The notes under the pieces are model-generated. The model had not been told where the DNA came from, ran no database searches, and saw nothing but the letters and a program-made list of their open reading frames with translations. 41,901 bases of DNA from Acidimicrobiales bacterium (GTDB lineage Bacteria; Actinomycetota; Acidimicrobiia; Acidimicrobiales; AC-9). Positions 1 to 41,901 of the stretch are shown piece by piece. Positions within the stretch are counted from its first letter, which is position 1. Each line of letters begins with the position of its first letter. Both the position numbers and the translations under genes were made by a program. The stretch is from NCBI GenBank assembly GCA_036491125.1, contig DASXCO010000130.1, forward strand, positions 1 through 41,901. Direction: 5' to 3'.

Positions 1-737
1 GCCACCTCGATGGCACTGGCGACCCGGCGCAGGGCCCCTGCCTCCGGCGGGATGCACGCCGCAAGCCAGGCTCGTTCCTCCTCGTCGTCCAGGTCGAGCG
101 GATTGAGGTCGACGCCGACGCGGTGATCGATCGTTGCCGGCGGAGGCAGCAGGGGGCGCAAGGGTCCCTGGAGCTCGCAATCGATGCGGACTTGGGAATC
201 CGAGGCCCCCCATTGTCGCCCATCGCTCAGGCCGTAGTGGTACCGGTCGAGGTAGAGCCCGAGTCCCGATCCCGTGCCGACGTCGACGAGGGCGATGTTG
301 CGGCCGGGCTGCATCCGTTGAAGAACCCCCAGTGCCAGGGCCACCTGGGTACAACGGGCGACCTCGTTCATCTGGTAGACGCGCTCGCTCTGGACCTGGG
401 CGAGCTCGTCATGGTGCTCGAGACAGAAGGCGCGGTAGCGGCTTGCGAACTGGTCGTCGAGTGGCGGTTGGACGCCACCGGCGATTGGGAAGTAGGCGCC
501 GAAACGATCGCCACGATGTCGCGCCGCGACACGTTGGACGGACGCCACGAATAGCAGGGGCGGCAGACGCTCCGGCGGGATGGAGGAGGCCAGCTCCGAC
601 AACTGCGTGTCGCCGGCAAGGCACTCGAAGAGCGACGCCGTCAATCGCCACGTCGGCGCGGCGTCGGGGCCGGACCATCCTCGGGCGACCTGCAGCGCCT
701 CGTCGCGGATGCGCGCGATCGCACGCTCGTCGGTCAC
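1..737 (-). CDS. DUF2332 family protein, C-terminus cut by window edge
   Basis: Reading the minus strand from a GTG at 737 gives an uninterrupted frame to the window edge, about 245 residues with the C-terminus missing. The translation carries the DUF2332 signature: an N-terminal stretch with LFECLAGDT and LPPLLFVASVQ, then NEVARCTQVALALGVL, a glycine-rich VDVGTGSGLGLYLDRYHYG and a following GVDLNPLDL. The glycine motif resembles a methyltransferase SAM loop, but no activity is established for the family. It is divergent from the alcohol dehydrogenase at 793, with only 55 bp between starts, so the two may share a promoter region. The frame is coded by a GTG start, with no ATG nearby. Family assignment is from memory of the motif pattern; function is unknown. 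Confidence 0.8.
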   Translation of the reverse strand, partial: MTDERAIARIRDEALQVARGWSGPDAAPTWRLTASLFECLAGDTQLSELASSIPPERLPPLLFVASVQRVAARHRGDRFGAYFPIAGGVQPPLDDQFASRYRAFCLEHHDELAQVQSERVYQMNEVARCTQVALALGVLQRMQPGRNIALVDVGTGSGLGLYLDRYHYGLSDGRQWGASDSQVRIDCELQGPLRPLLPPPATIDHRVGVDLNPLDLDDEEERAWLAACIPPEAGALRRVASAIEV

Positions 738-792
738 ACCGACTGTCTAGCTCCACGGGCGGCCGGACCGCCGACTGTCTATCCTCGGGCTG

Positions 793-2049
793 GTGAGAGC
801 CCTTCTCTACGGCGTTCGTCCCGATCGGCAGCCGCCGACCGAGGAGGACAACCGCCTCCTCGAGGGACTGGCAGGGACCCCGATGCGACTGGTCGACATG
901 GACGACCCGGCGTTCCTCGCTCCCGACTGGGTCGTCACCCGCCCCCGGTTGACGGGCATCTGCGGATCGGACGCCAAGCAGGTCTTCATGGACTGGGGCG
1001 AGGACATGGTCGGCGACAATCCGATGAAGGGGTTCTTCTCGCTTCCGCAGGTCCTCGGGCACGAGGTCGTCGCCGATGTCGTCGCTCTCGGGCCCGACGC
1101 CCAGGGACTCGAGGTGGGCGATCGTGTCGTGCTCAACCCCTGGTTGTCCTGCGGCCCGCGGGGAGTCGACCCGATCTGTCCAGCCTGCCAGGCCGGGGAC
1201 TACAGCCTGTGCTGGAGCTTCGGCATAGGGCCCCTCGCTCCTGGCATCCACATCGGCACGTCGAGGGACGCCACGGGGGGCTACGCCGATCTCATGCCCG
1301 CCCACGACTCGCAGCTGCACCGTGTCCCAGCGACCTTGCCCGACGAGCTCGCCATGCTGGCCGATCCTTTCGCGGTGTCGTTGCACTCGGTCACTCGCCA
1401 CCCGCCGCCGCCGGGAGGCAAGGCGCTCGTCTACGGCGCCGGCGCGCTCGGGACGACGGCGACGGCCATCCTCCGGGCGCTCCACCCCGATGTCGAGGTC
1501 ATGGTCGTGGCCCGCTTTGCTGGCCAGGCCGAGGGCATCCGCCGGCTGGGCGCTCGCGTCGTCGAGCACGAGCCCCGAGAGGCGGTGGTCGAACAGGCGG
1601 CGGCCTGGTCGGGCGGCGTCCTGTGCGAGTCCGACGGCCTTCCGATGGCCTACCCCGGGGGCGTCGACGTCGTGTACGACACGGTCGGCAAGCCGGAGAC
1701 GTTCGAAGTCGGCGTCCGTCTGCTCAAGGCCAGAGGCACGCTGGTGAAGTCGGGCGTGCACGGCCCGGCCCGATGGGAGTGGACACCCCTCTACTTCAAG
1801 GAGATCTCCTGGGTCGGCTCCAATGCCTTCGGCATCGAGGAGGTGGAGGGGACGCGCCAGCATGGGATCCAGCACTACCTCGACCTTGCCAGCGACGGCC
1901 GGGTCGACCTCACCGGCATGCTGACCCACACCTTCCCGCTCGAGCGCTGGCGGGACGCGTTCACGACCCTGGCAACCCAGGATCGCACGGCGGCGGTCAA
2001 GGTCGGCTTCGACTTCCGCGCCGCGTCGGCGCCGAGTCAATCGCCCTGA
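793..2049 (+). CDS. Zinc-dependent alcohol/polyol dehydrogenase (MDR superfamily)
   Basis: A 418-aa medium-chain dehydrogenase/reductase starting at GTG. The catalytic zinc site is visible as Cys57 in GICGSD and His90-Glu91 in LGHE. A structural zinc lobe is present as Cys120, Cys129, Cys132 and Cys140. A Rossmann nucleotide-binding loop GAGALG lies near residue 215. It is longer than the usual ~350 aa because of an N-terminal extension before the GroES-like fold and extra sequence in the nucleotide-binding domain. The family oxidises alcohols, sugars or amino-acid side chains with NAD(P); the substrate here cannot be read, although the architecture is closest to glucose or threonine dehydrogenase-like enzymes. 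It is divergent from the DUF2332 gene and convergent with the PIG-L gene. Confidence 0.85.
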   Translation: MRALLYGVRPDRQPPTEEDNRLLEGLAGTPMRLVDMDDPAFLAPDWVVTRPRLTGICGSDAKQVFMDWGEDMVGDNPMKGFFSLPQVLGHEVVADVVALGPDAQGLEVGDRVVLNPWLSCGPRGVDPICPACQAGDYSLCWSFGIGPLAPGIHIGTSRDATGGYADLMPAHDSQLHRVPATLPDELAMLADPFAVSLHSVTRHPPPPGGKALVYGAGALGTTATAILRALHPDVEVMVVARFAGQAEGIRRLGARVVEHEPREAVVEQAAAWSGGVLCESDGLPMAYPGGVDVVYDTVGKPETFEVGVRLLKARGTLVKSGVHGPARWEWTPLYFKEISWVGSNAFGIEEVEGTRQHGIQHYLDLASDGRVDLTGMLTHTFPLERWRDAFTTLATQDRTAAVKVGFDFRAASAPSQSP

Positions 2050-2054
2050 ACGCG

Positions 2055-2079
2055 ACAGGAACGGTCGCAGCGACCCTGT
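2055..2079. terminator. Hairpin after the alcohol dehydrogenase stop
   Basis: GGTCGC at 2063-2068 pairs with GCGACC at 2070-2075, and ACAG at 2055-2058 pairs with CTGT at 2076-2079 across a small bulge. A T-rich tail (TTCGTCGTTCT) follows. It sits just after the stop codon between convergent genes, which suits an intrinsic terminator, but the central loop is very tight. Confidence 0.35.
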
Positions 2080-2200
2080 TTCGTCGTTCTCGCGGCGATC
2101 AGGCCCGATGTAGACGCCCCAGACGCTGCAGGTTCGCTCCGGGCGCCGGCCGCCAGCCGTTCTTGTCGCGTTCCGGCGCGGTTTGCACGCTCGGGCCGTC

Positions 2201-2965
2201 TCAGACGAGGTCGGTCAGGGCCTCCCACCCTCGCGGGGGTGGTGCCAGGCGCCAGAACTGCTCCGGTACGTTGGCGTCGAGGCGCTCGGAGAGCGCGTGG
2301 TCGCGTTGGAGCGGCAGCACCTGGCTCCGGTAGCAGGCGATGGCCTGGCGCTTGCGCGCCATATCGGGTTCCACGGGCACGACGGCGGGAGTCGGCCACA
2401 GCCCCGACCGGAAGAGCTTCGCAATCCTCCAGGCCAGCAGCCCGGGCAGGTGCTTGTAGCCGTGGTCCTCGTAGCAGAACCAGGACAGCTCTTGGTGGTC
2501 CTCCCGCACGCGCAGGCCGGCCTCGTGGGTGACCACGTGATCGGGGTTCGCCAACCCCATGGGAAGGAAGACCGCGGTGGGAGCGAGCCCGAGCAACGCC
2601 TCCTCCAGCGCGGGCGCCACCTGGTCGGGCTTCGTCTGTTCGGCAGGGGAGAGGTACTGGTGATCGGCGAACGGCAGCCGGACCGGTCTGGCCTCGACCA
2701 GCGCCAGTGCGGCGTCGTCCTCCTGCCGCCGAACGGCGACGACGTCGTCGCCCGCCCGGAACCCGCCAGCGGCGTCCCACGAAGTCGGCTCCGACGGGTA
2801 GGCGGGCGGCCACCCACCGAACACCGTGACGACGACAGACGCTGCGTAGGTCGACAGCAGGTGCGCGGCGCCGAGGACGCCGTCGTCGAAGTGGGGCGAC
2901 ACCACCGCGATCCGGGCCAGCTCGCCCGGCTGGACGAGTCCCCAGGTGGGCTCCTCGAAGGTCAC
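2201..2965 (-). CDS. PIG-L family (LmbE-like) deacetylase
   Basis: A 254-aa protein with the PIG-L/LmbE metal-binding signature: PHFDD at residues 24-28, an arginine/glutamate pair in RRQED near 79-83, and NPDHVVTH at 140-147 supplying the second metal and acid/base histidines. The family removes acetyl groups from N-acetylglucosamine-type substrates; known members act in mycothiol synthesis (MshB), conjugate amidase detoxification (Mca), GPI anchors and antibiotic sugars. The start is GTG at 2965 with an AGGAG box five bases upstream. It lies 94 bp downstream of the ECF41 gene on the same strand and could be the third gene of that unit, though the gap leaves room for its own promoter. Substrate is unknown; the sequence does not obviously match MshB. 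Confidence 0.85.
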   Translation of the reverse strand: MTFEEPTWGLVQPGELARIAVVSPHFDDGVLGAAHLLSTYAASVVVTVFGGWPPAYPSEPTSWDAAGGFRAGDDVVAVRRQEDDAALALVEARPVRLPFADHQYLSPAEQTKPDQVAPALEEALLGLAPTAVFLPMGLANPDHVVTHEAGLRVREDHQELSWFCYEDHGYKHLPGLLAWRIAKLFRSGLWPTPAVVPVEPDMARKRQAIACYRSQVLPLQRDHALSERLDANVPEQFWRLAPPPRGWEALTDLV

Positions 2966-3059
2966 GCCACTCCTTCTGCTCCGGGGTGTCCCCCCGGACG
3001 TCGGGCGCGCTCAGCCTAGACACCCCACCCGCGGAACGAGCATGTGAGCCGCCGGCCCG

Positions 3060-3950
3060 TCAGGTGAGGGCGAGGGGCTCGACGAGATGCTCCAGCTTGT
3101 CGGGGTTGCGGACCAGCCAGATCGCCGCGACCCGTTCATCTTCGACCTCGAAGGCGGCGGCGAAGTCGACGGCGCCGTCAACACTGACGACGAAGCCTGG
3201 ATCGCCGTTGATCGACGAGGGGACGACCTGGGCCTCTCCGTAGGATCGCCGGGCCAGGTTGGTGAGGAGCCGCACGATCCGATCGGCACCGACGACAGGT
3301 CGGCGGGCGGCCCGTCGTTTGGGGCCGCCGTCCGAGACCAGGACCGCATCCGGGGCGATCCGTGCCAGCGCGGCAGTCACGTCGCCCTGGGCGACGGCCA
3401 TGACGAGCTCGTCGACGACCCTCCGCTCGGTACGGATGGCCGGACGACCGCCGCCCTCACGGAGGCGGTGGCGGGCCCGGCTGGCGATCTGCCGGCACGC
3501 CACCTCGGACTTGTTGACGGTGGCTGCGACCTCGGTGAACGGCACTTCGAACACCTCGACCAGGAGAAAGACGGCTCGTTCAACAGGCCTCAGCCGGTCG
3601 AGAAGGGTCAGGAACCCGAGGGTCAGCGATTCCGACATCTCGGCGACCTCTTCGGGTCCGGGCGCCACGACGACCGGCTCAGGGAGCCAAGGGCCTGGGT
3701 ACTCTTCCCGTCGCCGACGGGAGGTCCGCAGCCGATCGAGCGCCAGGCGGGTGGTCACCGTGGTGAGCCAGGCTGCGGGCCTGTTCAACGTCGTCGCGTC
3801 GGTCGCTTGCCAGCGCAACCATGCTTCCTGGACCACGTCCTCGGCGTCGGCCACGATGCCCAGCATCCGATAGGCAAGGCCGAGAAGCTGGGGCCGCTGG
3901 CGTTCGAAGATGTCGATCGCGCCTCCATCGTGGCGGCGTGGGGTGGTCAC
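3060..3950 (-). CDS. ECF41-family RNA polymerase sigma factor (SigJ-like)
   Basis: A 296-aa sigma factor with region 2 (YRMLGIVADAEDVVQEAWLR, about residues 27-46) and region 4 (EVAATVNKSEVACRQIASRA). The linker YPGPWLPEPVV matches the conserved LPEP motif of ECF41, and the C-terminal SnoaL-like extension holds the DGGPKRRAARRPVVG block. In characterised ECF41 proteins this fused extension replaces a separate anti-sigma factor. The GTG start at 3950 overlaps the TGA of the upstream FAD oxidoreductase (GTGA), implying translational coupling. ECF41 genes usually sit beside an oxidoreductase, epimerase or carboxymuconolactone decarboxylase; here the partner is the FAD enzyme. A matching autoregulatory promoter lies at 5209-5235. 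The signal it responds to is unknown. Confidence 0.93.
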   Translation of the reverse strand: MTTPRRHDGGAIDIFERQRPQLLGLAYRMLGIVADAEDVVQEAWLRWQATDATTLNRPAAWLTTVTTRLALDRLRTSRRRREEYPGPWLPEPVVVAPGPEEVAEMSESLTLGFLTLLDRLRPVERAVFLLVEVFEVPFTEVAATVNKSEVACRQIASRARHRLREGGGRPAIRTERRVVDELVMAVAQGDVTAALARIAPDAVLVSDGGPKRRAARRPVVGADRIVRLLTNLARRSYGEAQVVPSSINGDPGFVVSVDGAVDFAAAFEVEDERVAAIWLVRNPDKLEHLVEPLALT

Positions 3951-5200
3951 GCCACCATGGTGGCCGAGGTCGAGAGCCGACGGAGCGCCGCCGTGCCGGC
4001 CTCTCGGGCACTGGCGAGGGAGGCGTCGGCGAGCAGTCCCACCGGGCCGACCCAGTCACCGGCCAAGAAGACCCCCGGCATGCCAGTGGCGCTGACCGCG
4101 GGCCGGCCCTGCAACCCTCCCCGGTCGGCTCGCGGGAGGACGCCGGTCACGACCATGCGGGCGAGGAACCTCGACGCCAGGACGTCCGGGTCGTGGACGC
4201 CGATCTGAGAGAGATGGCGTTCGAGCTGGGGCCTGTCCTCGGCCGCGCTTCGGGCCTGATAGCGAACGATCGCCACCACGCCTTGGCCGTATGGGGCCTG
4301 GCGGGCCGGCGGGGATTGCGTAGTGCCGTACAGAGGCTGGTCGACGCCGAGCACATAGCCGGGACTGGGAACGTGGGCCACACCGACGTCGAGGCAGGCG
4401 GCGGTCACGGGCTCGCCCAGCTCCCCCCAGTCAGGGTCGGAGGGCAGCATCGACCGGGCCACGTCCGGCGTGCCGGCTGCCAGCACCACGGTGCGCGCGG
4501 TCAGGACACCGTCATCGGTCCGGACTGCGACCTTGCCCGATGTCGCGTCGAGCCCGCGGACGGCCGTGCCGCTTCGGACCTCGACGAGGCGCCTGAGGCC
4601 GTCGACCAGCTGGCCCCATCCACCATCTAGATAGATGACGCCACCGTTCGCGGCCGACTGCAACTGGGCGACAGCGGCGTCGGCACCGAAGTGGTCCTGG
4701 TCTGCCACGTACGTCGAGAGACGGAGCTGGGCCCTGGCCAGAGCTTCGGTATCCGGCCGGAGGCTCTGGCCGGCGAGCCAGCTCGACACCGACGTGCCCT
4801 CGAGCTTGGCGGTGTCGATACGCGGCAAGAGCCCGAGAAGGCGGGCGTACTGGGCCTTGCTGCGACCACCGAGGGCGGTCGTACGCATGAGGGTCGCAGG
4901 ACCGCTCGGCATGAGGTGCTGCTCGCCGTTCATGAGGAGCCGGTAACGGCCGAGGGGCGGTTTCGACCCTCTCGGGCGCACGCCAAGCGAGCGAAGGACC
5001 GCCATCGCAGGACCGCCCACATAGAGAGCATGGCCTCCCTGGTTGAACAGGAAAGGTCGCCGCTCGGTCGTCCGGGCTCGACCGCCGGGCTGATGAGCCT
5101 CCAGCACGACGGTGTCCGCGCCACCTGCTGCAGCGGTGGCACCCGCCGCCAGCCCGGACAACCCACCACCGACCACAATCACATCCCGATCAGTTGTCAT
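3947..5200 (-). CDS. NAD(P)/FAD-dependent oxidoreductase (phytoene desaturase/amine oxidase type), ECF41 partner
   Basis: A 417-aa flavoprotein. The ATG at 5200 is preferred because it opens directly into the dinucleotide-binding fold (VIVVGGGLSGLAAG at residues 7-20) and lies just downstream of an ECF41-type promoter; longer in-frame starts run through that promoter. An acidic end to the second strand (VVLEAHQPGGRART) and the C-terminal FAD-contact segment (GVFLAGDWVGPVGLLADASL) are both present. The fold is shared by carotenoid desaturases, protoporphyrinogen oxidases and amine oxidases, so the substrate cannot be named. It is the first gene of a coupled unit with the ECF41 sigma factor and is divergent from an MFS transporter. 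Confidence 0.85.
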   Translation of the reverse strand: MTTDRDVIVVGGGLSGLAAGATAAAGGADTVVLEAHQPGGRARTTERRPFLFNQGGHALYVGGPAMAVLRSLGVRPRGSKPPLGRYRLLMNGEQHLMPSGPATLMRTTALGGRSKAQYARLLGLLPRIDTAKLEGTSVSSWLAGQSLRPDTEALARAQLRLSTYVADQDHFGADAAVAQLQSAANGGVIYLDGGWGQLVDGLRRLVEVRSGTAVRGLDATSGKVAVRTDDGVLTARTVVLAAGTPDVARSMLPSDPDWGELGEPVTAACLDVGVAHVPSPGYVLGVDQPLYGTTQSPPARQAPYGQGVVAIVRYQARSAAEDRPQLERHLSQIGVHDPDVLASRFLARMVVTGVLPRADRGGLQGRPAVSATGMPGVFLAGDWVGPVGLLADASLASAREAGTAALRRLSTSATMVA

Positions 5201-5208
5201 ACTGTGTC

Positions 5209-5235
5209 GACGCCGCGACGGACGCAATTGTGACA
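5209..5235 (-). promoter_or_regulatory. ECF41-type promoter (TGTCACA-N16-CGTC)
   Basis: On the minus strand TGTCACA (5235-5229) is followed after exactly 16 bases by CGTC (5212-5209). This is the consensus reported for ECF41 promoters. CGTC ends eight bases before the ATG at 5200, so the mRNA would be leaderless or nearly so. The site precedes the unit encoding the ECF41 factor itself, as autoregulation predicts. Confidence 0.8.
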
Positions 5236-5317
5236 ACTCCAAGCGAGTGACCCGTTTGTGGCGACCTCGGCAGGCTGCTACCCGACGGCTGAGGGGGCTA
5301 CCGTTGGTAAGTCTTCC

Positions 5318-6598
5318 ATGACCGATCCCCGACCCCTGCCCACAGCCGTGCGCCGGCCATCCGCCGGCCTCGACGACTCGGTAGGGGCGAGTCGCAGAGG
5401 GGTCGTGGCACCCCGCCCCGTGGCGTTCTGGCTCGTCGCCTACGTGTTCGCGACAACCATGCTCGGCACGACGCTGCCGACGCCCCTCTACGTCATCTAC
5501 CAGGGTCAATGGCATTTCTCGTCGGGGATCGTCACGGTCATCTTCGCGACCTACGCCGCGGGGGTGCTCGCCGCGCTCCTTCTGGCCGGACGATCCTCGG
5601 ACCAGGTGGGGCGGCGGCGCGTGCTGTTCACCGCCCTGGCTCTGAGCGCGGTGAGCACGGTCGTGTTCATCCTCGCCCCCAGCCTGGCGTGGCTCTTCGT
5701 CGGCCGCGTCCTGTCGGGGCTGTCCGCTGGACTGGTGACGGGGACGGCCACCGCCGCCCTCACCGAGCTGCTCGTGGCCTCGTCCTCATTACGGGCTTCG
5801 CGGGTGGCGACGGCTGCCAACATGGGGGGCCTGGGTCTCGGTCCGCTCGTCGCCGGGCTCTTCGCGCAGTTCGGCCCGAACCCCACGGTGCTGGTGTTCG
5901 AGGTCTATCTGGCTGTGCTGGCGGTCGCTGCGGTCGCGCTGGCCGCCGTCCCCGAGACGGTGCGCCAACGCCAGCCTCTGACGCTTCGGTTCACCGGCCT
6001 CGGGATCCCGGCGATGGGTCGAAGCGAGTTCATTGCCGCCGGGGTGGCGGGCTTCGCCGCATTCTCACTCCTCGGTTTGTTCACTTCCCTGGCTCCGACG
6101 TTTCTCGGCGGCATACTCCACGAGCACAGCCGGGCAGTGAGTGGTGTCGTCGTGTTCCTCATCTTCGCCGCCGCCACGGTCACCCAGCTGCTGGTCGCTG
6201 GCTTCCCGAGCCGCCCCGTCGTCCTGTCGGGGCTCGTCTTGTTCCTCGCCGGACTGGCGTTGATCGTGGCCGCACTCTCACAGGCCTCAATGCCCCTGTT
6301 CCTCACCGGGACCGTCGTCGGCGGCGTGGCCGTCGGCGCCGTGTTCATCGGAAGCCTGTCGACGGCCAATCGTTTAGCGCCGGCCGAGATCCGGGGGCGG
6401 GTCGTCTCCACCTACTTCGTCTTCGCCTACGTCGGTCTGACCATCCCGGTGATTGGTGTCGGCATCGCATCCGAGCACGTCGGAGACTTCCGTGCCGTGC
6501 TCGTCTGCGCGATCGTGCTCGCCGTGTTGTGCGCACTCGCCGCCGTGGGCATCGGCAGGACGAATGGTGAGCGTCGAGCTGAGAGCCAGAGCAGCTGA
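5318..6598 (+). CDS. MFS transporter, 12-TM type (drug/metabolite exporter)
   Basis: About 426 aa from the ATG at 5318; an in-frame GTG at 5258 would add 20 residues of poor character. The protein shows about 12 hydrophobic segments beginning near residue 33 (FWLVAYVFATTMLG). The loop after TM2 holds the MFS motif RSSDQVGRRRVLF. TM5 carries glycine-rich NMGGLGLGPLVAGLFA, as in drug/H+ antiporters. The N-terminal ~30 residues are a cytoplasmic leader. It is divergent from the ECF41-controlled FAD gene, with the sigma-type promoter between them pointing the other way. The family exports small molecules by proton antiport; the substrate is unknown. It ends close to the phosphotransferase remnant on the opposite strand. 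Confidence 0.88.
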   Translation: MTDPRPLPTAVRRPSAGLDDSVGASRRGVVAPRPVAFWLVAYVFATTMLGTTLPTPLYVIYQGQWHFSSGIVTVIFATYAAGVLAALLLAGRSSDQVGRRRVLFTALALSAVSTVVFILAPSLAWLFVGRVLSGLSAGLVTGTATAALTELLVASSSLRASRVATAANMGGLGLGPLVAGLFAQFGPNPTVLVFEVYLAVLAVAAVALAAVPETVRQRQPLTLRFTGLGIPAMGRSEFIAAGVAGFAAFSLLGLFTSLAPTFLGGILHEHSRAVSGVVVFLIFAAATVTQLLVAGFPSRPVVLSGLVLFLAGLALIVAALSQASMPLFLTGTVVGGVAVGAVFIGSLSTANRLAPAEIRGRVVSTYFVFAYVGLTIPVIGVGIASEHVGDFRAVLVCAIVLAVLCALAAVGIGRTNGERRAESQSS

Positions 6599-6639
6599 GG
6601 CTTTCTAGCCGCTCGACGGGCTGGTGGCGCCGATACGAG

Positions 6640-7005
6640 GCCAGAAAACAGGGCTTCCACGTCCTCCAGCCCCCTGGCCAAGTCTGGATCCGGCTCCAGG
6701 CTGAGGACATAGCGGGCCAACGCCACCCGGCGTTCAGCCACGGACCAGTGGACGTCGTCTTGATTCGCCCAGTCGGGGAGGGGCACGTGGTGAAGGCCCG
6801 CTTCGAGCTCGGCGAGGCGGTCGAGCAACCTGGGAATTCGCCACGGCCGGGCGGTCATGGCAGCCCTCATCGTGTCGCCGGGTACCCGTTCCATGACCTG
6901 GAGCGGCCCGTCGACCACCTCGCCGGGTGGGAAGACGGCGCGGCGATCGCCTTCTTCCAGCATCCCGGCACAACCGCGGAGCCTCCGCTGAAGCCCTATG
7001 CGAAC
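6640..7005 (-). pseudogene. Remnant of an aminoglycoside-phosphotransferase-family kinase
   Basis: The minus-strand translation contains PLQVMERVPGDTM followed by RPWRIPRLLDRLAELEAGLHHVPLPDW. This is the hinge and inter-lobe helix typical of actinobacterial APH-fold kinases (LVMERVxG...LAxLHxxLHxIPxPDW). The ATP-binding N-lobe is largely absent upstream, and the catalytic HxDxxxxN and metal-binding IDW segments are missing. After PDW the frame continues into about 45 residues that could be the distal C-lobe joined by a deletion. The frame then runs on into antisense of the MFS gene, which is not plausible coding sequence. I read it as a decayed gene. The 6,599-7,084 interval holds nothing else. 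Confidence 0.6.
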
Positions 7006-7084
7006 GCGGCCTGGCACGGCTGCTGACCCGGGCGGATTCGAGCTGGCCGGGTGCAGCGGGGCGGCCAGGATTAAGATCACGAGA

Positions 7085-8722
7085 ATGGCCAGCACGGCAT
7101 CAAAGGCTCCGGTACGCGATCTTGAGGCCGTCATCGTGGGCGCCGGCTTCTCCGGGATCTACATGCTTCACCAGCTGCGGGATGTGCTCGGGCTCTCTGC
7201 CCGGGTCTTCGAGCAGGGTGATGGGGTGGGCGGGACCTGGTACTGGAATCGTTACCCGGGCGCGCGGTGCGATTCCGAGAGCTACTACTACTCGTACTCG
7301 TTCTCCGAGGAGCTCCAGCAGGAGTGGGTCTGGAGCAGCAAGTATCCCGAACAGCCCGAGATCCTGCGCTACCTCGAGCACGTCGCCGACCGGTTCGACC
7401 TACGCCGTGACATCCAGCTCGGCACCCGGGTGACGAGAGCGGTGTTCAGGGAGGAGAGCGACGACTGGGAGGTCCACACCGACCGGGGTGACGTCGTGAC
7501 TGCTCACTTCTTCATCAGCGCTGTCGGGTGTCTGTCGGCGGCCAACGTTCCTCAACTACCCGGTCTCGAGCGGTTCGGCGGCGAGTGGTACCACACGGGC
7601 GCGTGGCCACAGGAACCCGTCGACTTCTCCGGCAAGCGGGTTGGCCTCGTCGGCACCGGCTCGACCGGGATCCAGGCCGTGCCGGTCGTCGCCGCCGAGG
7701 CGGGCCATCTCACCGTGTTCCAGCGCACACCCAACTACAGCGTGCCGGCCCGCAACCTGGCGTTGACGCCTGAGCAGATGAGTGAGATCAAGGCCAACTA
7801 TCGGGCGATCCGCCGCAAGGCAAGGAACTCATTCGCCGGCTTTCCCTACGACCCGAGCGACAAGGGGGCCATGGAGGTCCCTCCGGAGGAGCGGCAGGAG
7901 ACCTATGAGCGCCTCTGGGCCGAAGAAGGCGGGTTCAAGTTCATCTACGGCTCGTATATGGACCTGCTCTTCAACAAGGCTTCGAACGACACGGCGTCGG
8001 AGTTCATCCGGAGCAAGATCCGGCAGATCGTGAAGGACCCCGTCGTGGCCGAGAGGCTCGTGCCCACCGATTACCCGTACGGCACCAAGCGCCCGCCGAT
8101 CGACACCGACTACTTCCACGCCTTCAACCAGGACAACGTGACGCTCGTAGACCTGAGGAAGACACCGATCACCGAGATCACCAGGGACGGCCTTCGTACT
8201 ACGGACGCTTCGCACGACCTCGACATCCTGATCTTCGCTACTGGCTTCGACGCCATGACGGGGTCCCTGCTCAAGATCGACGTTGAGGGTCGGGGTGGGC
8301 AGCAGTTGCAGGAGAAATGGGAGTCCGGGCCTCGGAGCTACCTAGGCATGCAAGTGGCGGGCTTTCCGAACATGTTCGTCATCACCGGTCCCGGCAGCCC
8401 CTCGGTGCTGACCAACATGCCGCTGGCCATCGAGCAGCACGTCGAGTGGATAGGGGAGTGCATCTCTTATCTTCGTGAGCACGGCCTCACTCGTGTCGAG
8501 GCCACCGAGGAGGCCGAGGCGGCCTGGGTGGAGCAGGTTCGCCAGGTCGCGGAGGCGACTCTCTTCCCACTCGCGAACTCGTGGTACATAGGCGCCAACA
8601 TCCCGGGAAAGAGCAGGGTGTTCATGCCCTACGTGGGCGGCTTCGCGCCCTACCGTCGCCACTGCGAGGACGTGGCTGCCAACGGCTACGAGGGGTTCGC
8701 GCTTTCGGCTGGCGCCAGCTGA
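7085..8722 (+). CDS. Flavin-containing Baeyer-Villiger-type monooxygenase
   Basis: A 545-aa class B flavoprotein monooxygenase. The FAD-binding loop GAGFSG lies at residues 19-24, followed by the GGTWYWNRYPGARCD segment. The Baeyer-Villiger fingerprint FxGxxxHxxxWP appears as FGGEWYHTGAWP near residue 163. The NADPH-binding loop GLVGTGSTG follows near 186. Length and order match cyclohexanone/phenylacetone-type enzymes, which insert one oxygen next to a ketone using NADPH and O2. The ATG at 7085 is chosen because it begins just before the FAD strand; an upstream in-frame start at 6998 would add 29 unrelated residues. It is monocistronic here and ends one base from the stop of the convergent repeat protein. 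The ketone substrate is not predictable. Confidence 0.9.
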   Translation: MASTASKAPVRDLEAVIVGAGFSGIYMLHQLRDVLGLSARVFEQGDGVGGTWYWNRYPGARCDSESYYYSYSFSEELQQEWVWSSKYPEQPEILRYLEHVADRFDLRRDIQLGTRVTRAVFREESDDWEVHTDRGDVVTAHFFISAVGCLSAANVPQLPGLERFGGEWYHTGAWPQEPVDFSGKRVGLVGTGSTGIQAVPVVAAEAGHLTVFQRTPNYSVPARNLALTPEQMSEIKANYRAIRRKARNSFAGFPYDPSDKGAMEVPPEERQETYERLWAEEGGFKFIYGSYMDLLFNKASNDTASEFIRSKIRQIVKDPVVAERLVPTDYPYGTKRPPIDTDYFHAFNQDNVTLVDLRKTPITEITRDGLRTTDASHDLDILIFATGFDAMTGSLLKIDVEGRGGQQLQEKWESGPRSYLGMQVAGFPNMFVITGPGSPSVLTNMPLAIEQHVEWIGECISYLREHGLTRVEATEEAEAAWVEQVRQVAEATLFPLANSWYIGANIPGKSRVFMPYVGGFAPYRRHCEDVAANGYEGFALSAGAS

Positions 8723-8723
8723 G

Positions 8724-10733
8724 CTACGACAGCAGCAGGAAGTTTCCGGTTCCCCAGGGTGACGCGGCAACGGCCCGCTCCACCGCCTGGGCACTGTTCC
8801 CGGCCTTGAGCGCAGCGACGATCCCGCGGTAGGCGCCACCCCTGAGGGTGTTGACCGTCGCCGTCAGGCCTTGGCTCGAGCTGGTATAGGCCTGCACGCC
8901 GATCATGGTGATGGGATGAGAGCCGGGCAAGGGCAGGGTGGTGTTGAGGGGGTTGAACTGCGCCCGGTTGCCGAAACCGCCGCCTTCGGCCGTCTCCCAG
9001 GACACGATTGCCAAGAGGTTCTGCGACGTGACAGGTGCACCGATGGCGTTCAACAGCGCCACGGCGAAGTCGTGTGGGGTGTTGATGGCGCCCGAGCTAC
9101 TGCTGCCGGTGAAGGAGGTCGAAGCAGCCGCCGGTGTCGAGGCGGGCTGGCTCTTCGGCGCTTGAGGCGTGGGGGCGGTCGGGGCCTGCGTCGTGAGTCC
9201 GGTGTTGAAGCCGACGAGGGAGTTGATGGTCTGCAGCATCGCCTGGCCGGAGCCCATCGGTCCCGGTGGGTAGAAGCCGATGGTCAGGTGGGGCCCGTTC
9301 GACACGCCTACGATCCCGGCGCCGACGGTCGAGATCTGCTGGCCCTGCACGACATGGGCGCCGACCGACACGAGGTTCGGGCCGGCGTGACCGTAGAAGA
9401 CGATCCGACCGGCCAGGGGTCCCTCGGTGATCTGCAGCACCGGAGTGTTGGGGCCGAACCCGCTGATGCCGGCGGCGATGATCGTCCCTGTGCCCATGGC
9501 GTAGAGGGGAGTGCCCCCCGGGGCGACGTAGTCGACACCCTGATCCACCGTGCCGTTGTGCAGGTACTGCCACGGGAGGGGCACTCCTGCGCCGTTCGTG
9601 GAGGTGGACGCGGAGTGCACGGAGGTCGACTGGGACTGCTTGTTGGCTGCTTCCGACGCGGCGAGGCCCTCGTAGAAGGCCCGCTCCTGCTGGAGCTTCT
9701 GGGCGGCAATCAACCGGGCCAGCCCGTCGTAGAAGGCCTGCTCCTGCTGGAGCTTCTGGGCGGCAATCAACCGGGCCAGCCCGTCGTAGAAGGCCTGCTC
9801 CTGCTGGAGCTTCTGGGCGGCAATCAACCGGGCCAGGCCGTCGTAAAAGGCCCGCTGCTGCTGGTTGGCCGGTTGCGTCTGCGCGGCCTCTTGTTGCTGC
9901 TGCTGCTGCTGGGCCGCCTTGGCCGCGGCAGCCGCCTGGAGGCCCGCCTGCTGCTTGGCCGCGGCGGCCGCCTGGAGGCCCGCCTGCTGCTGCTGGGCCG
10001 CCTTGGCCGCGGCAGCCGCCTGGAGGGCCGCCTGCTGCTGCTGGGCCGCCTTGGCCGCGGCAGCTGCCTGGAGGGCCGCCTGCTGCTGCTGGGCCGCCTT
10101 GGCCGCGGCAGCTGCCTGGAGGGCCTGCCGCTCCTGCTGCGCCTGACGGTCCTTGGCCGCCTGTGCTGCCGCAGCCGCCTGCGCCTGCTGGTGCTGCATG
10201 AGGGCGAGGCTTGCCGATCGCGTTGTCGCCGCCACCTGCTCTGTGTCGGAGGTGGTCTTCGGTGAGGGCTGTGTGGTCTTCGGTGAGGGCTGCGTGGTCT
10301 TCGGTGAGGGCTGCGTGTCTCGAGTCGTTGCACCGCTCGTCGGGCGGTCGGTCGAACCCGAGACGGCGTGGCTACCCGTACGATTGTCCGCCTTGGCGGA
10401 GGGAACCATGGTCCCCACGTTGCCGGCTGGTATGGCGCCCGGCTGAGGCAGCGTGGTAGTCACGACCTGGGCCGTGCTGGCGTGGGCGCGAACAGTCGCG
10501 GGCTGTGGGTGAATCGCTGCCGGTTGGGTCTCTGCCGTCTTGACGAGTTGGATCGGATCTGACGTCCGGTGAGGGGACGAAGAGCCGGAGACCGGAAGGA
10601 GGCTCGGCGTTTGTGACCGAGATTGCTTTGACAGCGCGTTGTACAGGATGACAGCCGCGGAGCTCAATGCGGCGGGCACGATCATGATTGCTGTCATGAG
10701 CATGCGAAGCCAACGCCGGGAATGAACTCGCAT
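8724..10733 (-). CDS. Envelope protein: TM anchor, A/Q-rich repeats, degenerate M23 domain, NPLNT-type C-terminal domain
   Basis: A 669-aa protein starting at ATG 10733 behind a strong AGGAGGGGAGG box. In order: a membrane anchor or signal at residues 8-32; a Pro/Thr-rich linker with three TQPSPKT repeats (140-160); an Ala/Gln helical region with a 16-residue repeat (about 203-281); a 19-residue AFYDGLARLIAAQKLQQEQ-type repeat (295-358); an M23/LytM-like domain (about 390-490); a Pro/Ala linker; and a C-terminal domain (553-669) with SWETAEGGG, NPLNTT and a GVQAY/TL pattern seen in lysozyme-like actinobacterial and phage proteins. In the M23 part the first zinc His is Asp397 and the HLH motif is HLT (482-484), so it should not be a zinc peptidase. 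A binding or regulatory role at the cell wall is inference. Confidence 0.8.
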   Translation of the reverse strand: MRVHSRRWLRMLMTAIMIVPAALSSAAVILYNALSKQSRSQTPSLLPVSGSSSPHRTSDPIQLVKTAETQPAAIHPQPATVRAHASTAQVVTTTLPQPGAIPAGNVGTMVPSAKADNRTGSHAVSGSTDRPTSGATTRDTQPSPKTTQPSPKTTQPSPKTTSDTEQVAATTRSASLALMQHQQAQAAAAAQAAKDRQAQQERQALQAAAAAKAAQQQQAALQAAAAAKAAQQQQAALQAAAAAKAAQQQQAGLQAAAAAKQQAGLQAAAAAKAAQQQQQQQEAAQTQPANQQQRAFYDGLARLIAAQKLQQEQAFYDGLARLIAAQKLQQEQAFYDGLARLIAAQKLQQERAFYEGLAASEAANKQSQSTSVHSASTSTNGAGVPLPWQYLHNGTVDQGVDYVAPGGTPLYAMGTGTIIAAGISGFGPNTPVLQITEGPLAGRIVFYGHAGPNLVSVGAHVVQGQQISTVGAGIVGVSNGPHLTIGFYPPGPMGSGQAMLQTINSLVGFNTGLTTQAPTAPTPQAPKSQPASTPAAASTSFTGSSSSGAINTPHDFAVALLNAIGAPVTSQNLLAIVSWETAEGGGFGNRAQFNPLNTTLPLPGSHPITMIGVQAYTSSSQGLTATVNTLRGGAYRGIVAALKAGNSAQAVERAVAASPWGTGNFLLLS
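9660..9851 (-). repeat. 57-bp tandem repeat inside the envelope protein gene
   Basis: Three nearly identical 57-bp units plus a partial fourth encode AFYDGLARLIAAQKLQQE(Q/R). The near identity at DNA level, including third codon positions, indicates recent expansion or ongoing homogenisation and makes copy number likely to vary between strains. Confidence 0.9.
9891..10127 (-). repeat. 48-bp Ala/Gln-coding tandem repeat
   Basis: About five imperfect units encode ALQAAAAAKAAQQQQ-type repeats, with one unit shortened and a final poly-Gln run coded by a CTG/CAG-rich tract. Strand-slippage is likely here; assembly errors are also possible. Confidence 0.85.
10254..10316 (-). repeat. 21-bp tandem repeat encoding TQPSPKT
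   Basis: Three consecutive 21-bp units with one or two base differences, in the Pro/Thr linker after the membrane anchor of the same gene. Confidence 0.85.
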
Positions 10734-11405
10734 GTGCCTCCCCTCCTTCTCGCGTGTATGGCGATAGCGATAGCGCCCAGTTACTCGAGACGCGGAGAAA
10801 CTGTAAACAGTGGAGAAGGTTCTGCCAAGGGGAAATGTTTGGTTTACCTAACGCTGGTTTTCTCATAATGGTCAAGTTAATGTCACGATCATCTTACACG
10901 CGTGTGATTTCTTTTCATCATCGGCTTCAGGGGCGGGCTTTAAGGGGAAAGAGACAGGCAACACGACCCGGCCTGTCTCCGCGAGGTCAACCCAGCACTG
11001 CACCCGATCCGTCACCCCATCGCCACCGCTCCGCGACGACATCCGCCCCGGCCCGGCGCCCTGCCCGCCAGAAGGAGTGGCTCTCGCCAGCTTCGCCTCG
11101 GTAGCGGGTCCGCCCCCGACGGCCGGCCGGCCACTCTCATGAAGTCCCAGCGGGTTCTCGCACCGTCATTGAGCCCGGGTTCGGCTGCGCCCCTCGCCGA
11201 GCAGCTCCTGGATCAGGGCCGCCAGCCCACCACAGGTGACTACCAGGCAGAGAGAACACGCCACCTATTTCCATTCATCGAGGTGGCGGCTACCTCCCAG
11301 TTCGGCGTGATCTATCGGTCCCGGTTGACCAGTACCCGCGCTACCAGTTGTTCATTACCGCAGAGGGTCCCCCTCGGAGAGTGCGGCCCCTGAACCTTGA
11401 GTCGG
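10734..11405. other. Long non-coding interval upstream of the envelope protein gene
   Basis: About 670 bp without a convincing gene. Bases 10,790-10,950 are clearly more A+T-rich than the surroundings and would contain the promoter of the minus-strand envelope gene; a weak TTGACC...TTAGGT pair lies around 10,845-10,875 on that strand. I looked for c-di-AMP or other riboswitch signatures there and did not recognise one. Short frames between 11,000 and 11,400 lack ribosome sites and recognisable domains. Confidence 0.5.
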
Positions 11406-11909
11406 TCAGGCACTCGTCCGGGACGACGAACGGTCCGGGATGTACGAGTGCCGGCCCCCGTTCGTCGACGACGTCGCGCTGCCGCGCCGCCTGGAAGCGG
11501 ACCTGCTGGTCGCGTCCGGAGGAGGAGGGGGGGGTGTCTCGATGGCGCGCATCATGCGGGTGGCGCCGACCCAGTCGTGGCGGGCGCCGTCGAGGGGCCA
11601 GGACCCGGCGTCGACCGACCGTGTCTCGAGAAGCTCCGGCCCTTCAGTGCTCGGTTCCCTCCTCGGGCTCGTGCGTCGGCGGGCGACACCCGTCAAGCCG
11701 GCCACCACCAGGGCCGAACCGGTCAGCAGTCCGGCGAGGACCGGGACCGACCCCCCGAACGGCTCCAGGTCCTCCGCCTCGAGCAGGGAGAGGATGCCGA
11801 GGAGGACAAGGGACACGGCGGCGGCGCCCAGCAGGGGCCCCCACTCGACCAGGGGATGAGGCCCAAGGACGGGCTCCTTTCCCGACGGTCTGGCGATTGA
11901 CCAGCTCAT
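11406..11909 (-). CDS. Doubtful small membrane protein
   Basis: A 167-aa frame from ATG 11909. Its first ~75 residues are plausible: two hydrophobic helices (about residues 24-44 and 53-74) separated by an acidic loop, the pattern of a small two-helix membrane protein. From about residue 120 onward, after a run of six prolines coded by an eight-G homopolymer near 11,527-11,534, the sequence becomes Ser/Arg-rich and unlike a real protein. In that part the opposite strand has equally good codon bias. Either the true gene is frameshifted at the homopolymer, or only the N-terminal half is real, or the frame is spurious. The ribosome site is weak. No family recognised. Confidence 0.35.
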   Translation of the reverse strand: MSWSIARPSGKEPVLGPHPLVEWGPLLGAAAVSLVLLGILSLLEAEDLEPFGGSVPVLAGLLTGSALVVAGLTGVARRRTSPRREPSTEGPELLETRSVDAGSWPLDGARHDWVGATRMMRAIETPPPPPPDATSRSASRRRGSATSSTNGGRHSYIPDRSSSRTSA

Positions 11910-12155
11910 TCAGCGCTCTGCCCCTCGACCCAACGACTTCGACCCAGCAATCTCGAAAGGCCAGAATCTTAGCGCCCGTGACGCGGGCGACTTTCCGGAG
12001 GATCGGGCTCGCGTCGCCCCCCGTACGGGGGAGGACGCACCCCTTCGTCAGACGGGGGGAGCTCCTCAACGGAAACGTGACGGTCGTCGCCTCCGCCTGA
12101 CGTCGCCGGACCGACCAGCCCAGCGCGTTGCGAGAGACTAGAACACAGGCTGCCG

Positions 12156-13724
12156 ATGACCGCGCGACCCAACGTCCTCTTCGTCATCACCGACCAGGAG
12201 CGCCACTGGGAATGGATCCCGGGCGAGCTCCGGGACCGCCTCCCGCATCGACGACGGCTGCTCGGCGCCGGCACCGAGTTGACCCGGCACTACACGCACT
12301 CCTCGCCCTGTTCGCCCTCCCGGGCCACCCTCGTCACCGGACAGTACGTGCCCGAGCACGGGGTCACCGACAACGTGTTCGTCGAGCCCGCGCACCCCGA
12401 CCTCCACGACGCCACGCCGACCGTCGGCCGGCTGCTGGGGGAGGCGGGGTACCGGACCGCCTACGTGGGCAAATGGCACCTGTCCTACGGCAACCCCAGG
12501 ATGGAGCGCTACGGCTACGGCGACTGGCAGGGCGAGGACTGGGCCTGGACCGGACTCGCCGGTACCGGTACCCATTTCGATCCGCTCATCGCCGGGCAGG
12601 CGGCCACTTGGCTGCGCGAGCACGGACGCTCACCCACGCCGTGGTTCCTCACCGTCGGTCTCGTCAACCCCCACGACATCCACTGGTACCCGGCCGACCA
12701 ACCGTGGTACCAGGACGCCCATCGGGAAGAGATCGCGGCGGTCAACGAGATGCTGGCCCCGCCCATCCCCGGTCAACCCGGTGTAGCTCCCTTCACCGAT
12801 GGCTACGACGAGCTCTTCGACCTCCCGGAGAACTTCGAGGACTCGCTCGACGCCAAGCCTGCGGTGCACAAGCAGTGGCGGTTCGAGGAGCTGCACTCCA
12901 TCTTCGGGCATCTGGACTATGGCGATGTCCGGAGCTGGCAGCGGGCCCTGGACTACTACTTCAGGCTGCACGAGATGAGCGACGTCCAGCTCGGCATCAT
13001 CCTGGCGGCGCTCGACGACATCGGTGGCTGGAACGACACGGTGGTGGTCCTGACCAGCGACCACGGGGACATGTGCGGATCCCACGGCCTGGTCAACAAG
13101 GGCCCGTTCGCCTACGAGGAGATCATGCATGTCCCGCTCTCGGTGCGGATTCCGGGGGTCACCGCAGAAGGAAGCAGCATGGACGGGCTCACGTCCTCGG
13201 CCGACATCGTCCCGACCATCTGCGAGCTGGCCGGCGTGACCGACACCTCGTCGCTGTCGGGCCTGAGCCTCGTCCCGCTCCTCGACGGACGGGAGACATC
13301 GGTACGCGACCACGTCCTCTTCGCCCAGAGCCAGGCCTGGTACCGAAGCTGCGTGGCCCACCGCTTCGCGCTCCGTGGCGTCTTCGACGGCCGGTTCAAG
13401 TACGTCCACTACTACGGGGTCGGCGGCGGTGTGGACAGCGTCGGTCAGGGCCTGCCCTGGGCGCAGGAGATGACGGTCGGGCCCGATGCCGACCCCTGGG
13501 ACCAGGAGCACGAGCTCTATGACCTGCACGACGACCCGGGGGAGCTTGTCAACCTGGCCGCCGACGTCTCCCGCAGCAAGGAGGTCCGAGACCGGTTCGA
13601 GCACCTGCGCCAACTCGAGGGGTCGGCGTTCACCCACAGCCGTCCCCCCGAACCGAGCGGCGGGTCCAGCCATCAAGCCGGCATGATGGACCGGGCCGAG
13701 GAGTTCCGCCAGCGCGGTCGGTAG
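12156..13724 (+). CDS. Sulfatase (formylglycine-dependent, CxPSR type)
   Basis: A 522-aa alkaline-phosphatase-superfamily sulfatase. The N-terminus carries the metal-binding strand NVLFVITDQE. The signature CSPSR at Cys52-Arg56, followed by ATLVTGQ, is the cysteine-type site converted to formylglycine. GKWHL and a later LTSDHGDMCGSHG block supply further catalytic and metal-binding residues. There is no signal peptide, so it appears cytoplasmic unless exported by another route. The family hydrolyses sulfate esters, and some members act on phosphonates or choline sulfate; the substrate is unknown. The formylglycine-generating enzyme it would need is not in the window. The gene stands alone, followed by an L,D-transpeptidase on the same strand after 180 bp. 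Confidence 0.92.
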   Translation: MTARPNVLFVITDQERHWEWIPGELRDRLPHRRRLLGAGTELTRHYTHSSPCSPSRATLVTGQYVPEHGVTDNVFVEPAHPDLHDATPTVGRLLGEAGYRTAYVGKWHLSYGNPRMERYGYGDWQGEDWAWTGLAGTGTHFDPLIAGQAATWLREHGRSPTPWFLTVGLVNPHDIHWYPADQPWYQDAHREEIAAVNEMLAPPIPGQPGVAPFTDGYDELFDLPENFEDSLDAKPAVHKQWRFEELHSIFGHLDYGDVRSWQRALDYYFRLHEMSDVQLGIILAALDDIGGWNDTVVVLTSDHGDMCGSHGLVNKGPFAYEEIMHVPLSVRIPGVTAEGSSMDGLTSSADIVPTICELAGVTDTSSLSGLSLVPLLDGRETSVRDHVLFAQSQAWYRSCVAHRFALRGVFDGRFKYVHYYGVGGGVDSVGQGLPWAQEMTVGPDADPWDQEHELYDLHDDPGELVNLAADVSRSKEVRDRFEHLRQLEGSAFTHSRPPEPSGGSSHQAGMMDRAEEFRQRGR

Positions 13725-13906
13725 CCAGAACCCGACCCTCGGGCCGCGGTCCCGCGGAGCAGGTCGCGCTCCACCTCTTGTCGAAATTGGGCGCGATGGC
13801 TGCAGACGCGACGCCCACTTTCAGCCCGCGGCCAGAGCACGATCCGCGGGCGCCACGGGGCGCTTGTAGGATGCTGTCTCTGGGCAAGCCGCAGCAGGGA
13901 GCGGCG

Positions 13907-14818
13907 ATGATCGCTGGGAGTCGACGGGGCATGGGAGCGGGGCGTCGAGGATCTCGGCTGGTGCCCGGGTCGCGATGGTGGACCACGGCGCCGGCCCTTG
14001 CTGGGGCTACCCTCGCGGCCCTGCTGGTCGCCGGTTGTGGCAGCTCAGGCAACCAGGCGGTGCCGACGTCCGGCCGCTCCCGGAGCCCAGCGGCGGGGGC
14101 CGCACCGACCACCACGCCCTCGACGCTGATGCCTGCGCCGACCACCGTGCCGCCGACCACCGTGCCACCGACGAACAGGCTCTCGAGCGCACCGGCCACT
14201 CCGCCAGCTCCGGCGCCCGCGCCCGCACCCCTCGGTCCCGGTTCCAGCGGGCCGGCCGTCCTTGCCCTGCAGCAGCGATTGACCTCGATGGGCTACTGGA
14301 TGGGAGCCCCCGACGGGCACTTCGGCGATACGACCACGCAGGCTGTCTACGCCCTCCAGAAGGCCGCTGGTCTCGGTCGTGACGGTCTCGTCGGCCCCGC
14401 CACGAGCGCGGCGATCGCCCAGGGTGTCGTTCCGCATCCCCGCAGCACATCGGGTCACGTGATCGAGGTGGACCTCCAGCGCGATCTCCTGATGCTGGTC
14501 TCGGACGGCAAGCTCCAGTACGTGCTCAACACCTCGACGGGGGGCGGTTACACGTACACCGACCAGGGGACGACCTCGGTCGCCGACACGCCCGTCGGCC
14601 AGTTCCACGTCTTCCGGCAGGTCGACGGGATGGTGACCAACAGTCTCGGCCAGCTCTGGCGGCCCAAGTTCTTCGACGGCGGATTCGCGGTGCACGGCGA
14701 CAGCGACGTACCTCCGTACCCGGTCTCGCACGGCTGTGCCCGCGTCAGCAATGAGGCGATCGACTGGATCTGGTCCAACAACCTGGCGCCCATCGGCACG
14801 GAGGTCTGGGTGTATTGA
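13907..14818 (+). CDS. L,D-transpeptidase lipoprotein with peptidoglycan-binding domain
   Basis: A 303-aa protein from ATG 13907, chosen for the AGGGAGC box just upstream; longer in-frame starts have none. A twin-basic-rich N-terminus leads into a hydrophobic helix ending in a lipobox (LLVAGC, Cys44). A Pro/Thr/Ala spacer (50-108) is followed by a PG_binding_1 domain (about 110-170) and a YkuD catalytic domain (about 184-303). The catalytic motif is complete: His263 in VHGDSD and Ser274-His275-Gly276-Cys277-x-Arg279. Such enzymes form 3-3 crosslinks between meso-diaminopimelate residues of peptidoglycan or attach proteins to it, acting outside the membrane. The window encodes a second, divergent family member at 32,632. 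Confidence 0.93.
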   Translation: MIAGSRRGMGAGRRGSRLVPGSRWWTTAPALAGATLAALLVAGCGSSGNQAVPTSGRSRSPAAGAAPTTTPSTLMPAPTTVPPTTVPPTNRLSSAPATPPAPAPAPAPLGPGSSGPAVLALQQRLTSMGYWMGAPDGHFGDTTTQAVYALQKAAGLGRDGLVGPATSAAIAQGVVPHPRSTSGHVIEVDLQRDLLMLVSDGKLQYVLNTSTGGGYTYTDQGTTSVADTPVGQFHVFRQVDGMVTNSLGQLWRPKFFDGGFAVHGDSDVPPYPVSHGCARVSNEAIDWIWSNNLAPIGTEVWVY

Positions 14819-14827
14819 GCCCTCAAC

Positions 14828-14858
14828 GCCGTCGTGTGACGCTGCCAGTACCGACGGC
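14828..14858. terminator. Hairpin between convergent genes
   Basis: GCCGTCG (14828-14834) pairs perfectly with CGACGGC (14852-14858) around a 17-base loop, directly after the L,D-transpeptidase stop and overlapping the end of the minus-strand gene. No T-tract follows. Confidence 0.3.
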
Positions 14859-15211
14859 TAGGTAGCGCCCGACACCACGTGTGAGTGGCTGGTGGCCCGC
14901 TGGGGCATGGTCGACGGTGGGGCCAGCGCTGCCGGCTGCGACGAGGTCGTGGGGGGGGAGGTCGGCTGGGGAGCCGCGGCTGAGGGAGAGGTGGCTGCGG
15001 GTGACGTGGTAGCGGGGCTCGCCGGTGCCGGGGCGCTGGCGTGACCGGGGGTCGTGTGGGCGACGTAGGCGGCCACGGCACCGACGGCGGCAACGCTGGC
15101 CACCGCCAGCGACCTGGTGATCCTCCTGAGCCGACGCAGGGCCTGATCACGGTCGGTGCTCTGCATCGCGCGGCCCGGGTGCGGTCGCCGGGCGAGGCCT
15201 CGCTGATCCAT
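14858..15211 (-). CDS. Small membrane-anchored Pro/Thr/Ala-rich protein
   Basis: A 117-aa frame: a basic N-terminus (RRLRRITRS), one transmembrane helix (about residues 34-52), then a low-complexity tail of about 60 residues rich in Ala, Pro, Ser and Thr that should lie outside the cell. An internal ATG at codon 16 is an alternative start. The composition is typical of actinobacterial wall-spanning linkers, but no domain follows the linker, so the exposed end is only a short His/Ser-containing tail. It is divergent from the membrane protein at 15,322 and close to a histidine kinase/response regulator pair. No function recognised. Confidence 0.55.
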   Translation of the reverse strand: MDQRGLARRPHPGRAMQSTDRDQALRRLRRITRSLAVASVAAVGAVAAYVAHTTPGHASAPAPASPATTSPAATSPSAAAPQPTSPPTTSSQPAALAPPSTMPQRATSHSHVVSGAT

Positions 15212-15321
15212 GTGTCCGACCGTAAGGGTCGAGCCTTACGGGGACATGAAGCCGGGCGCGTCTCGGCCTTCATGTTGGCTTCAGGAACTTCTCGTAGCTT
15301 TGCCACGAGAGGACATCGACC

Positions 15322-15969
15322 GTGACCCGACCCCCGATATCGTCCGGGCCCCGTTCAAGCACGGGGGAGGGCAACGTTGACGCCGGCGTCGAGGGCAACG
15401 CTCGGCTCACCGGGTCCAACTCCGCCCTGCTGATCGCCCTTCTCGCCATCGAGGGGGCGACGATCCTGTCGATCCGGTCGCTGCTCAGTCCCCACGTCTT
15501 CGTCGGGATGCTCTTGATCCCCCCGGTGGCGCTCAAGACCGGGAGCACGCTGTACCGTTTCCTGCGCTACTACCAGGGGGTGCCCGCCTACCGCCGAAAG
15601 GGCCCGCCCGCATGGGCCCTCCGTCTCCTTGGACCGTTCGTGGTCATCCTGACCGCGGTGGTGCTGGGCAGTGGGGTGGGTCTCATGCTGGTCGCCGACC
15701 CTTGGCGACAACGCCTCCTTTTCGTGCACAAGGCCAGCTTCGTGTTGTGGTTCGGCGCCATGACCATCCACGTCCTCGGCCACCTGACGGAGACCGCCCG
15801 CTTCGCCCCCAAGGACTGGATCAGCCGGGCGGGACGCCGTTGGCCCAGGGCCAGCGCCCGCCGTTGGGCGCTGGTGGTCAGCCTGCTGGCGGGTGCCCTC
15901 CTGGGCTGGTGGTTTCTCGGCCGGGTGGGCAGCTACCTGGCAACGTCTCCCCACGGTCACGGGGGCTGA
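15322..15969 (+). CDS. Four-helix membrane protein, cytochrome b561/DUF4405-like
   Basis: A 215-aa protein from GTG 15322, with GAGAGG upstream. After a ~30-residue polar leader it has four or five hydrophobic helices. Histidines sit at helix positions that could bind heme b: SPHVFVG in the second helix, and VHKASF and HVLGHL in a later pair. The arrangement resembles cytochrome b561- or DUF4405-type electron-transfer proteins, but heme binding is inference. Its last 92 bp overlap the 3' end of the convergent histidine kinase gene, an unusually long antisense overlap. A redox-linked role with the neighbouring two-component system is possible. Confidence 0.7.
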   Translation: MTRPPISSGPRSSTGEGNVDAGVEGNARLTGSNSALLIALLAIEGATILSIRSLLSPHVFVGMLLIPPVALKTGSTLYRFLRYYQGVPAYRRKGPPAWALRLLGPFVVILTAVVLGSGVGLMLVADPWRQRLLFVHKASFVLWFGAMTIHVLGHLTETARFAPKDWISRAGRRWPRASARRWALVVSLLAGALLGWWFLGRVGSYLATSPHGHGG

Positions 15970-17221
15970 CGACACTGTCGACAGGGCTGGAGTCACCGCC
16001 AGTGCCGGATGGCCACGAGACTTCCATGCGAGCTCCGCCGGTGGGGGCGTCGCCGATGCTCCAGCGTCCACCCGTCGACCGCACGACCGAGTCGGCGATT
16101 GCCAGCCCGAGGCCGGCCCCTCCCTTCTGGTCCGTCGCCCGATGGAAGCGTTCGAACAGCAGGCCTCGCTCCTCGGGCGGGATGCCGGGGCCACTGTCCT
16201 CCACTGCACAGAACGCCCGACCCCCGGATTGTCCCACCACCACCCGGACCACGCCGCCGATGCTCGAGTAGCGACAGGCGTTGTCGAGCAGCGCGCCAAT
16301 GAGCCGGTCGATCCACTCAGGCGGGGCCTTGACCCGCACCGGAGTCGGGGCGATGTGCTCGACCGAGAGCCGCAGCTCTCGGGCGGCTGCGACGGGAACG
16401 AATCGGCCGGCACAGTCCTCGGCGACGGCCAAGAGGTCGAGTGGCTCCTCGCCCGGGCGCAACGGCTCCGAGTCGAACCGAGCCAACCACAGAAGGTCAT
16501 CGACGATGCGCCTCAGGCGTCTGCCCTCGCCTGCGACCCGCTCGAGGCTGGCCTTGTAGTAGCTGGCGTCACGGTGGTTGCGGAGGGCCAGCCCCACCTC
16601 GGCCTCGATGACGCTGAGAGGAGTGCGCAGCTCATGAGAGGCGTCGGCGGTGAACTCCAACTGCCGCCGGCGGGCCTGCTCGACCGGCGCCGAGGCATTG
16701 AGCCCGATGGCCAGGGACCCGAAGTACAGCGCGGCCAGCAGTACGGGACCGACCAGGATCTCGGAGGCAATGAGGATCCCCCTCACGTGGGTGGCCTGGG
16801 CCAAGCTCTGTCCGGCCACCGCCCAATGGCCCCCCAGCGGCGACGCCGCCAGCCGGAAGGTGCCCGAGCCCAAGGTTGCGGTCGTGGGATGCGTCGTCGA
16901 CCAGGATCGGCGGGGGAGAGAGGGAGCGTTCGGAGTCACTGCCACTCCTGGCCCTTGTGGGCCGGCGGTCCAGAGGAAGACCGGAGCCTCGTTCGGATCG
17001 CCGTCTTCCCGGTCGGCTTCGGACCGGAGGGGCGGCACCTGGTGTCGGGCGTCGGCCAGCCTCTCGTGGAGTCGCTGATCAAGCTCCCCGGTGAGACGAT
17101 GGCCCACCAGCACATCGAGAGCCAGGACCACAACCACGTAGACCACGGCGATCACCGCCGTGGTGATCGCTGCGACTCGGGCGGCGTGTCCGAGGCGGGG
17201 TCTCCAGCGCAACCAAGTCAC
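15878..17221 (-). CDS. Sensor histidine kinase
   Basis: A 447-aa kinase from GTG 17221, whose start overlaps the stop of the response regulator (GTGA). TM1 spans about residues 12-38, an extracytoplasmic sensor region 39-149, and TM2 150-173. The HisKA domain has the H-box ASHELRTPLS with His196. The ATPase domain shows the N-box DNACRYS (Asn314), the G1 motif EDSGPGIP and the G2 motif GAGLGLAIADS. A polar Pro/Gly-rich tail of about 45 residues follows the ATPase fold and is coded antisense to the convergent membrane-protein gene. No HAMP domain is obvious between TM2 and the H-box. It should phosphorylate the adjacent OmpR-type regulator; the signal is unknown. Confidence 0.93.
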   Translation of the reverse strand: MTWLRWRPRLGHAARVAAITTAVIAVVYVVVVLALDVLVGHRLTGELDQRLHERLADARHQVPPLRSEADREDGDPNEAPVFLWTAGPQGPGVAVTPNAPSLPRRSWSTTHPTTATLGSGTFRLAASPLGGHWAVAGQSLAQATHVRGILIASEILVGPVLLAALYFGSLAIGLNASAPVEQARRRQLEFTADASHELRTPLSVIEAEVGLALRNHRDASYYKASLERVAGEGRRLRRIVDDLLWLARFDSEPLRPGEEPLDLLAVAEDCAGRFVPVAAARELRLSVEHIAPTPVRVKAPPEWIDRLIGALLDNACRYSSIGGVVRVVVGQSGGRAFCAVEDSGPGIPPEERGLLFERFHRATDQKGGAGLGLAIADSVVRSTGGRWSIGDAPTGGARMEVSWPSGTGGDSSPVDSVVSPRDRGETLPGSCPPGRETTSPGGHPPAG

Positions 17222-17886
17222 GAGGGCACCATCCGGTAGCCGACACCCCGTACGGTCTCGATGCTGACCGCGGCTCGGGAGAGCTTGGCCCTCAGGCGGG
17301 CGAGGTGTACGTCGATGGTGTTGGACCCTACGGCGTCGGCCTCCTCGTCCCACACCTGGAGGGCGATCGACCGGCGTCCCACCACAGCGGGTGCCCGCCG
17401 CAACAGCAACTCGAGGATCGACAGCTCGGTCGTGGTGAGCGAGAGTGCTTCCGCTCCGACTGTCGCCGACCGGCTGGCGGGGTCGAAGACGACGTCGCCA
17501 CACGAGAGGCGGGGTGCGTGGGCCTCCGGGGGGCGGCGCAGCAGGGCTCGGATGCGGGCCAGCAGCTCCGGAAAGTCGAAAGGCTTGATCAGGTAGTCGT
17601 CCGCGCCGGCATCGAGACCGGTCACCCGGTCCGTTGTCGTGTCGCGCGCGGTGAGCATCAGGATCGGCGTAGCCATTCGCCGGGACCGGGCCTCGGTGAG
17701 CACGTCGAGGCCGGATCTCTTCGGCATGCGCCAGTCGAGGATGACGACCGAGTAGTCGTAGGAGCGAAGGTAGGCGCTGGCCTGGTCACCGTCGGTCACG
17801 GCGTCCACGACGTAGCCATCCTCTCGGAGGCCGCGCTCGACGACCGATCGGAGGCTCTCATCGTCCTCCGCCAACAGGATCCTCAT
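17218..17886 (-). CDS. OmpR-family response regulator
   Basis: A 222-aa regulator. The receiver domain has the acidic pair Asp8-Asp9, phospho-acceptor Asp51 (VVILDWRMP), switch Thr79 and Lys101 in DYLIKPFD. The C-terminal winged-helix domain (about 128-221) ends with the typical VETVRGVGYRM strand. It is the first gene of a translationally coupled pair with the kinase and would bind DNA when phosphorylated. Its targets cannot be read; the membrane-protein and small secreted-protein genes nearby are candidates. Codons and length are normal for the family. Confidence 0.95.
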   Translation of the reverse strand: MRILLAEDDESLRSVVERGLREDGYVVDAVTDGDQASAYLRSYDYSVVILDWRMPKRSGLDVLTEARSRRMATPILMLTARDTTTDRVTGLDAGADDYLIKPFDFPELLARIRALLRRPPEAHAPRLSCGDVVFDPASRSATVGAEALSLTTTELSILELLLRRAPAVVGRRSIALQVWDEEADAVGSNTIDVHLARLRAKLSRAAVSIETVRGVGYRMVPS

Positions 17887-18001
17887 GACAGTCTTGGTCT
17901 ACCGCACCCAACCTGACAATTGGATGACACGAGGACCCCGCGGTCAGCTGACGTCGGTCAACGAATGGCCGGGCGACGGGATCGCCCGCATGCTCGACCC
18001 C

Positions 18002-18676
18002 TCAGGTGCGGCGGTGGCGCCAACGGGCCTGAGCGCGCCGGATGCTCCCGGCGACACTGTGCGTGACCTGGGACTGGCTCCGTACCTCGCCCGGCCCGGC
18101 CAGATAGAGGGGCTGAAGGCCAGGCGGGGGCGCCCAATCCGACACCCAGGCCTGTGGCTCGAAGATCGCCACGACCAGGGCGCAAACGGGCTTACCGGCG
18201 CAAGTAGTGCCCCGCAGGTGATAACGGGTTGACTCGAACTGCTCGCCTCGCTTCTCGCACATCGACCCGAGGCTGTTCACCATCTCCGATTGGAGATCAG
18301 CCTTGGCAGAACCGTGGTGCTCGACGAAGAGGCCCTTGCGGCTGTGTTGCTGTTGAACCCAGCCAATCCCTGCCCACGCTTCTTCGCCGAGTAGGTCGAC
18401 CTCCGCTTTGGCCATCACGACGTAGAGTCGATCGCCCCATTCTCCCGTCACCGCCGCCGCCGCGCCGTCAAGATCGAGGATCGATGACCCGGCCGGAATC
18501 ACCGAGGACAGCTGGATCAGATTGAAATTCCCGATGCCCGCGTTGTCCAACGCCGCGTCGAAGGCGCTCAGTACAGTGGCGCCACTACCGACCGCGGACG
18601 TCAGGGCGATCGTACGCGTGCTGGCGCTGATCTGACGCGGCAGCTGCGCACGCGACGGGTGGGTGATGAGTGTCAC
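18002..18676 (-). CDS. Pyruvoyl-dependent arginine decarboxylase
   Basis: A 224-aa protein of the PvlArgDC family. The segment GSGATVLSAFDAALDNAGIG leads into NFNLIQLSSVIPAGS; the Ser57-Ser58 pair is the expected self-cleavage site, where the second serine becomes the pyruvoyl cofactor. The following AKAEVDLLGEEAWAGIGW strand carries acidic residues of the active site. The family converts arginine to agmatine, the first step of one polyamine route. A basic C-terminal extension of about 45 residues beyond the usual FEP end is unusual. The GTG start overlaps the TGA of the acetyltransferase gene (GTGA), so the two proteins are probably made together. No agmatinase or agmatine deiminase is in the window. 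Confidence 0.88.
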   Translation of the reverse strand: MTLITHPSRAQLPRQISASTRTIALTSAVGSGATVLSAFDAALDNAGIGNFNLIQLSSVIPAGSSILDLDGAAAAVTGEWGDRLYVVMAKAEVDLLGEEAWAGIGWVQQQHSRKGLFVEHHGSAKADLQSEMVNSLGSMCEKRGEQFESTRYHLRGTTCAGKPVCALVVAIFEPQAWVSDWAPPPGLQPLYLAGPGEVRSQSQVTHSVAGSIRRAQARWRHRRT

Positions 18677-19239
18677 AGCTCAGAGAAGAGGTAGGCGAAG
18701 TACTGCTGCGAATCGAGCTCGACCGTCTCAACCGTTCCCAACCGCTGCCCGACCGTCGCAATGAGCTCCGGCAGGCGCAAGACCCTGACATTGTAGGCGC
18801 AGCAATCGAAGGCAGCGATCGCTGAATCAGCCATGACGCGCTTTGACATTTCAGTCAAGAGCATCGTCGCCCAGGAGCCACCTTGTCGATCAGGGCGGAC
18901 CAACAGAGAGCCAAAGTAGTAGATCGCTCCGCGTGCGAAATGATCGGGGAACCTCGCTTCATAATACGGCGGACTGATCCACGGCACCACCGACAGATCA
19001 GCCGCCATGAAGCCGAGAGCGATCGTGTCCTCGGCCCGATCCTTGCACACGAACTTGAGGACCCGCTCGTCCCGCATCTCCATCATGAACTCGTCGTCCG
19101 TGAGCGCCTGTCGCGCCGGCGCGAGCCGCTCCAACGAGAGAAACGCCGAGCGGTATATGTCTAGAAACTCCTCGGCGACGGCGAGCGTGACGGTTTGTAC
19201 CGTCTGGACGCTATTAAGCCGGGTCTCTACGAATGCCAT
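18673..19239 (-). CDS. GNAT-family N-acetyltransferase, coupled to the arginine decarboxylase
   Basis: A 188-aa protein with a GNAT core: strand GAIYYFGSLLVRPDRQ and the acetyl-CoA loop QGGSWATMLLTEMSKRV (about residues 105-135), close to the R/Q-x-x-G-x-G/A pattern. The N-terminal half holds FLDIYRSAFLSLERLAPARQ and a FMAADLSVVPW strand. The ATG at 19239 follows an AGGGGGG ribosome site. The stop overlaps the start of the pyruvoyl arginine decarboxylase, so they form a two-gene operon transcribed away from the GGDEF-EAL gene. Acetylation of agmatine or another polyamine is a reasonable inference from the pairing, but the substrate is not shown by the sequence and the acetyl-CoA loop is slightly atypical. 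Confidence 0.75.
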   Translation of the reverse strand: MAFVETRLNSVQTVQTVTLAVAEEFLDIYRSAFLSLERLAPARQALTDDEFMMEMRDERVLKFVCKDRAEDTIALGFMAADLSVVPWISPPYYEARFPDHFARGAIYYFGSLLVRPDRQGGSWATMLLTEMSKRVMADSAIAAFDCCAYNVRVLRLPELIATVGQRLGTVETVELDSQQYFAYLFSEL

Positions 19240-19352
19240 TTTCCCCCCTGTTGCTGCGCAAGTCTGCAGGAGACGTCCGATGTGGGAGAACTACCCGTTC
19301 AGCAGATAGTAGTGCTGGGTGGTAGCGTCCGTTGCAGGTAGGGGGTTTCGAG

Positions 19353-22300
19353 TTGGCTCCAGTTGCTTCCAAGACGTGGGGCCGCTTGGCGGGCGTTGGT
19401 GTCATTCTCGTCGTCACGGCGGCCGTATTGCCCGCGGACGTGCAGGGCATCTTCGTTGTCATCGTCGGCCTGCTCGCAGTCACTGCCGTCTATGTTCGGA
19501 CTTGCCGACGGCTTGTGGATCCCAGACCATGGCAATGGTTCGTGCTCGCCGGCGTCTTGTTCGTCGCTGGGAATGCGATCCTTGTGGGCTGGAGAGTCGC
19601 GTCCGGGGCCCCCGCTCCGTTCCCGTCGATCGCCGATCCCTTCTTCTTGGGCGGGTATGTGACCCTGCTGACCGGCGAGATAGTGCTGGTGCGCCGCCGC
19701 TCATCAGATGCCGAGAGGGACAATCTCATAGACGCGCTCATGATCACCGCGGTGGTCGGCGTGTTCTTGTGGGCCTTCGTACTCGCACCGGCCGTCCAGG
19801 CATCGCAGGTGGCCAGCGATCAGCGAGCGCTCGAGATCGTCTACTCGGTCTTCGACCTGCTCGCGATCGCAGGGGCGACCCGACTGGCGGTCGGATCCGG
19901 ATTGCGCATCCCCAGCTACTACTTTCTCGCTGCCGCGCTCGGGTGTGTGTTGCTGGCGGATACCTTCATCAGCATCCAGACGGGAGGGTCGGATCGTTCC
20001 GTACCAGTGTCGGCGATCTCCTGCCTTACGTTCGTGCTGTTCGCGCTGGCAGGGCTTCACCCCTCGGTCTCTCGTCTGACCGAGCCACCGGCGCCCCGGG
20101 AGATCCAACTGACCTCGAGGCGCCTGGCCGTCCTGTGTGCTGCGTTCCTGGTCATCCCCGTCGGTTTCGCGGCTGGTTTTCCTCTGGACGTACGTTTCGA
20201 CCTTCCGATCCTGATCGTCGGCTCGGTGGTACTCGGCTTGCTGGCGGTGGCCCGCATGGCGGGCCTGGTCCACGCCAAGGAGCGCAAGGCGAATCGGGAG
20301 CGGTTGCTCCGTGAGGCCGGCCAGGCGCTGGTCATGTCGACAGATCGGGACCAGCTGTACTACGTCGCAGCGCTCTCGGCGGCTACGCTCACCCAGATCA
20401 CGGGCAGCGGGGCGTGCGTCAGTGCTGCCACCTGTCAGGACGGGAGGCTTGTCTTCGGCAGCTGGTTGGGGCTCGATGAAGACGTCCTCGAGAGTGCCAG
20501 CGTCGCATTGGCTGAGCTACCGGCGCCGGCGAGGCACGCGGTCATGTCCGGCGGGTCGTGTCTGATCGAACCGGAGGGGGCGTCGATCGTCGCGTCGAGG
20601 TTGGGCCTGAGCCCGAGCAGGTTCACCAGTCTGCTTCTCGTTCCGCTGAAGGCGAGAGAGCATCCACGTGGGGTGCTCGCGATCGTCTCACCGCGCACCA
20701 TCGGGCTCGAGCTGCGTCAGTCCATCGAGCTGCTAGCCGGACATGTGACGCTGGCCCTGGAGAGTGCCGCCCTCACGGAGGAGGTCGCCCGTCGTCGCTC
20801 CGAGCGCAGGTTCCGTGCCCTGGTCGAGCAGTCATCCGATCTCGTTATCGTCGTCGGCACGGATGGACTCGTCAGCTTTGTCAGCCCGGCCATCCGGACG
20901 ATCCTTGGGGTGCCGGAGGAAGAGGCGTTGGGCCGGTCTGCGCTTGACCGCGTTCACCCCGACGACCGGGCTCAAGCGGTCGCCCTGCTCGACCGAACGT
21001 GGGCCACCGCGGCGGTGACCGGCCGCACCGAGCTCCGAGTGCGCCGGGGCGACGGGCGTTACGCTTGGTTCGAGCTCCACGCCCAGAACCTGGCCGAAGA
21101 GGAGGAGATCGGTGGAGCGGTGATCCACGCCCGAGAAGTGACGGATCGGAAGCTGGCCGAGCTTCAACTGTCGGACAGTGAAGCCCGTTTCCGCTCGCTC
21201 GTGCAGCACGCGGGAGACGTCGTGATGGTCGTCGACGACAAGCTCCAGTTCAGCTACCTGAGCCCCTCGGTCTTCCGGCTGCTTGGCTACCGCTCCGATG
21301 AACTGACGGGAAGCCCCCTGGGCAAGCTGTTCCACGTCAACGACGCTCGACACGCGGTCCGACTGATCTCGACGGGGCGCTCGAAGGGTCGTGAGACGCC
21401 CATCGAGCTTCGGATGCGACATGCATCTGGGCGATGGATCAGCGTCGAGACGACGATCACGGATCTGCGCCACGATCCGGCGGTTCGTGGCATCGTCCTC
21501 AACGGACGCGACATCGCCGATCGTAAGGCGCTCGAGCACGAACTTCGCTACAAGGCACTCCACGACCTGTTGACAGGGCTCGCAAACCGGTCGCTGTTCA
21601 TCGAACGGCTCGCGGCGACGCTCAGTAACCTCGACGCCACCATGAGGGCGGCGGTGATTTTCATCGATCTCGACGACTTCAAGACGGTGAACGATGGCAT
21701 GGGCCACCTGCTCGGTGACGCGCTCTTGATCGACGTGGCCGACCGACTGCGTCGTTGCGTCCGTCCAGGGGACCTGGCCGCCCGGTTGGGGGGCGACGAG
21801 TTCGCAGTGTTGATCGAGGGCGTCTCTGGCAGGCGGGAAGCCAGGCGCCTGGGCGAGAGGATCCTGGCGGCGCTGAGTGAGCCGGTGACGCTCGAGGGGC
21901 GGGAGCTTCGAATAGGAGCCAGCATCGGCGTGGCATTGACGGGTGCGACGAAGGACACGGATGGAACGGTCAAGGGGCTGCTGCGTGATGCCGACCAGGC
22001 CATGTATGGCGCAAAGCTCCGGGGCAAGGGGCGGCTCCAGCTCTTCGATCCGCAGATGCGAACCGAGACCTCCACCCGTCTGGTCCTTACCAACGACCTT
22101 GCCACTGCCGTCAAGCGCGGCGAGGTCTTCGCTCACTATCAGCCGATCGTCGATCTCCGGAGCGGCACGCTGATCGGTGCGGAAGCACTTGCGCGCTGGC
22201 AGCACCCGACGCGGGGCCTCGTGCCTCCGGACGTGTTCATTCCCATGGCCGAGCAGACCGGGGTCATCATGTCGGTGGGGAAGCTGGTGATCGAGAACGC

Positions 22301-22874
22301 ATGCGCCACCCTCGGTGAGTACAAGCGGATGCATCCCGGCGGATCGTTCCGTATGAGCATCAACCTCTCGACCCGCCAGCTGGAGCACCCCGACATCTCG
22401 AAGCAGGTCGCGAGTGCCCTCCGTCGACACAGCCTCGACCCGGGCGACATCACGCTGGAGCTCACCGAGAGTCTCTCGCCGGTCAACGTGGAGCTCGCCA
22501 CGGCGCGGATGGGTCAGCTGAAGGAAATGGGCGTTCGTCTGGCGATCGACGACTTCGGCGTCGGTTACTCGTCGCTGGCGTACCTCGAGCAGTTTCCGGT
22601 CGACGAGCTCAAGATCGATCGCTCATTTATCTCGGCCCTGGAGAGCGGTGGCGACGCCCACATCGTGACCAGCATCATCGGTCTCGCCAAGGCCCGGAGT
22701 CTGGGCACGGTCGCCGAGGGCGTCGAGACCTGCGGGGGGGCCAGGGCCCTCGCCAGTCTCGGGTGTGATCTGGCGCAGGGCTTCTACTTCTCGACACCGC
22801 TCGGTCCGGTCGAGCTCTCCAAGATGCCCTCGAGAATCTGGCAGGACCCGGAGAGGGAGCCCGTCGGTGTCTGA
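19353..22874 (+). CDS. Membrane-bound GAF-PAS-PAS-GGDEF-EAL c-di-GMP enzyme
   Basis: About 1,173 aa from TTG 19353, favoured by a GGGGG box seven bases upstream; a TTG at 19332 would add seven residues. The first ~310 residues are hydrophobic (about eight to ten helices). A GAF-like domain (about 325-475) and two PAS domains (from about 484 and 609) follow. The GGDEF domain starts near 739 and has an intact LGGDEF, with an RPGD I-site five residues before it for product inhibition. The EAL domain from about 919 retains GAEALARW, DDFGVGYSS and LKIDRS. Both synthesis and hydrolysis of c-di-GMP therefore look possible. The last eight bases overlap the next gene, a small membrane protein. It is divergent from the GNAT/arginine decarboxylase operon. 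Confidence 0.93.
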   Translation: MAPVASKTWGRLAGVGVILVVTAAVLPADVQGIFVVIVGLLAVTAVYVRTCRRLVDPRPWQWFVLAGVLFVAGNAILVGWRVASGAPAPFPSIADPFFLGGYVTLLTGEIVLVRRRSSDAERDNLIDALMITAVVGVFLWAFVLAPAVQASQVASDQRALEIVYSVFDLLAIAGATRLAVGSGLRIPSYYFLAAALGCVLLADTFISIQTGGSDRSVPVSAISCLTFVLFALAGLHPSVSRLTEPPAPREIQLTSRRLAVLCAAFLVIPVGFAAGFPLDVRFDLPILIVGSVVLGLLAVARMAGLVHAKERKANRERLLREAGQALVMSTDRDQLYYVAALSAATLTQITGSGACVSAATCQDGRLVFGSWLGLDEDVLESASVALAELPAPARHAVMSGGSCLIEPEGASIVASRLGLSPSRFTSLLLVPLKAREHPRGVLAIVSPRTIGLELRQSIELLAGHVTLALESAALTEEVARRRSERRFRALVEQSSDLVIVVGTDGLVSFVSPAIRTILGVPEEEALGRSALDRVHPDDRAQAVALLDRTWATAAVTGRTELRVRRGDGRYAWFELHAQNLAEEEEIGGAVIHAREVTDRKLAELQLSDSEARFRSLVQHAGDVVMVVDDKLQFSYLSPSVFRLLGYRSDELTGSPLGKLFHVNDARHAVRLISTGRSKGRETPIELRMRHASGRWISVETTITDLRHDPAVRGIVLNGRDIADRKALEHELRYKALHDLLTGLANRSLFIERLAATLSNLDATMRAAVIFIDLDDFKTVNDGMGHLLGDALLIDVADRLRRCVRPGDLAARLGGDEFAVLIEGVSGRREARRLGERILAALSEPVTLEGRELRIGASIGVALTGATKDTDGTVKGLLRDADQAMYGAKLRGKGRLQLFDPQMRTETSTRLVLTNDLATAVKRGEVFAHYQPIVDLRSGTLIGAEALARWQHPTRGLVPPDVFIPMAEQTGVIMSVGKLVIENACATLGEYKRMHPGGSFRMSINLSTRQLEHPDISKQVASALRRHSLDPGDITLELTESLSPVNVELATARMGQLKEMGVRLAIDDFGVGYSSLAYLEQFPVDELKIDRSFISALESGGDAHIVTSIIGLAKARSLGTVAEGVETCGGARALASLGCDLAQGFYFSTPLGPVELSKMPSRIWQDPEREPVGV

Positions 22875-23382
22875 GCAGGCTGCGGAGGCACCAGCGGCGC
22901 CCGCCTGGTCGCCTGCTCATCGCCTGCTCGGAGGCGTCGCAGGCATTGGCGTGATCATCGCGCTATGGCTCTCGAGCGACCTGGTTCTCGCCGCCCCTAT
23001 CGGGGCGGTGACGAAGCTCGCCGGAGCGTGGTTCGCTTTCGTGCTCTTCTCGGCTGTCTATAGCATCGCCAGCTTCTTGCTGGCGTTGCTGGCAATCCGA
23101 GCGTACGAGCGCTTCAGTAGGGGGGAGCCGAGCCGACTGGCCACATGGGTCGACCGCCAGGCGAGCTCGCCGCGGGCTCGCTGGGCGAGGCCGCTCGCCC
23201 AAGGTGGTCGGGTCATCGGCTTCGTCGTTGGGAGCGTGCTGGTGGGAGGTGTGCTGATGACATGGTTCCTCCGCTACTCAGGCAGAACTCGGGGTCTCGT
23301 CGGTCTCGCGGCGCTGTCTTCCACCATCTTCGGGGTCACGTTCACCGCCACGTACGCCGGCATCTTCCATTTCGTGCTGTAG
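22867..23382 (+). CDS. Small four-helix membrane protein overlapping the GGDEF-EAL gene
   Basis: A 171-aa protein from GTG 22867, within the last codons of the c-di-GMP gene (8-bp overlap), so it is likely translated by coupling. It has about four hydrophobic segments: GGVAGIGVIIALWLSSDLVL, AWFAFVLFSAVYSIASFLLA, VIGFVVGSVLVGGVLMTW and a final segment near the C-terminus. A basic loop of about 40 residues lies between helices two and three. No family recognised. The overlap suggests a functional link, perhaps an accessory or target of c-di-GMP signalling; this is inference only. It is followed by a strong hairpin between convergent genes. Confidence 0.7.
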   Translation: MSEQAAEAPAAPAWSPAHRLLGGVAGIGVIIALWLSSDLVLAAPIGAVTKLAGAWFAFVLFSAVYSIASFLLALLAIRAYERFSRGEPSRLATWVDRQASSPRARWARPLAQGGRVIGFVVGSVLVGGVLMTWFLRYSGRTRGLVGLAALSSTIFGVTFTATYAGIFHFVL

Positions 23383-23394
23383 CACGGGTTGCCG

Positions 23395-23430
23395 CCGGTC
23401 CCCGGGCTGCCTCGGGCGTCAGGGGACCGG
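23395..23430. terminator. Bidirectional terminator-like hairpin
   Basis: CCGGTCCCC (23395-23403) pairs perfectly with GGGGACCGG (23422-23430) around an 18-base loop. It lies between convergent genes and overlaps the last codons of the minus-strand one. No T-tract. Confidence 0.4.
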
Positions 23431-23949
23431 GCCGCCGTTTGGTCGTGAGCCGTAGGAGTCCCGACACCCGTTCGACCAAGCCGGCGCCAGATCGGTCTCC
23501 CAGTTTGGCGGCGCCTGCGCGCAGGCCACGGCCTCGGGAACTTGTCCTTCCTGCCTGAGCGACTGCCCATATCCGCGTCCGTCCTCATACGCCGCGGTCT
23601 GAGCGGTCTTTGCGGCGGTCATCCTCGAGGCAGCCGTGGTCGGCGTGGTCGTCGCGTCAGGGGAAGTGCTCGCCGTCCAAGCGCTGTCTGAGCCCGCGCC
23701 GAAGTTGACCGCGACCGTGATGATCACTAGAAGCAGAGCGCCCGCTCCCAGGGCGACCAGCGACGGCACGCGACGGGCCCCGTGTGTCGCCGACGCCTCG
23801 CTCTTGTCCGCCTCGCTGCGGCAGGCCGCGCAGCGGCTCTCAGAGAACTCGACCAGATGTCCGCGGGGACACACCCAGAGCACGTCTCTGGCCGGCTGCT
23901 CGCGGGGCCGCCTCGGCACTACGTCGTCTTTCCCGCCACAACATTCCAC
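23419..23949 (-). CDS. Zinc-ribbon single-pass membrane protein
   Basis: A 176-aa frame. The N-terminal cytoplasmic part holds a CPRGH...CAAC pair of Cys dyads (about residues 27-43), a rubredoxin/zinc-ribbon-like site. One transmembrane helix follows (about 62-84), then a Thr/Ser-rich spacer and an extracytoplasmic tail containing three more cysteines and an ETDLAPAWSNGCRDSYG motif near the end. Zinc-ribbon plus TM architecture is common in actinobacterial envelope proteins of unknown role. The ATG at 23949 lies in an extended Cys-containing leader; later starts are possible. It is convergent with the membrane gene ending at 23,382. Confidence 0.6.
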   Translation of the reverse strand: MECCGGKDDVVPRRPREQPARDVLWVCPRGHLVEFSESRCAACRSEADKSEASATHGARRVPSLVALGAGALLLVIITVAVNFGAGSDSAWTASTSPDATTTPTTAASRMTAAKTAQTAAYEDGRGYGQSLRQEGQVPEAVACAQAPPNWETDLAPAWSNGCRDSYGSRPNGGPVP

Positions 23950-24391
23950 CCGGACAAGAGTCCGGGCATACCCCCCCCTCGATCACCGGCACCGTCCGCG
24001 TGGAGCTCAGCACGACAGGCATGACTGCCACTTGCGCTGGGCTCCGCCAATTCAAAGTGTGGCAGGTCCGGACGGTCGCATCGATAGGCAATCGCGGTGG
24101 ATGAGGCCCCCCGATGACTAGTTACGACTGGCGATGTCCGGTCGACGTTCGGTCGTCCTGACCGCGACCAAGGTGAGCGTTCAGGAAGTCGACAGCCGGA
24201 GCGCGGCTCCGCCCGGCGGAGAACGGAGCCGCCCCAGCACCAGACGCCGGTGCCCCGGCGGGGGGGTCCAGCCGTGACGTCCTTACGGTCAGTGTGCGCC
24301 TTCTGTCGGCGCGCGTCGATCCCCCAAGCGGGCGATCTAGAACGTTATTACCCGCTCACGTCTCATCGATTGGGACTACTGTCGCGACGCC
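23950..24391. other. Intergenic interval with inverted repeats
   Basis: About 440 bp with no convincing gene between the divergent zinc-ribbon gene and the TetR fragment. It contains two G+C-rich inverted repeats around 24,203-24,265 and an A+T-richer stretch near 24,338-24,370 that could hold the promoter of the TetR fragment. Confidence 0.5.
24203..24232. repeat. Perfect 9-bp inverted repeat
   Basis: GCGGCTCCG (24203-24211) and CGGAGCCGC (24224-24232) flank a 12-base loop. A second, shorter inverted repeat (CGCCGG/CCGGCG) follows about 15 bases later. No gene ends here, so a simple terminator role is not obvious. Confidence 0.5.
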
Positions 24392-24667
24392 ATGCCGATT
24401 GCCTATCGCCGTCACCTCTCGGATGCTGATCATCGACGTGAGTCGGCCCTCATTGCCGCGCGAACCGAGTTCGCCGAGTGGGGATTCCACGGGGCGACGA
24501 CCGCCGCAATCGCAAAACGGGCTGATATCTCACACTCATATCTCTACGCCTTGTTCCCCAGCGATCGTGACGCTGCCAAGGCCTACATCGCGGTCAGCCG
24601 CTTGATCGATGTCGCCATGGCGATACAGCTCCCACGCGAGCTGTGGCCGGCTCTCCCCACGGGCTGA
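24392..24667 (+). pseudogene. Truncated TetR-family regulator (DNA-binding domain only)
   Basis: A 91-aa frame. Residues about 15-65 are a TetR N-terminal domain: ALIAARTEFAEWGFHGATTA, then IAKRADISHSYLYALFPSDRD, where TTAAIAKRADIS and SYLYALFPS form the helix-turn-helix and recognition helix. Normal TetR proteins continue for another ~110-130 residues to form the ligand-binding and dimerisation domain; here the frame stops after 25 more residues of unrelated character. It is therefore a fragment or an unusual stand-alone HTH protein. Without the dimerisation half it is unlikely to act as a normal repressor. Whether it is transcribed is unknown. Confidence 0.7.
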
Positions 24668-24708
24668 GTCGACGGGCGCGCTCAGGACTAGACCCCGCGC
24701 AGCATCGA

Positions 24709-25113
24709 TCAGGGCGCAGCTCCGGCGATCGGCGGCTCGAGCTGTTCCATGAACTCGAGCCGCATCCCGCCTGGCGCCTTGACGAAAGCGATCCGGCGCT
24801 TCCCGAAGGTGCCCTCGACGACCTCGGGCCCAAAGACGACCTCGTACCCCTCGAGCTCCTGGTCGAGGTCGTCGGTGAGAAGCGCCGGGTGCAGGAACCC
24901 CTCGTTGGGCAACTCCACCTGGTCCTCGTAGATCGCCCGCGTGAAGAGCGTGATCATCACCGGACCCAGGTGAACGTCGGCCCGCTCGCTTCCCCGCCAC
25001 GTCATCCGGTCGCGCACCTCGGCGCCGGCCTTCTCGTAGAAGGCGCAGGCGGCGTCGAGATCAATCACCTTCACCGCCAGGTTCGCCATGCCCGTGACTG
25101 CCATGCCGGCCAC
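24709..25113 (-). CDS. VOC-family (glyoxalase/bleomycin-resistance fold) protein
   Basis: A 134-aa protein with two βαβββ half-modules: AVKVIDLDAACAFYEKAGAE opening the first, and RRIAFVKAPGGMRLEFME closing the second. The terminal Glu in LEFME and a His in GFLHPALLTDD are likely metal ligands. The start may be GTG 25113, ATG 25104 or a slightly later ATG. VOC proteins cover lactoylglutathione lyases, extradiol dioxygenases, epimerases and drug-binding proteins; the reaction here is not identifiable. It is divergent from another VOC gene at 25,314; a third follows at 25,855. Confidence 0.85.
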   Translation of the reverse strand: MAGMAVTGMANLAVKVIDLDAACAFYEKAGAEVRDRMTWRGSERADVHLGPVMITLFTRAIYEDQVELPNEGFLHPALLTDDLDQELEGYEVVFGPEVVEGTFGKRRIAFVKAPGGMRLEFMEQLEPPIAGAAP

Positions 25114-25313
25114 CTCGCATCCACCCTAAGGACGCCAATCGCGCCACACGACCTTACGGCACCGTCGAGCCCTTCGTCCGTTCACCCGCACATCTGCCGT
25201 CACCCAGCAGAGCTTCCTCACCCAGTTGCGGCAGTGACGGATCTGCCGGATGACATGGCGCGTCCAGAGAAGAGTGGGAACTAGGATCTGATATATAACC
25301 AAGGAGGGATCCC

Positions 25314-25712
25314 ATGTCAGAGTTTCCACCCCTCGCCCATGTTGCGCTCACCGTGCGGGACCTGACCGTGAGCGTGCCCTGGTACGAAGGGCTCTTCGAT
25401 GCCAAGCCTGTGCTCGACGAGGACACCGATCCCGACCTCCACCACACCGTGTACCTGGTGGGTAACGGTACGCTCGTTGGGCTGCACCAGCACGGAACGG
25501 CCGCGCCAGACGAGGACTTCACCGAGTATCGAGTCGGACTCGACCATGTCGGCTTCGGATGCGCCGACCGCGCGCAACTGGAGCAATGGGCGCGGCGGCT
25601 GGACGAACTCGGTATCCAGCACGGAGGTATCAAGGACGCGACATACGGATCGGGCGTCAGCTTCCGGGATCCTGATGGCATCGCGTTGGAGTTCTTTGCC
25701 CCGCCCGCCTGA
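25314..25712 (+). CDS. VOC-family protein
   Basis: A 132-aa protein with a near-ideal ribosome site (AAGGAGGG) before ATG 25314. Half-module 1 is LAHVALTVRDLTVSVPWYEG and half-module 2 begins GLDHVGFGCADRAQL. His9 (AHVAL), a His in the second module and Glu127 (IALEFFAPP) form a plausible metal triad, and FRDPDGIALEF is the typical last strand. Upstream lies an A+T-rich TATATAAC that could be a -10 element. No substrate can be assigned. Sequence similarity to the neighbouring VOC proteins looks low, so this is not a recent tandem duplication. Confidence 0.88.
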   Translation: MSEFPPLAHVALTVRDLTVSVPWYEGLFDAKPVLDEDTDPDLHHTVYLVGNGTLVGLHQHGTAAPDEDFTEYRVGLDHVGFGCADRAQLEQWARRLDELGIQHGGIKDATYGSGVSFRDPDGIALEFFAPPA

Positions 25713-25798
25713 CTCGGGGCAGAAGAGCGACTCAAGGAACGAGGTTCCCGACATCATCGCCAGGTACCGCCGCCTCGCTGGCAGCGCCGACCCCGACA

Positions 25799-25849
25799 CA
25801 CCGAGTCCACCCCTGCTACCGCGACGGCGCCCTCGGGCGCTCCTCGGTG
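25799..25849. terminator. Nested hairpin between convergent VOC genes
   Basis: CACCGAG (25799-25805) pairs with CTCGGTG (25843-25849), enclosing an inner GCGCC-CTCG-GGCGC hairpin at 25827-25840. Its position between two convergent stops suits a bidirectional terminator. Confidence 0.4.
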
Positions 25850-25854
25850 CTTGC

Positions 25855-26277
25855 CTAGCCCGGTTGGACGACCAACAGGGCGTTCCCATCTGGGTCCCGC
25901 AGATAGAACATCGGCGGAACAGGTCCTGCGAGCTGGACGGCGCCGATCCGGATCTCAGCCGGCGAGCCCACACGGGCGACCTGGTCGTCGACATCGATTC
26001 CAGCCGCCTTCAGCTGTGCGTGGGATGACTCGATGTCGTCAGTGTCGAGGATGATGCCGGTCTGCACCCCCGTCGGGTCCTCTGAGCCCGGGGGTACGAG
26101 GGCGATGCCGGTCGTGCTGCCCGGGGGGTAGACCTCGACCCAGCGGTAGCCGTCGCCCCACTGGGTGTCCGAACGCTTCTCGAAGCCCAGCGACAGGTAG
26201 AAGGCGGTCGATCGGTCCTGGTCGGTCGATGGAATCATCACCAGTTGGATCTGGCTGATTCGGCCTGTGGTGTTCAT
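25855..26277 (-). CDS. VOC-family protein
   Basis: A 140-aa protein; ATG 26277 is chosen because GAGAGGAGAAG lies directly upstream and the sequence begins immediately with the first βαβ strand (ISQIQLVMIPSTDQDRSTAF). The second module includes TGIILDTDDIESSHAQLKAA and the final strand FYLRDPDGNALLVVQPG. The usual terminal Glu metal ligand is replaced (ALLVV), and the first His is a Gln (QIQL), so a metal-free binding protein or an altered metal site is likely. It lies 194 bp downstream of the ECF42 gene on the same strand and may be co-transcribed with it. Confidence 0.85.
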   Translation of the reverse strand: MNTTGRISQIQLVMIPSTDQDRSTAFYLSLGFEKRSDTQWGDGYRWVEVYPPGSTTGIALVPPGSEDPTGVQTGIILDTDDIESSHAQLKAAGIDVDDQVARVGSPAEIRIGAVQLAGPVPPMFYLRDPDGNALLVVQPG

Positions 26278-26471
26278 TCTCTTCTCCTCTCGATGGAGTC
26301 TTGTCCCGTCGACGCAGCATCTCGGCAAGATGGACAGTGCTCGCCGCAAAAATTCGGGAGGGACCGCGACTCTTTGTGCCTACACGAGGTGCGATTCCGC
26401 GCGACCGAGGTCAGCCGGTGACACTGTGCGATGTGGAGACTGGCCCGTCCGGGCGGTTGGTCGGCCGGAGG

Positions 26472-27758
26472 TCAGCCCGTGTCAGCCCGCCGGTCGGTGA
26501 CCTGGTAGAGCCGGCGGGCGAGGAAGCGGCGGTCGGCGTCAGTGCGAGCGAGCGACAGCCCCTCGCGGTACTGGGCCGCCGCCTCCTCCAGGTGGCCGAG
26601 GCGTCGCAGCAGATCGGCGTGCGTCGCCGGCAACAGGTGGTAGTCCTTCAGGTCGTCGGTGGCTTCGAGGACGGCGAGGATAGCCAGCCCGGCGGCTGGT
26701 CCTTCGGTCATGGCCACCGCCACCGCCCGATTGAGCTCGACGACCGGAGAGGGAGCGAGTCGCGCCAGCTCCCCGTACAGGCTGGCGACCCTCCGCCAAT
26801 CGGTCGAAGAAGCGGTGGAGGCCGTGGCGTGGCATTCCGCGATCGTCGCCTGGACCTGATACGAGCCGACTCGACCCTGCGTCAGGGCGCCGGTGAGGAT
26901 GGTGGTCGCCTCGGCGATCTCCTCTCGATCCCACCGAGAGCGGTCCTGGTCTTCCAGGGTCATCAGGTCACCGGTCTCGTCAGCCCGAGCGTCCCTCCGT
27001 GAGTGTTGAAACAACATCAGGGCAAGCAATCCGGCCGCCTCCGACTCCTCCGGCATCAGCTCGACCAGACAGCGGCCCAAGCGGATGGCTTCATCGCACA
27101 ACGCGACGCGCACCAGGTCGCTTCCGGTGCTGGCTGCGTAGCCCTCGTTGAACAGGAGGTACACCACCGTGAGCACGCCATGGGTGCGCTCTGGGAGGAG
27201 GTGAGCTGGCGGGACCCGGTACGGGATGCGGGCGTCGCGGATCTTGTGCTTGGCCCTGACCAGACGCTTTGCCATCGTCGCCTCGGGCATCAAGAAGGCC
27301 CGTGCGATCTCCGCGGTCGTCAGGCCGGCCAGGGTACGCAGCGTGAGGGCAACCCGGGCCTCTGGGGGGAGGGCCGGATGGCAGCACGTGAACATGAGTC
27401 GCAGCCGCTCGTCAGGCACGCCGCCCCGGTCACCGTTGAGTCCGGAGCTTGTCTGGTCGTGGGGATCGTCGAGCACGGCCGCCTCCTCCCGCTTGGTGGC
27501 CTCTACTGCGGCGCGCCGCAACCGGTCGATGGCCCGATTGCGGGCCACAGTCATGAGCCACGCCCCGGGACGATCCGGCACGCCGTCGCGGGGCCACGTG
27601 TGCGCCGCCTGGGCGAAAGCCTCCTGGGCGCACTCCTCAGCGAGGTCCCAGTCGCCAGTGCGGTGAATGAGGGTGGCGACCACGCGTCCCCACTCCCGGT
27701 GAAACGTGTCACTCACCACGGCTTGCACTGCCGAGTTGCGGGTGCCTGGTTCGGTCAC
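26472..27758 (-). CDS. ECF42-family sigma factor with C-terminal TPR-like extension
   Basis: A 428-aa protein from GTG 27758, overlapping the stop of the DGPF gene (GTGA). Region 2 is seen in DLAEECAQEAFAQAAHTW and PGAWLMTVARNRAIDRLRR. Region 4 is seen in LAGLTTAEIARAFLMPEATM followed by AKRLVRAKHKIR. The long C-terminal half begins with the family hallmark VLTVVYLLFNEGY and contains helical repeats ending in PATHADLLRRLG and AAAQYREGLSLA. This size and layout define ECF42, whose C-terminal domain is required for activity in studied members. ECF42 genes are nearly always beside a DGPF protein, as here. No anti-sigma factor gene is visible. Confidence 0.93.
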   Translation of the reverse strand: MTEPGTRNSAVQAVVSDTFHREWGRVVATLIHRTGDWDLAEECAQEAFAQAAHTWPRDGVPDRPGAWLMTVARNRAIDRLRRAAVEATKREEAAVLDDPHDQTSSGLNGDRGGVPDERLRLMFTCCHPALPPEARVALTLRTLAGLTTAEIARAFLMPEATMAKRLVRAKHKIRDARIPYRVPPAHLLPERTHGVLTVVYLLFNEGYAASTGSDLVRVALCDEAIRLGRCLVELMPEESEAAGLLALMLFQHSRRDARADETGDLMTLEDQDRSRWDREEIAEATTILTGALTQGRVGSYQVQATIAECHATASTASSTDWRRVASLYGELARLAPSPVVELNRAVAVAMTEGPAAGLAILAVLEATDDLKDYHLLPATHADLLRRLGHLEEAAAQYREGLSLARTDADRRFLARRLYQVTDRRADTG

Positions 27759-28105
27759 GTCGGGGCCAAAGGCCAAAACGGCCTGATCTCGATGGTGCCG
27801 TAGGTGGCCACAGGATGCTTGGAGGCCACCTCGATCGCTGCGTCGAGGTCGGCGCACTCGAGAATGTCGTACCCGGCGATCTGCTCCTTGGTCTCGGCGA
27901 AGGGGCCGTCGGTTACGACCAGTTCTCTGCCCCGCAGCCGGACCGTCGTGGCGTCGCTCACCGGACGCAAGCGGTCCCCCTGTAAGCGCACCCCCCGGCG
28001 GGTCATCTCCTCAACCCAGGAAAACGTCGCCTGCTCCACAGCCGCCTGCTGCTCAGCCGGGAGCGCAGCACCCTCGTCCAGACAGATCATCAACATGTAT
28101 TTCAT
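27755..28105 (-). CDS. DGPF-domain (YCII-related) protein, ECF42 partner
   Basis: A 116-aa protein from ATG 28105 with GGAGAAGGC upstream. It opens MKYMLMICLDEG and contains the diagnostic VTDGPFAETKEQIAGYDILE block. The DGPF fold is ferredoxin-like and related to YCII; its biochemical role is not established, although it is thought to be the target or partner of the adjacent ECF42 sigma factor. It is the first gene of the coupled pair. I searched the 246 bp upstream for an ECF42-like TGTCGA element and did not find a convincing one. Confidence 0.92.
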   Translation of the reverse strand: MKYMLMICLDEGAALPAEQQAAVEQATFSWVEEMTRRGVRLQGDRLRPVSDATTVRLRGRELVVTDGPFAETKEQIAGYDILECADLDAAIEVASKHPVATYGTIEIRPFWPLAPT

Positions 28106-28351
28106 GCCTTCTCCACCGCGCAACGCTCCATCCGGTAGTGGTTCCTCGTCTGATCTTGCCGAGCCACGCCTCCCGGAGGCCGAGCTTGGCCCGTCACCAG
28201 AACGACGTACGGAACTGCCTCGGATGGACAACGACTGGCAGCAAAGTCGCGCTCTCTATTCCGCGAACCGACTTCGTGGCCGCCGGCATCTCGAGGCGGG
28301 AGTCCTCGAGCCAGAACACATCTGTCAGAGATCTGTCGGTCGAAACACCGC

Positions 28352-29083
28352 TTACAGCGTCCGGTACGCGACGTGGTGAATGTCGATCGTGATGTAGTCC
28401 TCGGCCATGTCGGCGCCGCCGTCTTCCATCCGCCGGCGAACGCGGCGAGCGGTGGGCACCACGATTCCATCGAAGGTCTTTGGCTCATTGGTGTAGTGGG
28501 CGACCGGGACGTTGCCGTCGATCTCCAGGTCGTAGTCCTTGCGGCGTTGGATGCCTGTGCTATCGAAGTAGTACACCTGCTCGACATTGTCGGTCGCGAC
28601 AGTCTCAGGGAACGTCACTCGTAGGCGACGCCACGTGTCTCCTTCTTGCTCGCTCGAGTCAATCTCGTGTGCTTCGACTCCGGGGTAGCTGAGCAGGAAG
28701 GGCTCCGTGAGGTAGTTCCACAATGCGTAACCGATGAAGTACCCCGCCTGGAGCATGTCCCACCGGGAGGTCATGTCGGAGCCGGCGAACATCGAACGAG
28801 GTGTCGTGCGTTCTTCGACCACTGCCCCCTCCCGATCGGTCACGACGACACGTTCGGGAGCGGCATAGAGCTCGAGATCCCAATCGGCCGCGGCGAACGG
28901 CGTCAGCCCGATGCGCTCTCGTCGTGTGTCGACCTCAACGGTCTTGGGGCCAACGATGTCCGGCTGACCTTTGGCCTCCCAGGCGACACCCCCGATGGTG
29001 ATTCGAGCCGTCACCGCGTCCACGGCGGACCAGCGGTCGAGACCGCCATGAGCATCGATTACCGAGGACAGGAGATCAACCAT
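28352..29083 (-). CDS. Conserved hypothetical protein
   Basis: A 243-aa protein from ATG 29083 with a GGAGAAG site. It has no signal peptide or membrane helix. It begins LLSSVIDAHGGLDRWSAVDA and continues with alternating β-strand-like segments, including FAGSDMTSRWDMLQAGYFIG and a C-terminal NVEQVYYFDSTGIQRRKDYD. The Trp/Tyr-rich middle and β-rich pattern suggest a LolA- or lipocalin-like hydrophobic-ligand barrel, but no catalytic motif is visible. I recognise it only as a type often annotated hypothetical in actinobacteria. It lies between the DGPF/ECF42 pair and the SPFH gene, all on the same strand, with 246 and 68 bp gaps. Confidence 0.75.
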   Translation of the reverse strand: MVDLLSSVIDAHGGLDRWSAVDAVTARITIGGVAWEAKGQPDIVGPKTVEVDTRRERIGLTPFAAADWDLELYAAPERVVVTDREGAVVEERTTPRSMFAGSDMTSRWDMLQAGYFIGYALWNYLTEPFLLSYPGVEAHEIDSSEQEGDTWRRLRVTFPETVATDNVEQVYYFDSTGIQRRKDYDLEIDGNVPVAHYTNEPKTFDGIVVPTARRVRRRMEDGGADMAEDYITIDIHHVAYRTL

Positions 29084-29151
29084 CGTCAGACTTCTCCATC
29101 GAGAAGGATCTACCCCATTGGGCCAGTCCTGGCAAATGGCGTGATTCCCGC

Positions 29152-29949
29152 TCAGGCGGCGGGCACCTCCGCAGACCCCACCGGTGCGGCGCTGTGCCCA
29201 TTGCCGGCACCAGCGGACGCCTCGGCGCCCTCGGCCTGGGCGGACAGCCCGGGCACGCGATCGAAGAAGCGCAGCAACTCCACCGGGAACGGCATCACCA
29301 GGGTGCTGTTCTTCTCGGCGGCGACATCCACAACCGTTTGCAGCAGCCGCAGTTGTAATGCGGACGGAGTGGCGGCCATCGCTTCGGCGGCCTGGGACAG
29401 CTTCTTGGAGGCTTGGAACTCACCATCGGCGGCAATGACCCGGGCTCGCCGCTCACGCTCGGCCTCAGCTTGACGGGACATGGACCGCTTCATCGACTCC
29501 GGCAGCGACACGTCCTTGACCTCGACGCGCTCGATCCGGATTCCCCAAGGCCCCTCGGTGGGCTCGTCGATGACCTCCTTGAGCTCGGCGTTGACCCGCT
29601 CACGCTCGGAAAGCAGCTGGTCCATATCGCTGCGCCCGATGACCGATCGAAGCGAGGTCTGGGCGACCTGGGAGATCGCCTGCATGTAGTTCTGCACGTT
29701 GACGATCGCCTTGACGGGGTCGATGATCCGGAAGTAGACGACGGCGTCGACCCGTAGCGTCACATTGTCCTTGGTGATCGCCTCCTGGCCCGGCACGCCA
29801 GAGACGACCGTCTGCATGTTGACCTTCGTGAGCCGGTCGATGAATGGGTTGACCCATGTCAGGCCGGGCTCCCGTACTCCCGGAAGCACCCTTCCCCACC
29901 GGAAGACAATCCCTTGCTCGTACTGGCGAATAACTTTGAAACCGAGCAC
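29152..29949 (-). CDS. SPFH/band 7 (slipin-type stomatin) protein lacking the usual membrane hairpin
   Basis: A 265-aa protein from GTG 29949. It starts at the SPFH domain itself (VIRQYEQGIVFRWGRVLPGV), followed by NVTLRVDAVVYFRIIDPVKA, the slipin motif AQTSLRSVIGRSDMDQLLSE, and the coiled-coil-prone helix QAEAERERRARVIAADGEFQ. It ends in an Ala/Gly-rich tail. Slipins normally begin with one hydrophobic helix before VxxYExGVVFRLG; none is present, and the frame upstream shows no hydrophobic stretch. The family forms membrane-associated oligomers and often works with NfeD proteins; no NfeD gene is in the window. Whether this version reaches the membrane by itself is uncertain. Confidence 0.88.
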   Translation of the reverse strand: MLGFKVIRQYEQGIVFRWGRVLPGVREPGLTWVNPFIDRLTKVNMQTVVSGVPGQEAITKDNVTLRVDAVVYFRIIDPVKAIVNVQNYMQAISQVAQTSLRSVIGRSDMDQLLSERERVNAELKEVIDEPTEGPWGIRIERVEVKDVSLPESMKRSMSRQAEAERERRARVIAADGEFQASKKLSQAAEAMAATPSALQLRLLQTVVDVAAEKNSTLVMPFPVELLRFFDRVPGLSAQAEGAEASAGAGNGHSAAPVGSAEVPAA

Positions 29950-30231
29950 TTCTACCGTCCTTTCTCCGTCGCCAAGGAGGCGGAGCTCATACGAACCGCG
30001 GACGGTGTCGACGTCAATCCCGGCGTCTCTGAAGGCCCTCGGCCCACGTACCCTTATACCAACCCAGCGAAGGCGGGGGGAATTCCGCGCCGACTCGGGC
30101 CCTCGGAGACTCGGTCAGGGTACGAGGAGACGGGCGAGCCGGGGTCGGTCCGGTAGTTCTCTGACGAGGCGGGGGTAGGCTCCAAAACTGGAGGGGCGCA
30201 CCGGATTCAGCCAGGTGCCACCGACCCGGCG
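29950..30231. other. Intergenic region upstream of the SPFH gene
   Basis: About 280 bp without a gene. On the minus strand a GGAAT...GTT pair with about 18-base spacing and a TATAAG sequence occur near 30,048-30,080. They could be an ECF-type or housekeeping promoter for the SPFH gene about 100 bp downstream; either reading is weak. Confidence 0.35.
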
Positions 30232-30753
30232 TTAGCTGGCCCGCCACTGTTGGCGAACTGCCCGGGTCCCCGGTTGACCGATGTCGAGCCAGCGGGCGAT
30301 ATCGATCTGCTCAAGGTCGAACTCGAACAGTGGATCGTCCGACGCCGTCTCGATCATCCCGCCGACCAGGCTTTTCGCGACGACTCGACCCACTAGCTCC
30401 CTCGTGGCCGCTTCGTCGGTCACGTCCCGCGCCATCGCACGTATGCAGAGCTCGTCATCTTCGTGACCCGGCAGCGCATGAATCACGCACCGAGGGTCCC
30501 GCCGGAGATCCCATCCCTTGGGCGACGACCGCGGGATGGCGGCGAACAACCGTCCTCCTGCGAGGATCGGGCAGAAGGGGTGGAGCCGTGGGCTCCCATC
30601 CGGACGAACGGTAGCGAGGTAGCTGACGCTGAAGCACGGCGAACCCTTGGGAGGGTTCTCGTTGCGATTGAGTGCGAGGACCCCCGGCCAGAGTCGTTCG
30701 ACGAAGCTGACGAGATCGGGGGCGTCGGCTTCGAATTGAGCCCATGTAGCCAC
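30232..30753 (-). CDS. Pyridoxamine 5'-phosphate oxidase-fold flavoprotein
   Basis: About 173 aa from GTG 30753 (VATWAQFEADAPDLV), the usual way this subfamily begins; a GTG at 30789 would add 12 residues. The split-barrel core is visible in SYLATVRPDGSPRLHPFCPI, GGRLFAAIPRSSPKGWDLRR and DPRCVIHALPG, matching the FMN-binding strands and the substrate-strand layout of PNPOx-like proteins. The family includes true PNP oxidases, heme-degrading enzymes and F420- or FMN-dependent reductases; the class here cannot be fixed. It is divergent from nothing and lies 111 bp downstream of the DHA2 transporter on the same strand. Confidence 0.85.
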   Translation of the reverse strand: MATWAQFEADAPDLVSFVERLWPGVLALNRNENPPKGSPCFSVSYLATVRPDGSPRLHPFCPILAGGRLFAAIPRSSPKGWDLRRDPRCVIHALPGHEDDELCIRAMARDVTDEAATRELVGRVVAKSLVGGMIETASDDPLFEFDLEQIDIARWLDIGQPGTRAVRQQWRAS

Positions 30754-30864
30754 CTCGCCATTCTGCCGACCCGCCACCTGCCCGGTCACGCCTCCGATCT
30801 ACTTTCGCAGCAAAACCGACCGTTCAGGTGGACTCGCGAGAGCACGAATGCGACGTTCCGGGCC

Positions 30865-32358
30865 CTACAGGCCGCGATCGTCGGCCGCGCCAACCTGCTC
30901 GTTCTCGCGTCCAGGGTGGGCGGTGATGAGGATTCCTCCTACGACGGCCCCAACTAGCAGAGATCCCGCAGCCCAAGCGCTCGCGATCGCGAAGCCGTGC
31001 ACCGTGGCCTGGGCGCCGAGATTCGGGCCGCGAGAGTGGGACCTCAGGTACGCCGAGGTCTCTATGGCGGCGATCGTGTTGAGCAATGCGGTACCGATCG
31101 AGGCACCGATCTGTTGCGACGAGTTCGTCGTGGCCGACGTGATGCCGACATCACGAGGTTCGGCGTTGTTGGTGGCGGTACTAATGCAGGGAACCAGCGC
31201 GAGTCCGAGCCCCAGCCCTAGCAGGATCTCGGCGGGGAGAACATGGCTCGCATAAGAAGAGTCGGGGGTCAGCTGAGTCAGGAGCGCCACACCGATGGCG
31301 GCGATGAGCAGCCCCGGAACAATGAGCAGCCGGGTACGAAGGTATGGCATGAGACGGCTGGCAAGCTGGGTGGCCGCCAAGCCGTTGACGATCATGAGGG
31401 GGAGGAACGCCACGCCGGTCTTGAGCGGCGAGAAGTGATCGACTGTCTGGAGCAGGTACGTCAGAAAGAGGAAGGTGCCGTACATGCCGAGTACGGCAAA
31501 GACGATGGTGAGAAACGACCCGCCACGGTTGCGGTTCGCCAGGATGCGCAGCGGTAGGAGCGGACTTGAGACTTTGGCCTGCACGAGCACGAAGACTGCG
31601 AGCAACACCGCTGCCGCGACGAGCGAGCCAACGACTCGGGGAGAGCCCCACCCAACGGTCGCGGCCTCGCCGAGACCAAAGACAAGGGCCACCAATCCTC
31701 CACAACCGAGGATCGCCCCAGGTATGTCGAGTCGGACGCCCGAGCGGCCGGAGCGCTTCGGGATCACGGCGGATGCCCCGACGGCGACGATGGCGGCGAT
31801 GGGCAGGTTCACGTAGAGGCACCAACGCCAGCTCAGATACTGGGTCAGCAGACCTCCGAGTATCAGCCCGAATGCTGCGCCCGCTATAGCGATAGAGGCA
31901 TAGATCCCGAAGGCCCGCCCGCGTTCGTGCGGGTCCGTAAAGGTGACCGTGAGGAGCGAAAGAACGGAGGGAGCCAAGAGTGCTCCGAACATCCCTTGCA
32001 ACCCGCGGGCACCGATCAGCATCTCAGTGGTCTGTGATGCGCCGCCTAGGGCGGAGGCGGCGGCGAAGCCCAAGACACCGATCATCAGGGTTCGCTTGGG
32101 CCCGATTATGTCGCTGATCCGACCACCGAGAAGCAGCAAGCCTCCGAATCCGAGCGTATAGGCCGTCACAACCCACTGCCGGTCAGCGTTGGAGAAGCCC
32201 AGCGAGTGCTGTGCAGTGGGCAGGGCGATGATGACAATGGTGGTGTCGAGAACCACCATGAGCTGGGCTGTCGCGATGATCACCAGGATCCACCGGTTCG
32301 CGCCCGAACGCGCAGCCCGTACATCGGTAGATCCGTCAATTGTGTCGACACCGGTCAA
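30865..32358 (-). CDS. DHA2-type (EmrB/QacA) MFS multidrug exporter
   Basis: A 497-aa protein with about 14 hydrophobic segments. TM1 carries the family motif VVLDTTIVIIALPTAQ. The TM2-3 loop has GGRISDIIGPKRTLM, TM4 begins with GARGLQGMFGALLAP, and TM5 carries the motif C-like AGAAFGLILGGLLTQ. The start appears to be TTG 32358; no ATG or GTG is better placed, and GGAG lies eight bases upstream. These proteins export drugs, dyes or secondary metabolites by proton antiport. It is divergent from the L,D-transpeptidase gene at 32,632; the 273-bp gap presumably holds both promoters, but I see no clear operator. No TetR regulator is adjacent. Confidence 0.93.
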   Translation of the reverse strand: MTGVDTIDGSTDVRAARSGANRWILVIIATAQLMVVLDTTIVIIALPTAQHSLGFSNADRQWVVTAYTLGFGGLLLLGGRISDIIGPKRTLMIGVLGFAAASALGGASQTTEMLIGARGLQGMFGALLAPSVLSLLTVTFTDPHERGRAFGIYASIAIAGAAFGLILGGLLTQYLSWRWCLYVNLPIAAIVAVGASAVIPKRSGRSGVRLDIPGAILGCGGLVALVFGLGEAATVGWGSPRVVGSLVAAAVLLAVFVLVQAKVSSPLLPLRILANRNRGGSFLTIVFAVLGMYGTFLFLTYLLQTVDHFSPLKTGVAFLPLMIVNGLAATQLASRLMPYLRTRLLIVPGLLIAAIGVALLTQLTPDSSYASHVLPAEILLGLGLGLALVPCISTATNNAEPRDVGITSATTNSSQQIGASIGTALLNTIAAIETSAYLRSHSRGPNLGAQATVHGFAIASAWAAGSLLVGAVVGGILITAHPGRENEQVGAADDRGL

Positions 32359-32631
32359 CGGCGAGCTCCATTCTTCCCGGCGTGAACCATCACCTGTTTG
32401 GCATCAAGCGACATCGGACAGCCAGCAGTGGACAGGACGAAACTCGAGGGAGTCTAGGACGCGCTGAACCCGAGGAGGCCTGTCCAGCGGAAGGCGGGCG
32501 CCCGAGGAGGCCCGGCACCGGCGCCTGCCTCTTGCGCCCGCACGCGGCCGGTCGGAGGACTTTGGCCGCCCCGACGACCGAACTCCCTCAAATGCCGATA
32601 TCCTGACCCCAATCGGTGCCAGGGGGGTCAT

Positions 32632-33798
32632 ATGGTGTTAGCCGCTTTGAGCGGAGGACGCCGCCGGCGGTCGAAACGGTGGGCACTGACCGCTGGGGTG
32701 GCGTTGGCGGTTGTCGGTAGCGCCTGTGGGGCTGCGAGTTCTGCTCACGCCGCCAGAGCCACGAGGGCCAGGCCCGCTGAGAGTGCCTATGCCCTGCCGG
32801 GCAGGCCTCCGCTTGCCGTTCTCGGCGTAACCCCCGCCTCGGGTACGAGCTTGACCGGGACAAGCACTCTCCAGATCCAACTATCCGACGAGCTGGCCTC
32901 CAAGTCGCCACTCCCCAGCCTCTCTCCCGCCATCCCAGGTAGCTGGCTGTCCAAGCCCGGCAACGTGCTGACCTTTGTCCCCAACGGAGCATTCTCGCCC
33001 CTGTCGACCATCTCCCTCACCATCCCGGCAGGCGCGGGAGGCCTGAAGGCGAAGGACGGGTCGACTCTCGCCGCCCCGGTCAGCTACTCGTGGAACGTCC
33101 AGGATGGCTCTGTCCTGCGCCTGCAGGAGCTGCTGGCCACCCTGGGCTATCTGCCTGTCACCTGGGCGGCGGCGAACCCAGCTCCGCTCACCTCACCACA
33201 GCAAGCTCTCGCCGCCTTCCAGCCACCTCCCGGAAGCTTCACGTGGAACTGGTCGGCTCCGAGCGAGCTCACATCGACGTGGCTTCCAGGACAGAGCACG
33301 GTCGTCGTCCGCGGAGCCGTCATGGCCTTCGAGCGAGTCAGCGGACTGCCCGTCGACGGAGTGACCAGTGCTGCTTTGTGGACGAAGCTCTTGCAGGCGG
33401 CTGAAGGCCCCACTCTGGCAAGCAACACCGGAGGCTATACCTACGCTCTGGTCTCGAAAGCCAAGCCCGAGACAATGACGGTTTGGCACAACGGGGCCGT
33501 CGCGGTACAGACCGCGGTGAACACCGGCATCGCCGGGGATCCCACAGTGGACGGAACCTTCCCCGTCTACGAGCATCTGGCGTCCCAGGTCATGTCGGGC
33601 ACCAACCCGGGCGGGTCACATTACGCCGACCCCGTCTCCTGGGTCGCCTACTTCAATGGTGGCGACGCGGTTCACTACATCTCCCGGAGCACCTTCGGCT
33701 ATCCGCAGAGCCTGGGCTGCGTCGAGGCTCCTTACAACGCTGCCGAGCAAGCTTGGCCGTACCTCCAGGTGGGCACGCTGGTGACGGTCACCGGCTGA
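32632..33798 (+). CDS. L,D-transpeptidase with N-terminal Ig-like domain
   Basis: A 388-aa exported protein from ATG 32632 with AGGGGGG upstream. A basic N-terminus and hydrophobic helix (about residues 16-33) act as signal or anchor. An SbsA/Ig-like domain (about 60-160, from VTPASGTSLTGTSTLQIQLS) is followed by a putative peptidoglycan-binding segment (VLRLQELLATLGYLPV), then the YkuD domain (about 268-388). Catalytic residues are His348 and the SLGC motif (Ser360, Gly362, Cys363). The usual SHGCxR is altered: His is Leu361 and Arg is Glu365. The catalytic Cys, Ser and distal His remain, so activity is likely but specificity may differ. It probably crosslinks peptidoglycan outside the membrane. 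Confidence 0.9.
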   Translation: MVLAALSGGRRRRSKRWALTAGVALAVVGSACGAASSAHAARATRARPAESAYALPGRPPLAVLGVTPASGTSLTGTSTLQIQLSDELASKSPLPSLSPAIPGSWLSKPGNVLTFVPNGAFSPLSTISLTIPAGAGGLKAKDGSTLAAPVSYSWNVQDGSVLRLQELLATLGYLPVTWAAANPAPLTSPQQALAAFQPPPGSFTWNWSAPSELTSTWLPGQSTVVVRGAVMAFERVSGLPVDGVTSAALWTKLLQAAEGPTLASNTGGYTYALVSKAKPETMTVWHNGAVAVQTAVNTGIAGDPTVDGTFPVYEHLASQVMSGTNPGGSHYADPVSWVAYFNGGDAVHYISRSTFGYPQSLGCVEAPYNAAEQAWPYLQVGTLVTVTG

Positions 33799-33839
33799 CA
33801 ACCAGGGCTTCGTTCATCGGCAACGGTCCTGGCGTGCGG

Positions 33840-34808
33840 TCAAGGAATGAGCACGACTCGCCCGAACGCCTGGCGGCTCTCGATGTAGGCATGAGCCTCG
33901 GCGGCCTCTGACAGCGGGAATGTACGGTCGATGACCACGCGCAACTCGCCACGGGCGACGAGGTCGAGTTGCTCGGCGATCATGCCGTAGGCCCGCGATC
34001 CCAGGAACAACTCAGCGCCGAGGAAGTACCCCGACAAGCTCTGGTTGTTGGGGCGCATGCCGGAGACGTCGAGCGGGTCGGCAGCCGATCGGCCAGCATC
34101 ACCCACCGAGACGCAGCGGCCACGGTAGGCCAGCGCACGAAGGCTTCCTTGCAGGGTCGGGCCGCCTACCGAGTCCACGATCACATCGACACCGGCTCCA
34201 CCCGTCAGCCGCCGTGCCTCGGCCACAAAATCCTGGGACGCGTAGTTGATGCCGTGGTCGAGGCCGAATTCTCGGAGGCGCTCGAGCCGGTCGTCGCTCG
34301 AAGCCGTGGCGAGGACGCGGGCGCCGGCGCGTTTGGCCATCTGGATGGCGGCAATACCGACACCTCCGGCGCCAGCATGGATCAGCGCGGTCTCCCCAGA
34401 CACCAAGCGTCCGAACTCGAAGATGCAGTCGTGAGCAGTCCCGTAGGAAACTGGCACGCACGCCGCCTGGTCGATGGCGAGGGCTTCAGGCACCTTCCAG
34501 GCGAAGTTCGCGCCTACGACCCTCCGCTCGGCGTGCGAGCTATCGATTCCTGTGGTCACCACCCGGGAACCTGGGCTCAAGTCTGTAACATCCTCACCAC
34601 ATTGTGCGACAGTGCCGGCAGCCTGATATCCAACGATGTGCGGCACCTGGCGCATGTCGCCTCGGAGCCGGCTGATGGTGTCGCCACCCTCGATACTGAT
34701 GGCCTCTACGTCGATCAGAACCTCGCCTGGGCCCGGCATCGGGTCCGGTACCTCTTCGTACCGGAACACGGAGGGGGAGCCGGTCTCGTAGTACACCGCC
34801 GCTCTCAT
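33840..34808 (-). CDS. Quinone oxidoreductase-type zinc-free MDR enzyme
   Basis: A 322-aa NADPH:quinone-reductase-like protein. The GroES-like N-domain has PDPMPGPGEVLIDVEAISIE; the typical zinc ligands are absent. The nucleotide-binding loop is HAGAGGVGIAAIQMAKRAGA, followed by VLATASSDDRLERLREFG, and the C-terminus has the familiar EAAEAHAYIESRQAFGRVVL. The start ATG 34808 has AGGAGA about ten bases upstream. It reduces quinones, enones or related carbonyls with NADPH; substrate unknown. It is convergent with the L,D-transpeptidase and downstream of the ABM-like and amine oxidase genes on the same strand, but a 216-bp gap separates it. Confidence 0.92.
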   Translation of the reverse strand: MRAAVYYETGSPSVFRYEEVPDPMPGPGEVLIDVEAISIEGGDTISRLRGDMRQVPHIVGYQAAGTVAQCGEDVTDLSPGSRVVTTGIDSSHAERRVVGANFAWKVPEALAIDQAACVPVSYGTAHDCIFEFGRLVSGETALIHAGAGGVGIAAIQMAKRAGARVLATASSDDRLERLREFGLDHGINYASQDFVAEARRLTGGAGVDVIVDSVGGPTLQGSLRALAYRGRCVSVGDAGRSAADPLDVSGMRPNNQSLSGYFLGAELFLGSRAYGMIAEQLDLVARGELRVVIDRTFPLSEAAEAHAYIESRQAFGRVVLIP

Positions 34809-35024
34809 CGCTGTCGGTCTCCTTTCGCCGAGATAGGCAAGATCGTAGCTAGCGGTACTGCAGCCTGGGCATCCCTCTCGGCAGACCCGTCGACCGACTG
34901 AGCGACGCGGTGACTACCTGCTTCGGATCACGATGACGCGACGTGATGCGGGTCCATCAGCGTAGAAGCAGGGTCTGGCCGGGCGTGCGTGACGGGTGTG
35001 CGCTGGTTGCCGCGGGACCGCGAC

Positions 35025-35321
35025 TCAAACAGAGATCGTATTGTGTACCCGGAAGGTGGTCTCTTCGGGTGGTCCGGGCAGCCCGTTTTCGACGGTGGCA
35101 AGCGCGGGCAACAGAGTCTCGTCACGGAACTTCACCCACGAAGCCTCCGAGTCCCACAGTACGACGACCATCAAACCGTCGTCGCTCGGTCCGGCAGCAT
35201 GGTAGATCTGCCCTGGAGGAAGTCCCTTGCCGCCATCGGGGTGCACGACCTTTAGCACCCTGTCGTACTGCTCGGATGTACCACCCTTGAAGCGGTGGAC
35301 CGCGCCGAATGTCGTTGCCAT
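35025..35321 (-). CDS. Small ABM/Dabb-like ferredoxin-fold protein
   Basis: A 98-aa protein from ATG 35321, preceded by TCAGGGA. The pattern FGAVHRFKGGTSEQYDRVLK, then QIYHAAGPSDDGLMVVVLWD and SEASWVKFRDETLLPAL is that of a dimeric α+β barrel, as in antibiotic-biosynthesis monooxygenases and heme-degrading or cyclase-like proteins. Members are small (about 95-105 aa) and often act on aromatic or polyketide-like substrates without cofactor, but many are uncharacterised. It lies 113 bp downstream of the flavin amine oxidase on the same strand and may be co-transcribed. Function here is unknown. Confidence 0.75.
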   Translation of the reverse strand: MATTFGAVHRFKGGTSEQYDRVLKVVHPDGGKGLPPGQIYHAAGPSDDGLMVVVLWDSEASWVKFRDETLLPALATVENGLPGPPEETTFRVHNTISV

Positions 35322-35434
35322 GTCCCTGACCCCCCGATTCTGACCTGATCTTGTCAATGTACTCGTGGTGGACCTCGCCTGCTCGGTGTGCGGTGTTGCG
35401 TTCGCACCGGTACTGAGCAAGCGGTCCGTGTAGA

Positions 35435-36817
35435 TTATCCCGAGACGGCCACCTCCTCGCTCTCGGCGGCGAGGATCTCGCGCGCGGCCCGGTCACCCGA
35501 CCGGATCGCCCCGTCGATGCTCCCGAACATGATCGGCGCGGTCTCGGTTCCCGCCCAGTGAAGGCGGCCGACTGGCGGCCGTAGGGCGGGGCCGAATTGG
35601 GTCAGGACCCCCGAGGGCCAGTGGGTGCACATGTCGCCGCGCGTCCACTGCTCGTCGGTCCAGTTCTGCTCGATGTAGTTCTCGACACGGGCGCCGCGTT
35701 GGCCGAAGCGCCGCCGCACTTCGTCGATCACGGTGGCGCGCCGCTCGTCCGCACCCATGCTTGACAGGTCGTGGGCATGAACCCCACCGCTAATGATCAC
35801 GAGGACCCCCGGCCCCGGTTCGGGACCGCAACCGTCGAGGGTGAGCGGAACCGGTGAATTGTTGTCGAGGGTCTGGCCATTGAGACCATCATTGCGCCAG
35901 AAGGGCTCGTCGTAGACGAGGTGGATCTTGTAGAACTGCCCGGGAGGCACCCTTTGGATGAGCTGAGCACGGTCGATCGGTAGCGGCGGGTCCCACAGGA
36001 TGCGGTCGGACAGCCAGATGGGTACCGCGACCACGGCATGCCGGGCGTGCACGGTGACGTTCGGTCCGGAGACGTCGACGCTGTCGCCGCCCCATGCGAC
36101 GTCGCGCACGGCCGAGTCGAGCCGGACCCGATCACCGAGGCGCTCATGGACGGCATTGAGGACGGACTGGGTGCCGCCCAAGACGCGATCCTGCTGGTGG
36201 CCGCCTTTGATGCTCCCGATGTCGTTGATTCCGCCATTGCTGTGGATCATGTGCAGCGCGCCGAGCATCGAGACCTCGGAGAGATCGCAGCCGAACAGGC
36301 CGGTTAGGAACCCCTCAACCATGTCGCGGCCGGTGCCCGAGTCGGTGTTGTGAGCGATCCACGCGCCGATCGTCCGCTGGTCCAACTCGCGGGCCTTCGC
36401 GGCCTTCCAGGGGTCGTCGCTCGGGACCTTCTTCGCCATGTTGTCGAGGCGGCTCACCGCGAGGCCCAGATTGGCGAGCTGCCATGGGTTGATGCGCAGC
36501 GGTACCAGCCCTGCGTACCGCTTCGGCTTTCCACTCTCGACGAGGATGTTGTCGCCCTCATACCACGTCGGGTACGTGGGCCGGCCCATCTCCTCGGCGA
36601 GCGCGTAGGACCGGTCCTGGCCCGGTCCGAACCAGGCTCCACCCCGGTCGATGTGACTGCCGTCAGCCAGGTACTCGGTCCAGGTGCGGCCGCCGACTCG
36701 GTTGCGGGCCTCGAGCACCACGACGGCAAGCCCTTCCTGATGGAGGCGCCAGGCGACACTCATTCCTGCAAAGCCGGCTCCAACGACACAGACGTCCGCT
36801 TCAAGCCTGTTCACCAC
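35435..36817 (-). CDS. Flavin-dependent monoamine oxidase family protein
   Basis: A 460-aa FAD enzyme from GTG 36817 with AAAGGGGGGAG upstream. The dinucleotide-binding loop VVGAGFAGMS is near residue 11, followed by VVLEARNRVGGRTWTE. The substrate-binding middle contains MIHSNGGINDIGSIKGGHQQ and an alternating WLSDRILW segment. The FAD-closing C-terminal motif is LHWAGTETAPIMFGSIDGAI. It resembles bacterial monoamine and putrescine oxidases that deaminate primary amines with O2, releasing aldehyde, ammonia and H2O2. There is no signal peptide. A 12-bp palindrome lies 24 bp upstream of the start. Polyamine oxidation would match the arginine decarboxylase elsewhere in the window, but the two genes are 16 kb apart. 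Confidence 0.92.
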   Translation of the reverse strand: MVNRLEADVCVVGAGFAGMSVAWRLHQEGLAVVVLEARNRVGGRTWTEYLADGSHIDRGGAWFGPGQDRSYALAEEMGRPTYPTWYEGDNILVESGKPKRYAGLVPLRINPWQLANLGLAVSRLDNMAKKVPSDDPWKAAKARELDQRTIGAWIAHNTDSGTGRDMVEGFLTGLFGCDLSEVSMLGALHMIHSNGGINDIGSIKGGHQQDRVLGGTQSVLNAVHERLGDRVRLDSAVRDVAWGGDSVDVSGPNVTVHARHAVVAVPIWLSDRILWDPPLPIDRAQLIQRVPPGQFYKIHLVYDEPFWRNDGLNGQTLDNNSPVPLTLDGCGPEPGPGVLVIISGGVHAHDLSSMGADERRATVIDEVRRRFGQRGARVENYIEQNWTDEQWTRGDMCTHWPSGVLTQFGPALRPPVGRLHWAGTETAPIMFGSIDGAIRSGDRAAREILAAESEEVAVSG

Positions 36818-36840
36818 AGCTCCCCCCTTTGGCTGTAAGC

Positions 36841-36852
36841 ACTCGATCGAGT
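36841..36852. promoter_or_regulatory. 12-bp perfect palindrome upstream of the amine oxidase gene
   Basis: ACTCGATCGAGT is self-complementary over its full length and sits 24 bp upstream of the amine oxidase start, a position suited to an operator. No adjacent regulator is known. Confidence 0.4.
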
Positions 36853-37035
36853 CTCGACGCAGCGCCGTCTTGGCCAGCCCAGCTCAGTATCGCGCCTTGA
36901 AGCGCCTGAGCCAATCCTCCGCTCTTCGTCACATACGAGTCGGAGAGGTAGCGCTCACCCCGGCCCCTCGGCGGATTTCCGGCAGTTAGGCGAACCAGTG
37001 GGCGCCCGGCCTGGTCCGCGGACCGAGTGACGAGC

Positions 37036-37049
37036 CGATATCGATATCG
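37036..37049. promoter_or_regulatory. 14-bp perfect palindrome before the CMD remnant
   Basis: CGATATCGATATCG is fully self-complementary and A+T-richer than its context. It lies about 30 bp before the first recognisable codons of the carboxymuconolactone decarboxylase remnant and could be an old operator or a chance palindrome. Confidence 0.35.
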
Positions 37050-37064
37050 AGGTGGTACGCGACA

Positions 37065-37331
37065 AAGGAGTCACCCGACAACGCGGCACGCTTCGATGCG
37101 CTACCGGAATATCTAACGAACCCCCTGTTCACCGACGCCGAGCGCGCGGCGCTCGACTATGCAACCGAGCTCACAACCGCCAAGCAGGTCCGTCCCGACA
37201 CGTTCGCCCGACTCGCGCGCTACTACAGCGAGCGTGAGATCTGCGACATCGTTTGGCTCGTCGGGAGCGAGCACCTCTACAACATGAGCAACATCGGGCT
37301 CAACATCGGTTCCGACGGCCTCTGCGAGGTG
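37065..37331 (+). pseudogene. Remnant of a carboxymuconolactone decarboxylase-family gene
   Basis: In the frame of codons at positions divisible by three, the translation reads LPEYLTNPLFTDAERAALDY, ATELTTAKQVRPDTFARLAR, YYSEREICDIVWLVGSEHLY and NMSNIGLNIGSDGLCEV. This is the C-terminal half of a CMD/AhpD-like protein, including the usual SDGLC end. The N-terminal half with the redox-active CxxC or Glu-CxxH site is missing: upstream codons to the preceding stop at 36,987 do not resemble it, and no start codon fits. The frame stays open past the normal end to 37,469. It is therefore a 5'-truncated relic, too short to be active. The interval 36,853-37,064 holds nothing else recognisable. Confidence 0.75.
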
Positions 37332-37510
37332 AGCCCGCAGCGTGCGACCGGGTCCTCCACGTCGCCGCCGGCTCGAACGGCGCGACGAACGCTATTGCAT
37401 ATCGCCCATATCGCCCGGTCTCGCCACTCGGCCATCAGGCTGCGGGCGTACGAGGACTCGACGACGTAAAGTTGCGAGAGGCAAGCTGGTCAGGTGGAAG
37501 GGGGGGCCGG

Positions 37511-38362
37511 ATGCCGAAGGTTGACATCACCTCGATCAATGCGGGGCTCGAGGCGTACCCCGGTTACCGCTTGGACTCAGCGGGCCGGGAGGAGTTCGAG
37601 GGTGGGCGACTCGAGCTGTTGGAGCAGATCTTCGATCCAGGATCCCGTCAGCGGCGTGGCCTGGTGCAGCCGGGCTGGCGGTGCCTCGAGGTCGGCGCCG
37701 GGCGGGGGTCGATGGCCCTGTGGCTGGCCGAGCAAGTCGGGCCGAGCGGCACCGTGGTGGCGACCGACATCGACCTGACGTACCTGGACCGCCAGCAGGT
37801 TCCCAACCTCGAGGTGCGCCGGCACAACATCCTCGACGATCCCCTGGGTGCCCTCGAGCCCGGATCGTTCGATGTGGTCTGCTCCCGGCTGACCCTCTTC
37901 TGGTTGGCCGGCAGGCAGATGGAGGCGATGGGGCGGATGGTGGAGTGCCTGCGCCCCGGGGGCTGGCTCATCGACGAGGACGGGGACTGGGGGATGGCCG
38001 GACCGGTGGATCCCTCTCATCCTCTGTACGCCGGCTACCACCATGCCTACCGGAGTGGGGGCTGGTTCGCCTCTCGCGGCTACGACGCCTTCTTCGGACG
38101 GAAGCTCTCGGTGATGTTCGACCGCTGTGGGCTGGAGAACATCGACCACCAGGCGACCGCCGAGGTGGTGCGCGGCGGCAGCCCCTGGGCGCGGTGGTGG
38201 CAGCAGACCCTTGATTCCATCCGTGATTGGGGCCTAGTCGATGGCGGGGCGACCGAGTCGACCGAGGAAGATCACGAGGCGCTCATCGCCGCCTGCACCG
38301 AGTCCTCGGTCTGGTTCATGACCGAGTTACTGCACGCCTGTCGGGGTCAGCGCCCCGGCTGA
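37511..38362 (+). CDS. Class I SAM-dependent methyltransferase
   Basis: A 283-aa protein from ATG 37511, preceded by a run of G that serves as ribosome site; an open frame extends upstream to 37,253 but runs through the CMD remnant region. Motif I is CLEVGAGRGSMALWLAEQVG (about 57-76), motif II ends the next strand (VVATDIDLTYL), and a post-I GSFDVVCSRLTLFW strand precedes LRPGGWLIDEDGDWG. The acidic residue at the end of strand 2 and the glycine loop indicate SAM binding. The acceptor is unknown. It is followed after 22 bp by a 73-aa ORF with its own strong ribosome site, suggesting a two-gene operon. Confidence 0.9.
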   Translation: MPKVDITSINAGLEAYPGYRLDSAGREEFEGGRLELLEQIFDPGSRQRRGLVQPGWRCLEVGAGRGSMALWLAEQVGPSGTVVATDIDLTYLDRQQVPNLEVRRHNILDDPLGALEPGSFDVVCSRLTLFWLAGRQMEAMGRMVECLRPGGWLIDEDGDWGMAGPVDPSHPLYAGYHHAYRSGGWFASRGYDAFFGRKLSVMFDRCGLENIDHQATAEVVRGGSPWARWWQQTLDSIRDWGLVDGGATESTEEDHEALIAACTESSVWFMTELLHACRGQRPG

Positions 38363-38384
38363 CCAGAAAGGGGGGCGGCTACCC

Positions 38385-38606
38385 ATGTCGATCGATCGTG
38401 ATGTCTTCTTCGAGGTGCTCGGTGGCGAGTCCACCGTGGCGGTTCACGATCTCTATGCCTTCGACCCCGACGCCCCGGTCTCGCTCGAGCCCTTCGTCGA
38501 CATCATCGGGCGCAACTTCCGACAACCCAAGGAGGGTCTGGGGTTCGACGGCTCGGCTGTCGCTCACATGTGGCGGTCGCTCATCTTTCCCGATCACCGA
38601 CTCTGA
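38385..38606 (+). CDS. 73-aa protein downstream of the methyltransferase
   Basis: A short frame from ATG 38385 with AAAGGGGGG about ten bases upstream. It begins MSIDRDVFFEVLGGESTVAV and is rich in Asp/Glu, Phe and Val in its first 45 residues. It ends with FRQPKEGLGFDGSAVAHMWR and a short hydrophobic-basic tail. There is no signal peptide, membrane helix or Cys. Coding bias and ribosome site support it as real. It resembles no family I can name. As a co-transcribed small protein it could be a methyltransferase partner or substrate, or simply an unrelated hypothetical. Confidence 0.6.
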   Translation: MSIDRDVFFEVLGGESTVAVHDLYAFDPDAPVSLEPFVDIIGRNFRQPKEGLGFDGSAVAHMWRSLIFPDHRL

Positions 38607-38621
38607 TCGAGAACATGCTGT

Positions 38622-38647
38622 CCGCCCGTCTCAGCGCGAACGGGCGG
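38622..38647. terminator. Hairpin between convergent genes
   Basis: CCGCCCGT (38622-38629) pairs perfectly with ACGGGCGG (38640-38647) around a ten-base loop, just after the 73-aa ORF and before the stop of the solute-binding protein gene. No T-tract. Confidence 0.5.
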
Positions 38648-38669
38648 GGTTGGTGGCTCGAGGACATCC

Positions 38670-39878
38670 TCAGGGTAACGACGTGGCTGTCGGCAATGGA
38701 AAGCCCACCGTCTGTGCCCAGGCCCGGTTGATGAGGTAGTTGCCGGACGAGTCGATGTCGAGGATGACGACGGGGCTGTTGGCGCGGTTCCCGGTCTTGG
38801 GCTCGATCGTGATGGTGCCGGTGATGCCCTGGAAGTTCGTAGCCTGGTCGAGGCGGGACTGGGTGGCCGCCTCCTTCCAACCCCCAGCCTCCGTCACGGC
38901 TTGGGCCAGCAACTTGACCGAGTCGTAGGTGAAGGTCCCCCAGGTCCCCGGAGCGGTGTGAAATGCGTTCGTGTAGTCGGTCACGTATTGGCCGGCGCCG
39001 GCGAACTGCTGGGCCGGCGGAACACCGCTGTTGAGACAGTGTTGCGCCACCGGCACTGTCGCTGCTCCCACGAAGTCAGGACCCTGGGCGGCGAGATCGA
39101 CCAAGCAGCCGCCTCCGACATTGCTCTGCGATGCCTGGCGAGCGACCTGGCCCGCCTCGGCACCGTAGGCGGCGATGTAGACGAGGTCGGGATGGCTGGC
39201 CGCCACCGCCGAGATGACCCCCGAGAAGTCGCTCTGGCCCTCGGTTATCGACTGGAAGGCCACCGGAGGATGACCGGCGGCGGCGAGCAGGTCCCGCAGC
39301 CGCCCGGCGATTCCCGCCGTGTAGGTCGACGTGTCGTAGACCATGGCCACCCTGGTGGCGTGGAGCACCTGGGTGATCTCGGCCGCCTCGACCGGCGCTA
39401 CCTGTACGTCCATCGGTTGGGTGGTGACGCCGAAGCCCTGGGTGGTGCCGGCGCTCGTGAGCCGGACGATCGAGACGTCCGCCGAGCGGTAGATGGGGAG
39501 GTTCTTGACACCCACCGAAGAGTTGAACGGACCCACTACGCCGAAGACGTGCTGTGCGACCATGCGGTTGGCGGTAGTGACTCCCGTTGCGGCGGACGCG
39601 GCGTCATCGGCCCGCACTAAGCGGAGCTTCACCCCACCGACACCTCCGGACGCGTTCAGCTGATCAGCGGCGAGCTGGGCTCCCTGGAACATGTCGATGC
39701 CGGTCGACGACTGGGAGCCGGTCATCGGACCTTCCACCGCGATGAGGCCCGGACTGGGCGAGCCTGTCGCCGAGTTCGAGGATGAACAGCCGGATGCGAT
39801 GACCGCAGTGGTGACTAGGGCGACGGCGATTGATGCGACCCGGATCCGGCTGAGGTTGTGATTCAAGCTGACCGCCAT
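38670..39878 (-). CDS. Branched-chain-amino-acid-type ABC transporter substrate-binding lipoprotein
   Basis: About 402 aa from ATG 39878. An in-frame start at 39,989 would add 37 residues and overlap the inhibitor gene, so the shorter form is preferred because the signal peptide then starts promptly. A basic/hydrophobic leader ends in a lipobox (IASGC, Cys31) followed by a Ser-rich linker. The mature part is a type I periplasmic-binding fold (LivJ/Leu-Ile-Val family): IAVEGPMTGSQSSTGIDMFQ, GAQLAADQLNASGGVGGVKL, then VVGPFNSSVGVKNLPIYRSA and a YDTSTYTAGIAGRLRDLLAA interdomain segment. It should capture an amino acid, amide or aromatic acid outside the membrane. No permease or ATPase genes are adjacent, so it is an orphan component or serves a distant transporter. 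Confidence 0.92.
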   Translation of the reverse strand: MAVSLNHNLSRIRVASIAVALVTTAVIASGCSSSNSATGSPSPGLIAVEGPMTGSQSSTGIDMFQGAQLAADQLNASGGVGGVKLRLVRADDAASAATGVTTANRMVAQHVFGVVGPFNSSVGVKNLPIYRSADVSIVRLTSAGTTQGFGVTTQPMDVQVAPVEAAEITQVLHATRVAMVYDTSTYTAGIAGRLRDLLAAAGHPPVAFQSITEGQSDFSGVISAVAASHPDLVYIAAYGAEAGQVARQASQSNVGGGCLVDLAAQGPDFVGAATVPVAQHCLNSGVPPAQQFAGAGQYVTDYTNAFHTAPGTWGTFTYDSVKLLAQAVTEAGGWKEAATQSRLDQATNFQGITGTITIEPKTGNRANSPVVILDIDSSGNYLINRAWAQTVGFPLPTATSLP

Positions 39879-39927
39879 CGCACAATGGTGCCAGACAAAG
39901 GCTGTCCGGTGCCGAATCGACTCTCTG

Positions 39928-39933
39928 TACCCT
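39928..39933 (+). promoter_or_regulatory. Possible -10 element for a leaderless inhibitor mRNA
   Basis: TACCCT ends six bases before the ATG of the I42 gene, which has no ribosome site. A TANNNT hexamer at this distance is the pattern of leaderless actinobacterial transcripts. No -35 is evident. Confidence 0.3.
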
Positions 39934-39939
39934 TCAGCC

Positions 39940-40263
39940 ATGAGCCGAGAGCCAGCCTTGAAGCTGACAAGTGACGACACTCGCGGCACTCGTTCAGTTC
40001 ACGTCGGGGATCAGATCCAAGTCAGGCTGGAGGAGAATCCCACGACCGGGTACCGCTGGGAGCCCGACATCGATCCACTGGTCCTGCGAGAAGTTGACGA
40101 TCGCTATACGGGAGGTGTCGATCGACGAGGAGAACCTGGAGTCCGGGTGAAGACCTTCGAAGCCATGACACCCGCTTGGACGCAGCTTCGCCTCGTGGAA
40201 CGACGGAGCTGGGAGACCACTCCGAGTGACGAGTTCGTCGTGCAACTCGACATTGCGCCCTGA
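39940..40263 (+). CDS. Chagasin-family (I42) cysteine-protease inhibitor
   Basis: A 107-aa protein. The chagasin signature is present: VHVGDQIQVRLEENPTTGYRW contains the NPTTGY loop; a Gly-containing loop RRGEPGVRVKTFEAMTP follows; the third loop is RRSWE in place of the usual RPW/F. In known I42 proteins these three loops enter the active-site cleft of papain-like (C1) proteases. There is no signal peptide, so the protein is predicted cytoplasmic, whereas many bacterial homologues are exported. It is convergent with the unknown gene at 40,319 and lies 1 kb from the C1A protease gene. Inhibition of that protease is an inference from family pairing and proximity. Confidence 0.85.
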   Translation: MSREPALKLTSDDTRGTRSVHVGDQIQVRLEENPTTGYRWEPDIDPLVLREVDDRYTGGVDRRGEPGVRVKTFEAMTPAWTQLRLVERRSWETTPSDEFVVQLDIAP

Positions 40264-40318
40264 GGTTCGGCCGTGCAGCCACGTACGGCGCCGATCGTGC
40301 ACTCAGCAAGCGAGGCGG

Positions 40319-41197
40319 TCAGCCAGCCGACTTGGTGCTTTTCCGGATCTTGGCAGGACCCTTGCGGCCCTTCTTCTTGACCGATCCTGCGTCGTCCCGA
40401 CCCGCCTTGCTGTTCTGAAGACCGAACGCTTGCTGAGCGAGGGGATGGGTAGCAGGGGCGATCAGCGTCTGGCGCTTTCCTTGGGCACGGTCGAGCTGCT
40501 TGGCCAGGGGCGTCCCAGGCGTCGCATAGACGACCCTCGCCTCGCCGTTCCCACTGCCGCGACGACCAGCGGGCACGACGGCCGCCGGTTGGCCCGACTC
40601 GGGGTCGGTGACCCAGAGGATGAAGTCGTCGTGTTTGACGAGCTCGATGTCCGTGATAGGGGTCGGATAGTGATGGACGCCCCCGGATCCAGTCTGGCTG
40701 GACGATAGGACTCCCACGTGCCGGAGCTGGGGGAGTGGGACGCAGGAGTTGAAGATCGAGTCCACCCAGGCCGCGACACCGTTGGCGTCTTTGATCGGAT
40801 TGTCCAGGAGCTGCTGAGCGTTCTGATAGCCCAGCTCGGCCATCTTGGCTGCGGACTGGGGAAAGGCGACATACAGCCGACGGGCGTTCTGGCGGAGCTG
40901 GTCTACCTTGTCGGGGTCTGCGCAGAACTGTGCGCTCCACTCGATGCCCGCTACGTTCTTCACGAGAAACCAGCCGCTGTCGTCGTACAGGTAGAGCGAG
41001 CCTCCGTGATGCTCCTGGATCTTGCCTTGGCCCAACAACTGCGGGACGCCCGCACTTAGCGCGATCTTGTGGGCCAAGGTCTTGGAGGCCACGAAGGCAG
41101 GACTGTCGGAGCGCGGCGGGTGATCCGGGATGTTGATGGTCCAGGGGTAGTCTTCCTGCTCCTGGTGCAGACTTGGCGTCTCGGTTCCGCCACTCAT
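40319..41197 (-). CDS. Uncharacterised protein with Lys-rich C-terminal tail, in a C1A protease operon
   Basis: A 292-aa protein from ATG 41197 with AGGAGAG seven bases upstream. It starts with an acidic segment, then YPWTINIPDHPPRSDSPAFV, GSLYLYDDSGWFLVKNVAGI, EWSAQFCADPDKVDQLRQNA and SIFNSCVPLPQLRHVGVL, ending in a HHYPTPITDI / DDFILWVTDPESG block. I believe it matches an actinobacterial family of unknown function (possibly DUF6424; unverified). The last ~30 residues are basic (SVKKKGRKGPAKIRKSTKS), as in nucleic-acid- or wall-polymer-binding tails. No signal peptide, membrane helix or catalytic motif is evident. It lies 110 bp downstream of the C1A gene on the same strand, likely one operon. 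Role unknown: protease partner, substrate or regulator are all possible. Confidence 0.85.
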   Translation of the reverse strand: MSGGTETPSLHQEQEDYPWTINIPDHPPRSDSPAFVASKTLAHKIALSAGVPQLLGQGKIQEHHGGSLYLYDDSGWFLVKNVAGIEWSAQFCADPDKVDQLRQNARRLYVAFPQSAAKMAELGYQNAQQLLDNPIKDANGVAAWVDSIFNSCVPLPQLRHVGVLSSSQTGSGGVHHYPTPITDIELVKHDDFILWVTDPESGQPAAVVPAGRRGSGNGEARVVYATPGTPLAKQLDRAQGKRQTLIAPATHPLAQQAFGLQNSKAGRDDAGSVKKKGRKGPAKIRKSTKSAG

Positions 41198-41307
41198 GTG
41201 GGGCTCTCCTCATGAAGTTGGGACCGGCTCCCGCCACCTGGCTGGCCTTCAGCACCGCAGTCGACTGGCCCTGCAGCAGAACTCAGCTCCGTTCGGCAGA
41301 CGCAGCC

Positions 41308-41901
41308 TTAGGTGACCAGCCGGACCGTCCAGAAGTCGCTGGAGAGTCCCCGCTGGGCGAGATAGGCATAGGGAAGGGTGAAGTATCCGCCCATGCCCCA
41401 AGTGGCGGCCCACGAGTTCCGGACCACGAACCACTGGGAAGCGTCGTCATAACCCACGGCCATGACGGCGTGGCCCCCCAGGACCTTCTCGCCGCTGGCT
41501 GGCATGGGCGCGTGCCCGGTGCTCGCGACCTGCTCGCTCTCGAAGCTCTCGTAGACCGTGAATCCGAAGACGAACGGATAGCCGGAGGCCAAACATCCCT
41601 TGAGCTGACTCGGATTGGAGACCACGCGCTGATAGGTGACGGCCTTGTTCTTGGCACCATCGTCGTAGCAGTTGGTCGGCGGCCGGTCGGCGAACTTCGT
41701 AATGTCGTAGGGCCATAGGGGCTCGTGGCAGGCCCCGTCTGAGGCGACCGTCTTGATGCCATCGCGGATCTGGGCCCCGCTGTCGGACGCCACCGTGCCC
41801 TCGAGGGACCGCTCGTTGTAGTAGATGTACAGCCGCGAAGGCACGAAGACATCTGAGAGCTTCTGCTTCATCTGGTCGAACTCGAGAGCCGCTCCAATGG
41901 C
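41308..41901 (-). CDS. Papain-like C1A cysteine peptidase, N-terminus outside window
   Basis: The C-terminal 197 residues of a C1 family peptidase; the frame is open to the window edge, so the gene starts beyond it. The visible part begins AIGAALEFDQMKQKLSDVFV, the helix that normally follows the catalytic Cys, which is therefore just outside. Then come PSRLYIYYNER and SGAQIRDGIKTVASDGACHE. The catalytic His is in LGGHAVMAVGYDD and the Asn in WFVVRNSWAATWGMGGYFTL, where NSWG is NSWA. The C-terminus SSDFWTVRLV is typical of the bacterial subgroup. It should hydrolyse proteins using a Cys-His-Asn triad; localisation cannot be judged without the N-terminus. An I42-type inhibitor gene lies about 1 kb away, with one unknown gene between. 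Confidence 0.93.
   Translation of the reverse strand, partial: AIGAALEFDQMKQKLSDVFVPSRLYIYYNERSLEGTVASDSGAQIRDGIKTVASDGACHEPLWPYDITKFADRPPTNCYDDGAKNKAVTYQRVVSNPSQLKGCLASGYPFVFGFTVYESFESEQVASTGHAPMPASGEKVLGGHAVMAVGYDDASQWFVVRNSWAATWGMGGYFTLPYAYLAQRGLSSDFWTVRLVT

Follow-up and report, generated by a model that had tools for sequence, protein, structure and literature searches.

A papain-like C1A protease and a chagasin-family I42 inhibitor at the end of an actinobacterial contig: a putative intracellular protease–guard pair

The window, a stretch of 41,901 nt, is one entire contig (G000:C130) of an assembly of 3.83 Mb consisting of 251 contigs. Three open reading frames at its end, located as the earlier note had placed them, encode a papain-like protease, a protein of the DUF6424 family, and an I42 inhibitor (Table 1). 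Because the window is the whole contig, the protease gene is cut by the contig edge. The DUF6424 gene lies downstream of it on the same strand, after a gap of 110 bp and with an AGGAG Shine–Dalgarno-like site, and is probably cotranscribed with it. The I42 gene is convergent with the DUF6424 gene, with 55 bp between the stop codons, so that the protease and inhibitor genes are about 1 kb apart and all three genes are located within 2 kb. Family searches of the genome found one copy each of C1A, DUF6424, and I42. The GC3 value of the I42 gene was 0.64, versus 0.79–0.85 for its neighbors. A gene encoding a branched-chain amino-acid type ABC substrate-binding protein (38670–39878) is divergent from the I42 gene and shares its upstream region. 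A promoter and terminator scan gave no result, and searches of the window proteins with PHROGs, NCBIfam, and PADLOC yielded nothing that altered the interpretation.

Table 1. Features of the window and of the groups of loci compared with it.
Feature	Location	Strand	Basis
Cysteine protease of the papain-like C1A family (xylellain-type), 197-aa 3' fragment running off the contig edge	41308..41901	-	PF00112, PDB 3ois
Catalytic His, fragment residue 144, GGHAV motif	41470..41472	-	invariant in 13 aligned homologues
Catalytic Asn, fragment residue 162, RNSW motif	41416..41418	-	invariant in 13 aligned homologues
292-aa member of DUF6424 with a Lys-rich C-terminal tail	40319..41197	-	PF19988
Chagasin-family I42 inhibitor, 107 aa, leaderless	39940..40263	+	PF09394, AF2/Foldseek
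I42 loop L2, NPTTGY	40036..40053	+	sequence, alignment A7, PMC2607524 loop definition
I42 loop L4, GEPG (chagasin GXGG position)	40129..40140	+	alignment A7, PMC2607524
I42 loop L6, RSW (chagasin RPW/F)	40204..40212	+	alignment A7
Phage-contig C1A genes	L206 3827-4594; L207 3824-4594; L208 3833-4597		IMG/VR
DUF6424-Tle1 loci	L018, L026, L030, L035, L038, L051, L052, L058, L063, L071, L072, L077, L080
M78::I42-C1A loci (Rhizobium, Sphingomonas, Bradyrhizobium, Haloarcula, Sulfitobacter, Burkholderia, Sinorhizobium, Acuticoccus)	L203, L209-L216

The protease fragment matched Pfam Peptidase_C1 with an E of 7e-11 (43 bits, cut-off of 20.7). Among PDB entries, the bacterial cysteine protease 3ois matched best (E 1e-50), and its residue 82 aligns with the first residue of the fragment. 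The description of this protein as a papain-like protease with visible His and Asn sites was thus confirmed, H144 and N162 being invariant in the homologues. In the same alignment, the window protease has RNSWA/NSWA, while the other sequences have NSWG or NSWS. The catalytic Cys and the oxyanion-hole Gln would lie beyond the contig edge; both are present in the full-length orthologues of G001, a member of the same genus (L181; 83% identical, no hydrophobic leader), and of G011 (60% identical, leaderless). L181 carries DQGQLGSCTANAIG opposite the window start AIGAALEF, and from this alignment the catalytic Cys of the window protease is expected about 4 residues past the contig edge. An active Cys and the lack of a signal peptide are predicted for the window protease from these relatives. 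The missing N-terminus, which the earlier note had proposed to obtain, was not recovered: the N-terminal part of a homologue, used as a query, gave no credible match in the genome. No delivery domain was visible on the protease fragment or on its orthologue.

Leaderless C1A proteases 65, 59, and 48% identical to that of the window were encoded by three phage contigs of IMG/VR, none of them with an I42 gene within 4 kb. As judged by eye from the translations, one of these genes adjoins an amidase and small membrane proteins in a lysis-like cassette, and another adjoins ThyX and terminase. The acquisition of xylellain-type C1A by tailed phages has been described in a survey (PMC10380794), and the window protease gene probably moves with phages.

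The identification of the 107-aa protein as an I42 inhibitor was borne out by its match to Pfam Inhibitor_I42 (E 3e-18) and by its AlphaFold2 model, built from 17 sequences with a mean pLDDT of 92, which aligned with chagasin in the complex with cathepsin L (2nqd) with a TM of 0.81 and rmsd of 2.0 (Foldseek). Both the profile match and the model indicate the Ig-like chagasin fold. The loops of chagasin that contact papain-family proteases carry NPTTG, GXGG, and RPW/F (PMC2607524). The earlier claim that the window loops match those that block C1 proteases held exactly for NPTTG; GEPG and RSW are variants of GXGG and RPW/F. Such variants also occur in other bacterial members, which have GAPG or GAGG at L4, and RSW was found in L115, L121, and G011 as well. 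No tblastn match of the window I42 was obtained in the plasmid collection.

The I42 inhibitor of the window is leaderless, as had been noted: no in-frame ATG, GTG, or TTG was found upstream of position 39940, and therefore a signal peptide cannot be gained by way of a longer start. Most other actinobacterial I42 proteins at the sampled loci were secreted proteins or lipoproteins. With leader calls based on a simple hydropathy rule and assumed start codons, 33 I42 proteins from the phylum and relative searches had a hydrophobic leader, and none of them had a C1A gene within about 1.5 kb on each side; the 30 loci from the phylum represent the top scores rather than a random draw. Leaderless I42 proteins at these loci comprised two encoded beside C1A, in G011 and G036, as well as a fusion to a Rieske domain in G030 and a further case that was unclear. 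When the window (the index case) and Streptomyces G402 (found via its C1A) are included, 4/5 or 4/6 of the leaderless I42 genes are situated beside C1A (Fisher p 7e-5, or 2e-4 if the unclear case is counted as unlinked).

The middle protein of the window, regarded earlier as uncharacterized, belongs to Pfam DUF6424 (E 9e-71, residues 12–270, nearly the whole protein). Its reported basic tail is present, Lys making up 28% of the final 25 residues, but it is not a trait of the family, in which the maximum is 12%. Lys/Ala-rich C-terminal tails were observed in two different proteins of related genomes: the C1A protease of G011 (L179, 7132–8049) and the window DUF6424 (40319–40400). DUF6424 was encoded in 4/396 Actinomycetota genomes and in 20/296 Streptomyces; when each species was represented by a single genome, the scan yielded 74 loci. 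It was absent from the phage records and viral contigs searched, and only one plasmid record contained it. An AlphaFold2 model of DUF6424 (61 sequences, pLDDT 81) had no PDB or viral fold match at E <0.1, and a profile search of the PDB found nothing. The invariant residues of the family include E86, C92, D146, H160, and H175, which, as a conjecture from conservation, would be compatible with an active site or a metal site. On a contig binned as Chloroflexi (L016, 2483–4195), one protein of 570 aa carries two tandem DUF6424 domains.

Tle1-like phospholipases accounted for 13 genes among the immediate neighbors of DUF6424, versus 0/107 control genes of the same loci (Fisher p 2e-4). In all 13 loci the Tle1-like gene follows DUF6424 on the same strand, mostly within 50 bp. 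These DUF6424 copies all fall within a single Streptomyces clade, to which the window copy does not belong, and the link therefore represents few evolutionary events. Further immediate neighbors were GH25 (3), M14 (2), and phage-sheath (2) genes; the latter lie just downstream of DUF6424 in contractile injection clusters (L043, L048). A protein with an EndoU-type nuclease domain and an AAGNRA motif was encoded just upstream of DUF6424 in L010 (6915–8063), and the immediate neighbors in L032 included a caspase-domain gene. A role of DUF6424 as a partner of contractile injection systems was rejected, since its co-distribution with the tube gene in 296 Streptomyces was 13/20 versus 185/276 (p 0.8). 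The tube gene (PF06841) had no match in the window genome in a search made without a positive control. With the Tle1 link confined to one clade and no co-distribution with the tube gene, an accessory function of DUF6424 for leaderless hydrolases is a lead only.

Neither C1A nor I42 was detected within up to 10 kb on each side at about 78 DUF6424 loci (the 74 and four more), as searched by BLASTP or phmmer with the window proteins; a strongly diverged I42 could be missed by such a single-sequence search. Nor was DUF6424 found beside the other C1A–I42 loci examined. The three-gene module suggested in the earlier note did not withstand this check of co-localization: there was no second trio at the DUF6424 loci, at about 37 actinobacterial C1A loci, or at the plasmid C1A loci examined.

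The C1A and I42 genes, by contrast with the trio, recur together. Among 59 relatives searched, five genomes encoded C1A; apart from the window genome, those with an I42 gene directly adjacent were G011 and G036. Both are of the same order as the window genome, and G011 is its closest relative in that order from outside the genus. In G011 (L179), a leaderless I42 (6797–7105) is followed on the same strand after 26 bp by a leaderless C1A starting at 7132; in G036, an ImmA/IrrE metallopeptidase (M78) with an I42 domain is followed by C1A after 3 bp. Streptomyces G402 encodes a C1A of 647 aa and, 1 bp downstream, an I42-like protein slightly under the Pfam cut-off. Plasmid records with PGAP annotation contained C1A–I42 in Streptomyces canus and Priestia megaterium and C1A–hypothetical–I42–caspase in Deinococcus aetherius. 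The pairs of G011, G036, the two Streptomyces, Deinococcus, and Priestia are co-directional with both proteins leaderless; the pair of the window is the only one found that is not co-directional, and the DUF6424 gene lies between its members.

Most other C1A loci had no I42 nearby, and I42 was not detected in G001 (91% complete), which encodes the 83%-identical protease. Adjacency was seen at three of the 37 Actinomycetota C1A loci, the window excluded, versus about 0.015 expected from about 0.3 I42 copies per genome and a roughly assumed gene number per genome (rough binomial p 5e-7). Co-occurrence of C1A and I42 at the genome level was marginal (9/27 versus 76/396, one-sided p 0.05). Judging from these loci, the C1A–I42 pair appears conserved, with qualification. 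As its members adjoin in several unrelated genomes, the proposed protease/inhibitor relationship is supported, while DUF6424 is probably a separate partner outside this pair.

A more complex arrangement was found on plasmids. A tblastn search with the M78 protein of Rhizobium ruizarguesonis yielded 16 plasmid records, and nine loci were examined, from alphaproteobacteria, betaproteobacteria (Burkholderia), and one haloarchaeon (Haloarcula). All nine have the same operon order: a small gene and an HTH gene come first, the M78 gene is next, C1A follows directly on it, and a hypothetical gene comes last. The I42 domain following the M78 domain was above the Pfam cut-off in 6/9 and below it in 3/9. 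The G036 locus (L180, 5778–7832) has the M78::I42 fusion and C1A in common with this operon. Uracil-DNA glycosylase and MazG-type pyrophosphohydrolase genes are often found next to the operon; other neighbors encode dCTP deaminase, holo-ACP synthase, and, at a single locus, Shedu. In PADLOC, the M78 domains showed a resemblance to CapP. These features suggest a regulated module, putatively for conflict or maintenance. No pertinent paper on the operon was found in the open literature searched.

We consider it on balance probable that the window encodes a leaderless C1A protease held in the cytoplasm by a putative dedicated I42 guard. With its NPTTGY, GEPG, and RSW loops, I42 would block the active-site cleft of the protease, and the protease would be kept silent in the cytoplasm until separated from I42 by stress-triggered removal of the inhibitor, by cell lysis, or by transfer to another cell. 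The observed basis of this model is the domain identities, the fold, the intact loop positions, the leaderless I42, and the recurrent adjacency of leaderless C1A and I42. We infer, beyond this, the leaderless state of the window protease (from its orthologues), its inhibition by the window I42, the trigger, and the protease target. Against the guard model stand the convergent orientation of I42, the intervening DUF6424 gene, the G001 protease without a detectable I42, the phage-contig homologues without I42, and the marginal genome-level co-occurrence.

Several of these points would also fit an accidental adjacency, which we regard as rather unlikely, with I42 targeting another protease (e.g., from phages or protists) and C1A being an independent, phage-derived acquisition. 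The convergent I42 with its lower GC3 than the neighbors, the phage-contig protease homologues, together with the acquisition of xylellain-type C1A by tailed phages (PMC10380794), and the lack of a detectable I42 in G001, which encodes the protease, are consistent with it; however, the C1A and I42 of the window are the only ones found in the 3.8-Mb genome and lie about 1 kb apart, and G011 has both families as a tight gene pair. It is likewise improbable that the protease is an effector-like hydrolase with DUF6424 as its accessory (an adaptor, a chaperone, or a co-delivered protein) and that I42 is secondary and independently acquired. That DUF6424 shares the strand of C1A, follows it closely, and has a good ribosome site would agree with such a role, as would the Tle1-like, GH25, M14, phage-sheath, EndoU, and caspase-domain neighbors at other DUF6424 loci, but the Tle1 link is limited to a Streptomyces clade without the window copy, the contractile-injection tube gene shows no association in the 296 Streptomyces and was not found in the window genome, and none of the about 78 DUF6424 loci has another C1A. 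A true three-gene toxin cassette, consisting of a secreted or delivered C1A toxin, a DUF6424 partner, and an I42 immunity protein, is very improbable: all genes are within 2 kb and the plan resembles those of Cpe1–Cpi1 and protealysin–emfourin, but the absence of a second trio from the loci listed above and of a delivery domain on the protease fragment or orthologue argues against it.

The guard model has parallels in known systems. Staphostatin guards staphopain in the cytoplasm. The staphopain–staphostatin pair (C47/I57; PMC7863939) is likewise composed of a cysteine protease and a specific endogenous inhibitor; however, staphopains are secreted and belong to C47, and the fold and substrate-like binding of staphostatin differ from those of chagasin. 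Protealysin–emfourin of Serratia proteamaculans (PMC9505478) also has a dedicated inhibitor encoded next to an intracellular protease, but it involves a metalloprotease and an unrelated inhibitor family in one operon, whereas the window has C1A and I42 in convergent orientation. In Cpe1–Cpi1 (PMC12136450), a papain-like cysteine protease is similarly accompanied by an adjacent small neutralizing gene. Cpi1 is described to bind beside the active site and to block substrate access without occluding the site (PMC12136450), in contrast to the chagasin fold, the fold of the window inhibitor, by which the cleft is occluded. Cpe1 is linked to delivery by T6SS/CDI (PMC12136450), while no delivery link was seen in the window.

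The fold and three-loop layout of the window I42 are those of chagasin/ICP (MEROPS I42; T. cruzi chagasin, Pseudomonas aeruginosa ICP). Unlike the sampled actinobacterial I42 proteins, most of which have a leader and no C1 protease alongside, it is leaderless and near such a protease. Xylellain (PDB 3ois) is the closest solved relative of the window protease, which shares its domain type with the phage xylellain-type C1A; those found had no I42 nearby, unlike the window protease. A protease with a dedicated neighboring inhibitor is thus a known kind of system (PMC9505478, PMC12136450, PMC7863939). Searches of the open literature, limited in coverage, turned up no leaderless C1A guarded by I42, and the open-licence literature searched contained no paper on DUF6424 or "protease inhibitor I42".

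As a wider and tentative possibility, leaderless C1A with I42 may constitute an intracellular protease/antidote module that is widespread in bacteria and archaea and has yet to be described. The M78::I42 plasmid operon would be its most elaborate form, in which damage or invasion could be the signal for the M78 half to set the protease free; the window would then hold a rearranged version that stands alone. DUF6424 is better separated from the C1A–I42 pair, and Tle1-like phospholipases are alternative partners to consider for it. To our knowledge, bacterial chagasin-type inhibitors are largely without an obvious endogenous target. A leaderless I42 beside, or fused upstream of, a leaderless C1A in several phyla provides a concrete candidate target for I42, and this pairing suggests a protease-based control or conflict module.
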